Positions 1-64,000 of a stretch of DNA of 64,000 bases are shown here, in pieces. Where the stretch lies: positions 62,001 to 126,000 of the forward strand of contig NZ_FNDW01000002.1 in assembly GCF_900099685.1 (NCBI RefSeq). Reading direction: 5' to 3'. Source of the DNA: Chryseobacterium taeanense (GTDB lineage: Bacteria > Bacteroidota > Bacteroidia > Flavobacteriales > Weeksellaceae). How positions within the stretch are numbered: the first letter of the stretch is position 1; each line of letters opens with the position of its first letter. The notes under the pieces are model-generated. The model was given only the letters and a program-made list of their open reading frames with translations. It made no database searches and was not told the origin of the DNA. The translations under genes were made by a program, and so were the position numbers.

Positions 1-846
1 TGAGGTCTTGCCTCTGTCTTCCTGATTATATTCCGGGCTTTCTCCTGTGAGGTTTTTGCCGACTTTTCCGGTAGGAATCATTGGCTTTTCGTGGATTTCT
101 ATCACTTCTGCAGTCAGTTTGAAAACATCCCGGTGCATCCCTTTAAGGTAAGTGTCGTTAAAAACATCTGTTCCGAAAAACAAGGTTTCTCCTACCCGGA
201 AATGATTGATTCCTTCGGGAACATTTCCGCTGTCAAGAAGAGGAATCGTTACGGATGACCCCGCACTGATGTATGGAATTTTTTTCTTAAAAGTCTGCTC
301 GGCAATTCTTCGATACCTTACAAGTTGTGTCAGTTTTTCACGGTCGGGCAGAATCCCGTTAAGGCATTTTAGGTTGGTTCCAATTCCGGTAATTTCAATA
401 TTCGGAAGCTTTATCACCTCTGCATAAAATTCAAGCAGAGAATCTGCCATGATGCCTTCGCGCAGTTCGCCCATTTCGATCATAATGACAATCCTGTGGG
501 TTTTGTGCTGTCTGAATGCTTCTTCCGATAATGCTTTTATGGTGTCAAGTTCGGAATTAAAACTTACATCAGCATATTTTACAATGCTTTTGGCGAGACG
601 TTTTGCCGGAGGTTTAATGTAAACAGTTTTGGTTTCTGGCGACAGCTCTTTAATCTTTTTCAGATTACTGAGACGCGAATCGCAGACATCTTTGTCAATA
701 ACTGAAAGCAGGCTCTTCAGAAATGTTTCGTTTCCGCAGAGAAGTTTTGCTACCACCGCCCATTCGATCTGGTGTTTTTCAAAAATGTTATTTAAATGAT
801 TATAATTTTGAGCTAGTTTTTGTGTATTTAATGTAATGTAAGACAT
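1..846 (-). CDS. PLP-dependent alanine/ornithine racemase family protein (3' end cut by window edge)
   Basis: The 282 codons seen here run from an ATG to the left edge without a stop, so the C-terminus is missing. The N-terminus matches fold-III PLP enzymes of the alanine/ornithine racemase family: the segment WAVVAKLLCGNE (about residues 29-40) carries the expected PLP lysine (K34), followed by a TIM-barrel-like pattern with VIMIEMGELREGI near residue 120 and YISAGSSVTIPLL near residue 190. Family members interconvert L and D amino acids in the cytosol; the substrate cannot be read from sequence. The start lies 1 nt after the stop of the upstream acetyltransferase gene, so the two are probably translationally coupled. 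Family assignment is fairly sure; substrate unknown. Confidence 0.8.
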   Translation of the reverse strand, partial: MSYITLNTQKLAQNYNHLNNIFEKHQIEWAVVAKLLCGNETFLKSLLSVIDKDVCDSRLSNLKKIKELSPETKTVYIKPPAKRLAKSIVKYADVSFNSELDTIKALSEEAFRQHKTHRIVIMIEMGELREGIMADSLLEFYAEVIKLPNIEITGIGTNLKCLNGILPDREKLTQLVRYRRIAEQTFKKKIPYISAGSSVTIPLLDSGNVPEGINHFRVGETLFFGTDVFNDTYLKGMHRDVFKLTAEVIEIHEKPMIPTGKVGKNLTGESPEYNQEDRGKTS

Positions 847-847
847 A

Positions 848-1294
848 TTATTTTTTTAATCGCATTTCGATGTATTTGCTTGTGAACCCCATTTTTTCAT
901 AAAGGTGTTTTGCGGGGTTTTCGTTTTCACAGTGGAGTGCGATATCTCCGTCTGTGCTTTCGATCACCTTTTGTAATATTTTCTTTCCGATTCCTTGTCC
1001 TCTTACCGCTTTATCTGTGGCAATATAAACCAGAATGTTTTCCGGAATGTATCCCGTCATACCTGTTTTATTAACCACACATACGCCTCTTAGTTCTCCT
1101 GTAGATTCGTCTGCAGCGGTAACGATGAGGCCGCCGGGCTTATTGTTTTCTCCCAATGCATAGCTTATGGCTTTGGCAATATCTTCCTCGGAATCCCCAT
1201 ATTGTTCAAGATGCTTAAAAAGAAATCCTGTAATCAGGGTGATGTCAATAGTTTGTGTTGAATGTTCTGAGTTGTATATTTTTAATGTTATCAT
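848..1294 (-). CDS. GNAT family N-acetyltransferase
   Basis: A 148-residue protein of the usual single-domain GNAT length. The acetyl-CoA pyrophosphate loop is visible as RGQGIGKK (residues 98-105, pattern RxxGxG), after the beta4 strand ILVYIATDKAV. The C-terminal NENPAKHLYEKMGF (about residues 124-137) is the typical motif B region. It would move an acetyl group from acetyl-CoA to an amine, substrate unknown. It sits 11 nt after the universal stress protein gene and 1 nt before the racemase gene, suggesting a three-gene operon. A role on amino acids next to a racemase is possible but is inference. Confidence 0.85.
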   Translation of the reverse strand: MITLKIYNSEHSTQTIDITLITGFLFKHLEQYGDSEEDIAKAISYALGENNKPGGLIVTAADESTGELRGVCVVNKTGMTGYIPENILVYIATDKAVRGQGIGKKILQKVIESTDGDIALHCENENPAKHLYEKMGFTSKYIEMRLKK

Positions 1295-1305
1295 CTTAAT
1301 TGTTA

Positions 1306-2217
1306 TTAACCCGGAAAGGGCATGGTAATATCATATCCCAATGGCTCTTTGTTGGGTTCTGTAATAAGGTCGCTATCTTTAAAGAATAGTAACGGGACAG
1401 AGGTATTATTAATAATTTGCTTGAAAAAATTCTCGGCAAAGAATGACTTCCAGCTTTCCTCATCCTGATAATTCAGTATAATAAGGTCGAATTCAGCATC
1501 CTTTGAAGCCTTTGAAATTTCTACGGCTTTATCATTGCTTACGACAAAAGAAGCATAGTGTTCTGTGTCGGTACCTTTAAGCGACTCCCTTGTTTTTATA
1601 AAAGCTTTTCTGATTTCGTTGATTTTTTCGTCTCCGGAAACTCCCAATAGGCTTATGAATCCTTTGTTCTTTTCGGCAATAAGTTTAGAAATTGCCAGCT
1701 TTTCATTAAGCTTTTCAAGAACCCGTACCGGAACCAGAATTTTTTCAAAGGTATATTGTTGGGAATTTTCCGGCATCAAAAGAACTGAGCAGTTTGTACC
1801 GGTAAGAATCTGATATGATGAAGACCCCAAAATCAGTTCCCGAATTCCCTGTTTACCGGAAGTTCCTGTAATGACAATATCCACGCCTTCTGACTGAATA
1901 ATTTTATTGATACTGTTGATTATAGTATCATTTCCGATAGCAGTCAGAAAAGTAACATCACTATAGGATTCCTGAAGAGAAAGTTTCATTCTTTCAAGGC
2001 TGTTTTCTGCCTCTTTGTAATGTTTGCTTACGGTTTCTTCCCCTACTACCTGTCTTCCTGTTCTGTCAATAATAAAAAAATTAGTGAAGTTATGGAAAAG
2101 GATAATACGTGCATGATGCCGTCTTGCCATGTGTATGGCAAGTATTGTTGCACTATCAGCTTTTTGAGTAAAGTCTATAGCGACGAGTATTGTTTTAATT
2201 TTTGCAAGTTTTTCCAT
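1306..2217 (-). CDS. universal stress protein (tandem UspA domains)
   Basis: A 303-residue protein starting MEKLAKIKTILVAIDFT, the classic first strand of UspA. The first domain (about 1-150) ends with an intact ATP-binding motif G-x2-G-x9-G-S at residues 118-132 (GTSGKQGIRELILGS). A second, more diverged UspA-like domain follows (about 158-290) and lacks that motif, a common arrangement in two-domain Bacteroidota Usps. An in-frame GTG 54 nt upstream would give a longer product, but the ATG is preferred because it begins the domain and a TAnnTTTG promoter box lies 20 nt before it. Expected to be a cytosolic stress-response protein; first gene of the usp-GNAT-racemase set. Confidence 0.88.
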   Translation of the reverse strand: MEKLAKIKTILVAIDFTQKADSATILAIHMARRHHARIILFHNFTNFFIIDRTGRQVVGEETVSKHYKEAENSLERMKLSLQESYSDVTFLTAIGNDTIINSINKIIQSEGVDIVITGTSGKQGIRELILGSSSYQILTGTNCSVLLMPENSQQYTFEKILVPVRVLEKLNEKLAISKLIAEKNKGFISLLGVSGDEKINEIRKAFIKTRESLKGTDTEHYASFVVSNDKAVEISKASKDAEFDLIILNYQDEESWKSFFAENFFKQIINNTSVPLLFFKDSDLITEPNKEPLGYDITMPFPG

Positions 2218-2236
2218 ATCATTGTGATTGCGAGTA

Positions 2237-2244
2237 CAAAGGTA
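2237..2244 (-). promoter_or_regulatory. Bacteroidota -7 box (TACCTTTG) for the usp operon
   Basis: On the minus strand the sequence TACCTTTG matches the TAnnTTTG -7 consensus of Bacteroidota and lies 20 nt before the ATG of the universal stress protein. No TTG lies at the ideal 17-23 nt spacing upstream, so only the -7 part is supported. Confidence 0.45.
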
Positions 2245-2716
2245 CAGACAACAATATTCAGACCATGTCACAAATTATCGGGTTTATGGTATATTTTACT
2301 TGTTATATTGGTGAATTCTGCTATTAAGAATAAAACATAATATTTTATGTTTGGGAAATAAAATCACAATAGTCTCAATAAAAATTAAAGAAAGTAATGT
2401 TATTTTTAGATTGAAGTTTTTAATGATAATGAAATTATTTTAGAATTTATTTTTTTGTTTTTTCTCTCGTTCGATTTCTATTTAGTAAAGCTGAAGTAAA
2501 TTTTTTTTGATTTTTTATTAAATCATAAAAAAATGGAGTTATTATTTGATGAATAATTTATTTATGGTTTGTGTCTTGTTTTTAAATTTTTGATTTTTAA
2601 GTGTTTATGTATTTTGTTTTAATTTAAATATTATATTTTATTTATTCAATTCAAGTTTTAAAAATTAGAGTAATCATCTGATAGTAAATATTTTCACTGT
2701 ATATTTTTATTTCTTA

Positions 2717-2748
2717 TTGCATTTGTATTTAAATTTTTAGTACTTTTG
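2717..2748 (+). promoter_or_regulatory. candidate promoter TTG-N21-TACTTTTG
   Basis: TTG (2717-2719) and TACTTTTG (2741-2748) are separated by 21 nt, which fits the Bacteroidota -33/-7 consensus. It would give a leader of about 135 nt for the lipoprotein gene starting at 2889. Confidence 0.4.
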
Positions 2749-2888
2749 ATATCAATACGCGGTGATATAAGATCTCTACTGAGAATTTTTTACCGTGATT
2801 TTGTATGAGAAATGAAGTAATTTTTATATTTTTACTATTCTGAATTTAAGTTAAATGTCTTATCTTTAGATATTAAAAATTATTTATT

Positions 2889-3209
2889 ATGAATATAAAA
2901 CTATTATTATCAGGAGTCTTACTATTATCACTTTTAGCGGCTTGTTCTGATAGAAATGATGAGTTGCCCTCGTCACCCGCTGAGCAAAGTAAAGTTTCCG
3001 TTTTTTCTAAAAATTCAAAAGAAAGTACGGAGGAGACAGCTAAAACAGAAACAGACAAAATAGTAGATGATTCACTGAAAACCAAGGAAATTATTAATGC
3101 AACACAACAAGGAATCCCAACAGTCAACCCAGACGGAACCACAACGCAGCAGGTTGCAGAAGACACAGGCGAGACAATCGACCCTACAAAACCGGATCGG
3201 CCTAAGTAA
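2889..3209 (+). CDS. small secreted lipoprotein of unknown function
   Basis: A 106-residue protein with a type II signal peptide: MNIKLLLSGVLLLSLLAAC, lipobox LAAC with Cys19. The mature part is short, hydrophilic and rich in Lys, Glu, Ser and Thr (residues 20-106), probably disordered, ending DPTKPDRPK. The sorting residues after Cys are SDRN. No known domain was recognised. Its last third overlaps the N-terminal part of the next ORF in another frame, an unusually long overlap (see that entry). It likely forms an operon with the next two genes. Confidence 0.75.
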   Translation: MNIKLLLSGVLLLSLLAACSDRNDELPSSPAEQSKVSVFSKNSKESTEETAKTETDKIVDDSLKTKEIINATQQGIPTVNPDGTTTQQVAEDTGETIDPTKPDRPK

Positions 3210-3681
3210 GCTGATTATTGAGATATCAGCATCTGCTTTTGTGGTTATTGCGGCTATATTACCATTTCTGAATAATATTGTCGGATATTTTATTGATGTA
3301 AATGTGCAACTGCAAAATAATGCCGGCGAAAGAAGGCTGGATCTTGATTCTGCAATTTACTTTTTATCAATACCGGTTTGTATGATACTACTGGCGTTGG
3401 GCGGTTTGTTCAAAGCCAACAGATTTACATTTTACGCAGCTTTAATATCAGGATATTTTCACTTAAGTACTTATGTGAAATTTGTTTTTTTCAATGAGAA
3501 TAAGATTTCGGCGATTGCAGATATGGCCATCGTATCTCTGCTGATTGTAATTATTGTCTTGGTTTTTATGTTGGATAGTTATTACCGGAAGATTTATCTT
3601 CTGGATAAATTTAACAACAGCACGTTAGAGAGATTTTCTTCCATATTATTTAAACGAGTAGGAAAACATGAGCAGTCATAG
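3097..3681 (+). CDS. predicted multi-pass membrane protein, start uncertain
   Basis: Hydrophobic protein with about four membrane segments (LIIEISASAFVVIAAILPF, SAIYFLSIPVCMILLALGG, FTFYAALISGYFHLSTYV, ADMAIVSLLIVIIVLVFML). The ATG at 3097 gives 194 residues, but its first 35 residues are hydrophilic and read in the other frame of the lipoprotein gene, a 113-nt overlap. An AAGGAAA stretch lies about 9 nt before this ATG. The next in-frame ATG is inside the second membrane segment, so the alternatives are a non-ATG start near 3200 or translational coupling with the lipoprotein stop. Function unknown. Its stop overlaps the next gene by 14 nt. Confidence 0.6.
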   Translation: MQHNKESQQSTQTEPQRSRLQKTQARQSTLQNRIGLSKLIIEISASAFVVIAAILPFLNNIVGYFIDVNVQLQNNAGERRLDLDSAIYFLSIPVCMILLALGGLFKANRFTFYAALISGYFHLSTYVKFVFFNENKISAIADMAIVSLLIVIIVLVFMLDSYYRKIYLLDKFNNSTLERFSSILFKRVGKHEQS

Positions 3682-3925
3682 AGAAAGATTAAAGATTCTT
3701 GTTGCTCTCTCGGATAAATTGTGGGAAGATTACGACAATACAGTAATATCTGAGGAGGAATACATAAGAAAAATGAATTTAGTAAAAAAAGAAATCAACA
3801 ACGGTTTTATTAAAACCCTTGAGGAACTGGAAGTTTTTACTAGTGAGCTTGGTTATTTAGTCATGTCTGTGCCGACAAAAAGTTTTATGTACGGTTCGGA
3901 GAAGATTATAGTTAATAAGAACTGA
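3668..3925 (+). CDS. small hypothetical protein, 85 aa
   Basis: A short soluble, charged protein, mostly predicted helical (KLWEDYDNTVISEEEYIRKM), with no signal peptide and no recognised domain. It begins inside the end of the membrane-protein gene (14-nt overlap), so the two are almost certainly co-translated. It ends 1 nt before the stop of the convergent HTH gene. Function unknown. Confidence 0.6.
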   Translation: MSSHRERLKILVALSDKLWEDYDNTVISEEEYIRKMNLVKKEINNGFIKTLEELEVFTSELGYLVMSVPTKSFMYGSEKIIVNKN

Positions 3926-3926
3926 T

Positions 3927-4394
3927 TTATTCGGCGGATAATTTTGTTGCCAGAAGTATTTCATTTAAGATTTTATTTTGTTCTGAAATAGCTTTACTGT
4001 ATTTCTTTTCAATTTTATTGATCTGGCTTTGTAAAAACATTAAACTTTTGTCCTGAGTATTATACTGGGCAAAAAGATTTGCAAGCAGATCACCAATTTT
4101 ATCATTAATATCACTATTATAAAGATCACCAGACTGGTGGTCTTTTTCCTTTTGTACTACCATATTGTTTTCCAATTCGCCTTCACCTGTAATCAGCCAC
4201 ATCAGGTTATCGTTTAGATCAGGATATACTTTCAGAATCTTTGCAAGTTTATCTACTCCCAAATCACTTTTAAGACCCACACCTTTGAAATTGGACGCTG
4301 CGATACCTGTTTCTCTGTAAAAAGATTCCTTTTTAATATTGTTTTTTTCCAGGAAAATTAAAATTCTTTCTTTTGTGGTCTGAATTTTGTCCAT
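3927..4394 (-). CDS. HTH-type (phage-repressor-like) transcriptional regulator
   Basis: A 155-residue protein. The N-terminal 70 residues (TTKERILIFLEKNNIKKESF, then YRETGIAASNFKG and MWLITGEGELEN) follow the Bacteroidota version of the lambda-repressor-type HTH, in which the recognition part is followed by a short W-L-x-T-G-E-G turn. The remaining 80 residues form a helical, coiled-coil-like tail (FLQSQINKIEKKYSKAISEQ) that may oligomerise. It is divergent from two DUF6876-like genes, with a 17-bp dyad in the 73-bp space between them. A repressor of that pair and of itself is the natural inference. Confidence 0.75.
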   Translation of the reverse strand: MDKIQTTKERILIFLEKNNIKKESFYRETGIAASNFKGVGLKSDLGVDKLAKILKVYPDLNDNLMWLITGEGELENNMVVQKEKDHQSGDLYNSDINDKIGDLLANLFAQYNTQDKSLMFLQSQINKIEKKYSKAISEQNKILNEILLATKLSAE

Positions 4395-4423
4395 AATTAT
4401 TTTTTATTAGTCGGAATTTAGTC

Positions 4424-4440
4424 TATATTTGTCAAAGATA
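4424..4440. promoter_or_regulatory. back-to-back -7 boxes forming a dyad, candidate operator
   Basis: TATATTTG on the plus strand (4424-4431) and TATCTTTG on the minus strand (4433-4440) are both TAnnTTTG boxes. They face away from each other's gene with 1 nt between them, forming an inverted repeat with 7 of 8 matching positions. The site lies between the HTH gene and the DUF6876-like genes, so one bound dimer could cover both promoters. Confidence 0.45.
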
Positions 4441-4467
4441 AAACAAAATTATAGAATAATAACATAA

Positions 4468-4896
4468 ATGAAAAATTATATTCAATCTGCCAATGACTAT
4501 TATAGTCATTTTGTGCAGCCTAAAGATTTTGTTGAGTTTGCATCAGGGTATTTACTTTCGGAAGGTATTTGCAGAATCGCAGAAGAAGAGCAATGTTTCT
4601 GGCTAATACAGATTATTTGTTTTCAGCCGAAAATGTCTGGAGATCATTTTTTTGAATCCTGGATTTTCAAAAGGGCAGAAGGTTTAGAATATATTCTTCA
4701 GGCTAAAGATTATGACAGCAATATCATTTTTGAAGAATCTTTCCCGTCACCGGATTTTTTCTTTAGTGAAATTATTATCTGGAAAGTGGGCAATTATCTA
4801 CTGCTGCCAAGCGAATATGATGAATTTGTAAAAATGATAAGTGATAAAACAGATAGGTCTTATTGCTTAAATAACGATAATATAAAAAATAATTAA
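4468..4896 (+). CDS. DUF6876-like protein, copy 1
   Basis: A 142-residue soluble protein. Its order of motifs resembles DUF6876: FASGYLLSEG, then EEEQCFWLIQIICFQ (family pattern AYWLxDAIxSxQ), then SWIFKRAEG, a middle stretch of D/E and hydrophobics, and a final NYLLLPSEYDEF (family ending LLLPSEY). DUF6876 proteins are small and uncharacterised, and to my knowledge occur in accessory DNA of Bacteroidota. Copy 2 follows after 1 nt. Family call is by pattern memory, moderately sure. Confidence 0.6.
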   Translation: MKNYIQSANDYYSHFVQPKDFVEFASGYLLSEGICRIAEEEQCFWLIQIICFQPKMSGDHFFESWIFKRAEGLEYILQAKDYDSNIIFEESFPSPDFFFSEIIIWKVGNYLLLPSEYDEFVKMISDKTDRSYCLNNDNIKNN

Positions 4897-4897
4897 A

Positions 4898-5305
4898 ATG
4901 GAAAAAACACTTATTAAAAAAACTAATTTCATGAGAATTAAACGTGCAAAGAAAAGAAATTCTGCCAATACATTATATGATATGTATAAATCAGTAGAAG
5001 ATGTGTATGACTTCAAAGCAGGTTACCATATTTCTCAAGGAGTTTTTGATCTGACTAATGGTGAAGACTGCGATTGGTTATTAGAGCTTATTGTTCAGGA
5101 ACAATCTAGACTGAACACTGAAGTGCAGAACTGGCATCTTAAGAGAATTGAAGGAGAAAATTTTGCACTGTACTGCACCAACGAAAACGGAGAAATTCTT
5201 TCAGAAGTACAGGATATTTCTCTTCGTTTTTATTTCGATGATCTCTATCTGTTGGTGAAGAAAAATTTGATATGCCTTCCGATCGAATCGAATATATATT
5301 CATAA
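4898..5305 (+). CDS. DUF6876-like protein, copy 2
   Basis: A 135-residue paralogue of the preceding protein with the same motif order: GYHISQGVFDLTNGEDCDWL, LELIVQEQSRL, NWHLKRIEGENF, and the degenerate ending NLICLPIES. It has an extra basic N-terminal tail (RIKRAKKRN) of about 45 residues before the shared domain. The two copies share the pattern but are clearly diverged, so this is an old duplication. The 1-nt spacing implies co-translation with copy 1. Function unknown. Confidence 0.55.
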   Translation: MEKTLIKKTNFMRIKRAKKRNSANTLYDMYKSVEDVYDFKAGYHISQGVFDLTNGEDCDWLLELIVQEQSRLNTEVQNWHLKRIEGENFALYCTNENGEILSEVQDISLRFYFDDLYLLVKKNLICLPIESNIYS

Positions 5306-5381
5306 ATCTTTCATCAATACCTATATCGGTTTCATATATTGATATAAAACAACAGATGGTGGATAAAAATGATTGTACCGA

Positions 5382-6188
5382 TTACTGAATAACGGCCGAC
5401 ATTTTTCTTACCGTATGAGCAGAAAAATATCCCAGTGCACCATTGCTGATATTGCTTGGTGGGTTTGCCGGTGTAATGCCACCACCAGCGCCTGTATCTG
5501 AAATCTCAAGAAGCGCAGAATAGAAAGTGTAGACACTCTCATCTATACATTGCATTTCTACATTGATGGTATCTCCGGCGACAACTTTTATATCATCCGG
5601 GTCAGTGTCATCGTTTGGTAATAGAAGGGGTCTCTGATTAGGCAGCCCATTATTAACATTATCAGAAAATTCTGAAAAAAACTTTTTTGGATTATTATTG
5701 ACTGTAAAACTAAAAAGGTAGCGGTTTCCCAAAGCTGGCGGATCAACAAAAACAGGTAAAAGGGTATAAGTTGTTTCTCCTCCTACGGAAAAAGAGTCCT
5801 GTTGGAGATCATTAAAATCAACAGGTTGAGGCATTGTACTTTTAGCGAGATATTCTTTTCCCTCCGCATTTATTCTGAGGGTGTAGGTTCTTCCCGGTTC
5901 ACCAGTAAATGTAGATGCACGGTAATTTCCATTTCCAATGTACTGAAGAGTTTCGGTATGTCCCAGATCGTCACTAATGACAACCTGAGCATTTTCTACT
6001 GCAGGATACTGATTGGTTGATGTGAACGCAACAGATTTTGTAATCCTAACAAAATATGGTTCTGACTGATCGGTAATATTGGCTTCAATCACGATTTGTC
6101 CGCTTTCATCCTCAATATCCAGGTCAATTTCTTTTTTACAGGAATGTAATGTGATGAATGATAATATAATGAGAAATATATTTTTCAT
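5382..6188 (-). CDS. DUF4249 domain-containing lipoprotein
   Basis: A 268-residue lipoprotein with signal peptide MKNIFLIILSFITLHSC (lipobox LHSC, Cys17) followed by KKEIDLD, the typical opening of DUF4249 proteins. The core shows IVIEANITDQSEPYFVRITK and a VENAQVVISDD Ig-like strand pattern, both typical of the family. These lipoproteins are encoded right after TonB-dependent receptors in Bacteroidota and are thought to act as surface or periplasmic partners; here the spacing to the receptor stop is 2 nt. Substrate unknown. Confidence 0.85.
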   Translation of the reverse strand: MKNIFLIILSFITLHSCKKEIDLDIEDESGQIVIEANITDQSEPYFVRITKSVAFTSTNQYPAVENAQVVISDDLGHTETLQYIGNGNYRASTFTGEPGRTYTLRINAEGKEYLAKSTMPQPVDFNDLQQDSFSVGGETTYTLLPVFVDPPALGNRYLFSFTVNNNPKKFFSEFSDNVNNGLPNQRPLLLPNDDTDPDDIKVVAGDTINVEMQCIDESVYTFYSALLEISDTGAGGGITPANPPSNISNGALGYFSAHTVRKMSAVIQ

Positions 6189-6190
6189 GA

Positions 6191-8521
6191 TTAAAATTTA
6201 AAATTATAAGTGATATTAGGAACCCAACGAAACAAAGAAGTCTGTATAGCTCTTGTCGTTCCGGGCTTATTAGGATTGTCTTCAAAGGTTATGGTATAAG
6301 CATTTTCACGGCCGTATATATTATAAACTCCAAATGACCATGAGCCTTTAAACCTTTTATTATTCACCGGTTCATAAGTAGCATTAAGATCCATTCTGTG
6401 ATAAGCCGGCATTCTGTCAGCATTCCTGCTGCTGTATTGAAAAACAGTTTGTCCGTTAAGTTCATATTTTCCTGTAGGAAAAGTAACAGCATTACCGGTG
6501 CTATAAAGAAACAACCCGGAAAAAGACCATTTCGGATTAAGCTGATACGTTGCCACGATAGAAAGATCATGTGTCTTATCCATTCGGGCATTATACCATT
6601 TATTATTGTTGATGCCGTCGATTTTCCTTTCCGTTTTAGATAAAGTATAAGAAATCCAGCCTGTAAGTTTTCCGCTTTTCTTTTTGGCGATAATTTCAAG
6701 TCCGTACGCTCTTCCTTTACCAAAAAGAAGTTCGCTTTCAACATCGGCAGCAGTATCAAAAGTAATCTGTGCACCATTTTTATAATCAATCTGATGTTGC
6801 ATGAATTTATAATAAACCTCTGCATTCAGCTCATAATTATTATTGCTGAAATTCCTGCTGTAGCCTGCACTTATCTGGTCTGCAATCTCAGGCTTCACCA
6901 TAAAGCTGCTTCCTATCCATTGGTCTGTAGGATTTCCGCTTCCGCTGTTGCTCAGCAAATGAAGATTCTGTGTATTTCGGGAATACCCTCCTTTAATGCT
7001 GCTGACTTCGTTAAGGCGGTAATTTGCAGTGATTCTGGGTTCAAGATTTACGTATGTTTTTCCGAATTTCCCTTTTTCAATATATTCAGAATCCGTAATA
7101 ATTCCATTTTCATATGTGTTAAAAGTATCGCCTCCTAAAACGCTGAACATTGAAAGTCTCACACCATAATTTACCGTAAGATTTTCTGTCATCTTATAAT
7201 CGTCGTTGATGTAGAACGCATTTTCCCACGAATATCTTGGATTTCTTGGAAAGCTGCTCACACTCGTTCCGGAAGCGCTGCTAGGGGTAATTGTATGATA
7301 AATTGACTGAAGACCAAACTTTACGGAATGTTTATTCCCTGCAAACCAGGTAAAATCCTGCTTGAGATTCCAGTCTTCAATCTTGGAAGACAACCCAAAA
7401 GTATTATTGTTACTGCTTAAACTTACATTATAGTTGTAATTACTATAGATAAAAGAGGTATTGGAAAACAGCTTGCTGCTGATGATGCTGTTCCATCGAA
7501 GAGTTGCTGTGGTATTTCCCCAATCCGTTGAAAAGGTATCACCTAATCCCAGGACATCTCTACCAAAATATCCGGATAAGTAAAGCCTGTTGTTCTCATT
7601 GATCTGATAATTGGCTTTTAAATTTAAATCATAAAAATACAGTTTACTGTCTTTAAAATCATCCGTGCCTTTTAAAAAAACATCAGCATAAGTTCTTCTT
7701 CCTGATACGATAAACGAAGATTTTTCTTTTTGAATGGGTCCTTCTACACTCAATCTGCTACTAATAAGTCCGATTCCACCATTTACATTATAATCTTTAT
7801 TGTTTCCGTCTTTCATTTTAACATCCAGTACAGAAGACAGTCGGCCTCCATATTGAGACGGACTGTTTCCTTTAATGATGCTGGCGTCTTTCAGTGCATC
7901 ACTGTTAAAAGTGCTGAAAAAACCAAGTAAATGAGACGCATTGTAAACCGCTGCTTCATCAAGTAAAATAAGATTCTGATCTGTTGCCCCGCCCCGCACG
8001 CTGAAGCCGCTGCTGCCTTCACCATTACTTTTGATTCCGGGTAAAAGCTGAATGGTTTTCATAATATCTTTTTCACCAAAAAGAACCGGCAGTTTTTCGA
8101 TATTTTTTATGCTTAATGTTTCTGTACCCATTTGGGCAGAGGTCAGGTTTTTGTCCTTTTTTACACCCGAAATCACCACTTCATCAATTTTTGCTGTTCT
8201 TTCCTCCTCCGGGCTTAGCTGGAGATCCAGTTTTACGTCGTCCTCAACTACAACCATCTGCTTAAAGTTTTTAAAGCCTGCATTTGATATGATTACATGA
8301 TAATTGCCTTTTGGAAGAGACAGTGAGTAGAAGCCGTAATCGTTAGAAACAACAGAAATTGACGGATCTTCCGCTACTTTTACGGTAACACCGATCACTA
8401 ATTCACCGTTTTTTATATCTTTCACCGAGCCGCTTACCGAATATTTCTGTTGTGCGAAAGCAACCATACTGAAACAAATTGCTGCTGCTGAAGTGGCTGT
8501 TTTCAAAGATAATATCTGCAT
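6191..8521 (-). CDS. TonB-dependent outer-membrane receptor
   Basis: 776 residues: signal peptide to about residue 23 (ending AFAQQ), a carboxypeptidase-regulatory-like domain (about 25-110, SGSVKDIKNGELVIGVTVKV), a plug domain (about 120-240, with SNGEGSSGFSVRGGATDQN and the strand LILLDEAAVYNASHL), and a 22-strand-type barrel ending in PNITYNFKF, a C-terminal beta-signal with terminal Phe. It imports an unknown ligand across the outer membrane using TonB energy. It is followed by the DUF4249 gene at 2 nt, the standard pair. Length and architecture fit receptors of the DUF4249-linked type rather than SusC. Confidence 0.92.
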   Translation of the reverse strand: MQILSLKTATSAAAICFSMVAFAQQKYSVSGSVKDIKNGELVIGVTVKVAEDPSISVVSNDYGFYSLSLPKGNYHVIISNAGFKNFKQMVVVEDDVKLDLQLSPEEERTAKIDEVVISGVKKDKNLTSAQMGTETLSIKNIEKLPVLFGEKDIMKTIQLLPGIKSNGEGSSGFSVRGGATDQNLILLDEAAVYNASHLLGFFSTFNSDALKDASIIKGNSPSQYGGRLSSVLDVKMKDGNNKDYNVNGGIGLISSRLSVEGPIQKEKSSFIVSGRRTYADVFLKGTDDFKDSKLYFYDLNLKANYQINENNRLYLSGYFGRDVLGLGDTFSTDWGNTTATLRWNSIISSKLFSNTSFIYSNYNYNVSLSSNNNTFGLSSKIEDWNLKQDFTWFAGNKHSVKFGLQSIYHTITPSSASGTSVSSFPRNPRYSWENAFYINDDYKMTENLTVNYGVRLSMFSVLGGDTFNTYENGIITDSEYIEKGKFGKTYVNLEPRITANYRLNEVSSIKGGYSRNTQNLHLLSNSGSGNPTDQWIGSSFMVKPEIADQISAGYSRNFSNNNYELNAEVYYKFMQHQIDYKNGAQITFDTAADVESELLFGKGRAYGLEIIAKKKSGKLTGWISYTLSKTERKIDGINNNKWYNARMDKTHDLSIVATYQLNPKWSFSGLFLYSTGNAVTFPTGKYELNGQTVFQYSSRNADRMPAYHRMDLNATYEPVNNKRFKGSWSFGVYNIYGRENAYTITFEDNPNKPGTTRAIQTSLFRWVPNITYNFKF

Positions 8522-8664
8522 ATGGTCGAATTGATTATTATAGTTTTTTGAAAAAGATTAATCCGGCACCAAAATACGCTTTATAAATATAGATTACAAA
8601 TGATTAATTGCTTGGAAATAATTTTTTTCTGTTAATAATAGCTCAATTCCAGCGGATCTGATGA

Positions 8665-9345
8665 CTAATTTATATTCCTGTTTATAAAATCTGCCAGCAT
8701 TTTCGTATTCCCACCGTAATGATGATCGCCGGCGATGTGTTTCATTTGGTAATTATTTTTCAGGATAATTTTCTGATAAGGAAAATGAGCAAACTCAAAA
8801 TCACTGAGTACAACCATTACCGGGACATCATTCATTCGGTTAATTTCCGGAATCACTTCAAGGCTTCCCTTGATATCCTGGCCAAAATACTCTTCAAGAT
8901 GAATTTTAAAATCATTACTTTTAGATGGCCCGATGATGAAAACTTTTTGAACTTTATTTTTTAAATCATCCGTAAAACGATTGTAAACAAAAGGAGTAAC
9001 ATCGGCACCGAAAGAAAATCCGAGAAGGATAACGTGCTGATTATTCCTGCCCTTAAGTTGTTTATTGATATAATGCTCTATATCGGAAGAGGTTTTCTGA
9101 GGCGTTTTCTTATTCCAGAAATAGTTTTTTGTATTCAAAGCAAATACATCGTAGCCGAATGTATGAAGATTTTCGCCGAGAGTCTTTGAGAAAGTATTAA
9201 AGCCGGCATCCCCGCTGATATAAAAGATAATCGGTTTATCGGAATGAGAGTTCCATTGTGTTATTTTAAAATCACTTTCAGAATTACAGCCGATCATTAT
9301 CAGACTGACCGAAAAGGATATAATCAGATTGAAAATTTTTTTCAT
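8665..9345 (-). CDS. VirJ/AcvB-like alpha/beta-hydrolase lipoprotein
   Basis: A 226-residue protein with a lipobox-like signal peptide ending MIGC (Cys20). The rest matches the VirJ domain of AcvB/VirJ: YISGDAGFN, FWNKKTPQ, and the nucleophile elbow GFSFGAD (Ser111) followed by VTPFVYNRF; His208 or His209 in GDHHYGG is the likely catalytic base. In Agrobacterium, AcvB is known to hydrolyse lysyl-phosphatidylglycerol and is encoded with the synthase lpiA. Here the start overlaps the stop of an mprF-like gene by 4 nt, so the same synthase/hydrolase pairing is inferred. Periplasmic, probably membrane-anchored. Confidence 0.8.
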   Translation of the reverse strand: MKKIFNLIISFSVSLIMIGCNSESDFKITQWNSHSDKPIIFYISGDAGFNTFSKTLGENLHTFGYDVFALNTKNYFWNKKTPQKTSSDIEHYINKQLKGRNNQHVILLGFSFGADVTPFVYNRFTDDLKNKVQKVFIIGPSKSNDFKIHLEEYFGQDIKGSLEVIPEINRMNDVPVMVVLSDFEFAHFPYQKIILKNNYQMKHIAGDHHYGGNTKMLADFINRNIN

Positions 9346-11918
9346 GGCTTCATTATTTTATTTAAAACGGAAGGCATTTGAAGTAAATCCAGATCATTAT
9401 CATAAACGAGATATTTATTTTCCCAAAGGTCTGCGTACTTTTCCTTGAAATTTCTTAAAGTCTGATAATGCTTAAAACTTCCTACTCTTTGGTAAGCAAA
9501 TTTTAAAACTTCTTCCGCAGTATTGCTGGGTTCTGTCAAGCCTGCCATAGGTGTCATTCCCATATTGATGAATTTCAGATTTTTATTCTTTGAATATTCT
9601 ATAAGCTTTACAATCAGTGCATCTGTGCTGCCATTCGGAGAGTTTTCTGTTTTCCTTATCATATCGTAGCTGCATTCATCCGGGGCACAGTGAGGAATAA
9701 TATTAAGAAAGGCAACACAGTTTCCTTCTGCGTCGGAAACGGTTATCAGATCTTGATTTCTTAAAACTTCCCGGTCGAACATACCCTCTGCAAAAACAAT
9801 TTCTTTCCTGTCGAATTCTTTTAGCCATTCTGTCGAGACCCGTTCAATCTGGTTTAATATTTCCTCATTTTGTGGCGCGTATTTTATTTCTGCAGAATAT
9901 CCTGATTTCTGAAGTGTATTAATCCCGTTTCTCAGCGATTTTCTTTCCTTTCCTGTCAGACTAAATTTTTCAGCATCAAGAATTGCATCCTGCCCGATAA
10001 ATAATTTTTGCTTCCGGAAAGAATCAAAATAAATGAGACTGCTTTCTCCTACGCGATAATAAACTGTTTTAAGACTGTGATTTCTACAGTGTGTTTCAAA
10101 TTCATGAATAAAACCGGTTTTATTACGTTCCGAACAAACAGGATCTTCCAGAACTACAGCAAATCCGTTGGCTGTTCTGTAGGACAAAAAACCTTCTCTG
10201 TTTTCAGTAAAAAACAACTGTTTTTCAGAAGTTAGTTTAAAATAATCCAAAGATGAGATACCATATTCCTCAACAAGATGTTCTGCATCGCTGTGATTTT
10301 GGTCATTGTTATGCTTTTTGTATGCATTTGTTTTATAGAATGAAAAAATAAGAACCAGCCAGGAAAGCGCACCGAGAATATAATTAAGCTTTTGAAAGTC
10401 TTTCGCAAAGCCTGTATGGGGTACTAATCCCGAATCTTTAAATAAGAGAAAAGTATGTAAAGTGTAGTAAAGTGCCTGTTGCTTGGTGAAATCTATTCCG
10501 AAATGAGATTTGCTGATGAAATAAAATGCAAGATAATTAAATACAAAGATTGTGGTAAAAATACCTATAAACCAACCAAATCCGCGTTGAAGGGAAATAT
10601 TGCTGCTGCTGAAATGATATTCTTTACGGCTGTAAAACAGCAGTCCAAGAGTAAACAGCGCAAACAAGGCCTCTTCATAATCCAATGCTTTTGTAACATT
10701 GAATATTACAGAAGTTATGGCAAGTGCCACTGCAAAATACCATGCTCGTTTGGTTCCTTTAAACAAGTTTGCGGAAGTCACAAGCAAAAGAACCCCCGCA
10801 ATAAGAGTAAGCATTTTTGAAAGATGAATGAAGTCTAACGACAGGTAATTTTTTACAAGCCTGAGCCGGTCTGTAAGTGCGGGTGTGATAACTGAAAGAA
10901 TATTGATGATTCCCAATAAAAAGATCATAATCATGGGCAATAATCTGGCAAATAGCTTTCTGCCGCTCCAGAGAAAAGCCCCGATTCCTAAAATAAGCGG
11001 AAGCCAGAATTCAAAAAAACGATAAAGAAGAGTAATTCCCAAACCTTCAGCATGCTGATATCCGAAATTGGAAAGAATGTACGTCAGTGAAAATTCGACA
11101 GCTCCCAGTCCTCTCAGGAAAGGGGATACGATCATCAGTAAAACGGAAATAACGTAGGAAATGGCAGCAGCAGAAAAAGAATCCCGAACCCCGAAGGCAT
11201 ACATTGCGATCAGTAAATGAAAAACCCCGCAAAACTCTATAATAACAGATACAGCAACAGTGTACCAGAAATATTTCTTATCGATCTCACTGCTGAAAAT
11301 CTCTTCAGAAGAACTTATTATTTTAGGAAATTTTCTTGCTAAAAAACGATAAAGCCCGTTTCTTTTTCTAAATGATATGAAAATGCCATATAGTATTAAA
11401 AGTAAAAGACATAATATCAGAATTGCGCCCCAGCTGCTCCCGAGATTTTTATTGATATAAGCCGCATAAACAAGAAGAGGAACCCCGACAATAAGTACGG
11501 TAAGAAGTCCTACAAAACCATAGATAGCACTTGCCTGATGAATCTTTGAAGATTTATATCCCAATATTCTTATGTTTCTGGGAAGGTAAGCCAATGAACT
11601 TACGCCGCCGGCAGGAAGGAAAACACTTAAAAAATTACGTTTAAGAAATAAACCAACAGCATCAGAAATACTGATAGTAAGCCCTGTACTTTTGAAGCTG
11701 GTTACATACATGAAAGCCTGAAGAAAAATATAAACAAGGGATAAAAAAACACCTGTAGATATCCATACCGGATCAGAACTACTTAATTGAGGACCGATAG
11801 ATGCCAGTTCGTGCCTTTCACTTCTGAAAAAAACAAAAGCCAGAAGCAGAATGACGACGGCCACAATCTCTTTCCAGCGAATTTGTTTCATGATTCCTGA
11901 TATATGGAGAGATTTCAT
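9342..11918 (-). CDS. mprF: bifunctional phosphatidylglycerol aminoacyl transferase/flippase
   Basis: 858 residues. The N-terminal two thirds hold about 12-14 membrane helices (flippase part), including the conserved FLPAGGVSSLAYLPR and RGLGAVEFSLTY regions. The C-terminal 320 residues form the DUF2156 aminoacyl-transferase domain, with KERKSLRNGINTLQKSGY, the adjacent YYRVGESSLIYF, and NMGMTPMAGLTEPSN. MprF adds an amino acid from aminoacyl-tRNA to phosphatidylglycerol and flips the product, lowering surface negative charge and giving resistance to cationic peptides; which amino acid is used is not readable. An alternative ATG lies 27 nt downstream (MKQIRWKE). Co-transcribed with the VirJ-like gene. 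Confidence 0.9.
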   Translation of the reverse strand: MKSLHISGIMKQIRWKEIVAVVILLLAFVFFRSERHELASIGPQLSSSDPVWISTGVFLSLVYIFLQAFMYVTSFKSTGLTISISDAVGLFLKRNFLSVFLPAGGVSSLAYLPRNIRILGYKSSKIHQASAIYGFVGLLTVLIVGVPLLVYAAYINKNLGSSWGAILILCLLLLILYGIFISFRKRNGLYRFLARKFPKIISSSEEIFSSEIDKKYFWYTVAVSVIIEFCGVFHLLIAMYAFGVRDSFSAAAISYVISVLLMIVSPFLRGLGAVEFSLTYILSNFGYQHAEGLGITLLYRFFEFWLPLILGIGAFLWSGRKLFARLLPMIMIFLLGIINILSVITPALTDRLRLVKNYLSLDFIHLSKMLTLIAGVLLLVTSANLFKGTKRAWYFAVALAITSVIFNVTKALDYEEALFALFTLGLLFYSRKEYHFSSSNISLQRGFGWFIGIFTTIFVFNYLAFYFISKSHFGIDFTKQQALYYTLHTFLLFKDSGLVPHTGFAKDFQKLNYILGALSWLVLIFSFYKTNAYKKHNNDQNHSDAEHLVEEYGISSLDYFKLTSEKQLFFTENREGFLSYRTANGFAVVLEDPVCSERNKTGFIHEFETHCRNHSLKTVYYRVGESSLIYFDSFRKQKLFIGQDAILDAEKFSLTGKERKSLRNGINTLQKSGYSAEIKYAPQNEEILNQIERVSTEWLKEFDRKEIVFAEGMFDREVLRNQDLITVSDAEGNCVAFLNIIPHCAPDECSYDMIRKTENSPNGSTDALIVKLIEYSKNKNLKFINMGMTPMAGLTEPSNTAEEVLKFAYQRVGSFKHYQTLRNFKEKYADLWENKYLVYDNDLDLLQMPSVLNKIMKP

Positions 11919-12239
11919 AGACTTTAATTTATTGCAGTGTTGGTATAAAAATAATTAAAAGATTTGGATTAATTTCTTTATGAAAAGTATTTTTGAAAAT
12001 ATCTTACATGTATTTTAAGATAAATTTGTTAAATGTAATTAATTGTGGATTTTAACTTTAAAAAAGTAATGATAAGCTGTATTTTTTAAATAAATATTGT
12101 GATTTTAATGTTTTGGTTGAATATTTACCTTCATGGTTTTCAAGCCTGAAATACGATTTTTTCACCATTATTTTTTTCATCATTTGCATTTGCGTAAATT
12201 TATTGTCTGTATAACAGAATTTATATTAATATCAATACA
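11919..12239. other. 321-bp AT-rich divergent intergenic region
   Basis: Spacer between the divergent mprF and gnd genes. It should hold both promoters, but I found no clean TAnnTTTG box in either direction (closest on the plus strand is TAAATTTA near 12195). No ORF or strong hairpin was seen. Confidence 0.5.
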
Positions 12240-13658
12240 ATGGAAGGATATAATTACGGGATGATCGGTCTCGGTGTCATGGGTAGAAATCTTCTCTACA
12301 ACATTGCAGACAACGGATTTTCTGTAGCAGGTTTCGACCTCGACGAAGAGAAAGTAAAACAACTGCACAGTGATGCCACTTCGGAAATGAAAATTAAAGG
12401 AACAGTTTCACTGAAAGAATTTGTAGCAACCTTGGAAACTCCCAGGAAAATCATTCTTATGGTTCCGGCCGGAAAACCTGTAGATGCTGTAATCAATGAT
12501 ATTTCACCACTTTTAAATCAAGGAGATATTGTTATCGATGCCGGAAATTCTTATTTCAAAGATACCGACAGACGTATTGCAGATATGTCGTCTAAAGGTC
12601 TGCATTTTATGGGAATAGGGGTTTCAGGTGGCGAAAAAGGTGCCAGAACAGGTCCTAGCATTATGCCGGGTGGAGATTCTGAAGCTTTTCATCTTATTCA
12701 GCCCATGCTTGAAGCAATCGCAGCGAAGGTTGATAACCAGGCATGTACCGCTTATATGGGAAGTGGCTCAGCCGGAAATTATGTGAAAATGGTTCACAAC
12801 GGAATCGAATATGCCATTATGCAGCTAATAAGTGAAGCGTATGATCTTCTTAAAAGAGGAGCAAAGCTTAATAATAATGAACTTTATGAAGTCTTCAGAG
12901 ATTGGAATAGCGGTGAAATGAACTCCTTCCTGATAGAAATCACAAGAGATATTTTTAAACAGAAAGATTCTTTATCGGATGGTGATCTTTTAGATAAAAT
13001 CTTAGACAAAGCCGGTGCAAAAGGAACAGGCAAATGGACTTCCGAACAGGCTATGGAAATAGGTGTTTCGATCCCGACGATTGATATTGCCGTTACCTCA
13101 AGAATTTTATCTGCCTATAAAGAGGAAAGAATTCAGGCTTCCGAACTGTATTCCGAAAAAGAGATTGCAAGCCCTGAAGACAAGGATCTGTTTATCCGTG
13201 AAGTAGGGGATGCGCTTTATCTTGCGACTCTTATCAGCTATGCACAAGGATTGGCGCTGCTGATAAAAGCTTCTGAAGAATATAATTTCGGTATTCCATT
13301 AAAAGATGTGGTGAAAATATGGAGAGGAGGATGTATCATCCGTTCTTTACTTCTCGAGAAATTTTATACCGCTTACACAGCAAATCCTGAACTGACAAAT
13401 ATTTTGCTTGATAAAGAAATTTCTGAATTGGTAAAATCTAAAGTAAAGTCCCTACGAAAAACAGCTGCATTTGCCGTTTCAAACGGAATCCCAAGTCTTG
13501 GATTGCAGACAGCATTGGGATATTTTGATGCCTATACTACAAAATCACTTCCTGTAAACATGATCCAGGCACAAAGAGACTATTTCGGCGCGCATACTTA
13601 TCAGAGAATCGACAGAGAAGGTGTTTTTCACACGTCGTGGCAAAGTACAAATCAATAA
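12240..13658 (+). CDS. gnd: 6-phosphogluconate dehydrogenase, decarboxylating
   Basis: 472 residues, the usual length. The NADP-binding loop GLGVMGRN starts at residue 10, the substrate loop VSGGEKGARTGPSIMPGG lies near residue 130, and the catalytic-lysine region KMVHNGIEY follows near residue 185. It oxidises 6-phosphogluconate to ribulose 5-phosphate and CO2 with NADP+ in the cytosol. First gene of the gnd-zwf-pgl operon, 12 nt before zwf. The order is reversed relative to the pathway, which is common in flavobacteria. Confidence 0.96.
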   Translation: MEGYNYGMIGLGVMGRNLLYNIADNGFSVAGFDLDEEKVKQLHSDATSEMKIKGTVSLKEFVATLETPRKIILMVPAGKPVDAVINDISPLLNQGDIVIDAGNSYFKDTDRRIADMSSKGLHFMGIGVSGGEKGARTGPSIMPGGDSEAFHLIQPMLEAIAAKVDNQACTAYMGSGSAGNYVKMVHNGIEYAIMQLISEAYDLLKRGAKLNNNELYEVFRDWNSGEMNSFLIEITRDIFKQKDSLSDGDLLDKILDKAGAKGTGKWTSEQAMEIGVSIPTIDIAVTSRILSAYKEERIQASELYSEKEIASPEDKDLFIREVGDALYLATLISYAQGLALLIKASEEYNFGIPLKDVVKIWRGGCIIRSLLLEKFYTAYTANPELTNILLDKEISELVKSKVKSLRKTAAFAVSNGIPSLGLQTALGYFDAYTTKSLPVNMIQAQRDYFGAHTYQRIDREGVFHTSWQSTNQ

Positions 13659-13670
13659 ATTCGGAGAAGA

Positions 13671-15152
13671 ATGAACGAAAATAAAACCCTGCGGCCCACT
13701 ACTATCATCATTTTCGGTGCTACAGGCGACCTCGCAAAAAGAAAGCTTTTCCCGGCATTTTATAATTTATATATCGACGGAAGAATGCCCAAAGGATTCA
13801 ATATCCTCGCTTTAGGAAGGGCAGACAATACAGATGAGTATTTTAAAAATTACGTCAAAGAAAACCTGGAAAATTTCTCCAGAAAAAAACTGACACAGGA
13901 AGACTGGGCAGGATTTCAGGCTCATATTACCTATTTCAGACATCAGCTGGATGAAGAAAACTCTTATAAGGATCTTCAGAAGAAACTGGACGAATTTGAT
14001 GCCATTTACGGAACAAGAGCCAACAGATTGTTCTATTTATCCATTGGTCCCAATTTTATTGCTACCATTTCCAATCACATTAAAAGTAGTTCTTTGGCTT
14101 CTGACTCAAAAAAAGACAGAATTATTATCGAAAAGCCTTTTGGACACGACAAACAGTCTGCGATTGAGCTCAATAAACTTCTTGCAGAAACCTTTGAAGA
14201 AGAACAGATCTACAGAATCGATCACTATTTGGGAAAAGAGACTGTGCAGAATATTCTGGCTTTCCGATTCGGAAACTCTATTTTTGAGCCGCTTTGGGAT
14301 CATAAGCATATAGAATCTGTGCAGATTACCGTGGCGGAAGAAGTAGGGGTAGAGACCAGAGGTACTTTTTATGAGCAGACCGGTGCATTGCGTGATATGA
14401 TCCAGAATCATTTGCTTCAAATTCTTTGTATGGTAGCCATGGAACCACCGGCTTCACTGGAATCAGGCGAGATCAGAGACCGCAAAGTAGATGTTCTGAA
14501 ATCTATCCGTAGAATTCCGGCAGATAAGGTAGATCATTATGCCGTACGCGGGCAGTACGCGAAAAATTTCCTGCACGGCATGGAAGTTAAAGGCTATCGA
14601 CAGGAAGAAGGTATTGCGCCGGACTCCAACACCGAGACTTTTGTGGCTGTAAAATTTTACCTTGATAACGAGCGTTGGCAGGACGTTCCTTTCTACGTAC
14701 GCACCGGGAAGAAAATGAAAGAAAAGCACTCGTATATTACCATTCAGTTCAAGCCGCTTCCGCATTCCACTTTTTCAGATACTCAACACCATTTGACGGC
14801 CAACCGTCTTATCATTAATATTCAGCCTTTGATGGATATCAGGTTGCAGTTTATGGCAAAAAAACCGGGACTTTCACTGGCACTTAAACCTGTAGAAATG
14901 ATATTTGATAACTTCGTATGTCAGGATGACACGCCCGAAGCCTATGAAACATTACTGCTGGATGCTCTTTTGGGAGACCTTACCTTATTTATGCGTTCCG
15001 ATCAGGTAGAGGAAGCATGGGATGTGGTAAAAACGATACAGGAAGCTTGGCAAAACAGTAAAGACAATTCTTTCCCGAACTATAAAGCTGGAAGCTGGGG
15101 ACCGGATGAAAGCTTTACACTGGTAGAAAGGCAGGGAGACAGCTGGTGGTAA
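13671..15152 (+). CDS. zwf: glucose-6-phosphate 1-dehydrogenase
   Basis: 493 residues. The NADP-binding loop FGATGDLAKRKL spans about residues 15-26, EKPFGHD is at 154-160 and the signature substrate motif RIDHYLGKE at 182-190, with all key residues present. It oxidises glucose 6-phosphate to 6-phosphogluconolactone, the entry to the oxidative pentose phosphate pathway. It lies between gnd (12 nt) and pgl (26 nt). A GGAGAAGA stretch just before the ATG is one of the few Shine-Dalgarno-like sites in the window. Confidence 0.96.
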   Translation: MNENKTLRPTTIIIFGATGDLAKRKLFPAFYNLYIDGRMPKGFNILALGRADNTDEYFKNYVKENLENFSRKKLTQEDWAGFQAHITYFRHQLDEENSYKDLQKKLDEFDAIYGTRANRLFYLSIGPNFIATISNHIKSSSLASDSKKDRIIIEKPFGHDKQSAIELNKLLAETFEEEQIYRIDHYLGKETVQNILAFRFGNSIFEPLWDHKHIESVQITVAEEVGVETRGTFYEQTGALRDMIQNHLLQILCMVAMEPPASLESGEIRDRKVDVLKSIRRIPADKVDHYAVRGQYAKNFLHGMEVKGYRQEEGIAPDSNTETFVAVKFYLDNERWQDVPFYVRTGKKMKEKHSYITIQFKPLPHSTFSDTQHHLTANRLIINIQPLMDIRLQFMAKKPGLSLALKPVEMIFDNFVCQDDTPEAYETLLLDALLGDLTLFMRSDQVEEAWDVVKTIQEAWQNSKDNSFPNYKAGSWGPDESFTLVERQGDSWW

Positions 15153-15178
15153 ATTAGTATTAATGTAAAGAACTTAAA

Positions 15179-15892
15179 ATGAATATCACAGTATTTGATG
15201 ATTTAGATAAATTATATAAAGAAGCGGCGGAAACTTTTGCTGAGCTTTCAGAAAAGGCAATACAGAAAAAAGGACAGTTTTCTGTAGCGTTAAGCGGAGG
15301 TTCTTCACCTAAAGCTATTTTTAAATTGTTGGCAACGAATGAATATGCCACAAGAATTGACTGGAGTAAAATCTATTTTTTCTGGGTCGATGAAAGGTGG
15401 GTTCCGTTACATGATGACAAAAGCAACGCGAAAATGACTTTTGAAACATTATTAGATAAAGTACCGGCACATAAAGAACATATTTTCCCAATGTATAAGG
15501 ATAACGTTCTTCCTGAAGATTTTGCAAAGGAATATGAATCACAGATCCGAAACGTTCTCGGATATGATGGTATTTTTGATTTTATTCTTCTCGGAATGGG
15601 GGATGACGGCCATACAGCATCATTATTTCCGGGTGAAGAAATTCTGAATGAAAAAGATAAATGGGTAGATGCCTATTATCTGAAACCTCAGGAAATGTTC
15701 AGGATAACACTGACCGCACCGATCATTAACAAGGCTGAAAATATACTGGCGGTAGCATTTGGTGAATCTAAAAAGCACGCACTAAATGAAGTCTTAAACG
15801 GAGCGTACAATCCGGAATTATACCCGATGCAGCTTATCGAGAAAAAGGAAAATTTCAGATTTTTCACAGATCATAAAGCGATGGGAGATTGA
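15179..15892 (+). CDS. pgl: 6-phosphogluconolactonase (DevB type)
   Basis: 237 residues of the DevB/SOL family: VALSGGSSPKAIFKLL (about 36-51), FFWVDERWVP, and GMGDDGHTASLFPG with the catalytic-site Asp-Gly-His. It hydrolyses 6-phosphogluconolactone to 6-phosphogluconate, linking the zwf and gnd steps encoded upstream. Last gene of the operon, followed by a strong hairpin terminator. Confidence 0.95.
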   Translation: MNITVFDDLDKLYKEAAETFAELSEKAIQKKGQFSVALSGGSSPKAIFKLLATNEYATRIDWSKIYFFWVDERWVPLHDDKSNAKMTFETLLDKVPAHKEHIFPMYKDNVLPEDFAKEYESQIRNVLGYDGIFDFILLGMGDDGHTASLFPGEEILNEKDKWVDAYYLKPQEMFRITLTAPIINKAENILAVAFGESKKHALNEVLNGAYNPELYPMQLIEKKENFRFFTDHKAMGD

Positions 15893-15921
15893 ATGTAAAA
15901 TCCGTTCTGCCTAATAAATAA

Positions 15922-15960
15922 AATGAGTTCCAAAACTAAAATTTGGAACTCATTATTTTT
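15922..15960. terminator. strong bidirectional rho-independent terminator
   Basis: A perfect 13-bp stem (15922-15934 with 15942-15954, AATGAGTTCCAAA) and a 7-nt loop. It is followed on the plus strand by ATTTTT and on the minus strand by TTTATTTATT. It ends the gnd-zwf-pgl operon and could also stop transcripts from the broken GH115 gene on the other strand. Confidence 0.85.
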
Positions 15961-16112
15961 GCGTTAACTGCTGATTAATAGTTGATTGATATTGAAAATA
16001 TTCTTTTACAAAAAATAGATCAAAATCTCTATAGTCGATAGGTAGTGAGATTAATGAGATACGACTGAAATGGGAAATAAATTTAATGAATTCGAGAAGT
16101 CAATAAATTGTT

Positions 16113-18685
16113 TCAATGTAATCTTGTAAACGGCGATTCATCCATAAAAAGATAGGTTTTTTCATATCCTCCGAAATCAACGATGATTTTCTCAAAAACA
16201 ATTCCAGGATCAAGAGGCTTGATGATTAACGTTTGCTGTCCATCCTCAGTTTTTGGTAGTTGAAGTTCTGTTTCGTTTTCTACGACCCGCCTTGCAACGG
16301 TAGGATAGAACACCGAATAAATATTAGCTGGATCTTCATTAAGGTTTTGATTGAAATTGATAATCTTTTCTTCTTTTCCCGCAAATCCCACACTGTAATG
16401 ATGTCCTTTCGGATCATGAAACGCTATGTAGATTTGACAACAACATGGACTTTAACTTTATCAATGCCTTCTGGAATGTTCATTTTATAAGATACGGAAG
16501 CATTGGTTACTTCTTTGTTATAAGGCATCAAAGCGACACCGCTCAATGTTCTGCCCATATACGGAATGGTTGTCCAGTTGGCAGATGGAGAATTTTTAGA
16601 TTCAAAATAATGCTCGGCTTCTATCACAACTGCATTGTTTTTTGCGGTAAAAACATAACCTCCTGATTTATTAGCTGAGTTAATACGGTAAATTTTCGGT
16701 AATGTATCTTTAGGAAAATTATCATTCCATGAAGTATAACCAATCTTTTTCTGAATCATCATGCCATTCCATTTTCCGCCGGACATTACGTGATTGTAAT
16801 CGTAACTTAGATCAGCATCTCTTTTAAAAGTACTTTCTACTTTGTCTGCCCAAAAATTGGCTTCGGGGTTATTTTCTTTGTACAATTTATGGTTCATGGC
16901 CTGAGCATAATACATCTCATACAGGTTAGCCATCATTTGTACCGGATAAAGGATTAATTGCTTATAGGCATCCTTGTATTCAGGATTTAAACTTACATAT
17001 TGACGCAAAGCTTCGGCTTCCAGTTTAAGATACTCATCTGAAACCTGTTTCCATTCACCGCTTTCAAGATTATAGGTTTGGGCATCCAACATTTCAGGAG
17101 TTACTCTTCCGTTGTATTTGCTGTATAGATTTAATATCCTTGCCGCTTCATCTGCCTGATTATCTCCAAATTGCTGTGCGCAGAAATCTCTGGTATGTTG
17201 CAGAAGATTTTCATTCGTATAATTTTTCGGATTCCAGGCCATATTTAAAAATAACGGAATCGGATATTCCATAGGTTTCAGATCGCCTACATTCACGATC
17301 CATATTTTATCAACACCATAATCATAAGCCAGTTGTGTCTGTTCCCAGATGTTTTGAATCGGGCTTACATTGATCGTTTTTGAATTACGTGGCGCACCTA
17401 CATAATCTACGTGATAATAAATTCCGTACCCGCCCGCCCGGATGATTCTTTTCCTTTCCTCTCGGAAGACGGCGCAAATTCCCCCAATTGTCGTCGCTAA
17501 GTAAGATAATAACGTCATCGGGTGGTTTCAGTCCATTGTCATAGTATCTTTGAACCTCTTTGTACAATGCCCACATCTGAGGTGTTTTATCGGCAGGTTT
17601 TCCTGTGACATCTTTTATGATGTTCCTTTGGTTTCGGATAATTTTTTCAAGTAGTTTTATGTTTTCTGCATCATTGGGAACAGTTTTATGATCTTCTCCC
17701 TCTTTTCCGCCCATTGGTGTATCTCCGTCGCCACGCATACCGATGGTAATCAGGTCTTCCGTCTTGGCAGCTCTCTGAATACCTTCTTTAAAAAACTGAT
17801 CGATATTTTTCTGATTGGTTCTGTAATCCCATTCTCCATATTCCTTTCTTTTTCTTACCCATTCCTGATGATTTCTCGCCATAGGCTCGTGGTGGGATGT
17901 CCCCATAATAATGCCCATTTGGTTTGCGGTTTCGCTGTTTTTATCATCATCCGCATAGAAACTCCAGCTCCACATTGCAGGCCAAAGGTAGTTGGCACGT
18001 AAACGGAGCAAAAGCTCAAAAACTCTGGCATAAAACGGTGGTCACCATACTTTGTGCCATAGGTATTATATACCCAGGTCGTCAGACAAGGCGCTTCATC
18101 ATTTAGAAAAATGCCTCTGTATTTTACTGCTGGTTCACCGGCGGTATATTTTCCGGGTTTGATAGATAAATTCTGATGCTTTATAACGGGAACATCTGCC
18201 CAGTCGTACCACGGAGAAACCCCGATCTGTTCAGAGAGTTCATAAGTTCCGTACACCGTTCCGCGTCTGTCGCTTCCAACGATTACCAAAGCTTCGTGCA
18301 CGCCAGGCAGAGGATTGCTAACAACGGTCATTATATATTTCTCGTTTTTATTTTTTAACTCTTTTTCGTTGATTTTTCCATTTTTGATGAGCATTTTGAT
18401 ATACCTACTGCCCAAACTACCGATGATAATCAATCTGTTGCCTTGAGACGTAAACATCATTTCAGCTTGTCGACCCGAAACTCTCTCAAAATCTTTTTGA
18501 AGATTGGCAACTGCGATTTTTACGGCCGAGTCATCATTTTCATCAATAAGTATTTTTCCCGGAACACCATTTTCTATCAGAGGAAAGTTGCCAGGTTTAA
18601 GTTCATTAGAAACAATGTTATTGTGATCTATTGCAAATAAATTGAAAGAGAATAATGATAACAGTAGTATAAAATAATTTTTCAT
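16113..18685 (-). pseudogene. GH115 alpha-glucuronidase, broken by three frameshifts
   Basis: The combined frames encode about 858 residues of a full-length GH115 enzyme: signal peptide MKNYFILLLSLFSFNLFA, VKYRGIFLNDEAP, LRANYLWPAMW, GTSHHEPMARN, MRGDGDTPMG, DDNWGNLRR, GGYGIYYHVDYVG and a C-terminal beta domain. Reading 5' to 3' on the minus strand, the frame breaks (1) near 18023, one base lost between MPE and VFELLLRL; (2) at 17429-17441, where GGGC is duplicated in tandem inside the HPGGYG motif; and (3) near 16424-16427, one base lost, making a TAG before FHDPKG. It is divergent from an intact paralogue. Real decay is likely, but assembly errors cannot be excluded for the two single-base events. 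Confidence 0.85.
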
Positions 18686-19102
18686 ATTAAATCTTATTAA
18701 TGCCTGTATTTATATTATTTGAAAAAATTAGGTATTGTTGCCAGATGCAGAAAACAACAATTAAAATGATCTAATTTCTGACAGTTTTCCAGATAGAAGT
18801 TTTAAAACTAAGCTTTTTTTTCTTGAAAAAAAAATTAAATTGTTATTAAAACAGAGGATTTCAGGCTCTTTTACAGTATAATTTATGATATGTAACAGTC
18901 TAATGTTTTTGTTTTAATAGTTATGTGAATTTTATAATTCATCATTTGTATGATTAGAAAATGACGCTTGAATACCAAATTTTTAATTTGTGAAGATTCA
19001 TATTTTAATTAATTGTAGAAATTACATTTAATTTTTTATATTTATCATTTAATCTAAGTATGCTGCGTTTGAAAGGTAGCGTAAATTCCACAAAAATCAA
19101 TT
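18686..19102. other. 417-bp AT-rich divergent region between the two GH115 genes
   Basis: It should hold the promoters of both GH115 genes. No consensus TAnnTTTG box was found; the closest is TGCGTTTG about 30 nt before the plus-strand gene. A short inverted repeat CAAATT-TTT-AATTTG (18976-18990) could be a binding site. No ORF was seen. Confidence 0.45.
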
Positions 19103-22048
19103 ATGTTTAAACAATTCGCTTTTCTCACTTTGCTGTTTATTGGTTTACTAACAAATGCACAAAATGTTCATAATACACTTAGTTTATTACCAAATTATAT
19201 AAAGTCCAAAGGCGAAAAAGGTGATTTCCGGATTGCAGCCAACGGAACTACCGCAAAGATTATTGTAGATCAGGATGACTGGAAAGGCGTTATACGTGCA
19301 GCAAATGATTTGGCCGATGATGTACGTAAAGTGACAAACGTAGCATTCCCAGTAGTTAAAGATACAAAACTTTCGCCTGGAGCCATCATTGTAGGGACTA
19401 TTGGCAAAAGTAAATTGATCGATCAGCTTGTAGCAAACGGTAAGCTGAAAGTGGATGCCGTAAAAAACAAATGGGAATCTTTTGTGATCCAAACTGTTGG
19501 AGATAATCTTATCATTGCCGGTAGTGATAAACGCGGAACGATATATGGCATTTATGATGTTTCAGAAAAGATAGGGGTATCCCCGTGGTATTATTGGGCT
19601 GATGCTCCGGTAAAAAAAAGTACAGATCTTTATGTGAAAGCAGGTCGTTATCTGCAGGAATCGCCAAAGGTTAAGTACCGGGGTATTTTCATTAATGATG
19701 AAAGTCCTTCATTTTCTGGTTGGTCTGCAAAACATTTTGGCGGAATAAATTCTAAAGTATATACTCATATTTTTGAATTACTACTTCGTTTGAAAGCCAA
19801 TTATTTGTGGCCTGCAATGTGGGGTAATGCTTTTAATGAGGATGACCCGATGAGTCCTGTCCTTGCCGATGAATATGGGATTGTAATGGGTACGTCTCAT
19901 CACGAACCAATGATGCGGGCGCAGAAAGAATACACCAAACGAAAAGAACAAATCGGGGCTTGGGATTATGTTACAAACGCAGAAAATCTGAAGAAATTCT
20001 GGACCGAAGGTCTGGAAAGAAATAAGAATTACGATAACATCATTACAATGAGTATGCGTGGTGACGGTGATGTTGCAATGGGAAAAGGTGATGATGCAGA
20101 GAATATTAAAATCCTCAAGCAAGTGATCTCTGACCAGCGTGAGATTATCGAGAAAGTGTATAATAAAGATCCGGCAGAAGTTCCTCAGCTCTGGGCGATA
20201 TTCACGGAAGTACAACGTTATTATGATGCCGGAATGAATGTTCCGGATGATGTGACACTGCTTTTCTGCGATAACAATTGGGGTTATATCCGACGTACCG
20301 CACCTGCAAAAGAGCTTAAACGTAAAGGTGGTATGGGATTATATTATCATATTGATATGAATGGAGGCCCGTGGAATGATCGCTGGATCAATACGACTAC
20401 CGTACCAAAATTGCATGAACAGTTCAGCCTGGCGTATAAAAGCGGCATCGACCGTATCTGGATTGTAAATGTTGGAGACCTTAAACCAAAGGAAATGCCG
20501 ATTGATTTTATTATGCGTTATGCCTGGAATCCCGATGCTATCTCTGCTAACCAAACTTTTGATTATATGCAGGATTGGGCAGCTTCGATTTTCGGAAAAG
20601 AGCACGCCGCAGAAATCGCAGAAATCGTATCAAAATACTCCAAATACAACCTGATGCGTAAGCCTGAGGTTCAGGATCCTAATATTTTCAGTTTCGTGAA
20701 TTATCACGAAGCAGAACGTGTACAAAAGCTTTGGCGGGATTTTGCAGCAAAAGCAGAAGCTCTGGAAAAGAAAATGCCGAAACAAGCATTGGATGCTTAT
20801 TATCAGTTGGTGCTTTATCCAACCAAAGCATCAGCCGGCGTTGCGGAGATTTATCTGGCAGCTGGCCGTAACAATCTGTACGCCAAACAAGGCAGGGTAA
20901 GTGCTAATGATTACGCCGAACGTGCAAGAGAATTGTTTGAGTTGGATAAAAAACTGACTGCCCGTTACAATGATTCTATTGCCGGTGGAAAATGGAAAAA
21001 TATGATGAGCGATGTACATTTGGGTTATCAAAAATGGTCTATGCCGAGAGAGAATACATTGCCTCCTCTTGATATGGTTACGCCTTTAGCTTCTCCTTCG
21101 TTGGGTGTTGCAGTGGAAGGTAGTACAGATGCTTGGCCGGGAACAGAAGTAAAAGCAGAACTTCCGCAATTTGATGCGCTGGATAAGCAGCGTTACTATA
21201 TTGACGTTTTTAACCGTGGAACAGGATTGGTCCAATTTACCGCTAAAGCAAATCAGCCGTGGATCAGATTAAGTACAACCAAAGGAAAGACTGTAAAAGA
21301 ACAACGCATTTATGTAGATATCGATTGGAAAAAAGCTCCTGCCGATAAGAGCTCTGGTTTAATAGAGATTAATCAAGGCAATACCAAAGTACCCATAATT
21401 ATCAATGCATTAAAAAAAACTGCGCCTAAAAGTAAAGATAATTATTATGGAGGATACTCCGGTGAATTTTCTATTCCTGCAAACAAATTCAGCGCTAATG
21501 TACCAGGAAATAATGCAAAATGGATTGTTCTGTCGGGATTGGGAAGAGCCGAAGCCTGTATGGGCATTGATCCTACAACTGCTCCAAGTTCAACCCCTGA
21601 AAATGCCCCTCGATTGGAATATAATATTTTTCTTCCTGAAGCAGGTGCTGCTAATGTTTTACTTGGTATTCTTCCAACACAGGATGTTAACCCGGGTCGT
21701 GGATTAAGAATAGCAGTTTCTATTGACAATGGCGAACCTGTTATTATCGATGCTAGAAAAGGCTATCACGATGAATTTAAAGAATACACACCAGAAAATT
21801 TAAGTCGTTCAAAAGTATTGAAACCACTACCGGAATTCGGACACAACTATGCTTTGATTTCACGAGGAAAGCCTCGCCGTACCGAAGTATTTGATAATCA
21901 GCGTTGGCTGAATGCGACGCTGGATGTGAAAACAGAAGGTATTCACACATTAAAAGTTTTTATGATAGATCCGGAAGTGGTATTAGAGCGTATTATTGTC
22001 AACCCAAATGATAAATATCCCAGTTATCTGGGTGCACCTGAAAGATAA
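19103..22048 (+). CDS. GH115 xylan alpha-1,2-glucuronidase
   Basis: 981 residues, secreted (signal peptide MFKQFAFLTLLFIGLLTNAQ). GH115 landmarks are intact: KYRGIFINDESPSFSGW, LKANYLWPAMWGNAF, GTSHHEPMMRAQ, MSMRGDGDVAM, DNNWGYIRR, GGMGLYYHIDMNGGPW, then helical and C-terminal beta domains (to VLERIIVNPNDKYP). GH115 enzymes remove 4-O-methyl-glucuronic acid side chains from glucuronoxylan, including from internal xylose units. The uronate and xylose pathways it would feed are encoded about 30 kb away in this window. Longer than the broken paralogue by about 120 residues, mostly in the C-terminal half. Confidence 0.92.
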   Translation: MFKQFAFLTLLFIGLLTNAQNVHNTLSLLPNYIKSKGEKGDFRIAANGTTAKIIVDQDDWKGVIRAANDLADDVRKVTNVAFPVVKDTKLSPGAIIVGTIGKSKLIDQLVANGKLKVDAVKNKWESFVIQTVGDNLIIAGSDKRGTIYGIYDVSEKIGVSPWYYWADAPVKKSTDLYVKAGRYLQESPKVKYRGIFINDESPSFSGWSAKHFGGINSKVYTHIFELLLRLKANYLWPAMWGNAFNEDDPMSPVLADEYGIVMGTSHHEPMMRAQKEYTKRKEQIGAWDYVTNAENLKKFWTEGLERNKNYDNIITMSMRGDGDVAMGKGDDAENIKILKQVISDQREIIEKVYNKDPAEVPQLWAIFTEVQRYYDAGMNVPDDVTLLFCDNNWGYIRRTAPAKELKRKGGMGLYYHIDMNGGPWNDRWINTTTVPKLHEQFSLAYKSGIDRIWIVNVGDLKPKEMPIDFIMRYAWNPDAISANQTFDYMQDWAASIFGKEHAAEIAEIVSKYSKYNLMRKPEVQDPNIFSFVNYHEAERVQKLWRDFAAKAEALEKKMPKQALDAYYQLVLYPTKASAGVAEIYLAAGRNNLYAKQGRVSANDYAERARELFELDKKLTARYNDSIAGGKWKNMMSDVHLGYQKWSMPRENTLPPLDMVTPLASPSLGVAVEGSTDAWPGTEVKAELPQFDALDKQRYYIDVFNRGTGLVQFTAKANQPWIRLSTTKGKTVKEQRIYVDIDWKKAPADKSSGLIEINQGNTKVPIIINALKKTAPKSKDNYYGGYSGEFSIPANKFSANVPGNNAKWIVLSGLGRAEACMGIDPTTAPSSTPENAPRLEYNIFLPEAGAANVLLGILPTQDVNPGRGLRIAVSIDNGEPVIIDARKGYHDEFKEYTPENLSRSKVLKPLPEFGHNYALISRGKPRRTEVFDNQRWLNATLDVKTEGIHTLKVFMIDPEVVLERIIVNPNDKYPSYLGAPER

Positions 22049-22210
22049 TGTTAGATTAATATCAATAACTAAAACCCTTTCCTGCAATTATTATTCTTGT
22101 AGTATAAAATGAAATATTTTAGAAAGCATTACACTTTTGTAGTATTTTCAATTAATTGGTTAAAATTTTTAGCTAAAAGAGGTAATTTTATAAAACCAAA
22201 ATAACTAATT

Positions 22211-23464
22211 ATGAAGACATTAATTACAAAAGTGAAATGCTTTCTGGGGATTATCATATTCCTCTTTACCAGCGTTAGTTTCTCTGCACAAAACTATGTC
22301 GGGAAAATTTTTGATCAGTTAAGAGGGCAGGTTTTCTCTTTATACGATAACGGTTTAGTCGTTCAGGACGGAAATCCCGGAAACAGAGGCTTTGCACAAC
22401 GCGATCCTTCAGGGATGATGTTTCTGAGACTGCCGGCTGTTAACCCTTACAGAAATGCCTATTTTCTGGATTATCGCGGAAACTTTATTGAGATCGACTA
22501 TGCTTTAGGCAGCAGAGTGATTGGAAAATACGATTTCCAGCCACCCGCACCGCTGACGGTAATATATCAACCTGTACAGACTAACCCGAATATCGGAATC
22601 ATGACCGCAAGTGGAAATGTGACTCCCATTCCGGTTAATCTCGTTAACAAGGATCAGCCGTTCGGTGACGTAATGATAACTTCTGAGCAGGCTGCCGTCA
22701 ATTGTTATAATCAATCATTAACTTCAGGTAATCAGCTTAATCAAAGTGCTTTTGGCGACTGTATGATTGCAAATATGACTGGTAGAAAAGAAAATGAAGT
22801 CTATAAATGTGTTAAAAATTCGGCGACCGTGGAAGAGCAGACTTTGTGTATGGTTGGCGTGATGGGAGGAAGCAAAGAGCAGCAATATGCTCAAACCCTT
22901 GCAAAATGCTATAGAGAATTTGGGACAGACTACAGCAAATATCCGTTGTGTCTGGCAGGAGAAGTCTCAGATCCTGAATTGCAAAAGCTCGTTTCCTGTG
23001 TAAAACAACAGGCTCAGACCGGGCAAGTGAATTTTATGAATACTGCCATGTGTTATGGAGCCGATAAATTTAATCTGAATACTGAGGCGACGATTGCAGT
23101 TCAGTGTGCTGCTACATCCGGCGGACAGCCTTACGTATTTGTTGGATGTGCAGGCGGTCAGCTTACCGCAATGGAACTTAATAAATGTTTGACAATAGGA
23201 GTAGGGGGTGATAAAGGATGTTTCGGTAAAAATAATACGATTGTAAGGACTTTAAATTCTCTTGGACAAGAAATCAGTCAGCATTTTGGGCCCAATAATG
23301 ATATTGTGAGAAATTTTAATAATGTGGTTCAGGATTTCACAACAGGACCGGGTTATAATCATGAAGCGGTGAAATTACTTCGCAATACAGGCAATGAACT
23401 CCGTAAAGCCGGCGGGAATATTGAAAGAGAAGTCAGGAAAGTTCTTCCGAGAATTAAATGGTAA
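22211..23464 (+). CDS. secreted protein with repeated cysteine pairs, unknown function
   Basis: 417 residues with a signal peptide (to about residue 26, SVSFSAQ). Residues 30-150 look beta-rich (GKIFDQLRGQVFSLYDNGLV; FLDYRGNFIEIDYALGSRVI). Residues 165-345 contain six units, each with two Cys separated by 10-18 residues and joined by 12-19-residue linkers (for example CVKNSATVEEQTLC and CYREFGTDYSKYPLC). This pattern suggests tandem disulfide-linked helical hairpins. The tail is basic (VRKVLPRIKW). No known family was recognised. It stands alone with its own terminator, downstream of GH115 but with a 162-nt gap, so no functional link is claimed. Confidence 0.75.
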   Translation: MKTLITKVKCFLGIIIFLFTSVSFSAQNYVGKIFDQLRGQVFSLYDNGLVVQDGNPGNRGFAQRDPSGMMFLRLPAVNPYRNAYFLDYRGNFIEIDYALGSRVIGKYDFQPPAPLTVIYQPVQTNPNIGIMTASGNVTPIPVNLVNKDQPFGDVMITSEQAAVNCYNQSLTSGNQLNQSAFGDCMIANMTGRKENEVYKCVKNSATVEEQTLCMVGVMGGSKEQQYAQTLAKCYREFGTDYSKYPLCLAGEVSDPELQKLVSCVKQQAQTGQVNFMNTAMCYGADKFNLNTEATIAVQCAATSGGQPYVFVGCAGGQLTAMELNKCLTIGVGGDKGCFGKNNTIVRTLNSLGQEISQHFGPNNDIVRNFNNVVQDFTTGPGYNHEAVKLLRNTGNELRKAGGNIEREVRKVLPRIKW

Positions 23465-23480
23465 ACCTTTTATAATGCAG

Positions 23481-23502
23481 CCCTTCTTTATGAAGGGTTT
23501 TT
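23481..23502 (+). terminator. rho-independent terminator
   Basis: CCCTTC-TTTAT-GAAGGG followed by TTTTT, starting 17 nt after the stop codon of the cysteine-pair protein gene. Confidence 0.75.
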
Positions 23503-23683
23503 ATTTGCAATATATTGGAGAACAATCATATGAAATGTTCAATGTCTGAACCCAGAATATCTTGACCTAAATATTTAGAATAAAATATAGCCTGCGGCAT
23601 TACACCTTAGCTGTATGTATAATATGAAATAGTTTATCTTAGGGGAAGAGGATAATATCTATATTTGAGTTCAGCCAGTCATA

Positions 23684-23705
23684 CGACAGCAGTGGTTTGC
23701 TGTCG
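23684..23705. other. perfect 8-bp hairpin in an otherwise empty spacer
   Basis: CGACAGCA-GTGGTT-TGCTGTCG, with a TATATTTG box 16 nt upstream (23660-23667) on the plus strand and no T-tract after it. It is not linked to either flanking gene. It could be part of a small RNA or a protein-binding site; no further support. Confidence 0.35.
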
Positions 23706-23761
23706 CATATATAAAGCTAATGATGATTATATTTACAGACCAAACTCAATACGGATAGAAA

Positions 23762-24121
23762 TTAATTAAGTTCATAATGCTGGATCAGCATACTCAACAT
23801 AAAATGAACGTAATTCTGATCTGCTTCTTTTCTGTTGAGAAGCTTGTTTTTGTAATTATAGGAGCTTAATACTTTTGATAGTTCCTGATAAGTTTCAAAC
23901 TTTTCATCTTTGATTTTTACTCTCAGGTTCCCGTCTCTTCTTTGAATAAGTTCGTTGTCAAGTGTTCTCACTTTAAATATAACCTCACACAATTTTGGGT
24001 TAAAATTCATTTTCCCAGTGTATCTTTCAATAATATTAACTTTAAACGAATCGAATGTAATCGTATTAAAGATAAGATTGGAGCCGGATTTCTCTGTGTT
24101 GAGATCAAGCGTATAGTTCAT
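23762..24121 (-). CDS. hypothetical protein, 119 aa
   Basis: A soluble, charged protein beginning MNYTLDLNTEKSGSN, with a beta-rich first half and a helical second half (TYQELSKVLSSYNYKNKLLN). No domain recognised. The ATG was chosen over an in-frame TTG 18 nt upstream because that TTG lies inside a well-spaced promoter box. It lies 129 nt downstream of the usher-like gene on the same strand but has its own promoter. Function unknown. Confidence 0.65.
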   Translation of the reverse strand: MNYTLDLNTEKSGSNLIFNTITFDSFKVNIIERYTGKMNFNPKLCEVIFKVRTLDNELIQRRDGNLRVKIKDEKFETYQELSKVLSSYNYKNKLLNRKEADQNYVHFMLSMLIQHYELN

Positions 24122-24136
24122 AAATTTAAATTTGTA

Positions 24137-24166
24137 CAAATGTAGTCAGAAGATGAAAAAATTCAA
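24137..24166 (-). promoter_or_regulatory. promoter TTG-N19-TACATTTG
   Basis: On the minus strand a TTG (24166-24164) and TACATTTG (24144-24137) are 19 nt apart, an ideal Bacteroidota -33/-7 pair. The -7 box ends 15 nt before the ATG of the 119-residue protein gene. Confidence 0.6.
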
Positions 24167-24250
24167 AATAAATAGTTCATCTAATCTGTCATTTATACAA
24201 AATTTTATTTTTTTCGAATCTCATTACCTTTACAAGTGCTGAATTTCAGG

Positions 24251-27049
24251 CTATTGGCTGCTAAATTTCTTCACTCTGATTTTCTTTTCCTTTACTTTTA
24301 TCACAAAAGTATTCAACTCAGTTATTTTACCCGCTTCTACCTTAAAATCCTGAACCGTATTTTCGCAGTATGTGTTCGACGGCAGGGAGTTTTCGTTCAG
24401 TCGGATCTTGTAATCTCCCGATTCAATGAAAGATATTATTTCACCATTATCATCAGTAATGATGTGTCTCACCATTTTTTCATCTTTATAGATATCAAAG
24501 AGGATTCCTCCCGATTTAGGATCAAATTCAAGCGCAGTTTTGGTATCAAAAACATAATTTATTTTACCCTGAACAGTTCCGTTTCGATGTAATGGAATCT
24601 CAAAAGTATAATGATGCTTATTAACGTCAAATTCAGATTCATCGTAATACCAACCCTGTTGGATTACCTGTTTAAGGCTGTATCTGTCGTAAGGAATAGC
24701 TTTGTACTCAATAGTTCCCTCATCATTGGTTTTGAATGAAATATTATTAAGCATAATAATGTGCCCAACTGCCTTTTCGTCGCCTTCATCATAAATATTA
24801 TTATTGTTGCGGTCATAATAAACAAAAGCCTTGATGTTTCCTTTCTTTCCGGGATCCAGATTATTGCTTCTTAGATTAATTGTAACTCCGGCTTCAACAG
24901 TTAAAAGGTTGTTTGTGAAAGTATTCATTGAATAATTAAACCATGACGAATTCACGTAGAAGCCATATCTTTCTTTTGAATACTTTAGATTTACAAATCC
25001 GGAGGGTGATTTTCCGTAAAGCGTATCATCAGTGTAAGAAAGCCCCGAATTAATACTGAGTTTACCTTTAAGCATAGTATGGGTAATGAACGCCGAAACA
25101 GATTTTTTTTCGTAAGTATTGTTGGTTCCCAATAATTTTGAAAAGGCATATTCCGAAAGATAATAGCTTCCATACTGATAGATGAATTGCAGATTAAGCC
25201 ATTTGTAGGCATAGTTTCCCATAAATTTCATCTGAAATCTATCTTTGTCAGAATCGGGATAGTTTACGATTCCTGTCTCTATACCGAGAATAGAGGAGTG
25301 CTTTCTATCAGGACTCGACCAGCTTATACGCTCAATGAGTCTTTTTGCCGTCATTTCTTTAAGCTCTTTATTCTCTGTAAGTCCGAAAAAAGTATTGTAG
25401 GTATTTGAGTTTTCATTCTGATACTGAAAGCTGAGCCCCAGTCCCAGGCTTTTTCTCTTAGGGAAGTTGAATCCTGTTTCCAGTCTTACACTGTTCGTTT
25501 CTAAATTATTGTCGTAGAAATAAAATTTTGGCGAAAAATTAGAGAGCATCATATTGGCAAAAACAGAATGATCTTTAAAAATACTTGAAGAAATATTTTG
25601 CTGCAACTGAACTATACCTCTCTGGTTTCCGGGATAATAATTTGAACTAAAGGAATAATTTCCGCTAATATTTACCTTGTTGATATTTCCGGAATATTGG
25701 GTTTCAAGGGCTCCGGATGGTTTTGTTTTGTTGATACTTTCATAAAAACTTACTCCACTGTAAAGTTTGGCGCTTAAATTCCATTCTTTATTAAATGCAT
25801 ATTGGAAATTTGTACCCAGTAAATTATGCTTCACCTTTTCGTAAGGGTCACTTTTAAAAACATATGCTGCAGAGATATTTTTACTTGCATTATTTGCTCC
25901 CAATATTCCTCTCACATAGAATCCGTATCCTAATTCTAAAAATCGCGTTCTCTCTATAAGACTGAAACTTTGATCTATAAAACCAATTTCCAGCCTTTTA
26001 TTTTTATCGTGAGAAGTGAAAGCATATTCTGCACCTCGTCCGTACAAAGAAAGTTCTATGATCTTACTGATATTCCCAACGGTAAATTCACTTTTTTCCC
26101 TGTGATATGTGATGAAAGTATTATTGACGATAGGGTCTTCCAAACCATTGGTTTTGTAGATGTTTCCTCTTATGAAAACATATCCGGAAGGAAGATTAAA
26201 ACCTCCTGAGCCGATGAGTTGGTACAATGCTGTCTGCTGCCCCATATATCTGTAGCTTGCAGTAATACTGTTTTTGGTATAATTGAGGTTATTATTGTCT
26301 AAAGACATATAATGTTGTGTTGAAGAATTGTTCTGAATAGATGTAATACTATTTCCGAACATTTCTTTATCGGGTTCTCTGAAACCGACAATGTTCACAC
26401 TGAATTGTGGTGTTTTCATAAGATTGCTCGACGGTCTGAATCGATAGATAAACACAGAATCTTTCTGTACCGCAATAACTCCCTTTTTTTCTACGAAAAA
26501 GCTTCCCTGATCTGCTTCCGGAATTTTGAAAACGACCGTAACGTGTTGTGGTTTGTTTCCTAAATTTGAAACTCTTGCCCTTACTTCTATTGAGTCGGTT
26601 ACATTGCTCATATAGATTAAAGGAGTGTCTGTACTGATCGCTAATGCATTATTTTCGGGAATGTTGTGGGTCATCGTCTGTTTCAAGACTTCATGATCTA
26701 ACATATCTTTCAGGGTAAATACGATTTCACTTTCTCCGAAACCTGCGTTGCTGTTAATCAGGAATTTAACGGGAAGATAGATATTATCACCGGCGTTTAC
26801 ATCTATTTCATTCATATTTCCGGAGATATTCCTGAAACCTGAAGGAACATTGATGAATAATTTGCCTTTAAAGTTGTTCAGGGAATTATTTTTAATTTCA
26901 ACAATTGTACTTATGATACGATCTCTTCCAAGGCTGGATTCGTCACGGATTTCCATGCTGATTCCGCTGCCAATTTGAGCAGAAGCTGAAACTGAGAGGA
27001 ATAAAATTAATAATAAAAGGAAAGTTTTCTGTAGGTTATTAGAGGACAT
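24251..27049 (-). CDS. usher-like outer-membrane barrel of a chaperone-usher-type system
   Basis: 932 residues: signal peptide (to about 25, SVSASAQ), an N-terminal region of Ig-like strands (about 28-240), a long stretch of alternating beta-strands rich in aromatic and Tyr/Asn/Ser residues (about 240-745) as in large outer-membrane barrels, and a C-terminal domain beginning GNIKAFVYYDRNNNNIYDEG with a Ca2+-loop-like Asp/Asn run and TNDEGTIEYKAIPYDRYSL, like the Cna-B/carboxypeptidase-regulatory domains of ushers. It lies 8 nt after the adhesin-like gene and downstream of a PapD-like chaperone. The usher role rests on architecture and context; direct family membership is untested. Confidence 0.65.
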   Translation of the reverse strand: MSSNNLQKTFLLLLILFLSVSASAQIGSGISMEIRDESSLGRDRIISTIVEIKNNSLNNFKGKLFINVPSGFRNISGNMNEIDVNAGDNIYLPVKFLINSNAGFGESEIVFTLKDMLDHEVLKQTMTHNIPENNALAISTDTPLIYMSNVTDSIEVRARVSNLGNKPQHVTVVFKIPEADQGSFFVEKKGVIAVQKDSVFIYRFRPSSNLMKTPQFSVNIVGFREPDKEMFGNSITSIQNNSSTQHYMSLDNNNLNYTKNSITASYRYMGQQTALYQLIGSGGFNLPSGYVFIRGNIYKTNGLEDPIVNNTFITYHREKSEFTVGNISKIIELSLYGRGAEYAFTSHDKNKRLEIGFIDQSFSLIERTRFLELGYGFYVRGILGANNASKNISAAYVFKSDPYEKVKHNLLGTNFQYAFNKEWNLSAKLYSGVSFYESINKTKPSGALETQYSGNINKVNISGNYSFSSNYYPGNQRGIVQLQQNISSSIFKDHSVFANMMLSNFSPKFYFYDNNLETNSVRLETGFNFPKRKSLGLGLSFQYQNENSNTYNTFFGLTENKELKEMTAKRLIERISWSSPDRKHSSILGIETGIVNYPDSDKDRFQMKFMGNYAYKWLNLQFIYQYGSYYLSEYAFSKLLGTNNTYEKKSVSAFITHTMLKGKLSINSGLSYTDDTLYGKSPSGFVNLKYSKERYGFYVNSSWFNYSMNTFTNNLLTVEAGVTINLRSNNLDPGKKGNIKAFVYYDRNNNNIYDEGDEKAVGHIIMLNNISFKTNDEGTIEYKAIPYDRYSLKQVIQQGWYYDESEFDVNKHHYTFEIPLHRNGTVQGKINYVFDTKTALEFDPKSGGILFDIYKDEKMVRHIITDDNGEIISFIESGDYKIRLNENSLPSNTYCENTVQDFKVEAGKITELNTFVIKVKEKKIRVKKFSSQ

Positions 27050-27057
27050 TTGAGTTT

Positions 27058-28083
27058 TTATTGGGGCGTTATCTCATACTGGAGAGTAGCTGAATAATCG
27101 TCTGATTTTGCGTTAATAAATATTTCATCATTATGGATAGTTGAATATTTCACATCATAATATACGGTGTTGCCCTGTGTGGCATTTCCTTTGGCGACGA
27201 GCTGTGGCGATGCGCTTAACGAGATAGGAAATACACTCGTATTAGCCGTTGCAGAATTAAGAGCCATCTTTACCGCATTAATCGGGATAGAATTACCATA
27301 TGATGATGTAAACTGAGATTGCAGAGACTTTAGCTTAATCTGATAATTGGTATTGCTTTTTACCATTAAAGCATTATTGTAGGTTACGCTTACTCCATTC
27401 GTGTAATCATCCATGCTATTGAATTCGAGAAGAGCATTCTGCGCACTTGGCGCAAAAGTTAATGACAATTCAGGAATGTCTACAGGAGGAGTTCCGGACA
27501 GGGTGCCGATCTGCAGTTCAAAAATATGATTCATTTTACCAATGACATTGTTGTACTGGTCATACATTGTAAATTCAACGGGCGCATAGAATTTAATCCA
27601 AGCGGGATAATTACCAAGGTAAGCACCTCCCATCACAGTCAGGCTAAATTTAATCTGTAAATTGTAATATCCGTTATTCTGTGCCGGCTGGTTATATAGT
27701 GTGGCATTGGATTTCGGGACTAGAAATACTTCCTGTCCTTCCTGAAGTACTACATTAAGAGGCATTCCGATCTGTGAAATGCCTGGAGTTGGACCAGGAT
27801 CAGCCTGTCCTGAAGCGGAAACAGGATGCAGGGAAACTTTATTGCCTGGCATAGTGTATTGTCCATCGTTGGTCATGATAGGCTGTTTAAGCTTTGCAGA
27901 TAGTTTCCAGAACGGAACATTAAAATTACCGTTTCCGCTCATCATAGCCGTGTAGGCATCGGGATTGGTATTTCCCTCGTAAGAATTGATTTGCAGGTAG
28001 CTATTAACCCATGAATAATAGGAAATTTGTGAATATATATATTGACCTGCCAATAGCAGCAGGAATGAAAAAATTTTAATCAT
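27058..28083 (-). CDS. adhesin-like two-domain surface-fibre subunit
   Basis: 341 residues with signal peptide MIKIFSFLLLLAGQYIYSQ. Residues 20-205 form an N-terminal beta-rich domain without clear homology. Residues about 205-341 align with the small pilin-like protein encoded upstream: DDYTNGVSVTYNNALMVKSN here against DDYANGVSSLNTDHLSIYST there, then YQIKLKS against FQVKVKS, and the C-terminal strand SATLQYEITPQ against ELTYTIIAQ. A unique receptor-binding domain in front of a pilin domain is the layout of chaperone-usher tip adhesins. The start overlaps the chaperone stop by 8 nt. The adhesin role is inferred. Confidence 0.6.
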   Translation of the reverse strand: MIKIFSFLLLLAGQYIYSQISYYSWVNSYLQINSYEGNTNPDAYTAMMSGNGNFNVPFWKLSAKLKQPIMTNDGQYTMPGNKVSLHPVSASGQADPGPTPGISQIGMPLNVVLQEGQEVFLVPKSNATLYNQPAQNNGYYNLQIKFSLTVMGGAYLGNYPAWIKFYAPVEFTMYDQYNNVIGKMNHIFELQIGTLSGTPPVDIPELSLTFAPSAQNALLEFNSMDDYTNGVSVTYNNALMVKSNTNYQIKLKSLQSQFTSSYGNSIPINAVKMALNSATANTSVFPISLSASPQLVAKGNATQGNTVYYDVKYSTIHNDEIFINAKSDDYSATLQYEITPQ

Positions 28084-28891
28084 ACATAAAATTTAACTCG
28101 CCGAGTTCAAGATTATTATCGCCGTAATCGATCATTACGGATGCTGTATATTTTCCTTTCGGAAGATCTTCGGGGAGAGAAATATTCATTTCTCTTTTAT
28201 TTCCGGGCATGGTATAAAATACGATAGCATCTATAGATACTTTTTTACCGTTTTCCACATTCACAAAGTCTGTGTAAACTTTACCGTCTGTCCATACATT
28301 TCCTTCATTTTCAAAAAACAAATTCAGTTGTTTTTTAGATTTATCGAAAGTCAGGTTCTGTATTTCTATTTTTTTTGCTTTTGCAGAAGGTAATTTGTGA
28401 AATATTTTTATTCCGGACCGGATACTTACTTTTATTTTTGCACCTTTACTGTCTACATCATCTACCGGGTTCATCTGGCTTACATACAAAACGGCACTGT
28501 GTGCCTCCAATGTATCAGACAGTTTGTTGGGAACCGTTATGGTAACATCAATATCTTTTCTTTCTCCTGGACCTAACGAAAAGTAATTGTCTTCTTTTTT
28601 TACACTGACCCATCCTGCACAGGATACTTTCAGGCTATTGGCAGCAGACATCATATTTTCGCCTTTCTCATTGTATTCCCAGTCGCCAAGGCTTATGGCC
28701 AGATCCAGAGAATTTTTGGTACTCACATTGGTGACTGTTATTTTCTGTGTATTACTGTTTCCTGCAGTTGATTCAAAATACAATCTCGGAGGTGAAACCG
28801 AAACGCCGGTTTGAGCCTGAAATAGCGAAAAAAAGGAAATCAGAAAAAAAAATAAAATAAAATGGGATAAGTAGGTCTTGTTCATTATCAT
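28076..28891 (-). CDS. PapD-like periplasmic pilus chaperone
   Basis: About 270 residues with a signal peptide (hydrophobic core FILFFFLISFFSLF, cut near AQTGVSV). Two Ig-like domains follow: VSVSPPRLYFESTAGNSNTQ opens domain 1 like the first strand of PapD chaperones, with SLGPGERKDIDVTITVP in the G1-strand region, and domain 2 starts near residue 165 (KIFHKLPSAKAKKIEIQNLTF). In known systems the chaperone donates its G1 strand to pilin subunits in the periplasm. Two ATGs 6 nt apart are possible (28891, 28885); a TTG further upstream is unlikely because it lies in a terminator. Overlaps the adhesin gene by 8 nt. Confidence 0.7.
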   Translation of the reverse strand: MIMNKTYLSHFILFFFLISFFSLFQAQTGVSVSPPRLYFESTAGNSNTQKITVTNVSTKNSLDLAISLGDWEYNEKGENMMSAANSLKVSCAGWVSVKKEDNYFSLGPGERKDIDVTITVPNKLSDTLEAHSAVLYVSQMNPVDDVDSKGAKIKVSIRSGIKIFHKLPSAKAKKIEIQNLTFDKSKKQLNLFFENEGNVWTDGKVYTDFVNVENGKKVSIDAIVFYTMPGNKREMNISLPEDLPKGKYTASVMIDYGDNNLELGELNFMYD

Positions 28892-28911
28892 AGTAAAGAC
28901 TGAGACAGCAG

Positions 28912-28943
28912 AAAAAAAATGCCACAATTACTTGTAGCATTTT
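28912..28943 (-). terminator. terminator between the pilin and chaperone genes
   Basis: On the minus strand, AATGCTACAA-GTAA-TTGTGGCATT forms a 10-bp stem with one T-G pair and is followed by a run of T. It lies 30-60 nt after the pilin stop and just before the chaperone start. Partial read-through would give much pilin and little chaperone and usher, as in known fimbrial operons. Confidence 0.7.
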
Positions 28944-28972
28944 ATTTTGGTTATAATATCTACAGTATCTTA

Positions 28973-29494
28973 TTATTGTGCAATAATAGTGTAGGTAAGT
29001 TCGGTAGTATAGATTGTAGGGTCTTGTCCTGCAATATAATTATCAATGTATGCATTGGCGCCTGCACCTTTATACTCGATGCTGATCTTTTTGTTTACAC
29101 CACCAGCGGTAGATGTTACTAAAGTAGTTTCGTTGGCAGATAGAGTAGTACCCTGTGCATATTGTGCTCCGTTTACGGCTTCAGAACCTGCACTTGCCTT
29201 GATCTGGATAGTGTTAGCCTGAATATTTTTTCCTCCGTTTTGTAAAGCTGCATTAGCGCTTTTTACTTTAACCTGGAATCCTCCTGTACTGTAAATACTC
29301 AAGTGGTCAGTGTTAAGGGATGATACACCATTAGCATAGTCATCTTTTGTTACGTAGTCTAAGTTAACGATTTTCTGAGAGTTGTTTACTACGAGTGTTT
29401 GAATAGGTTTTAGTCTTACGTTTAGAGTAACGTTTTGGGCATTGATGGTTACAAACCCTAGTAAAGCAAGTGATGCTATAATACACTTTTTCAT
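28973..29494 (-). CDS. pilin-like major surface subunit
   Basis: 173 residues with signal peptide MKKCIIASLALLGFVTINAQ. The mature protein is beta-rich and short: NVTLNVRLKPIQTLVVNN, DDYANGVSSLNTDHLSIYST, GGFQVKVKS, ending in an amphipathic strand ELTYTIIAQ. It shares these motifs with the C-terminal half of the adhesin-like protein and, in part, with the 138-residue protein encoded upstream. It has its own -7 box and a strong terminator, suggesting high expression. Likely the main fibre subunit, exported by the chaperone and usher encoded downstream; this is inference from homology within the locus. Confidence 0.65.
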   Translation of the reverse strand: MKKCIIASLALLGFVTINAQNVTLNVRLKPIQTLVVNNSQKIVNLDYVTKDDYANGVSSLNTDHLSIYSTGGFQVKVKSANAALQNGGKNIQANTIQIKASAGSEAVNGAQYAQGTTLSANETTLVTSTAGGVNKKISIEYKGAGANAYIDNYIAGQDPTIYTTELTYTIIAQ

Positions 29495-29538
29495 AATTGC
29501 GGTTATTTTTTTAATGTTATTAGTTTAAAAATCTGATG

Positions 29539-29546
29539 CAAATGTA
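29539..29546 (-). promoter_or_regulatory. -7 box TACATTTG of the pilin-like gene
   Basis: TACATTTG on the minus strand, 45 nt before the ATG, matches TAnnTTTG exactly. No TTG at the ideal spacing was found upstream. It supports a separate transcript for the pilin-like gene. Confidence 0.45.
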
Positions 29547-29788
29547 TACACTTAGTTCGATAGGATTATTGTGAAAAACTACTAATATTTTGTGATTTTT
29601 GTCGCTGAGAATTAGCAACATACGATATTTATTTTATTGAATTTTCAATAAAAATTAATTATGGAAGGGAAAATAACTTTACAACTAATAATATTTTATG
29701 ATAAAAGTACTATTAATAAATTATGTATAAAAAATTAACAAATGGTTAAATGTGAAAATTTATTCTCTTAATTGTAATTTTTTCTTTA

Positions 29789-30205
29789 TTAATTAGACAT
29801 CATCGTCAGAATATAGTGTTTCTTTTCTTTAGATGAGCCTTTCTTATTATCACTTTTACTATTTTCTATTTCAAATATTTTTTCAATCACTCCTTTTTTA
29901 TATTTAATGAGGTTTTGAATGTTTTCTTTTTCCTGCATCTCCTGATTTTTATTTTTAAATCCGGCTTTCTCATTATAGAGATCCTGATACATTTTTACCT
30001 CAAAACCTGAAGGGCTTGAAATCATAATAAATTTTGTATCCTGGTGATCACTTTCCTTAGAAGATCCGGTATCTGTTTTTGCCGGATTAATGGTAAGTGT
30101 CTGAGTCGGGTACAAGCGTATGTTAACCGTTGTTCCGTCGTTTTGTGCACGGAAAAAAGTGAAAGTAATGAGGCAGACTAAAATAAAAAAATATTTGATA
30201 TGCAT
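29789..30205 (-). CDS. short pilin-like protein with charged insert
   Basis: 138 residues with signal peptide MHIKYFFILVCLITFTFFRAQ. It starts like the pilin-like protein (TTVNIRLYPTQTLTINP against VTLNVRLKPIQTLVVNN) and keeps the SSPSGFEVKMYQ strand and a short C-terminal strand (KHYILTMMSN). Its middle is instead a long Lys/Glu-rich stretch (about 75-130). It may be a minor subunit, an anchor or terminator subunit, or a decaying pilin copy. The ATG is preferred over a GTG 15 nt upstream. It lies between the AraC-type regulator gene (49 nt) and the pilin gene (294 nt). Confidence 0.55.
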   Translation of the reverse strand: MHIKYFFILVCLITFTFFRAQNDGTTVNIRLYPTQTLTINPAKTDTGSSKESDHQDTKFIMISSPSGFEVKMYQDLYNEKAGFKNKNQEMQEKENIQNLIKYKKGVIEKIFEIENSKSDNKKGSSKEKKHYILTMMSN

Positions 30206-30254
30206 CTGTTTGTTTTTCACCTTATGGTTACTTAATCAAATATACAATTATTTT

Positions 30255-31091
30255 TTAATTATTCCTCATTTCAGAAGGGTTTTTTTGCGTATGTTTTTTA
30301 AAAAAATTTGTAAAGTTTCCTTCATCGCTGAATCCCAGCTCATAAGCGATTTGAGATATGGTATAATTTGAATAACTCAATAATTTTTTAGACTCATGAA
30401 TCAGTTTTTCTATAATGACATGCTTGGCTGTTTTTCCAAGGATATATTCTGTCATTTCTGTTAGTTTTCTGGGAGTTATATTTAGCTCGCTGGCATAATG
30501 GGAAACTTTTTTACTTGTTTTGTAATCTCTCTGCAATATAATCTTGAAGCGATTAACACAATAAAGATAATCAAATTTTACATCTTTTCTTACCTCTTGC
30601 GTAGGAATATATAAGAAAGCATCTAATATAAGTTTCTCGATAGCATTATGCGCTGCTGAAATATACAGACTCCTGTCTTTCTTCCGGAAGCTCTCCATTC
30701 GATCCATAAAGACAATCCGCATTTCTTCTTGATTGATGAGCGGAGCGGTGAATATGTCTGAATTGTCATTAAAAAAAAGTTTTGAGTTTAAGAAAAGACT
30801 GTCTTTCACGGATCTTTCATAAAAACTTGATGAGAAGGTAATAATCAGTGCATCGTGACCGTTTGCCGTATCAAATTCAACAGTTTTCTGAGGTCCAATG
30901 AAAACCATATTGCTGGATTCTATGGTATAAGGTACGTTTTCTACACTCATACGGATGTCTTTCAAAATAATACAAATACAATAAAATTCCAGAGTATTCA
31001 GTTTTTTTTTGTTATTGTTTCTTTTAATAATATGATCCAGTCGATTCACACTAAACCCAATATCCTTTAACTGATCTGTAATTATATACAT
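30255..31091 (-). CDS. AraC-family transcriptional regulator
   Basis: 278 residues. The C-terminal 95 residues form the two-helix-turn-helix AraC domain: SHYASELNITPRKLTEM for the first HTH and ISQIAYELGFSDEGNFTNFF for the second, ending KKHTQKNPSEMR. The N-terminal 180 residues form a cupin-like sensing part (MSVENVPYTIESSNMVFIGP). Encoded directly upstream of the pilin-like genes on the same strand, so control of the surface-fibre locus is the likely role. Effector unknown. Confidence 0.85.
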   Translation of the reverse strand: MYIITDQLKDIGFSVNRLDHIIKRNNNKKKLNTLEFYCICIILKDIRMSVENVPYTIESSNMVFIGPQKTVEFDTANGHDALIITFSSSFYERSVKDSLFLNSKLFFNDNSDIFTAPLINQEEMRIVFMDRMESFRKKDRSLYISAAHNAIEKLILDAFLYIPTQEVRKDVKFDYLYCVNRFKIILQRDYKTSKKVSHYASELNITPRKLTEMTEYILGKTAKHVIIEKLIHESKKLLSYSNYTISQIAYELGFSDEGNFTNFFKKHTQKNPSEMRNN

Positions 31092-32274
31092 CTTATATTG
31101 TAGTAAAATTTGTAGCCGACTAATATAATTTTTTGAATTATGCTATAAATATTATTTGATTAGAGATAATTCTATATTAGTATTGAATTATTTCGATATT
31201 TTTCTTGTTAGTCTTTATTTATAAATGTGAATATTTATTTTTAATATTTTGATGGAAATATGTCTTTGGAGGTTTATAAATAAAGGATAATCTGGCTCAG
31301 GTGAAAGTAAACGATGATTTGCGGATAAATCTATTATTAGAATGTTTGTGTTTAATATTTTCCGTAAAGTATAATAAAGTCTATAATTAATTAAAATATA
31401 AGGAGAATTTATTCTAATTTCCTTCTGCTATTTATGCTGGTGATCTTCTTAAAACAAGATTTTTTATCATGATAATAGTAAAATATTCATCTGGGTTTCG
31501 TTAAAATAATTTATTAATTATGATGACGTTATTTGATATTTTATATAGCTAGAATATTAGAATTTTAAATATGGATTTGCAATATTAAGATTATATGTAT
31601 ATTTGCCGTATTGGAATTTTTAAGATTAAATTGTAATAAAACTTATATTTGTACCGTCTTAATAAAATAATTACTGATAGCTAATCTATACATAATTGTT
31701 ATATTTGGGTACTGAAATCATATACTATTAAAATGAAACTCTTGTGCCTTTTTCTTCACACTCTTTTGAGTGATATGTTTTTTTTAAATACCATGGAGGC
31801 AGGTCTTATACAAAGATATTCATTGATTCTGATTTCTCTTTCAATTATTTTTTTCTTTTTAAATTTTTCTTATTCTTTGCAAAAACTAATTCTGAATTTT
31901 ACATTCAGAAGATTTTTAAAGATGCATTTTTGTATGATGTCTGTAAAAGTAAGAAACCAATTTTTTAGTAAAAAATGAAAAAATGATGATCTTAAGTAGT
32001 TTAAGTGATGAATAAACAAAATTACATTTTCCAAAAAAGTATTTATGTTTAGTTTGAAAAAGTTAACATAATTTAATTTGTCTGTTTGTGTGGTAATTAC
32101 GAATTTTAGCTAAAATTTTACATCAAAAATGTAATTTCGGCAAACAAATTGATTAAGAAGTACGTTGATAAATTTAAAAATTTAATTTAAAAAAGATTTA
32201 TTAAAAGTTTAGTTCTCTCATTAGTTAGATATTTAAACAAGCAGACGCGTTATTACAGTAGATTAAAATTATAT
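31092..32274. other. 1.18-kb AT-rich region upstream of the capsule locus
   Basis: Divergent region between the AraC-type gene and wza. On the plus strand it holds three TATATTTG boxes (31598-31605, 31644-31651, 31700-31707); the first is preceded by TTTG at 18 nt. Near wza there is a 16-bp palindrome AATTTTAGCTAAAATT (32102-32117) followed at once by a hairpin TTACAT-CAAAA-ATGTAA (32118-32134). An 81-codon ORF at 31733-31978 is hydrophobic and very rich in Leu and Phe, and not convincing as a gene. No JUMPstart/ops element was seen. Confidence 0.5.
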
Positions 32275-33063
32275 ATGAACAGAAATATTATCACTCTTCT
32301 GATATTAGTATCTATTACTTTATTATCATGCAAACCCAAACAGAATATGGTGTACATGTCAAAAAGCAACATGGAAGAAGAAGTCGCCAAAGCAAAATTT
32401 CAGGGTTTACACATTCAGGAAGGAGATGTTCTTCTTATCCTTGTTTCCGCGCTTGACGAGGCTGCTGTAAAGCCTTTTAATCTCAACACAGCAAATAAGG
32501 TTGGAAGTGAGACTGCCACTGGAATGAATCAATATGTACAACCTAGTGAATATCTTGTGAATGAAGAGGGGTATATTAACTTTCCTGTTTTAGGAAGCAT
32601 ATATACTAAAGGAATGACACAGATTCAGTTAAAACAAGATCTTGAATCACGTTTAAAAAGATATCTTACCGATCCTTTGGTAACAATTACTCTTAAAAAC
32701 TTTAATGTCAGTGTTTTAGGTGAAGTTAAACAACCTGGACAGAAAGAAAGCGTTTCCCAGAAAATCAATGTATTCCAGGCAGTTGGTCTTGCAGGTGATA
32801 TGACAGATTTTGGTGATCGTACTCATGTGAAGCTTATCAGAACAACAGACGAAGGTAGTGATGAAATCGTAAATCTTGATCTTACAAGATCCGACATCGT
32901 AAACTCTCCGTATTATTATATGAAGCAAAATGATATATTGTATGTACAGCCAGATAAAAATAAGCAGATTCAGGCAAATTCAAATCCTAACAGAGCTCTT
33001 ACTTTTCAGATTATTGGTACATTATTAACGGCAGCTACTTTAATTATTGCTTTAAAAAGATAA
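32275..33063 (+). CDS. wza: Wza-like polysaccharide export outer-membrane lipoprotein
   Basis: 262 residues with lipobox LLSC (Cys19). The export domain shows LHIQEGDVLLILVSAL, then EYLVNEEGYINFPVLG and the SLBB-type stretch VSVLGEVKQPGQKE, ending in a C-terminal membrane segment (FQIIGTLLTAATLIIALKR). Forms the outer-membrane channel of Wzx/Wzy-type capsule or exopolysaccharide export. First gene of the locus, 8 nt before the wzc-like kinase gene. A C-terminal transmembrane helix is common in Bacteroidota versions. Confidence 0.88.
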   Translation: MNRNIITLLILVSITLLSCKPKQNMVYMSKSNMEEEVAKAKFQGLHIQEGDVLLILVSALDEAAVKPFNLNTANKVGSETATGMNQYVQPSEYLVNEEGYINFPVLGSIYTKGMTQIQLKQDLESRLKRYLTDPLVTITLKNFNVSVLGEVKQPGQKESVSQKINVFQAVGLAGDMTDFGDRTHVKLIRTTDEGSDEIVNLDLTRSDIVNSPYYYMKQNDILYVQPDKNKQIQANSNPNRALTFQIIGTLLTAATLIIALKR

Positions 33064-33071
33064 GTGTAAAT

Positions 33072-35408
33072 ATGCAACAAATAGAACTTCAGGAAAAGGA
33101 AGAGAAAATTGATTTAAGAAAGACCATCTCCAAGTACCTTTACAAATGGCCATGGTTTGTGGCATCTGTTTTAGTTTGTGTGATCGGTGCATATATTTAT
33201 CTCAGATACAGTGTCCCTAAATATCAGACTAAAACAACACTTAAATTCGATAAAAAGGAAAACGATCTTACTTCCGCATTGTCTGACCTTAGTAATCTGG
33301 GTATAGGACTTGGAAATGCGGATGAGCTTAAAAGTGAAGCTGCTGTAGTTAACTCAAGGCCAATCCTCAATCAGGTTGTTCAAAATCTTAATCTGAATGT
33401 TGAATATTTTAATACAGGAGATATTAAAGATTCTCAGTTGTTTACGGATATTCCGATATCAGCAACTATTTTAAAGTTTGATGAAAAGTTTAAATCTTCC
33501 GAATATAATCTGGGTAAAATTAGCGGAAACAATTTTACGCTTGTTAATGAAAAATATGGAAAGTTCACAGGAACATTCAATATGCCTCTTAAGCTTGATT
33601 TTGGGACTGTGATATTGAGAAGAGATGCTCGGTACGCTTTAAAATCAGGATATAAAATTATTTTTTGGAATCCGATTGAAAAAGTTAAAAAACTCGAAAA
33701 AACAATTCAGGTAGATATACCAGATGATAAGGCTTTGTTAATGGATATCAGCCTCGTAGGAACCATTCCTATAAAGTCGGAAACAATTCTTAACGAGTTG
33801 ACACGTCAGTACAATTTAGACGGACAAAAAGATAAAAACCTGCAGGCAGAAAATACTCAGAAATTTATTGATAAAAGATTAGAGGTAATTACCAAGGATC
33901 TTTCAGGTGTAGAAAATCAGAAAGAAAATTTTCAAAATCAAAACCGCATCGTTGACCTTCAGGCACAGGCTGAGTTGGCTTTACAAAATACAAGTGACAA
34001 TACAAAAGCGCTCCTTCAACAGCAGGCTCAGCTTGATCTTTTAAATTCACTTACGTCTGAAGCCGCAAAAGGCAATAATCAGCTAATGCCATCAAATTTG
34101 GGATTAAATCCTTCACTCGAGCAGTCAATTGCGCAATACAATCAGATGCTCATCAGCAGAAATAAGACTCTGAAGCAGGCCACCAATGAAAACCCTGCTG
34201 TAATAGAAATGAATCGGGAAATTGCTTCTTTAAAAGATATTATCCGAGACAATATCCGTGAACAGAAAGATGCAGTAAAAGCCACCATTTCACAATTACA
34301 GAATCAGATCAATACAAGTAATAATCTTATAGAAAAGGTTCCGGGGCAATCTAAAATTTACAGAGGTATAGAACGTCAGCAGAATCTTAAAGAACAGCTT
34401 TTCTTATTTCTCCTTCAGAAAAGAGAAGAAAATGCTATCAATTTATCTGTTGATGTTCCAAAGGCAAAAATTGTAAATCCCGCATATACAGATGATATTC
34501 CTGTTTCTCCAAAAAAAGATATTATTATTTTAGGAGCATTTTTATTAGGTTTATTTATTCCATTTGCTGCGTTCTATTTAATTTTTCTTCTGGATGATAA
34601 GATTTACACTAAAGATGATATCAAGGAACGATCAAATCTTAGTGTTTTGGTCGATATCCCTTCCTTAGAAGTAGATGATAATCATTTGGTACAAAGAAAT
34701 GATTTTACAGAGCTTGCAGAATCATTTAGAGTTTTAGCTTCCAATCTTAAATTTGTGCTTCCTAAAAAAGATTCTGCAAAGGTTATCATCGTCACATCTT
34801 CTGTAAAAGGCGAAGGAAAAACCTTGGTTTCAGTAAATCTTGCGCTAACTCTGGCAAATAAAAGTGGAAGAGCGCTGCTCATAGGTTCAGATATCCGGAA
34901 TCCTCAGATTCAGAGATATGATAGTGAGCCTGTAAAAAGAAAAGGTCTTACGGAATTTTTATACGATGAATCAGTAAACGTAGAAGATTTGATCCATACG
35001 TCGTACACTAATTCTTACTGTGACGTAATCTACGCAGGAGCAATTCCTCCGAACCCTCAGGAACTTCTTTCCAACGGAAGATATCAGGCTCTGATTGCTC
35101 AGATGGCATCTCAATATGCTTATATAATTATTGACTCTGCTCCGCTTATGCTTGTCTCGGATACTCTAAGCATTGCAGACGTAGCAGATGCAACACTATA
35201 TGTGGTAAGATCAGGAGTTTCCAGAAATATACTTATTGATTTCGCTCAGGATCTTGTAAAAGAATCAAAATTAAAGAATGTTTCTTTTGTTGTTAATGAT
35301 GTTTCCAAAAAAGCAAGAGGCTACGGATATGGCTATAATTATGGTTATGGCTATGGATATAATAATAAAGAAGCTAAAAAAACTTGGTGGAGTAAAATTT
35401 TTAAATAA
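33072..35408 (+). CDS. wzc: Wzc-like polysaccharide co-polymerase and tyrosine autokinase
   Basis: 778 residues. Wzz domain with a first membrane segment (WFVASVLVCVIGAYIYLRY, about residues 32-50), a long periplasmic coiled-coil region, a second membrane segment (IIILGAFLLGLFIPFAAFYL), and a cytosolic BY-kinase domain: Walker A SSVKGEGKT (near residue 577), Walker A' IGSDIRNP, Walker B IIIDSAPLML. The C-terminus is a tyrosine-rich tail of repeated YGYGYNYG type, the autophosphorylation cluster. Controls chain length and export with Wza. All functional parts are present. Confidence 0.93.
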   Translation: MQQIELQEKEEKIDLRKTISKYLYKWPWFVASVLVCVIGAYIYLRYSVPKYQTKTTLKFDKKENDLTSALSDLSNLGIGLGNADELKSEAAVVNSRPILNQVVQNLNLNVEYFNTGDIKDSQLFTDIPISATILKFDEKFKSSEYNLGKISGNNFTLVNEKYGKFTGTFNMPLKLDFGTVILRRDARYALKSGYKIIFWNPIEKVKKLEKTIQVDIPDDKALLMDISLVGTIPIKSETILNELTRQYNLDGQKDKNLQAENTQKFIDKRLEVITKDLSGVENQKENFQNQNRIVDLQAQAELALQNTSDNTKALLQQQAQLDLLNSLTSEAAKGNNQLMPSNLGLNPSLEQSIAQYNQMLISRNKTLKQATNENPAVIEMNREIASLKDIIRDNIREQKDAVKATISQLQNQINTSNNLIEKVPGQSKIYRGIERQQNLKEQLFLFLLQKREENAINLSVDVPKAKIVNPAYTDDIPVSPKKDIIILGAFLLGLFIPFAAFYLIFLLDDKIYTKDDIKERSNLSVLVDIPSLEVDDNHLVQRNDFTELAESFRVLASNLKFVLPKKDSAKVIIVTSSVKGEGKTLVSVNLALTLANKSGRALLIGSDIRNPQIQRYDSEPVKRKGLTEFLYDESVNVEDLIHTSYTNSYCDVIYAGAIPPNPQELLSNGRYQALIAQMASQYAYIIIDSAPLMLVSDTLSIADVADATLYVVRSGVSRNILIDFAQDLVKESKLKNVSFVVNDVSKKARGYGYGYNYGYGYGYNNKEAKKTWWSKIFK

Positions 35409-35410
35409 AA

Positions 35411-36379
35411 ATGGGTAAAATTTTAATTACAGGAGGAGCTGGATTCATAGGCTCTAATCTTACGGAGTACTTTTTAAATAAAGGATATCAGGTTGTTTGT
35501 CTGGATAATTTTTCAACAGGACATCGTCACAACATTGAGCCATTCTTAAAAAATCCGGATTATAAACTGATCGAAGGCAGTATTTGTGATGTTGAGATAT
35601 GTAAAAACGCGGTAGAAAATGTAGATTATGTTCTTCATCAGGCTGCTTTGGGATCTGTTCCGAGATCTATTAATGATCCCATTACAAGCAATGAAGTGAA
35701 TGTTTCAGGTTTTCTGAATATGCTTGTCGCTGCGAGAGATGCGAAAGTAAAACGTTTTGTGTATGCTGCTTCATCTTCCACATATGGTGATTCTGCTTCA
35801 CTTCCGAAAGTAGAAGAAGTTATTGGTAAACCATTATCACCATATGCGATCACTAAGTATGTTAATGAACTATATGCTGATGTTTTTTCTAAAACCTATG
35901 GCATAGAATGCATTGGTCTAAGATATTTCAATGTTTTCGGACGTAGACAGGATCCTAACGGAACTTACGCCGCAGTAATTCCTTTGTTTGTAAAGCAGCT
36001 GATGAATCATGAGTCTCCGAAAATCAACGGAGCTGGTGATTATTCACGAGATTTTACCTACATAGACAATGTTATACAAATGAACGAGTTGGCTATGCTT
36101 ACAGAAAAAACTGAAGCTATTAATACAGTTTATAACACGGCTGTAGGGGATCGTACAACATTAAACGATCTTGTAAATTATATTAAAAAATATCTGAGTG
36201 AATACGATGATCAGATTGCTAATATTGAAATCGTACACGGGCCAAATCGGGTAGGAGATATTCCGCATTCATTGGCATCTATTGAAAAAGCTAAAGCTCT
36301 TTTGGGATACCATCCAAGCCATACCATTGAAAATGGACTGAAAGAAGCCATTAAATGGTATTGGGAGAATTTAAAATAA
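35411..36379 (+). CDS. UDP-N-acetylglucosamine 4-epimerase (WbpP/TviC type)
   Basis: 322 residues of the extended SDR family: GGAGFIGSN at residues 8-16, the catalytic region [19 protein letters not shown] (Tyr-x3-Lys), and [15 protein letters not shown], the last typical of WbpP/TviC, which act on N-acetylated UDP-hexosamines. It converts UDP-GlcNAc (or UDP-GlcNAcA) to the galacto form. The TviB-type dehydrogenase gene next to it makes UDP-GalNAcA the likely product of the pair. Cytosolic; 2 nt after wzc. Confidence 0.85.
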
Positions 36380-36398
36380 ACTATTAAAAAGAATCTTT

Positions 36399-37688
36399 GT
36401 GGAAAAACAATATAAAATTGCCGTTATCGGCCTTGGTTACGTAGGTTTACCATTGGCTCGTTTATTTGCAACAAAATATCCGGTAGTAGGGTTTGATATC
36501 AATCAGAAAAGAATTGAGGAACTGAGAGCAGGAAACGATAGTACACTTGAAGTTGAAAGTGATGTTTTGCGATCGGTTTTGGTACAGCAGAATCCTTTCA
36601 TTAAAAATGAGAAAGGATTTTTTGCTTCCGCAGATCTTAATGATATTCATGATGCTAATATCTATATTGTAACGGTTCCTACTCCTGTAGATAAGCATAA
36701 CCGTCCTGACCTTACACCATTATATAAATCTTCGGAAACAGTAGGAAAGGTTTTATCAAAAGGTGATATTGTTATTTATGAATCTACAGTATATCCGGGA
36801 GTTACAGAAGAGGAATGTATCCCTGTCTTAGAAAAAATTTCTGGAATGAAATTTAATGAAGATTTCTTCGCAGGATATTCTCCGGAACGTATCAATCCCG
36901 GAGATAAAGAACATACGGTAGAAAAAATTCTGAAAGTTACCTCCGGATCTACTCCTGAAATTGGAGAGGTTGTAAATAACCTTTATAAATCTGTAATTGT
37001 TGCAGGTACCCATTTGGCACCAACCATTAAAGTGGCAGAAGCGGCTAAAGTTATTGAAAATTCCCAAAGAGATATCAATATTGCTTTTGTTAATGAATTG
37101 GCGAAAATTTTTAATCTTTTGGAAATTGATACGCATGAAGTTTTAAAGGCTGCAGGAACAAAATGGAATTTTTTACCATTCAAACCGGGACTGGTTGGAG
37201 GTCATTGTATTGGTGTAGACCCTTATTATCTTGCCCAGAAAGCACAGGAAAATGGTTATCATCCTGAAATCATCCTTGCAGGACGCCGTCTGAATGATTC
37301 TATGGGACAATACGTTGCTTCAGAACTGGTAAAGTGCATGATAAAAAAGAATATCAACATAAATGGTGGACAGGTTTTAAACCTCGGAATCACATTTAAA
37401 GAAAATTGCCCGGACGTAAGAAATACAAAAGCTGTAGATGTTATCAGCGGGCTGGAAGATTACCAATTACAAGTCACTACATTCGACCCATGGGCAAATC
37501 CTGAAGAGGTAAAACACGAATATGGGCTTTCCATAGTTAATGAAATTCCTAAGCAAAAATTTGATGCTATTATTCTTACCGTTGCCCATAAGGAATTTAT
37601 AAATCTTAATCTCAAGGATTACCTTAAAGAAAACGGTGTAATCTACGATGTAAAAGGAATTCTGGCAGATTGTGATTCCAGATTGTAA
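36399..37688 (+). CDS. UDP-N-acetyl-hexosamine 6-dehydrogenase (TviB/WbpO type)
   Basis: 429 residues starting with GTG. NAD-binding motif [10 protein letters not shown] (about 11-20), catalytic-cysteine loop [15 protein letters not shown], and [16 protein letters not shown] of the C-terminal UDP-binding domain. The form and length fit the VipA/TviB subgroup that oxidises UDP-GlcNAc or UDP-GalNAc to the uronic acid. With the epimerase 19 nt upstream it should supply UDP-GalNAcA to the polysaccharide. Exact substrate is inference. Confidence 0.87.
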
Positions 37689-37724
37689 ATAACTTTTTAT
37701 ATATTTAAGGATAATGTTGTTGAT

Positions 37725-38624
37725 ATGAACTTAAATAAAACCTTGGTTATATATGATTCAATACCATATTTTATACCTTTTATGAAAAAAAAAGGTATAA
37801 AATGTTTTTCATCATTCAAAAAAGTCAGTAGTATTGAGAGAATTCTTCGGATGATTTCATTCAAAACAGGTCTGAAGAAAAATATTTGGTATGGGGAGTG
37901 GAAGAAGCATGCATATCTGGATGAAACTGTAATAATATTTGCAACTAACCGTTATGACTTTATTGAGTATTTGGCAGATAACTATCCACATCTAAGAATT
38001 ATAGTATGGTACTGGAATCCTGTTTTTCGATGCTTTGAACCTGATAAATTAAATAAAAAAAATATTGAGTATTGGTCTTTTGATGAAGAAGACTGTAAAA
38101 AGTATAATCTTAAATTTAATACTACATTTTATCTTAATAATATTGAAATTGATAATAATTCAATAAAAGAATATGATGTACTATTTCTTGGAGCAGATAA
38201 GAAACGAAAAATACTTCTAGACAAAATAAATAATGATCTTATTGCTGCGAACATTAAGACATTATTTCACATTGTTCCAGACAAAGGACAGCCAAACCCT
38301 CAGAACATAAAACCATTATTATATTCTGATTATTTAAAATTAGTATCACAGTCTAAATGTATTTTTGATTATATACAAAAGGGACAATCGGGAAATACAG
38401 TAAGGACTATGGAATCAATTTTTTTTAGAAAAAAACTGATAACTAATGATATTAATATTCAAAAGGAGCTTTTTTATGACCCCGCAAATATATTTATACT
38501 GGAGTATGACGATTTTAATACGATAGATGAATTTATAAATACTCCATTTAAAGAATTAAAATCTGAAATAGTTGATTATTTTGACTTTTCAAATTGGTTA
38601 AACAGATTTACAAAGTATGAATAA
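37725..38624 (+). CDS. putative glycosyltransferase or polysaccharide biosynthesis protein
   Basis: 299 residues, soluble, AT-rich in codon use. No family recognised with confidence. The C-terminal half carries CIFDYIQKGQSGNTVRTMES followed by KLITNDINIQ, resembling the donor-binding region of GT-B enzymes of the DUF1972/CgeB kind; the N-terminal half has an alternating beta/alpha pattern. The location between the nucleotide-sugar genes and the wzx-like flippase favours a glycosyltransferase. It overlaps wzx by 8 nt. Confidence 0.5.
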   Translation: MNLNKTLVIYDSIPYFIPFMKKKGIKCFSSFKKVSSIERILRMISFKTGLKKNIWYGEWKKHAYLDETVIIFATNRYDFIEYLADNYPHLRIIVWYWNPVFRCFEPDKLNKKNIEYWSFDEEDCKKYNLKFNTTFYLNNIEIDNNSIKEYDVLFLGADKKRKILLDKINNDLIAANIKTLFHIVPDKGQPNPQNIKPLLYSDYLKLVSQSKCIFDYIQKGQSGNTVRTMESIFFRKKLITNDINIQKELFYDPANIFILEYDDFNTIDEFINTPFKELKSEIVDYFDFSNWLNRFTKYE

Positions 38625-40017
38625 TTTCCTGAAAGCATTTTTATCTTTTGGTCTAGCAACGTCTATAGAAAAACTTTTAGGTTTTATTATTCTCCCTATC
38701 TATACTAAATATTTCAGTGTTACAGAGTATGGAATAATTGATATGATAGGAACTATTTTGCAAATAGGTACTATATTCGGGCTACTTCAATTAGAAACAT
38801 CGTTACAAAGATACTATTATGAGTATAATAATGTTAAGAGGAAATTATTAATTTCCACGATTTATTATTGGATCTCATTGTGTTCCATAGTAATCAGCTT
38901 AATCATTTTTTTGATTTCTCCTTTTCTTTCACAAAAGCTTTTCGGGAGTACAGAATATGCAATTCTCATTAAAACGATAGCCATTCAACTTCCTTTGACT
39001 AATTTAAGTATGTTGGGATTGGTTTTATTGCGGTATGAGAAAGAAAACGTTAAATTCTTATCTATAATTATTACTAAGGTTATTACAACATTATTATTTG
39101 TTTATATTTTCGTTATTTACTTTAAACTTGGTTTGAAAGGCGTTTTTATAGCTCAGCTGATTGCAATATTTTGCTCAACGGCTTTGGTAATGTTTTATGT
39201 CCGTAAACAATTTGTGTACCGGCTTTCTAATGTTATGTCACGAAAAAACTTACATTATGCTCTGCCACAGTTTCCGGCACGGGTTGGAAGCATGGTATTG
39301 GGACAGGCTAACAGATTTTTCATGCTGGGATATCTTTCATTAGCCGCAATTGGTATTTATTCTGTATCTATGAAACTGGCTTCGGCAATACAGCTTGTCA
39401 ATACAGCATTTATTATGGCATGGGCTCCCTTTATGCATGCGCAGTTTAAAAACAATAAAAATAAGAAAGTTTTCGCCGGCGTATTTCCTGTTGTTGTAGG
39501 TGTTACTTTTTTATTTGTTTGTCTCATCAGTTTATTTTCATTAGAATTGGTCAAATTACTCGCGACAAAAGAGTTTTATTCAGCATCAAAATATGTAGGT
39601 GGCCTGTCTTTGTTTTTTTCATTTTATATTATCAAAGAAACCGTAGATATAGGTCCGAAAATAAAGGAGAAAACAAAATTTTTATCCCTTACATTTATCT
39701 TATCTGTCATAGTAAATGTAATATCACTTTTTGTTCTCATTAATCTCTTGGAATTGAAAGGTGTAGTTTTAGCAATGATTATTACCAATTTATTTTTAGT
39801 AATCGTATCATGGTTTATTTCAAATAAACTTTATCCTATACCTTTTAGTGTAGCTAAATTTGTATTAATGCTTGTGCCTACAACTTTTGTAGTTTTATTA
39901 ATCATGTATTATGATATTGATTTGCTTATAAGAATATTAATAGCAATTGGAGCGTGTGTGTTTTTTGGAATACAACTGGTCTTTGCTTATAAAAATGTAA
40001 AGACAATTACAAGATGA
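38617..40017 (+). CDS. wzx: Wzx-type oligosaccharide flippase
   Basis: 466 residues with 12-14 predicted membrane helices, opening MNNFLKAFLSFGLATSIEKL and LGFIILPIYTKYFSVTEYG, the typical start of polysaccharide flippases of the MOP superfamily. It moves undecaprenyl-linked repeat units across the inner membrane. Overlaps its neighbours on both sides (8 and 4 nt). The gene is noticeably more AT-rich than those at either end of the locus, as usual for the variable centre. Confidence 0.9.
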   Translation: MNNFLKAFLSFGLATSIEKLLGFIILPIYTKYFSVTEYGIIDMIGTILQIGTIFGLLQLETSLQRYYYEYNNVKRKLLISTIYYWISLCSIVISLIIFLISPFLSQKLFGSTEYAILIKTIAIQLPLTNLSMLGLVLLRYEKENVKFLSIIITKVITTLLFVYIFVIYFKLGLKGVFIAQLIAIFCSTALVMFYVRKQFVYRLSNVMSRKNLHYALPQFPARVGSMVLGQANRFFMLGYLSLAAIGIYSVSMKLASAIQLVNTAFIMAWAPFMHAQFKNNKNKKVFAGVFPVVVGVTFLFVCLISLFSLELVKLLATKEFYSASKYVGGLSLFFSFYIIKETVDIGPKIKEKTKFLSLTFILSVIVNVISLFVLINLLELKGVVLAMIITNLFLVIVSWFISNKLYPIPFSVAKFVLMLVPTTFVVLLIMYYDIDLLIRILIAIGACVFFGIQLVFAYKNVKTITR

Positions 40018-41210
40018 TTTATTTAATAGTTTTAATTTACCTGCTGTTGCTTTCACTAGCCTTTGATTTTTTGAAAGCTAAGGGGCCGAAGAATTTTTTT
40101 TATTATTCGTCAATGATTATCCTTATTCTTATTGCAGGATTAAGATGGAAAGTAGGAGGTGATTCCTTAGGATATCAAGAAAGATTCGAAAAGCTTATAT
40201 ATCCTATATATCAATTCGGAAATATAGATTTTATTAAGGTTGGATGGGAGCCAGGTTATGTTTTAATTAATTCTATATGTAAGACAATAGTTCCTGAATT
40301 TTGGTTTTTTCAATTGGTACAGGCAACTTTTGTCCAGATTATTCTGTTTCAGTTCTTTAAACGTTATACACCATATTATTTTACCGCAGTATTATTTTAT
40401 TCTGTTATCTATTATTTCTACTTTAATATGGAAATTTTAAGAGAAATATTTACAATATGCATTTTTGTGAGATTTATGTTTCCTGCGTTAGCAAAAGAAA
40501 ATTATAAAAAATATTATTTGTTGAATGTATTACTTATTTTCTTTCATAATTCTGCAATAATTTTATTGCTTTTTCCATTTCTGAGTAAATTTTCACTAAA
40601 CAAAAAAGGAATTATTGTTTTAATTGTATCTATGTTCTTAATCACAACGATATTTTCAATATTTCCTAATATTATAAATATTTTTGCGTTCTCAGATGGC
40701 TTATCGTCAAAATTTGTTAAATATTCCAGGTACTCTTTAAGTATAAATGGAATGATTTATAATTTTATCATTTTTGCAGTTATTCCCTATTACTTGATAA
40801 AGCTTAATGAAAAATATTATAATAATCTTGATTTTGAAAAGCTCATTTTTCCTTACTTCTTCATTATTTCAATATACATTGCTTATTCAGGTTTCGGTCG
40901 ATTTATTAATTACTTTGGACTGTTTATGTTGGTGTTTTTAGTAAATACATTATATCTTATTATGCATGTTAACGTATTTAAAAAAGTGCGAGTTGTATTA
41001 ATTTTATTTCTTTCGTTTGGTACTCTATACTATAAATATCAGTATTATTCAATTTCCTACGATTATATTTTACATGATACTACTAAGTTTAATATGTATT
41101 ATCCATATTCGAGTATTTTTAATAAAGAAGATTATTATAGATTTCGAACTACAATTTATACAAAAAGTATGAGTGATTCTTATAATAATTCTGTTAAAAA
41201 TAAAAAATAA
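40014..41210 (+). CDS. wzy: Wzy-type polysaccharide polymerase (EpsG family)
   Basis: 398 residues with about ten membrane helices. The EpsG-type signature region ILIAGLRWKVGGDSLGYQER (Gly-Leu-Arg, Gly-Asp, Tyr) lies near residues 37-56 at the start of the second helix. Polymerises repeat units in the periplasm. The ATG overlaps the wzx stop by 4 nt. Very AT-rich. Confidence 0.82.
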   Translation: MIYLIVLIYLLLLSLAFDFLKAKGPKNFFYYSSMIILILIAGLRWKVGGDSLGYQERFEKLIYPIYQFGNIDFIKVGWEPGYVLINSICKTIVPEFWFFQLVQATFVQIILFQFFKRYTPYYFTAVLFYSVIYYFYFNMEILREIFTICIFVRFMFPALAKENYKKYYLLNVLLIFFHNSAIILLLFPFLSKFSLNKKGIIVLIVSMFLITTIFSIFPNIINIFAFSDGLSSKFVKYSRYSLSINGMIYNFIIFAVIPYYLIKLNEKYYNNLDFEKLIFPYFFIISIYIAYSGFGRFINYFGLFMLVFLVNTLYLIMHVNVFKKVRVVLILFLSFGTLYYKYQYYSISYDYILHDTTKFNMYYPYSSIFNKEDYYRFRTTIYTKSMSDSYNNSVKNKK

Positions 41211-41262
41211 TTAACACCGAACAATTTAATCACATAATTTGAATTCAACAAAAGTATTAAAA

Positions 41263-42375
41263 ATGAAAAGATTGCAAATTATTTTGCTTTTATTCTATAT
41301 AAACATTTTCTTTGGTCAACAGGTAAATATTGCAGAATTTGCAAGTATAAAAAGCAAGTATTTTAGCAATGAAATCTATGCTGAAACCTATTTTCCTAAG
41401 AATGTTGATAAAAGTGGAAATACAGATTATACTGATCTTCTCCAAAAGGCTGTAGACGAAAACACCAAAATTATATTTCCAAATTATCCTGTTCTTATCT
41501 CAGATAAAGGAATCAATTTTAGATCCAATCAATACATTTTATTTCAGCCTAATTCTAAACTGATTTTTAAAAGCAGTAGTAAAGGAGGATATGAGATAAT
41601 TAAAATGAATAATATAAATAATGTAAAGGCATATTTTGTAAATATCGAAGGAGACAAATATCACCATCTGTCTTCAGAAGGTGAATGGGGGCACGGTGTA
41701 TTAATAAAATCAAGCAGCAATATTATGCTTTATAAACCCATGATTTCAAAATGTTGGGGAGACGGAATATATATCGGACAGGAAACTTCTGTTCCTCAAA
41801 ATATAACGGTAAATGGAGGATTGATTAACGACAATCGCAGAAACGGAATTTCAGTAATATCAGGAATTGATATCACACTCAAAAATATAACGATAAGCAA
41901 TACAAAAGGACATAACCCACAAAGCGGAATCGATATTGAACCTAATAATGGTAAAAACAGGCTCACCAATATAGTACTGAATAATATTACTACAAAAAAT
42001 AATGCAGTTCACGGAATTATCATTTCAACCGGCAACTTAAATGGCAGTACACAGCCAATTTCTATAACCATAAATAACCATCACGATTATAACTCGGCAA
42101 TAGCTCTAGGATTGGGTGTTACCCGAAATAATCTTAATTACATACAGCCACTCAGTGGTAAAATAATAATTAGTAATTCTAATTACACATTTCCCGGGAA
42201 GGCTTTTATAAGAAATTATAAAGGTAAAAAAAGTAATATAGACCTTTCCTTTCAAAATATGAATTTTAAAAGATCAAACGCTGCTGGAACTTCTGCTAAA
42301 TTATCTGCAGTTTCATTACCACTTAACCAATTTCTATCAGATTTTAAGCAGAATCTGGATAGTGATGTAAAATAA
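41263..42375 (+). CDS. secreted right-handed beta-helix protein
   Basis: 370 residues with signal peptide MKRLQIILLLFYINIFFGQ. The mature protein has the repeating short-strand pattern of pectate-lyase-like beta-helices (GVLIKSSSNIMLYKPMIS, DGIYIGQETSVPQNITVNGG, NGISVISGIDITLKN, SGIDIEPNNGKNRLTN). The ATG is chosen over an upstream TTG because it begins the signal peptide. Its place right after wzy suggests a polysaccharide lyase, epimerase or hydrolase acting on the locus's own polymer in the periplasm. Catalytic residues cannot be assigned. Confidence 0.7.
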   Translation: MKRLQIILLLFYINIFFGQQVNIAEFASIKSKYFSNEIYAETYFPKNVDKSGNTDYTDLLQKAVDENTKIIFPNYPVLISDKGINFRSNQYILFQPNSKLIFKSSSKGGYEIIKMNNINNVKAYFVNIEGDKYHHLSSEGEWGHGVLIKSSSNIMLYKPMISKCWGDGIYIGQETSVPQNITVNGGLINDNRRNGISVISGIDITLKNITISNTKGHNPQSGIDIEPNNGKNRLTNIVLNNITTKNNAVHGIIISTGNLNGSTQPISITINNHHDYNSAIALGLGVTRNNLNYIQPLSGKIIISNSNYTFPGKAFIRNYKGKKSNIDLSFQNMNFKRSNAAGTSAKLSAVSLPLNQFLSDFKQNLDSDVK

Positions 42376-42911
42376 TTAAACTTTTTTTTAAATGTAAAGA
42401 TTTACGATAAATGAGTTATTTACCTAACAATATTAAGATTTTGTAATTTACCATATATTATTGATATACCACAAGTAGTTAATGCGATTTTCGTATATTT
42501 GCTTAGGTTTAGTAAAATATTAAGTATTCGAATGGAATGTATATATACTAAATCATAAAGTTGATTGTGCCGGCCTTAAGGATGTAATAAATAATGATTA
42601 TAATCTTTTTATTACAGAATATCATACAGACTTTGAATGTAGAAACTTACAATCTTTTTAGATTTATGACAAGCAATTTAAAGACCTGTTAATATTTTAT
42701 TTAAAGCTTTTTGTTAATTGCAAGTTTATGAAGGTGCGTTGTAATTGATCGTATATTAAATGGTATAGGAGCTTTAAAGACAGTTTTACAATATATATGC
42801 AGAACTTTTATCGAATTTCTGTATTATGTTAATGTATATTGATACTGCTTTAAAATTAACTGAATCAGATAGATATTAAATTGCAATAATTATAAAGAAA
42901 GTGATTAAAAA
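42376..42911. other. 536-bp AT-rich gap inside the polysaccharide locus
   Basis: It divides the locus in two. It holds a TATATTTG box at 42494-42501 without a well-placed TTG. An open frame from 42524 to the TAG at 42660 encodes about 45 residues (starting VFEWNVYILN) but has no start codon; the same frame stays open for another 30 codons after the stop, so it could be a gene remnant. No terminator hairpin was seen. Confidence 0.4.
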
Positions 42912-44078
42912 ATGAATATAATTTTCCTTGAAGCTGTTCAAATTCACGGAGGTGCCCGTAAAAGTACTATTGAGCTGGCGAAAAGATTAAATGAAGAAGG
43001 TCATAATGCTGTTATTGTAGATTTTTGGGGCAATTGTGATGAATTTGTTGAAGATGTACACAACAACAAAATTCCCCTTACCATTCTTAAAAAAAATGAT
43101 GCTCCCATTGCTATTTTTAATTCAAGAAATCCGCTTAAAATATTCATAAATATAACACTTTTCTTACTTGACTGGATAAGTCTAAAAAAAGAATTCAATT
43201 CATTTCAGAGGACTTTCAGACCGGATGTTGTTATCATCAATAATATTAAAACCAATTCAATTCTAAGAAAAGGCAAAGGCTATAAAATTGCTTATTTTGC
43301 CAGAGGATGGTTCGCATACAGTTCCATAAGTTTCCTGAAAAAACTCATGTTTAAATATAATTCTGATTATTTTATCGGAGTTTCACAGTCTACAAGACAG
43401 GCAATTTTTACGGGCGGACTTGCTCCCCTGGAAAAGATTTTTGTAGTTCCCAATGCCATCGATCTTTCGAAGGTAGCACAGTATAAACAACTGCGGCGTG
43501 AAAGAACAGAATCAGACCCGATGGTTATTTTACATTGTGGTGGTTTTTTACCTGCCAAAGGACAGGAAATGTCGCTTGCTTTAGCAAAAAAACTGAAGGA
43601 TAATCAGATTAATTTTAAAATGATTTTTATGGGAGCGGTATATGATTCGCCAGTTTCTGTAAAATTTTTAAGTAAAATAAAATCTGACATCAACCTTTTC
43701 GAACTAGAAAATGATATTGAAATTCTACTGAATCATAAAGATCCTTATAATGTTTTTAAGGAAAGCGATGTGTTGATTCATCCTTCCGATACAGAAGGAC
43801 TTCCAAGAGTAATCATGGAATCACTCGCTTTTGAAATGCCTGCCATCGCAAATCCTGTAGGTGGTGTTACCGATTATATCCTGCATAACTTTACAGGATA
43901 TATCGCCAATCATAATGACGTGAACGATTATTATGACTACATCACCAAGCTTTATTACAACCCGGAACTTTATAAATTCATTGCAGATAATGCAAAAGAT
44001 TTAATAGCAAGTAATTATGCTAAAGAAAACCAAATAGAAGCATTTCACAAAATCTTTAAAAAATTGGGCAATTCATGA
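42912..44078 (+). CDS. glycosyltransferase family 4 protein
   Basis: 388 residues with GT-B fold. The N-terminal domain starts with HGGARKSTIELAKRLNEEGH and the C-terminal donor site shows HPSDTEGLPRVIMESLAFEM, the E-x7-E motif of GT4 enzymes. Retaining transferase, probably adding a sugar to the undecaprenyl-linked repeat unit on the cytosolic face. Overlaps the next GT by 4 nt. Sugar specificity unknown. Confidence 0.88.
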   Translation: MNIIFLEAVQIHGGARKSTIELAKRLNEEGHNAVIVDFWGNCDEFVEDVHNNKIPLTILKKNDAPIAIFNSRNPLKIFINITLFLLDWISLKKEFNSFQRTFRPDVVIINNIKTNSILRKGKGYKIAYFARGWFAYSSISFLKKLMFKYNSDYFIGVSQSTRQAIFTGGLAPLEKIFVVPNAIDLSKVAQYKQLRRERTESDPMVILHCGGFLPAKGQEMSLALAKKLKDNQINFKMIFMGAVYDSPVSVKFLSKIKSDINLFELENDIEILLNHKDPYNVFKESDVLIHPSDTEGLPRVIMESLAFEMPAIANPVGGVTDYILHNFTGYIANHNDVNDYYDYITKLYYNPELYKFIADNAKDLIASNYAKENQIEAFHKIFKKLGNS

Positions 44079-44989
44079 AAAAATCAGTTACCATTTTTAC
44101 CCCCACTTATAATAGGGAAAAAACCCTTGTCAGGCTTTATGATTCTTTACGCAGCCAGACCAGTCAGGATTTTAAATGGATGGTTATTGATGACGGCTCT
44201 GCCGATAATACGGCTGCTTTATTTGAAAGATGGAAAGCAGAAAATGTAATTGAATTAGAATATTACTACCAGACAAATAAAGGTAAACTAGCAGCTCAGA
44301 TATTAGCCCTAGATTATATCGATACAGAGCTTTTTACTTGTATAGATTCTGATGACTATATGCCCGCTGACGCTGTGGAGAAAATAATAGAATTCTGGAA
44401 AATCAACAAAAAAAGCAATTCTGCCGGTATAATAGGTCTTGATTCCTACGAAGACGGAAAAATAGCAGGAAAGAAACTTCCCGATATTACAGAAGCTACT
44501 TACTCCGAACTGGTAGATCATTATAAAATGGAAGGTGATAAGAAATATATTTTTGATACACTGGTATATAAAAAGTTTCTGCCTTACCCCTATTTTGAAG
44601 ATGAGATTTTTCATGAGGTGAGCTGGATCTTTACTTTAATAGATCAGGAGTATAAGTTTTTGATCTCCAATGAGATATATTGTATTGTAGAGTATCAGCA
44701 GGACGGATTGTCAAATGGGCTTTATAAAAGATATAAAAACAGCCCGAAATCATTCATGGAATACAGAAAAGTGAAAATGCAATATGGAATCAATAAAAAA
44801 GTAAAGCTTAAAAATGCGATACATTATGTGTCTTCCTGTCTTTTTGCGGGAAACTGGAACTTTTTTAAAAACTCTCCTGCCAAAACATATACTCTGGCCG
44901 CAATCCCCTTCGGAATTCTGCTGAACATCTATATAAACTATAAAATTAAACAAAATACGGATCGTATTAAACAAGGAAAATTAAACTAA
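44075..44989 (+). CDS. glycosyltransferase family 2 protein
   Basis: 304 residues with the GT-A fold: TIFTPTYNREKTLVRLYDSL at the N-terminus, VIDDGSADNT (first Asp pair), and the DxD-type metal site CIDSDDYMP. Inverting transferase for the repeat unit; donor unknown. Its start overlaps the preceding GT4 gene by 4 nt and it ends 1 nt before the pyruvyl transferase gene. Confidence 0.88.
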   Translation: MKKSVTIFTPTYNREKTLVRLYDSLRSQTSQDFKWMVIDDGSADNTAALFERWKAENVIELEYYYQTNKGKLAAQILALDYIDTELFTCIDSDDYMPADAVEKIIEFWKINKKSNSAGIIGLDSYEDGKIAGKKLPDITEATYSELVDHYKMEGDKKYIFDTLVYKKFLPYPYFEDEIFHEVSWIFTLIDQEYKFLISNEIYCIVEYQQDGLSNGLYKRYKNSPKSFMEYRKVKMQYGINKKVKLKNAIHYVSSCLFAGNWNFFKNSPAKTYTLAAIPFGILLNIYINYKIKQNTDRIKQGKLN

Positions 44990-44990
44990 A

Positions 44991-46313
44991 ATGAACGCTA
45001 TAATAGTACCTGGAGTAACAGATTTAAATAAAGGAGATCAAGCTTTGGTCTGGGAAAGCTGGAGGCTTGCTAAAGATACCGGGCTGTATGATGAAGTATA
45101 TATCCTGGATGCCGGAGACAATGATGAAGAAAGAAAACTGCTATGTAGACAATCAGAAGAACATGGTTTTAAATTGCTAGAAAATATTTTAAAGCACCCG
45201 AGGAGAGGACAACACAAATCCGGAGAACATATTAAAGAGTCTAGAATGGAACTCTTAAAGCAGATAAAAAATGCAGCAATGGATTTTAAAGATACCAGAT
45301 ATCTGTTAAAAATCTGCAATGATCTTGAAAAAGTAAGAAAGAACTTCGACGATAAAACCTACCGAACCATAAAGCAGTTTCACGAAGCCAAAACGGTTTT
45401 TGTAAAAGGAGGTGGCTTTATCCATGCTTATGGTGAAAAAACAGCGCCTTATCTCATGTGGTATTTCTTGTTCTATGTGAGACTTGCAAAAGCTTTGGGT
45501 AAAAAAGTGGTTTTCCTGCCAAACTCTTACGGACCATTTATAGGACTTACCGTAGAAAAACAGGTAAGCTCCGTATTCGGAAAACTTGACCTTGTGTATG
45601 CAAGAGAAAATGTCTCCGCACAAAGTTTGGGACAGCTTATGCATAAAAAAATACCTGTTGAAATGGATCTTGGTTTTTTCCTTGAAAAAGGAAGCCAGGA
45701 AGAAGCCGTAAAAATCCTTGAGAAATATAACCTGTCAAAAGAAGATAAAATTGTTGGCGTAACAATTCGCCCTTGGCGCTTTCCGGGATTATCGAATCCT
45801 GAAGCACTGTATAAAAAATATATCAGTTCAGTGGCAGATCTAACCAAACATCTGTTGGCGAAAGGATATAAAGTAGCTTTGTGCAATCAGTCACTGGGAC
45901 CAAATTCCCATGAAGATGACCGTAATGCCATCAAAGATTTACTTGCTCAAGTGGATAATCCTAATATAATATGGATTAACGAAAACCTTTCATGTGATAT
46001 ATTAAAAGCGGTATATTCCAATTTTTACTTTTTTATCGGAACCCGTTTTCATTCTATCATTTTCTCACTGACTTCACTTGTGCCTTCTATAGCAATAGGT
46101 TACGGAGGTAATAAGGCAAAAGGAATTATGGGTGATTTCAGACTGGATGATTATGTAGTACAGATCCAAGATGTGGAATCTGACCTGCTCATCAATATGT
46201 TTGATAAAGCCATCTCGGAATACGATAATATAAAAAATCAGCTTGATAAATCCATGGGATTGGTTATCGCGAGTAGAAACAGATTAATACATGATATTAA
46301 ATCATTATATTAA
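44991..46313 (+). CDS. polysaccharide pyruvyl transferase family protein
   Basis: 440 residues. Family features: NKGDQALVWESW near the N-terminus, VKGGGFIHAYG, VVFLPNSYGPF, and the C-terminal GTRFHSIIFSL with the conserved Arg-His. Members transfer pyruvate from PEP to a sugar as a ketal, adding negative charge to the polymer; some relatives act as other transferases. Closely packed between two GT genes (1 nt before, 0 nt after). Confidence 0.85.
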   Translation: MNAIIVPGVTDLNKGDQALVWESWRLAKDTGLYDEVYILDAGDNDEERKLLCRQSEEHGFKLLENILKHPRRGQHKSGEHIKESRMELLKQIKNAAMDFKDTRYLLKICNDLEKVRKNFDDKTYRTIKQFHEAKTVFVKGGGFIHAYGEKTAPYLMWYFLFYVRLAKALGKKVVFLPNSYGPFIGLTVEKQVSSVFGKLDLVYARENVSAQSLGQLMHKKIPVEMDLGFFLEKGSQEEAVKILEKYNLSKEDKIVGVTIRPWRFPGLSNPEALYKKYISSVADLTKHLLAKGYKVALCNQSLGPNSHEDDRNAIKDLLAQVDNPNIIWINENLSCDILKAVYSNFYFFIGTRFHSIIFSLTSLVPSIAIGYGGNKAKGIMGDFRLDDYVVQIQDVESDLLINMFDKAISEYDNIKNQLDKSMGLVIASRNRLIHDIKSLY

Positions 46314-47483
46314 ATGAAAATAATTCGTACATCAACAATATCTATATCTTTAAACGTTTTACTGAAAGGTCAGCTAAAATTTCTCAATGGTTTTTTCGAT
46401 GTGGTAGGCATTTCCTCTGGAGATGAGTTGCTTGACGAGGTGAGACAGCGCGAAGGTATAAAAACCATCAGCATCAACATAGAAAGAGGAATCAGTCCCG
46501 CAAAAGATCTCGTTTCTCTTTTCAGATTATATCATATTTTAAAATCGGAAAAGCCGACAATAGTGCATTCCATTACGCCTAAAGCAGGGTTGCTAACCAT
46601 GCTTGCCGGGAAAATGGCGGGAGTACCCATTCGATTACATACCTTTACAGGGCTAATTTTTCCCACAAAAAAGGGATTTATGCAAAAAGTTCTTATTAGT
46701 ATGGATCGGCTCCTTTGCAGTGCAGCTACCAATATTTATCCGGAAGGACAAGGTGTTAAAAAAGATTTGATAAAATATAAAATCACTTCAAAACCATTGA
46801 AAGTTATCGCAAACGGGAATGTTAACGGAATTGATCTTGATTATTTCTCACCAGATAAAATTTCGGGAGAGCAAAAAAATGACCTGAAAATTGAACTCAA
46901 TATATCCCAGTCAGATTTTGTTTTTGTATTCGTAGGACGTTTGGTGGGCGATAAAGGAATTAACGAATTGGTGGAGGCGTTTTCACAAATCAGTAAAAAT
47001 GCATATCTTTCAAAACCGGTGAAATTATTGTTAATCGGACCTTTGGAAGAACATCTTGATCCTTTGCAGCCGGAAACATTGGAAGAGATAAAAAGTAATC
47101 CGGATATTTTAGATTTAGGATTTCAGAAAGATGTGAGACCTTATTTTGCGATTTCAGACGCGCTGGTTTTTCCAAGCTACCGTGAAGGTTTTCCTAATGT
47201 TGTTATGCAGGCAGGAGCTATGGGACTACCAAGTATCGTTTCCGATATAAATGGCTGCAACGAAATCATTGTTGAAAAACAAAACGGAATGATTATTCCT
47301 GTTAAAAACAACCAAAAGCTGAAAAATGCAATGGAAACTCTGCTTTCGGACGTAGATTTGTATCATCAACTGAAAGTGAATTCTCGCCCGATGATAGAAT
47401 CGCGATATGAGCAGTCTGTAATATGGAATGAATTATTACATGAATATAAAAAACTCCTTAAAGAAAAAAATATAGATGTATAA
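46314..47483 (+). CDS. glycosyltransferase family 4 protein (PglA-like)
   Basis: 389 residues with GT-B fold: [19 protein letters not shown] in the N-domain, [18 protein letters not shown] at the domain junction and [19 protein letters not shown] as the donor motif. The pattern HSITPKAG with TFTGLIF is typical of the PglA/WbpJ-type subgroup that adds the second sugar to an undecaprenyl-linked aminosugar. The following genes encode PglC-, PglD- and PglE-like proteins, which supports that role. Overlaps the next gene by 8 nt. Confidence 0.85.
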
Positions 47484-48081
47484 AAACTTATTCAAAAGAA
47501 TGATTGATTTCCTGATTGCTTTTATCGGATTGATCTTTTTGTCACCTGTTTTTGTAATTGTCTTCCTCATCTTATATTTTCAGAATGATGGTAAACCTTT
47601 CTTTTTTCAAATCAGACCAGGTCTGAATGAAAAAATGTTCAGGATCATTAAGTTTAAAACAATGACTGACAAAAAAGACGATAAGGGAAATTTATTGCCG
47701 GATGCTGAGAGATTAACAAAAGTAGGAAGTTTTGTGCGTCAGACATCCCTTGATGAGATCCCACAGCTCATTAATGTGCTGAAAGGAGATATGTCTTTAA
47801 TAGGCCCCCGCCCTTTATTGCCACAATATCTTCCTTTGTATAATGAATTTCAAAAACGAAGGCACGAGGTTCGTCCGGGAATTACAGGCTGGGCCCAGGT
47901 AAACGGTAGAAATGCTATCTCTTGGGCTAAGAAATTTGAACTGGATGTGTGGTATATTGATCATTTGTCTTTTGTAATGGATTGCAAAATTGTAATTTTC
48001 ACTTTTAAAAAAGTTTTTAAAAAAGAAGGAATTAATAAAGAAGGGCAGGCTACTACAGAGGTATTTAACGGAAATAATTAA
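47476..48081 (+). CDS. pglC: initiating sugar transferase (PglC type)
   Basis: 201 residues, the small monotopic phosphoglycosyl transferase form: one N-terminal re-entrant hydrophobic segment ([20 protein letters not shown]), [27 protein letters not shown] (catalytic Asp-Glu and basic PRP region), and [10 protein letters not shown]. Transfers a sugar 1-phosphate, probably N,N'-diacetylbacillosamine 1-phosphate, to undecaprenyl phosphate. The substrate is inferred from the pglD- and pglE-like neighbours. Confidence 0.87.
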
Positions 48082-48093
48082 ACTGAAACAACA

Positions 48094-48690
48094 ATGTATT
48101 TATACGGAGCAAGTGGTCATGGCAAGGTAGTTGCTGAAGTTGCAGAAGAAAACGGATACCACATTATTGGTTTTATAGATGAAAATTTATCTAAAAATAA
48201 AATACTTGATTACCAGGTGTTTCATGAATTGCCTTTAAAAAATATAGACATCATTATTTCAATAGGAAATAATAAAATAAGGAAAAATATTGCTGATAAA
48301 AATACGTTATTTAATTATGTTACTTTACTTCATCCCAATTCATTAATCTCAAAAAGAGCTGATGTGAAAAAAGGAAGTGTTGTAATGTCTGGAGTAAGTA
48401 TCAACTCTTCAGTGAGTATAGGAAAACATTGCATTATCAATACCAATTCATCCATCGATCATGACTGTTTTATTGAAGACTTTGTACATATTTCACCAAA
48501 TGCGACATTGGGAGGTAATGTTTTTGTAGGAGAGGGAACACATATCGGGTTGGGCGCAAGTGTAATCCAAGGGATCAAAATAGGAAGATGGTGTACTATT
48601 GGAGCCGGAGCGGTTATTATTAATGATATCCCCGATGGTGCTACAGTAGTAGGAAATCCGGGTAGAATAATAAAAGTTATCGAATTATAA
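48094..48690 (+). CDS. pglD: UDP-4-amino-sugar N-acetyltransferase (PglD type)
   Basis: 198 residues. An N-terminal Rossmann-like domain starts YLYGASGHGKVVAEVAEENG and the C-terminal left-handed beta-helix of hexapeptide repeats includes the catalytic region INTNSSIDHDCFIEDFVHIS, as in PglD. Uses acetyl-CoA to acetylate the 4-amino group of UDP-bacillosamine precursors. 12 nt after pglC and 22 nt before the aminotransferase gene. Complete. Confidence 0.88.
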   Translation: MYLYGASGHGKVVAEVAEENGYHIIGFIDENLSKNKILDYQVFHELPLKNIDIIISIGNNKIRKNIADKNTLFNYVTLLHPNSLISKRADVKKGSVVMSGVSINSSVSIGKHCIINTNSSIDHDCFIEDFVHISPNATLGGNVFVGEGTHIGLGASVIQGIKIGRWCTIGAGAVIINDIPDGATVVGNPGRIIKVIEL

Positions 48691-48712
48691 ATAATAAAAT
48701 TAAAATTAAAAA

Positions 48713-49870
48713 ATGAGCACTAAGGTATGGCTTTCCTCCCCTCATATGGGCGGTGAAGAGCTAAAGTATGTCAACCAGGCTTTTGAGACCAATTGGATAG
48801 CCCCTCTGGGACCTAATGTAAATGGTTTTGAACGAGATTTGGAAAGTTTTTTGAATCAAAAAACCAAGGTTGCTGCGCTTTCTTCAGGTACAGCAGCTTT
48901 ACATCTTGCATTAATTGAATGTAATGTAGGGTATGGAGACGAAGTGATTTGCCAGTCTTTGACGTTTTCCGCATCTGCAAATCCTATCGTGTATCTTGGG
49001 GCTACACCGGTATTCGTAGATTCAGAAAAAGATACGTGGAATATGTGTCCTATAGCTTTAAAAGAAGCCGTAAATGACAGGATAGCCAAAGGAAAGAAAC
49101 CGAAAGCGATTGTTGCTGTCAATCTCTACGGTATGCCTGCGAAAATGGATGAAATTTTAGCGGTAGCTGCAGAATTTGATATCCCTTTGATTGAAGATGC
49201 TGCCGAATCATTAGGATCTACCTACAAAGGAAGACCATGCGGAACATTCGGGCGCTTCGGTATATTGTCTTTCAACGGAAATAAAATCATTACAACTTCC
49301 GGTGGTGGAGCTTTGGTATGTCATTCTGAAGAAGACAAAAAAAGAGCCGTATTTCTTTCCACCCAAGCCAGAGACGAGGCCCCGCATTATCAGCATTCTG
49401 AGATAGGGTATAATTACAGAATGAGCAACATTTGTGCTGGAATCGGCAGAGGTCAGATGGAAGTTCTTAAAAGCAGGGTAGAGGGACGAAGAAAAATGCA
49501 TGATTTTTATACCGATATTACAAAAAATATGGAAGGTGTTAAAATGTTCTCTGAACCAAATGAAGACTTTTACAGCAATCATTGGCTGTCTGTAATTACG
49601 GTGGATGAAAAACTGGCATCAAGAAATCATGAAGATCTTCGTCTTGCATTTTTAGAAGATGACATAGAGTCGCGCCCTATATGGAAACCAATGCATATGC
49701 AGCCAGTTTTCAAAGATGCTCCATACTATGGAGAAAACGTTGCTGAAACGCTTTTCAATACAAGTCTATGTCTTCCTTCAGGATCAAATCTTACGGATGA
49801 TGATCGAAAAAGAATTGAGAAAATAATGATGAATGTTTTTTCAAATAAAAAGAATATTTTAGTTTCATAA
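48713..49870 (+). CDS. pglE: UDP-4-keto-sugar aminotransferase (PglE type, DegT/DnrJ/EryC1)
   Basis: 385 residues. It opens MSTKVWLSSPHMGGEELKYV, as in PglE. PLP-site residues are seen in ALSSGTAALHLAL, IEDAAESLGSTYKG, and FNGNKIITTSGGGALV, where the lysine of GNK binds PLP. Makes the 4-amino sugar from UDP-2-acetamido-4-keto-2,4,6-trideoxyhexose using glutamate. Its substrate is normally made by the dehydratase PglF, which is not encoded in this locus. Last gene before the terminator. Confidence 0.9.
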   Translation: MSTKVWLSSPHMGGEELKYVNQAFETNWIAPLGPNVNGFERDLESFLNQKTKVAALSSGTAALHLALIECNVGYGDEVICQSLTFSASANPIVYLGATPVFVDSEKDTWNMCPIALKEAVNDRIAKGKKPKAIVAVNLYGMPAKMDEILAVAAEFDIPLIEDAAESLGSTYKGRPCGTFGRFGILSFNGNKIITTSGGGALVCHSEEDKKRAVFLSTQARDEAPHYQHSEIGYNYRMSNICAGIGRGQMEVLKSRVEGRRKMHDFYTDITKNMEGVKMFSEPNEDFYSNHWLSVITVDEKLASRNHEDLRLAFLEDDIESRPIWKPMHMQPVFKDAPYYGENVAETLFNTSLCLPSGSNLTDDDRKRIEKIMMNVFSNKKNILVS

Positions 49871-49992
49871 ATCACACACTTACCAGTGAATAATTAATAA
49901 TTTATTCACAAATCATTTATACCTAAATTACCTGGTTTATCGTAGGAGATAAACTTTTTAAAACTAAAAAAATACTGATCCGTAAAAAATAA

Positions 49993-50030
49993 AACCGGAG
50001 ATAATTCTAAATTATCTCCGGTTCTTTTAT
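49993..50030. terminator. strong bidirectional terminator ending the polysaccharide locus
   Basis: Perfect 13-bp stem AACCGGAGATAAT (49993-50005 with 50011-50023), 5-nt loop, then CTTTTATT on the plus strand and TTTTATTTTTT on the minus strand. A weaker hairpin GTGAATAA-N8-TTATTCAC (49886-49909) precedes it. It serves both the capsule locus and the convergent 142-residue protein gene. Confidence 0.87.
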
Positions 50031-50063
50031 TAAATTTTCTTTAAAATATGTTTAATATGATCT

Positions 50064-50492
50064 TTAATAAAATTTCATGTTAGAACTGCCGTAAGTATTT
50101 GAATTTATACCATGAAAATTATTATAAGTATAGTATAAATCTTTAAAATAGATATCGTTGTCAATATCATTTTTCTCTACAAAAACAGCTTCTTTCTGCT
50201 TTTTGGAAGCGTTGTGTTTATACTTTTTCCTTGATACAGCTTTTCTCTTAATACATTTGCAATATTGATGATCCTGACTTTGATGCTTATGGAGATCAAC
50301 GGTGATGATTTCCGTATTTTCATAGTATTTAAATTTTGCAAAAGCATTTTTATCCAAAGTAAAGTATGGTTCGCCATAATAGAAAAAGTGATCGGTAATT
50401 TCAGGATGATGAACATCTTTTTTATTCAAAGGAGCAGAGGATAAGTGGCCATTACAGTCCTTGCATAGGGCAACTTGTATTTGTACAGACAT
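50064..50492 (-). CDS. hypothetical zinc-ribbon-like protein, 142 aa
   Basis: Cysteines occur as CKDC near residue 10 and CKC near residue 78 (HQYCKCIKRK), with several His residues around them (HKHQSQDHQ), which could form a zinc site. A basic linker (KRKAVSRKKYKHNASKKQKE) and a Tyr/Asn-rich tail follow. No known family. It ends at a shared bidirectional terminator and has a TATATTTG box about 62 nt before its start (50561-50554). Function unknown. Confidence 0.55.
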   Translation of the reverse strand: MSVQIQVALCKDCNGHLSSAPLNKKDVHHPEITDHFFYYGEPYFTLDKNAFAKFKYYENTEIITVDLHKHQSQDHQYCKCIKRKAVSRKKYKHNASKKQKEAVFVEKNDIDNDIYFKDLYYTYNNFHGINSNTYGSSNMKFY

Positions 50493-50936
50493 AATTTTGA
50501 TTTTTAGTGTTGTGTGTTGTATATATCAGAAGTTGTGCCATACAAAGAATTTTCAAATATAAAATTGGCAGCATGTGTTTATTAACATTAAATTGTTTTT
50601 CTCTTTATTTAATGAAGCTTAGAGTAGGTATTTTAATATCAGTAATTCTTCTGATCTATAACTATCATTGCAAAATTTAACCTATATAAAACGTTAAGTT
50701 TTTTCATTGGAATGTTATCATAAATTAATTTACAAACTTTCATCGATATTTCTTTTTTACTACAATTTTGTGATCTTGGATGTAAAAATGGTAAAGAAAA
50801 AATCAATTTTTTTGAATATTTTAACTCTTAAAAGTGTTTTTTTTACACTTTTTAATAAAAAACTTAATATTTTTTTTTACGTTTCTTATCATAGTATTTC
50901 ATAAAGAAAATTTTATCATTTTTTTTGAATATTTTT

Positions 50937-50954
50937 TTTACAACGCGTTGTAAA
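50937..50954. promoter_or_regulatory. 18-bp perfect palindrome, candidate operator
   Basis: TTTACAACGCGTTGTAAA is a perfect palindrome with a central CG, the form bound by LacI- or GntR-type repressors. It is one of the few GC-bearing spots in this AT-rich spacer. No LacI-type gene is present in the window. Confidence 0.5.
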
Positions 50955-50981
50955 TTCATCTATTAACTTAATCATAAGTGT

Positions 50982-51034
50982 ATTTTTTATGATAACCTTA
51001 TCATATTTTATATACAATTGTTATCATAAAAAAT
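50982..51034. repeat. 14-bp perfect inverted repeat containing TTATCATA half-sites
   Basis: ATTTTTTATGATAA (50982-50995) and its exact reverse complement (51021-51034) are separated by 25 nt, with another TTATCATA copy between them (50998-51005). Likely a regulator-binding array for the adjacent NrtR-type gene. Confidence 0.5.
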
Positions 51035-51100
51035 CGATATGTAAATTACTGATATGTAGGGAATAGGAGTAAATTTATTTTTTTTATTCAATTGAATTTT

Positions 51101-51108
51101 TATATTTG
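51101..51108 (+). promoter_or_regulatory. -7 box TATATTTG of the regulator/xyl operon
   Basis: Exact TAnnTTTG match 27 nt before the ATG of the NrtR-type gene. No TTG lies at the normal distance upstream, which would fit a promoter that depends on an activator. Confidence 0.45.
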
Positions 51109-51135
51109 TGATGTTACATAAATGTTAACAATTAA

Positions 51136-51861
51136 ATGAGCCCTAATTTTATTCATACGTATGTATCTGTTGATTGTGTAGTATTCGGATTTGATCTTGA
51201 AAACCGATTAAACATTTTATTGGTTCGGCGACATGTGGATGAAATCCCTTTGGAAAGACAGAGAAAATTACCGGGCAGTTTGATTTTTAGTGATGAAGAT
51301 GTAGATGATGCTGCTGAAAGAGTACTTCATGAACTGACAGGAATCCGGAAAATGGTTCTGAAGCAGTTCAAGTGTTTTGCAGATCCCAGTCGTGCCAATA
51401 ATGAACACGATATAAAATGGATGGGAAAGGAGTATAAGCATCATATAGACAGGATCATCACAGTTGCGTATTTATCTCTCTGTAAGATCGATCATAAAAT
51501 CAACAGCACAAAATATGATACGGTAGACTGGTTTCCAATTGATGAAGTACCAACCTTGCCGTTCGATCATAATAAGATTATCAGCGAATCGCTTGTGGAA
51601 ATCAGAAAATGGATAGAATCCGACTTCTCCATTATTTTTGAGCTGTTGCCGAAAAGATTTACGATCAGACAACTGTATCAGCTCTACAGTGCATTAAGCG
51701 AAAAATATATTGATATTAAAAATTTTCATAAAAAAATATCATCATTCAACTACATAGTACCGTTGGATGAAATTGAAAAAAATGTATCGCATCGTGCCGC
51801 AAGATATTATAAGTTCGATGCCAAGATTTACAAGAAAAACAATACTAAACTAATCAAATAA
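51136..51861 (+). CDS. NrtR-family sugar-responsive regulator (Nudix-like domain + winged helix)
   Basis: 241 residues. Residues 8-150 form a Nudix fold (VDCVVFGFDLENRLNILLVR), but the Nudix box at 47-70 reads GSLIFSDEDVDDAAERVLHE: the REUxEE acidic core is lost, so it is probably a ligand sensor and not a hydrolase. Residues 155-235 form the winged-helix domain of the NrtR type (LLPKRFTIRQLYQLYSAL). In Bacteroides the arabinose regulator AraR is of this family; here the gene is 19 nt before xylB, so a xylose or xylose-phosphate-responsive role is inferred. Confidence 0.85.
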   Translation: MSPNFIHTYVSVDCVVFGFDLENRLNILLVRRHVDEIPLERQRKLPGSLIFSDEDVDDAAERVLHELTGIRKMVLKQFKCFADPSRANNEHDIKWMGKEYKHHIDRIITVAYLSLCKIDHKINSTKYDTVDWFPIDEVPTLPFDHNKIISESLVEIRKWIESDFSIIFELLPKRFTIRQLYQLYSALSEKYIDIKNFHKKISSFNYIVPLDEIEKNVSHRAARYYKFDAKIYKKNNTKLIK

Positions 51862-51880
51862 ACACGCTTCTATATAAATT

Positions 51881-53365
51881 ATGTATTTACTAGGTTATGA
51901 TATTGGCAGTTCTTCTGTGAAAGTTTGTCTCATCGAGGCATCCAGCGGAAAGGTGATTGCTTCAGAATTTTCCCCAAAAAAGGAAATGAAAATCACCGCT
52001 ATAAATCCCGGATGGGCAGAGCAGAACCCCGCCGATTGGTGGACAAACCTGAAACTGGCGCATGAAGCTGTTATACATGAATCTGGTGTACATGCTGAGG
52101 ATATCAAAGGAATAGGAATTACGTGGCAAATGCACGGCCTTATCCTGGTAGATAAAGATCAAAATTTACTTAGGCCATCCATCATTTGGTGCGACAGCCG
52201 CGCAGTACCGTATGGTGAGAAAGCCTTTAAAGAAATCGGAGAAGAAAAATGCTTATCTCATTTATTGAACTCACCAGGAAATTTTACCGCATCAAAACTA
52301 GCCTGGGTAAAAGACAACGAACCTGAAATCTTTGATCAGATTGATAAAATAATGCTTCCGGGAGATTATATCGCCATGAAACTGTCCGGACAAATCGGAA
52401 TGACCATCGAAGGATTATCAGAAGGGATATTCTGGGATTTTAGAAACAACTGTATTTCGGAAGACGTAATCGGCCATTACGGAATTCCAAAAAGTTTTTT
52501 TCCTGAGATTATTCCTACGTTTGGAATTCAGGCAACGGTTTCTGCTGCAGCAGCTCAGGAATTAGGTCTGAAAGAAGGAACACCGATTTCCTACAGAGCA
52601 GGAGATCAGCCGAACAATGCGCTTTCACTGAACGTTTTTAATCCAGGAGAAATTGCTTCCACTGCTGGAACTTCAGGAGTTGTGTACGGTGTACTCGATC
52701 AGCTTGAATATGATAAACTATCAAGAGTCAATACATTTGCCCACGTAAATTATACACCGGAACAGATCAGACTTGGCGTTTTGCTCTGCATCAACGGAAC
52801 GGGGATTTTAAATTCATGGCTGAAGCATAATTTTGCCACCTCATTATCTTCATACGGAGACATGAATGAGCTTGCATCGTTGTCACCGGTTGGTTCTAAA
52901 GGATTAAGCATTATACCTTTCGGAAACGGAGCTGAAAGAGTACTGGAAAACAAAGAAACCAACTGCTCAATCCACGGAATTAATTTCAACATTCATACAA
53001 AAGGAGATATTCTGCGTGCAGCGCAGGAAGGAATTGTATTTTCTTACGAATACGGAATGAACATCATGAGAAATATCGGGATGGATATTCAGGTGATTCG
53101 TGCGGGAAATGCCAATATGTTTTTAAGTTCAATTTTTAGACAGTCACTTTCCAGTGTAAGCAATGCGGTTATTGAACTTTATGATACCGACGGAGCTGTA
53201 GGAGCTGCTAGGGCGGCGGGAATAGGAATAGGATTTTATGCAGATTCTAAAGAAGCATTTTCATCACTCGAAAAAATAGCAGTGATAGAGCCTGAACACG
53301 AGAAACAAGAACAATATCTGGAAGCCTATACAAGATGGAAATATCATCTTAATGAAATAATCTAA
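51881..53365 (+). CDS. xylB: xylulokinase
   Basis: 494 residues of the FGGY family: N-terminal ATPase loop GYDIGSSSVKVCLIEASSG, substrate-side GITWQMHGLILVD and IIWCDSRA, then SYRAGDQPNNALSLNV with the catalytic Asp, and a C-terminal GNANMFLSS. Phosphorylates D-xylulose to xylulose 5-phosphate. Second gene after the regulator and 96 nt before xylA, whose product makes its substrate. The match to the xylulokinase subgroup of FGGY is strong from the neighbour. Confidence 0.92.
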   Translation: MYLLGYDIGSSSVKVCLIEASSGKVIASEFSPKKEMKITAINPGWAEQNPADWWTNLKLAHEAVIHESGVHAEDIKGIGITWQMHGLILVDKDQNLLRPSIIWCDSRAVPYGEKAFKEIGEEKCLSHLLNSPGNFTASKLAWVKDNEPEIFDQIDKIMLPGDYIAMKLSGQIGMTIEGLSEGIFWDFRNNCISEDVIGHYGIPKSFFPEIIPTFGIQATVSAAAAQELGLKEGTPISYRAGDQPNNALSLNVFNPGEIASTAGTSGVVYGVLDQLEYDKLSRVNTFAHVNYTPEQIRLGVLLCINGTGILNSWLKHNFATSLSSYGDMNELASLSPVGSKGLSIIPFGNGAERVLENKETNCSIHGINFNIHTKGDILRAAQEGIVFSYEYGMNIMRNIGMDIQVIRAGNANMFLSSIFRQSLSSVSNAVIELYDTDGAVGAARAAGIGIGFYADSKEAFSSLEKIAVIEPEHEKQEQYLEAYTRWKYHLNEII

Positions 53366-53461
53366 AACAAAAATCAACGGAAGTTTTTCCATTGTTCTTA
53401 CTGTCTTTAAAATCAGTGAGCAGGGGATTTCTACGCAAAAAAATTAAAATAAATAAAAAAT

Positions 53462-54790
53462 ATGAACACTTTATCAGGTACGAAAGAGTTTTTTACAGGG
53501 ATCGACAAGATTAAATTTGAAGGGAAGGAAAGCAGAAACCCAATGGCATTCCGCTATTATGATGCTGAAAAGATTGTCATGGGAAAACCTATGAAAGACT
53601 GGACACGTTTTGCAATGGCATGGTGGCATACGCTGTGTGCAAATGGAAGTGATCCATTCGGCGGAGCTACCATTCATCACCCTTGGGATATCGGAAATGA
53701 TCCGGTAACAAGAGCGATGCACAAAATGGATGCAGGCTTTGAATTTATGTCTAAAATGGGATTCAACTATTACTGTTTTCACGATATCGACCTTGTAGAT
53801 CCGGCAGATAACTGGAAAGATTACGAGAAAAATCTTCAGGCAGTGGTAGAGTATGCGAAGCAAAAGCAGGCGGAAACAGGAATTAAGCTTTTATGGGGAA
53901 CAGCAAACGTTTTCACTCATGAAAGATACATGAACGGAGCATCTACAAACCCAAATTTTGATGTTGTTGCATGCGCAGGAACTCAGGTTAAAAATTCGAT
54001 TGATGCAACGATTGCTCTTGGCGGTGAAAATTACGTGTTCTGGGGAGGAAGAGAAGGATATATGAGTCTTCTGAACACTGATATGAAACGTGAGAAAGAT
54101 CACCTGGCGCGTTTTCTTTCAATGTCCAGAGATTATGCACGTCAGCAAGGATTTAAAGGAACTTTCCTGATTGAGCCTAAGCCAATGGAGCCTACAAAAC
54201 ACCAGTACGACTACGATTCTGAAACAGTAATCGGCTTCCTGAGACATTACGGATTAGATAAAGATTTTAAATTAAATATCGAAGTAAATCACGCTACTCT
54301 GGCAGGTCACACTTTTGAGCATGAACTTCAGGTAGCAGTAGATGCCGGGCTTTTGGGTAGTATCGATGCTAATAGAGGAGATTATCAGAACGGATGGGAT
54401 ACAGACCAGTTCCCGGTAGACTATCTTGAGATGGTTCAAGCTTGGCTTGTACTTCTTCCTGCAGGAGGTTTAGGAAATGGAGGAGTAAATTTTGATGCAA
54501 AAATCAGAAGAAATTCTATTGATGCTGAAGATTTATTTATTTCTCATATTTCAGGAATGGATGTATTTGCAAAAGGACTTTTGGCAGCAGCTGATATCCT
54601 TGAAAATTCAGATTATAAAAAATTAAGAACAAATCGCTACGCTTCTTTTGACAACGGAAACGGGAAGGCATTCGAAGAAGGAAATCTTACCTTGGAAGAT
54701 CTTCAGAGAATAGCACATGAAATCGGGGAACCTGAACCAAAAAGTGGAAAACAGGAATTGTTTGAAGCTATTGTGAACATGTATATCTAA
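53462..54790 (+). CDS. xylA: xylose isomerase
   Basis: 442 residues, class II length. Metal and catalytic residues are seen in [12 protein letters not shown] (His), [27 protein letters not shown] and [19 protein letters not shown], with the final metal site near [17 protein letters not shown]. Converts D-xylose to D-xylulose in the cytosol. It lies between xylB and susC; a hairpin after the stop may reduce read-through into susC. Confidence 0.97.
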
Positions 54791-54800
54791 TAACAAGATG

Positions 54801-54855
54801 AAAAGGCTTCTAACACTAAGGATTTTCTCAGAATTATAATTATTGATAGCCTTTT
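54801..54855 (+). terminator. weak terminator or attenuator between xylA and susC
   Basis: AAAAGGCT (54801-54808) pairs with AGCCTTTT (54848-54855) across a 39-nt AU-rich loop, followed by further T. The long loop makes it weak; partial termination is plausible. Confidence 0.4.
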
Positions 54856-54887
54856 TATTTCAACCCTAATATTTAAAAATAATAATT

Positions 54888-57764
54888 ATGAACCGATTTT
54901 ATTTAGCTAAAACCAATAAGGCGGCCTTGTTTTTTGCCATGGCCTTATTACCTTCCGGTTTAGTGTACTCCCAGGCTAAGAAAGATACTACAGCTAAGGA
55001 GACCAAAATAGAGGAAGTTGTTATGATTGGTTACGGTACTCAGAGAAAAGAAGCCGTGACAGGATCTGTAGCAACGGTAAAGGGAGATGCGCTTCGCGAA
55101 GTACCTTCTGCCAACATTACACAGGCCTTGCAAGGTAGAACTGCCGGTGTTGATATTTCTCAAACTTCATCAAAGCCTGGAGCTACTATGCAAATCCGAA
55201 TCCGGGGAGCGAGATCTTTAACAGGAACCAATGATCCTTTAATTGTCTTGGACGGTATTCCATTTGTGGGATCATTAAGTGATATTAGTTCTAATGACAT
55301 TAAAAGCATAGATATCTTAAAAGATGCTTCTGCAACTGCTATTTATGGATCAAGAGGAGCGAATGGTGTTATCTTAGTAACAACAAACAGAGGATCAAAA
55401 GGACAAAAGCCGAGATTCAGCTACAACTCATTTACAGGAGTTCAGACACTTTTTTCAAGATATCCGATGATGGATGGTCCACAATTGGCTAAACTTAGAG
55501 CTGATGCCGGAAATATCTATGGATTAGGAACGGATGAAACGCTGGACACCAATACAGACTGGCAGAAATTATACTATAAACCGGCCATGATGACAAGTCA
55601 TGATGTGGGTGTTTCCGGAGGAACAGATGGAGGTAATTATAATGTAGGCTTATCTTATTTTAAGCAAGATGCCTTAATCCCAATTCAGAATTATGAAAGA
55701 TTTTCACTAAGAATTGGTTTGGATCAGCAGGTTGGTAAAAGTTTTAAATTCGGATTTACAACCAATACAAACTATACGGTATCTGAAGGAAATGGTGTGT
55801 CAGGGGCACCAACATTAGGTTATTCTCCTTTAGCCAATCCTTATAATCCGGATGGTAGCCTTAAGAGAACGATGAGTACCGCATCAAATATCGATCAATC
55901 TTGGATCTATATAAGAAAGACACTTGAGAATCTGGGCGATAAATATGTGGATGAAAGCAAAGGTTTTTCTTCATACAATAATATATACGGAGAGGTAAGC
56001 TTACCTCTCAAAGGTCTTAAATATAGACTGAACGTCGGCTTAGATTATCTAACCTCTAATAGTGGAAACTATGTAGGAGTTGGTGTATTTAATGTAAATG
56101 CAGCCGCGCCTTCCAGTGCCGGAAGAGGAAATAACCAGACATACCACTGGACTTTAGAAAATTTATTAACTTATGATCGAACTTTCGGAAAGCATAAAAT
56201 CAATGCAGTTGCCTTATATTCAGCCGAAGGAAATAGATATATAAGCTCTTATATGAGCGCAAAGAATGTACCTGCAGACTTTTTCCAATATTATAATTTA
56301 GGGCAGTCACCACAGGCTGATATCTCTGTAAAGCCTGAAGATCAGATTTATCAAAAAAGAGGACTTTTATCCTACATGGGTCGTGCTATGTACACTTATG
56401 ATAATAAGTATATGATTACGGCTACGCTTCGTGCAGATGGTGCATCAGTTTTAGCTCCAGGTAATAAGTGGCATACATATCCCGCAATATCCTTAGGTTG
56501 GAATCTTGCTAACGAATCCTTCATGCAAAACATTAAATTTCTTAACCAGTTTAAACTAAGATACGGATGGGGCCAAACGTCTAATCAGGCAGTGAATCCT
56601 TATACTACATTAGGATCTTTACAAGTGACTCCTTATAACTTTGGATCTTCAAATACAACAGGAGTTTATATATTAACTGCGCCAAATACTGGTTTAGGAT
56701 GGGAATATTCTAAAACCAATAACTTCGGAGTTGATTTTGGTTTATTTAACAATAGAATTACGGGAACAGTAGAATACTACAGAACCAAAACTGAAAAAGT
56801 TTTAGCTGGAACAATTTTACCTCCATCAGGTGGTATTGGAAGTGTAACTAACAATATAGGACAAATAGAGAATAAAGGCTGGGAGGTTTCACTTAACGGA
56901 AGTATTATCAATAACCCGGAAGGCTTTAGCTGGGATGCAGGGATAAACTGGTATGCCAACAGAAATCAGATTTTAGCTTTATCTTCAGGAACTACGCGTG
57001 ATGAAATTAACAATTGGTTCGTAGGACACAATATTAACGCTATTTACGATTATCAAAATATTGGTTTATGGCAGCAGGGTGATCCATATCTAAATATACT
57101 GGAGCCAGGTGGTAATGTGGGGATGATTAAAGTTCTTTATACCGGAGGCTACAATGCAGATGGTACTCCTGTAAGAGCAATAAATGCGAGCGACAGACAA
57201 ATTATTGATACAGCTCCGGATTGGCAGGGAGGTTTTAATATGAGATTCTCTTATAAAAACTTTGAATTAAGCACGGTAGGCGCATTTCAACATGGTGGAG
57301 TTTTGATTAGCTCTATTTATGGTTCTTCAGGCTATCTTAACAGATTAACAGGAAGAGGGAATAACGTGGATGTGGATTATTGGACAGCAGATAATCCAAA
57401 TGTAAGATATCCTAAACCAGGAGGTATGATGAGTGGTGATAATCCAAAATATGGTTCTACACTTGCGTATTTCGATGGGTCATATCTTAAACTAAGAACA
57501 ATAACTCTGGGATATAATGTAAAGAAAGAATTTCTGGATGATCTTAAGTTGAGTAGTTTTAGAATTTATGTCACAGTGACTAATCCTCTTGTTCTATTCT
57601 CACCTTATCATAAAGAGTCCGGCATGGATCCGGAACCTAATTCTTACGGTAACCAAAACCAGGCGGTGAATAGCAGTCTTCCCTATAATAGCCGTCAGCT
57701 GATTATAGGAGCGAATAATCCGTCAACGCGTAATTATCTAATGGGAATCAATTTATCTTTTTAA
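54888..57764 (+). CDS. SusC/RagA-type TonB-dependent outer-membrane transporter
   Basis: 958 residues with signal peptide (to about 29, GLVYSQ). The TonB box and plug follow directly: KIEEVVMIGYGTQRKEAVTG, ITQALQGRTAGVDISQTSSK, IRIRGARSLTGTNDPLIVLD, SIDILKDASATAIYGSRGAN, all typical of SusC. The N-terminal carboxypeptidase-regulatory-like domain found in most SusC proteins (about 90 residues) is absent. The barrel ends YLMGINLSF with terminal Phe. It pairs with the SusD-like gene 11 nt downstream. From context it should import xylan- or glucuronoxylan-derived oligosaccharides. Confidence 0.94.
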   Translation: MNRFYLAKTNKAALFFAMALLPSGLVYSQAKKDTTAKETKIEEVVMIGYGTQRKEAVTGSVATVKGDALREVPSANITQALQGRTAGVDISQTSSKPGATMQIRIRGARSLTGTNDPLIVLDGIPFVGSLSDISSNDIKSIDILKDASATAIYGSRGANGVILVTTNRGSKGQKPRFSYNSFTGVQTLFSRYPMMDGPQLAKLRADAGNIYGLGTDETLDTNTDWQKLYYKPAMMTSHDVGVSGGTDGGNYNVGLSYFKQDALIPIQNYERFSLRIGLDQQVGKSFKFGFTTNTNYTVSEGNGVSGAPTLGYSPLANPYNPDGSLKRTMSTASNIDQSWIYIRKTLENLGDKYVDESKGFSSYNNIYGEVSLPLKGLKYRLNVGLDYLTSNSGNYVGVGVFNVNAAAPSSAGRGNNQTYHWTLENLLTYDRTFGKHKINAVALYSAEGNRYISSYMSAKNVPADFFQYYNLGQSPQADISVKPEDQIYQKRGLLSYMGRAMYTYDNKYMITATLRADGASVLAPGNKWHTYPAISLGWNLANESFMQNIKFLNQFKLRYGWGQTSNQAVNPYTTLGSLQVTPYNFGSSNTTGVYILTAPNTGLGWEYSKTNNFGVDFGLFNNRITGTVEYYRTKTEKVLAGTILPPSGGIGSVTNNIGQIENKGWEVSLNGSIINNPEGFSWDAGINWYANRNQILALSSGTTRDEINNWFVGHNINAIYDYQNIGLWQQGDPYLNILEPGGNVGMIKVLYTGGYNADGTPVRAINASDRQIIDTAPDWQGGFNMRFSYKNFELSTVGAFQHGGVLISSIYGSSGYLNRLTGRGNNVDVDYWTADNPNVRYPKPGGMMSGDNPKYGSTLAYFDGSYLKLRTITLGYNVKKEFLDDLKLSSFRIYVTVTNPLVLFSPYHKESGMDPEPNSYGNQNQAVNSSLPYNSRQLIIGANNPSTRNYLMGINLSF

Positions 57765-57775
57765 ATTACAAAATC

Positions 57776-59719
57776 ATGATCAAGTTTAATAAAAAAATAG
57801 TTGTAGGAGCATTCTTCTTATCACTGTGCTTATCCAGTTGTAATGAAATTCTGGACGAGCAGCCAAGATCTAACTATACGGTTGATTATTTCAATACTCC
57901 AGATGGAGTTACAGCAGGGGTTACGTCTTTGTACAGAAGTCTACGCTTATTATATGGTAACGGTTACTTTATGAGTAACTGTCAGAACGGTACCGACGAA
58001 TCTACTTGGGCACAAAGTGCGGATGGAAATTTCAAAGAATTGGATTTTTCAGGAAATGGTAATGTTACATCATCTTCTTTTCCACCCAGCATGATTTGGG
58101 GATCTGTTTTTCCTTATATCAATACAGCAAATGGAATCGTTGAGAGAGGCCCACAATTTGGAGTTGCAGAATCATTAATTTCAGAAGCAAGATTCTTCAG
58201 AGCATTCGATTACTTTATGCTTGTGCAAACATATGGAGGTGTACCATTGGATTTGGGAGCCGGAGAGCTTGCTCTCAATGTTAATGCGGTAACAACTTCT
58301 AAAAGAAATACTGTTCCGGAAGTTTATACAAGAGCCATTTTTCCTGACTTGAAAACAGCCATAAATAATTTACCGGCATCTCCAAGAGTAACCGGAGGAG
58401 TTACCAAAAATGTTGCAAGATTGTTTTTGGCTAAAGCTTATCTCACTTATGGATGGTGGCTACAGAATCCTAATGGCATCCCAACTTATCCGGAAACTCC
58501 GAGAACTGATCCGGATGGTCACGATGCACAATGGTATTTTCAACAAGCTTATGACACAGCTATGATGGGGATAAGTACTCCTGGTCCCTATTCTTTACAG
58601 CCTACATTCTATGATGTAAATGTGGGGTCAAACGACAGAAATAGCGAATGTATGCTATATGCAGATCATACTCAGTCCAGCGTATTTTATAACGAATCAG
58701 ATCCTGTCGGTTTTGGATCAGGGTGGGCTCCTGATAATTTCGCTGCCTGGATGCAGACATGGAACTATACAAACCTTAAGAGTAGCAGTTCTGCAACAAC
58801 CTTTACTGCCGTAAGTTCTGTACAACGTGCTGCAACACAGTCGCTAGGTCGTCCTTGGACAAGGATGGCACCAACTATCGGTGTTATTCAGAATACATTT
58901 GCAGATAAAACAACCGATTCAAGATATGACGGAACTTTTGTAACGACTTATAGGGGTAACTGGGATAAAGCAGGTAACACCACTCCTGTTTTGTATAATG
59001 CTAATAGTTTACCTGTACAACCAGGCGGAGCTATTTTAAGCTTCCTTAACGATGATTCTCAAACGCCAACTTATCCTTCAGATGCAGGACAAAATGGAGT
59101 AGGCGCAGGAACATTACCAGGAAGAGCTGATTGGGTAGTCGCACCAAATGGAATAAGCAGAATTGTTTATCCTGGACTATGGAAAATCGGAACTTACCGT
59201 ACAGATGATCCGAACGGACTGGGATATCCTAATGCAGGCTTAACGAGACCTTTCAATGTGGCAAAATTCTCAGAATTCTATTTTATCGCTGCAGAAGCAG
59301 CAGTAAAAGGAGCATCAGGAGCAATGAGCGCCAGAGACTTGATTAATGTTATCCGTGCAAGAGCAGGAAAATGGAAATTTAATAATGCTCAAAATGCTAC
59401 ATATATTGCAGATAATAGTGCAGCGATGATTGCAGCAACTCCTTCAGCAATTACCATTGATTATATTCTTGCAGAAAGATCCCGTGAATACTATGGTGAA
59501 TTTTATAGATGGTATGATTTAGTTCGTACACAGAAATGGGGAGAATATGCTGCCTCTTATAAAATCGGAGGAACCGCTTATGGAAATCATACACCACAAA
59601 CAGTAACACGTAATATTCAGCCATTCCATTATCTTAGACCTATACCACAAGGACAGATAGATGCAATGAGCGGGGCTACTGCTGAAGAAAAAGCAAAATA
59701 CCAGAACCCTGGTTATTAA
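57776..59719 (+). CDS. SusD/RagB-type surface glycan-binding lipoprotein
   Basis: 647 residues, at the long end for SusD. Signal peptide with lipobox LSSC (Cys22) followed by NEILDEQPRSNYTVDYF, the standard SusD opening. TPR-like helical regions include RFFRAFDYFMLVQTYGGVPL and ARLFLAKAYLTYGWW, and the C-terminal conserved stretch reads LAERSREYYGEFYRWYDLVR. It caps the SusC channel and captures oligosaccharides at the cell surface. Context suggests xylo- or glucuronoxylo-oligosaccharides. Confidence 0.93.
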   Translation: MIKFNKKIVVGAFFLSLCLSSCNEILDEQPRSNYTVDYFNTPDGVTAGVTSLYRSLRLLYGNGYFMSNCQNGTDESTWAQSADGNFKELDFSGNGNVTSSSFPPSMIWGSVFPYINTANGIVERGPQFGVAESLISEARFFRAFDYFMLVQTYGGVPLDLGAGELALNVNAVTTSKRNTVPEVYTRAIFPDLKTAINNLPASPRVTGGVTKNVARLFLAKAYLTYGWWLQNPNGIPTYPETPRTDPDGHDAQWYFQQAYDTAMMGISTPGPYSLQPTFYDVNVGSNDRNSECMLYADHTQSSVFYNESDPVGFGSGWAPDNFAAWMQTWNYTNLKSSSSATTFTAVSSVQRAATQSLGRPWTRMAPTIGVIQNTFADKTTDSRYDGTFVTTYRGNWDKAGNTTPVLYNANSLPVQPGGAILSFLNDDSQTPTYPSDAGQNGVGAGTLPGRADWVVAPNGISRIVYPGLWKIGTYRTDDPNGLGYPNAGLTRPFNVAKFSEFYFIAAEAAVKGASGAMSARDLINVIRARAGKWKFNNAQNATYIADNSAAMIAATPSAITIDYILAERSREYYGEFYRWYDLVRTQKWGEYAASYKIGGTAYGNHTPQTVTRNIQPFHYLRPIPQGQIDAMSGATAEEKAKYQNPGY

Positions 59720-59747
59720 TTGATTTTATTCTTACATTCATATTAAC

Positions 59748-59783
59748 AACGAAGTAGGTGTTTACCAAAGCACCTGCTTTGTT
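59748..59783 (+). terminator. hairpin between susD and uxuA
   Basis: A 13-bp stem with two wobble pairs (AACGAAGTAGGTG at 59748-59760 with CACCTGCTTTGTT at 59771-59783) and a 10-nt loop. Only short T/A sequence follows, so partial termination or mRNA protection separating susCD from the uronate genes is likely. Confidence 0.5.
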
Positions 59784-59807
59784 TAATGAATAAAAATTTT
59801 AAAAATT

Positions 59808-60977
59808 ATGGAAAAAACATGGCGTTGGTTTGGGAAGAACGATAAAATAAACCTGAATACACTCCGGCAAATAGGAGTAGAAGGAATTGTTTCCGCACTG
59901 CATGATGTTCCCAACGGACAGATCTGGAGTTTAGAGGCGATTAATGATTATAAAAACTATATAGAAAGTCACGGCCTTCGCTGGTCTGTCGTGGAAAGTC
60001 TTCCCGTAAGCGAAGCCATCAAATACGGAGGTGAAGACCGGGATTTTTTAATAGAAAATTATATCAAAAGTCTCGAAAACTTAGGGAAAGCTGGCGTAAC
60101 TACAGTATGTTATAACTTTATGCCTGTTTTAGACTGGGCAAGAACAGATCTTTTTCATGAATGGCAAGATGGTTCCTCATCATTGTATTTTGATAAAGCT
60201 AAATTTGCCTATTTCGAAATTCATATTTTAAAAAGAAAAGGAGCGGAAAAGGATTATAATGCCGAAATTCTTCAAAAAGTAGAAGAACTGAAAAATACGC
60301 TCACAGAAGAGGACAACAATGATCTGATTGATTCCGTCATTGTAAAAACTCAGGGATTTGTAAACGGAAACATAAAAGAAGGAGATCTAAATCCTGTGGA
60401 AAAGTTCAACAGTTTGTTGGCTTTATATGACGGAATTGATAAAAATCAGCTTCGCCTAAATCTTAAATATTTCCTCGAAAAAATAATGCCGGTTTGCGAA
60501 GAATGGAATATACAGATGTGTGTGCATCCTGATGATCCGCCGTTTGCACTGCTTGGCTTACCAAGAATCGTTACCAATGAAGAAGATATCGACTGGTTCT
60601 TACATGCAGTGGATAATCCTCATAACGGACTGACCTTCTGCGCCGGATCTTTAAGTGCCAACCTTAACAATGATGTTCCGAAACTGGCTCAAAAATTTGC
60701 ACACCGTACAAAATTCGTTCACCTCAGAAGCACTAATGTTTTTGAAAATGGTGATTTTATAGAAGCACATCATTTGGGCGGACGAGGAAAACTGATTGAT
60801 GTTATCCGTGTATTTGAGAAAGAAAATCCGGATTTACCAATGCGAATCGATCATGGAAGATTATTAACCGAAGATATCGACAAAGGTTATAATCCGGGAT
60901 ACTCATTTTTGGGAAGAATGCTGGCTTTAGGGCAGATTGAAGGTGTCATGGCTGCTGTCAATTCTGAATCAAAATAA
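59808..60977 (+). CDS. uxuA: mannonate dehydratase
   Basis: 389 residues, matching UxuA: EKTWRWFGKNDKINLNTLRQ, GVEGIVSALHDVPNGQIW, VVESLPVSEAIKYG, YNFMPVLDWARTDL, CVHPDDPPFALLGLPRIV, FVHLRSTNVFENGDFIEAHH and RIDHGRLLTEDIDKGYNPGY, with the Cys, His and Asp metal ligands present. Dehydrates D-mannonate to 2-keto-3-deoxy-D-gluconate. Followed by the fructuronate reductase-like gene, the preceding step of the pathway. Cytosolic. Confidence 0.95.
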   Translation: MEKTWRWFGKNDKINLNTLRQIGVEGIVSALHDVPNGQIWSLEAINDYKNYIESHGLRWSVVESLPVSEAIKYGGEDRDFLIENYIKSLENLGKAGVTTVCYNFMPVLDWARTDLFHEWQDGSSSLYFDKAKFAYFEIHILKRKGAEKDYNAEILQKVEELKNTLTEEDNNDLIDSVIVKTQGFVNGNIKEGDLNPVEKFNSLLALYDGIDKNQLRLNLKYFLEKIMPVCEEWNIQMCVHPDDPPFALLGLPRIVTNEEDIDWFLHAVDNPHNGLTFCAGSLSANLNNDVPKLAQKFAHRTKFVHLRSTNVFENGDFIEAHHLGGRGKLIDVIRVFEKENPDLPMRIDHGRLLTEDIDKGYNPGYSFLGRMLALGQIEGVMAAVNSESK

Positions 60978-60984
60978 AACAATA

Positions 60985-61036
60985 GGACCCGAAGGGTTCA
61001 ATATCATTTATCAACTATCAATTATCATTAATCATA
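60985..61036 (+). repeat. hairpin plus five tandem heptamers before the SDR start codon
   Basis: A compact hairpin GGACCC-GAA-GGGTTC (60985-60999) is followed by five back-to-back 7-mers, TATCATT, TATCAAC, TATCAAT, TATCATT and AATCATA (61002-61036), the last ending exactly at the ATG. Short tandem heptamers of this kind can change copy number and alter translation. Confidence 0.6.
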
Positions 61037-61852
61037 ATGAACGAAATATTCAGCATAAAAGACAAAGTTGCAGTTATCACGGGGGCTTCCGGTGTTTTAG
61101 GTGGAAGCCTGGCAAAAAGTTTCATTGAAGCCGGAGCAAAAGTGGTTGCATTAGGCCGAAATCAGGAGACATTGGATGCCCGCGTTCAGGAATTGACAGA
61201 TGCCGGAGGTGACGCATTTGCAGTAGAAGCTAATGTCATGGACATCGAAAGTCTTCAATCAGCATCAAAAAAAATTATAGAAAAATACGGTAAAATAGAT
61301 ATTTTGTTAAATATTGCCGGAGGAAATATTCCTGCAGCCACCTTATCTCCCGAGCAGTCATTCTTCGATATGAATATGAAAGGTTGGGATGAGGTGACTG
61401 ATCTCAATATCAACGGAACTGTTTATCCGAGCTATGTTTTCGGAAAAGTAATGGCAGAGCAGGGAAGCGGAAGTATTGTAAATATTTCTTCAATGGCAGC
61501 TTATTCAGCGATTACAAGAGTAGCGGGATATTCGGCTGCAAAATCGGCGATTACCAATTTTACGCAATGGCTGGCTTCAGACGTAGCCTTAAAATTTGGA
61601 GATAAAATCAGGGTAAATGCTGTTGCACCTGGATTTTTTATCGGTGATCAGAACCGTGCTATTCTCCTTAATCCTGATGGTTCTCTTACTGACAGAAGTA
61701 AAAAGGTAATTGCTAAAACGCCAATGCAAAGATTCGGAGAAGTAGAAGAGCTGAACGGAGCAGTACAGTTCCTTTGCTCAGAAGCCGCAAGTTTTATTAC
61801 GGGCGCTTTACTTCCTGTTGATGGTGGTTTCAGTGCTTTTAGCGGTGTTTAA
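61037..61852 (+). CDS. SDR-type D-mannonate oxidoreductase (fructuronate reductase)
   Basis: 271 residues of the classical SDR family: cofactor loop TGASGVLGGSLAKSF, NIAGGN, and catalytic Ser-Tyr-Lys in SSMAAYSAITRVAGYSAAKS, with VNAVAPGFFIGDQNR after it. Strong resemblance to the SDR enzymes that replace the long-chain UxuB in Bacteroidota and Bacillus (YjmF type). Reduces D-fructuronate to D-mannonate with NAD(P)H. The gene lies between uxuA and uxaC, completing the steps. Its start codon follows a heptamer repeat array. Confidence 0.85.
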   Translation: MNEIFSIKDKVAVITGASGVLGGSLAKSFIEAGAKVVALGRNQETLDARVQELTDAGGDAFAVEANVMDIESLQSASKKIIEKYGKIDILLNIAGGNIPAATLSPEQSFFDMNMKGWDEVTDLNINGTVYPSYVFGKVMAEQGSGSIVNISSMAAYSAITRVAGYSAAKSAITNFTQWLASDVALKFGDKIRVNAVAPGFFIGDQNRAILLNPDGSLTDRSKKVIAKTPMQRFGEVEELNGAVQFLCSEAASFITGALLPVDGGFSAFSGV

Positions 61853-61878
61853 AGTTAAATTTTCTTCATATTTAAATA

Positions 61879-61913
61879 AACAAGATCTTAAAATAACTTA
61901 AGGTCTTGTTTTT
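61879..61913 (+). terminator. rho-independent terminator between the SDR gene and uxaC
   Basis: 13-bp stem with one wobble (AACAAGATCTTAA with TTAAGGTCTTGTT), 6-nt loop, then TTTTT. uxaC would need read-through or its own promoter; none is obvious in the 46 nt between them. Confidence 0.75.
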
Positions 61914-61959
61914 AAAAAATTGATTTTTAAATAAAATTTTAAATCATTTAAACCAGATA

Positions 61960-63378
61960 ATGACTTATTCTAATAAAAATAAAGAAGTTTTCGGAGAGTC
62001 GTTTTTGCTGGAGTCGGCAAAGGCAGAGAATCTCTATTTCGGATTTGCGAAAGAAATGCCGATTATTGATTATCACAATCATCTGGAGCCGGATGTCATT
62101 TCCAATAATCTTAATTTCCGCTCTCCAACGGCAATTTGGCTGGATGGTGATCATTATAAATGGCGTGCAATGAGAAATTTCGGGATCGATGAGCAATTCA
62201 TTTCAGGAGAAGCTTCGGATATCGAAAAATTCAAAAAATGGGCTGAAGTTGTACCTTATACGCTTCGGAATCCGTTATTTCACTGGACACATCTTGAACT
62301 TAAAAATCCTTTCGGAATCACTGAATATTTTTCGCCAAAAAATGCAGATTCTATCTATTCCCAGATGAATGAAAGTTTGCAGACAAACGATTTCTTACCA
62401 CAATCAATCATCAAGAATTTTAAGGTAGAAACCCTTTGTACGACGGATGATCCTTCTGATGATCTGGCTTATCATAAAGCTCTTAAAAACAGTAGTTTTG
62501 AAACAGCGGTTTTACCTGCTTTCCGTCCTGATTCTTATATTAATATCATTAATCCTCAGCAATATCTAACAGGAATTAAAAAGCTTGAAAAAATCAGCGA
62601 AATTTCAATACAATCAGTGTCTGATCTGCTCAATGCGCTTCAGTCTAGAGTTGATTATTTTGCAGAAGCCGGCGCAAAAGTAGCGGATCACGGATTTGAA
62701 TATTTTCCTGATACAACGCTTTGGAACCAGAATCTTGAAAACGAATTTTCAGAATTTCTGAAAGGAAATAAAAATGTATTTTCCAATCCGGAAGCCTTAT
62801 GCGGTTATGTACTGAAAGAGCTCTGCAAAATGTACAACGAAAAAGGCTGGGTGCAGCAATTTCATGTTGGAGCAACAAGAAATAACAATTCAAAAATGCT
62901 CGGTAAAATAGGCATTAATTCAGGTTATGATGCGATTGGAGAACAATATTTTGCGCAACGGTTGAGCGTTCTTTTAGATGAGTTAAATTCTTCCGAACAG
63001 CTTACTAAAACCATAATCTACAATCTTAATCCCACGTTCAATGAAGTTTTGGCTTCACTGGCCGGAAATTTCAATGAAGGCCGAATTAAATCAAAAGTAC
63101 AGTTTGGTGCAGCTTGGTGGTTTTTAGATCAGCTCGACGGAATGAAAAAGCAAATGAACACGCTTTCGAACATTGGACTTATCAGCACTTTTGTGGGAAT
63201 GCTTACCGATTCCAGAAGTCTTTTGTCATTCTCAAGACACGATTATTTCAGAAGATTGTTGTGCAATATGTTTGGCAGCGAAATGGAAAGAGGATTGCTT
63301 CCAAATGACGAAGAATGGGTAGGAAAGATCATTCAGGATATTTGTTATCATAATACCAAAAACTATTTTGAATTTTAA
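61960..63378 (+). CDS. uxaC: glucuronate isomerase (uronate isomerase)
   Basis: 472 residues, standard UxaC length. Metal site PIIDYHNHLEPDVIS (His39, His41 region), WLDGDHYKWRAMRNFGI, VETLCTTDDPSDDLAYH, WVQQFHVGATRNNN, NPTFNEVLASLAGNF and the C-terminal DSRSLLSFSRHDYFRRLLCN are all typical. Converts D-glucuronate to D-fructuronate in the cytosol, the first step of the pathway completed by the flanking genes. 4 nt before kdgK. Confidence 0.95.
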   Translation: MTYSNKNKEVFGESFLLESAKAENLYFGFAKEMPIIDYHNHLEPDVISNNLNFRSPTAIWLDGDHYKWRAMRNFGIDEQFISGEASDIEKFKKWAEVVPYTLRNPLFHWTHLELKNPFGITEYFSPKNADSIYSQMNESLQTNDFLPQSIIKNFKVETLCTTDDPSDDLAYHKALKNSSFETAVLPAFRPDSYINIINPQQYLTGIKKLEKISEISIQSVSDLLNALQSRVDYFAEAGAKVADHGFEYFPDTTLWNQNLENEFSEFLKGNKNVFSNPEALCGYVLKELCKMYNEKGWVQQFHVGATRNNNSKMLGKIGINSGYDAIGEQYFAQRLSVLLDELNSSEQLTKTIIYNLNPTFNEVLASLAGNFNEGRIKSKVQFGAAWWFLDQLDGMKKQMNTLSNIGLISTFVGMLTDSRSLLSFSRHDYFRRLLCNMFGSEMERGLLPNDEEWVGKIIQDICYHNTKNYFEF

Positions 63379-63382
63379 TACA

Positions 63383-64000
63383 ATGCAGGATTCTGTTTCC
63401 CATACCATATTGTGTTTCGGAGAATTGTTGCTCCATTTTGCTCCGGATTCTCATGGAGAATGGCTCAATGATCAGTCTATGAAAACTTTTGTAGGTGGTG
63501 CCGAATATAACGTAGCTTCCGCACTTTCGCAATGGCAAAATCCTGTGAAATTACTTTCTGCTTTACCTGAAAATTTTATAGGAAATCAATTGGAAAATCA
63601 GTTGAAAAACAAAGGAATTGAAGTTCTTGCAGAAAAAAATACAGGAAGAATAGGAACTTTTTACCTGTCTTCAGATGGCGATATGCAAAACGCTTCGGTA
63701 GTGTACGATCGTTTTCCCTCAGTTTTTACACAGTCGGATTTTTCGCAATTTACTTTTGATGAAATATTTTCCGGAGTTAAATGGCTTCACATCAGCACTA
63801 TTACGCCGGCTTTAAGTGAAAATGCATACCAAAAATGTGTAGACTTAATGCAGGAAGCCGCAAAAAAAAATATTATCGTTTCTCTAGATCTGAATTACCG
63901 TGCAGCACTTTGGAAAGACAAAAATCCATCAAAATTAATCAGAAAGATGATGCCTTTTGTGAATGTGTTGATGGGAAATATCTGGTCTATTCAACAGTTT
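63383..64000 (+). CDS. kdgK: 2-keto-3-deoxygluconate kinase, 3' end cut by window edge
   Basis: 206 codons are present before the edge. PfkB-family start ILCFGELLLHFAPDSHGEWL, then the sugar-binding FVGGAEYNVASALSQW, a lid region, and VSLDLNYRAALWKD. Phosphorylates KDG to KDPG, following UxuA. The C-terminal GAGD catalytic motif lies beyond the edge. A KDPG aldolase gene is expected just outside the window. Confidence 0.88.
   Translation, partial: MQDSVSHTILCFGELLLHFAPDSHGEWLNDQSMKTFVGGAEYNVASALSQWQNPVKLLSALPENFIGNQLENQLKNKGIEVLAEKNTGRIGTFYLSSDGDMQNASVVYDRFPSVFTQSDFSQFTFDEIFSGVKWLHISTITPALSENAYQKCVDLMQEAAKKNIIVSLDLNYRAALWKDKNPSKLIRKMMPFVNVLMGNIWSIQQF

Follow-up and report, generated by a model that had tools for sequence, protein, structure and literature searches.

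A candidate chaperone-usher-type pilus operon in Chryseobacterium taeanense with a FimH-like two-domain adhesin and pilins related to TLP-1 fibrils

The closest described systems are the chaperone-usher (CU) pili, the type V pili and the TLP-1 fibrils. In type 1 pili the adhesin FimH combines a unique head with a pilin domain, and the pilin FimA combines a pilin domain with a donor strand. Type V pili, of the FimA/Mfa1 kind of Porphyromonas, polymerise by strand exchange as well, and their loci are not known to encode a PapD-like chaperone or an usher. The PDB entries 9IKJ and 9IKK, TLP-1a and TLP-1b, are fibrils from pond water that are known only by electron microscopy (CryoSeek); in the PNAS report of 2024 their Ig-like protomers are reported to be completed by the donor strand of protomer n+4 and to form a hollow fibre. 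Neither proteomics nor metagenomics has identified a source organism or genes for the pond-water filaments, as stated in a 2026 review (PMC12967142). CU systems have been listed in Proteobacteria, Cyanobacteria and Deinococcus-Thermus and not in Bacteroidota (PMC4654587). In our literature search, which covered mainly open-access journal papers, we found no description of CU pili in Chryseobacterium, Flavobacterium or Bacteroidetes/Bacteroidota.

The locus described here resembles the classical and alternative CU pili (type 1 Fim, P, CFA/I, ECP) in its gene set, in a chaperone with equivalents of Arg8 and Lys112, in a two-domain adhesin that lacks a donor strand, and in the usher fold. No sequence-profile relation was detectable between its pilin, adhesin and usher and their counterparts in E. 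coli K-12. It has the FimH/FimA division of domains in common with type 1 pili, but not the sequence, and the adhesin gene lies between those for chaperone and usher. With the type V pili it has the phylum in common, whereas lipobox, Pfam families and assembly genes differ.

The locus lies in a 64,000-nucleotide stretch of C. taeanense DNA (the window) from a genome of 3.94 Mb. Six co-directional genes occupy the minus strand from 31091 to 24251 (Table 1). The two reading frames that the earlier note had related to each other were found where it placed them, and the chaperone gene sits between them. The chaperone and adhesin genes overlap by 8 bases and the adhesin and usher genes are 8 bases apart, so that these three genes are probably co-translated, as judged from their spacing. 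Searches of all operon proteins against Pfam and NCBIfam reached the cut-offs only for the AraC regulator and for a SpaA-type C-terminal domain.

Table 1. Features of the putative pilus operon, in window coordinates
Feature	Position	Strand	Remarks
AraC-family regulator, 278 aa	30255..31091	(-)	First gene ahead of the pilus genes; HTH_18 2.9e-17
Short pilin-like protein, 138 aa	29789..30205	(-)	hhalign versus pilin family 98.6%
TACATTTG, likely pilin promoter	29539..29546	(-)	45 nt before pilin start
Major pilin candidate, 173 aa	28973..29494	(-)	Signal peptide, no lipobox; homologous to TLP-1a/b by profile
Pilin N-terminal extension NVTLNVRLKP, residues 21-30, putative donor strand	29405..29434	(-)	
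Hairpin and T-run, between pilin and chaperone genes	28916..28943	(-)	
PapD-like periplasmic chaperone, 271 aa	28076..28891	(-)	hhalign to E. coli FimC family
Candidate two-domain tip adhesin, 341 aa	27058..28083	(-)	
Adhesin head domain, residues 20-200, predicted beta-sandwich, putative binding domain	27484..28026	(-)	AF2 model
Adhesin pilin domain, residues 203-341, without donor strand	27061..27477	(-)	Profile alignment, VIA-align
Usher-like outer-membrane protein, 932 aa	24251..27049	(-)	Foldseek, VIA-align
Usher-like protein: two Ig-like N-domains, residues ~30-246	26312..26962	(-)	Model strand pattern
Usher-like protein: beta-barrel, residues 261-725	24875..26269	(-)	DSSP of AF2 model
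Usher-like protein: two C-terminal beta-domains, residues 736-919	24293..24844	(-)	

Each of the 21 Chryseobacterium loci inspected has the order pilin-chaperone-adhesin-usher. Most of them have an AraC-type gene ahead of the pilus genes, and 13 have the 138-aa protein. Full-length adhesin was found in 38 of 147 relatives searched. A scan of named genomes with the adhesin alignment gave C. cheonjiense (88% adhesin identity) and C. takakiae and C. taichungense (both 84%) as the closest named relatives. The same order was also found in Flavobacterium (L167 and the named loci L103-L105 and L109) and in distant Bacteroidota (L159, L162, L163, L166).

The earlier note had proposed that the short protein and the C-terminal part of the large one share a pilin domain, and the comparison bears this out. 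Both proteins carry the motif DDYxNGVS (DDYANGVS and DDYTNGVS), an (F/Y)QxKxKS strand (FQVKVKS and YQIKLKS) and a C-terminus that ends in Gln (TYTIIAQ and QYEITPQ), as the note had listed. Profile-profile alignment, the check named there, gave probabilities of 96.8-99.4% for homology between the last ~137 residues of the large protein and the pilin. The family profiles aligned pilin residues 35-173 with adhesin residues 209-341 (96.8%, E 2e-10), and with broader sets (26 pilins, 12 adhesins) this rose to 99.4% (E 5e-22). Since control comparisons of the pilin profile with the chaperone, the usher and the E. coli FimA family stayed at or below 6%, the shared domain exceeds chance. Single-sequence searches of whole genomes with adhesin residues 203-339 retrieved pilins of ~180 aa in many genomes and also the C-termini of ~485-aa proteins from a second locus, again in many genomes. 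The part unique to the large protein, residues ~20-200 after the signal peptide, was confirmed and has no Pfam match.

The distribution of the donor strand, which goes beyond the earlier note, supports the candidate tip role of the adhesin. Directly after the signal peptide the pilin has NVTLNVRLKP, with the alternating hydrophobic strand VTLNVRLKP; in 26 aligned pilins the residues at positions 22, 24, 26 and 28 are hydrophobic and those at 21, 23, 25, 27 and 29 polar. The 138-aa pilin-like protein has the same N-terminal motif (TTVNIRLYPTQTLTIN) and a shortened body. In 12 aligned adhesins a Gly/Pro-rich linker replaces the strand. Because the pilins could thus both give and accept a strand and the adhesin only accept one, the adhesin would be assembled first, at the tip. 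Such a pattern, read from the alignments, fits a tip subunit.

The AlphaFold2 model of the adhesin consists of two beta-sandwich domains (mean pLDDT 87), with an uncertain relative orientation (pTM 0.55). When this model was searched against the PDB with Foldseek, without preselected templates, CfaB fusions and the CfaE complex of CFA/I, a chaperone-adhesin complex, occupied ranks 1-3 and 5, and CfaE, LpfD, EcpA and SafD followed lower among the best matches. Differing folds would have refuted the proposal of the earlier note; instead, the model matches CfaB-CfaB, CfaE and LpfD, which are donor-strand pilins or two-domain adhesins of CU systems. With strong profile similarity and agreeing predicted folds, a FimH/FimA-type relation of binding domain plus pilin domain is supported. 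The top VIA-align match of residues 202-341 was TLP-1a (9IKJ; Z 9.5, 3.4 A over 138 residues, 15% identity), a likeness of TLP-1 to the window system. The best matches of the head (residues 20-200) were the GH123 N-domain, EcpA and CssB at Z ~8 and are not specific, and the head has no family match in Pfam. Because of their middling Z, the matches of the head to the GH123 N-domain and EcpA, like those of the usher barrel to porins, were treated as common arrangements.

With a chaperone gene between the two subunit genes and an usher gene after them, both absent from the earlier note, the system is complete. This supports an extension of the FimA/FimH reading to the whole operon, consisting of regulator, short pilin-like protein, pilin, chaperone, adhesin and usher-like barrel. 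The profile of 18 chaperones was aligned by hhalign with the E. coli FimC family, for which the fimbrial chaperones of E. coli K-12 served as yardstick. Probabilities were 96.2-97.2% (E 2e-9 to 5e-11) over 206-212 columns that cover both domains, and controls did not exceed 4%. In this alignment VSPPRLYF of the chaperone faces the Arg8 region of FimC and SGIKIFHKLP the Lys112 region; IKVSIRSGIKIFHKLP pairs with the FimC segment that holds Lys112, and YGD pairs with NDYG. The equivalent of Arg8 is present in 17 of the 18 chaperones of the family alignment. That of Lys112 is present in all chaperones of the first type, and His or Tyr takes its place in the second type and in the most distant members. 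No Pfam family reached its cut-off in the chaperones, and PapD_N appeared below it in 6 of 18. By this alignment the protein is a distant homologue of FimC and PapD that keeps both carboxylate-anchoring residues. Since the chaperone aligns with the E. coli family and the usher and pilin do not align with theirs, it is a tested relative of the PapD family; usher and pilin are at best related to their E. coli counterparts by fold.

In the model of the 932-aa protein (mean pLDDT 85), two Ig-like domains at the N-terminus precede a barrel built of 26 long strands, which two beta-domains follow at the C-terminus. Each of the first nine Foldseek matches was a FimD or PapC structure (best E 1.6e-15), and VIA-align superimposed residues 258-919, i.e. 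the barrel and C-terminal domains, on PapC with Z 16.3. The similarity of the barrel is partly generic, since OprD-type porins and LptD also reach Z 16. In its modelled form the protein thus has an usher-like architecture of barrel plus two C-terminal domains. It differs from classical ushers, according to the model, in its two Ig-like N-domains, its 26 strands and the lack of a plug-sized insertion, the last judged for residues 261-725 from the DSSP strand pattern of the predicted model only. Among usher family members the Ig-like N-domains gave Pfam matches to NPCBM_assoc and FixG_C, and the C-terminal region matched SpaA (1.7e-5) and, in family members, CarboxypepD_reg and SdrD_B. None of the 34 usher-like members matched the usher models of Pfam (Usher, PapC_N, PapC_C) or of NCBIfam, and hhalign of the family with the E. 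coli ushers gave 1.7%.

A search of all PDB sequences with the pilin-family profile, up to E 10, returned only 9IKK (5.4e-6) and 9IKJ (1.9e-5); PDB sequence searches with the adhesin, chaperone and usher profiles gave nothing useful. The match spans the N-terminal donor strand (EQNVTVTMDLQPVLQL) and the first part of the pilin body, and the donor strand is its best conserved part. With the family profile the real TLP-1 fragment scored 27.8 bits versus 13.2 for the best of 2000 shuffles. When the bridge sequences were left out the signal was weak: 12.2 bits, with the 2000 shuffles reaching up to 9.9. The direct link of the window pilin alone to TLP-1 is weak, and the connection runs through the pilins of L160 and L189. 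TLP-1 differs from the window pilin in its longer protomer (236-237 aa) and is closest to these two, which belong to another Bacteroidota family; the closest bridge is the L160 pilin (E 4.9e-9). The bridge pilins match the remaining pilins with 5.8e-11 and a profile-profile probability of 97.6%, and the chaperone and usher of the bridge loci match those of the window operon at 2.4e-46 and below.

The TLP-1 fragment was used as query against 395 genomes of the phylum and 118 genomes of the bridge family; matches came from two genomes, and L189 was found by this fragment alone. Both relatives lie in pilin-pilin-chaperone-usher operons, which makes these operons a candidate genetic locus for the TLP-1 class of pili. 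The second pilin in each (L160:6325-6918, L189:7076-7627) has no donor strand behind its signal peptide, and these proteins are candidates for head-less tip subunits of TLP-1-type pili. A literature search that covered mainly open-access journal papers found no published description of TLP-1 relatives. On profile evidence the pilins belong to the orphan TLP-1 fibril family. We give somewhat better than even chances to the broader proposal that these operons form a Bacteroidota branch of their own within the CU pathway, with a plugless 26-strand usher carrying Ig-like N-domains, and that they assemble TLP-1-type pili, where a subunit may receive its donor strand from one that is not adjacent to it. 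If they do, a gene locus, a chaperone and an usher can be assigned to the orphan environmental fibrils, and for Flavobacteriales a FimH-like tip as well. The operon also offers a testable gene set for the TLP-1 fibrils, whose structures came without a source organism (PMC12967142).

On our reading, very probably the right one, the operon builds an adhesive pilus through a CU-type mechanism; polymerisation, assembly order, tip position, ligand and attenuation are inferred. The pilin, the short pilin-like protein and the adhesin would reach the periplasm via Sec, where the chaperone would lend its own strand to each incomplete Ig-like fold and grip the C-terminal carboxylate of the subunit. The usher would recruit chaperone-subunit complexes at the outer membrane. 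With an acceptor groove and no donor strand, the adhesin would enter first and end up at the tip, and later pilins would insert their N-terminal strand into a subunit ahead. As the fibre grows out of the barrel, it would carry the head domain at its far end, where this domain would bind a surface or a glycan. The hairpin after the pilin gene would provide more pilin than assembly machinery. If true, a complete CU system in Bacteroidota that is invisible to sequence comparison would widen the evolutionary range of the pathway and would explain how surface attachment could come about in many Flavobacteriales, Chryseobacterium associated with fish and clinics among them.

The 341-aa protein might instead be a base anchor, or a terminating or capping subunit, whose N-domain contacts the outer membrane or the usher. 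Such a protein could equally have two domains and one copy per locus, and the lack of a recognised binding-domain family suits it. Furthermore, an adhesive head might be expected to vary, whereas with mean identities of 66% for the N-domain and 57% for the pilin domain in Chryseobacterium and near loci the N-domain is not the faster-evolving of the two. However, a base terminator must donate a strand to the preceding subunit, and the 341-aa protein has none. The paralogous locus described below, where the same pilin domain carries an unrelated longer head, shows the pattern of exchangeable tip heads. We therefore regard a basal role as unlikely and retain the tip adhesin.

Two other readings concern the system as a whole. 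That barrel and chaperone merely export both proteins, as a secreted pair or as single molecules attached to the surface, would agree with the failure to detect sequence similarity between this usher and known ones. The homology of the pilins to TLP-1a/b, solved as fibrils, with the donor strand as the best conserved part, led us to reject this secretion-only reading as highly improbable. Least probable of all is a Bacteroidota type V pilus of the FimA/Mfa1 kind, built from protease-matured lipoproteins, even though phylum and strand-exchange polymerisation would fit. The signal peptides (...TINAQ/NVTL in the pilin and ...YIYSQ/ISYY in the adhesin, the slash marking their end) contain no lipobox cysteine, there are no FimA/Mfa Pfam matches, and a PapD-like chaperone and an usher-like barrel are encoded alongside; on these grounds it was rejected.

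The presumed attenuation rests on a hairpin with a 12-bp stem followed by a T-run. Its consensus stem has 9 pairs, kept in nearly all of the 21 loci, with compensatory changes that affect both sides in 4 pairs. Promoter- and terminator-like matches occur in the region at the chance rate, and the hairpin is backed by comparative evidence only. Proteobacterial pilus operons offer a precedent for a hairpin that keeps the machinery less expressed than the pilin, and the hairpin here probably acts likewise. The likely pilin promoter fits TAnnTTTG, the Bacteroidota -7 consensus.

Many Chryseobacterium genomes have a paralogous locus (L032, L034, L036, L037, L042) with 2-5 near-identical pilins, a chaperone, an usher and a 478-aa adhesin, followed by a histidine-kinase-like gene and a response regulator. 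By profile alignment this adhesin and that of the window align only over the pilin domain, and the heads differ. Orphan, near-identical pilin copies lie amid unrelated genes in some genomes (L033, L039, L041:10904-11425), one of them 90% identical to the window-type pilin and far from its operon; gene conversion or expression switching could draw on such copies. The C. taeanense genome itself contains a second, more divergent locus (L176:495-5741, G000:C15). It encodes a 191-aa pilin-like protein, a 267-aa chaperone-like protein (E 4e-34 to the family profile; WxLIP_HBD Pfam match 4.6e-9), a 914-aa protein at the usher position and two more small exported proteins.

Polysaccharide export and nucleotide-sugar genes (Poly_export, Wzz/GNVR/AAA_31, epimerase) adjoin the operon at window positions 32275-36379, and sugar-nucleotide genes also lie beside the operon in two distant loci (L159:1-5400, L162:1-2142). 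At the other end it is adjoined by genes for a 119-aa protein (23762-24139) and a 417-aa protein (22211-23464), neither with a Pfam match; placement of the 119-aa gene after the usher gene is confined to the closest relatives (L043, L044). A protein of glycosyl hydrolase family 115 (Pfam match 2.2e-144) is encoded at window positions 19103-22048.
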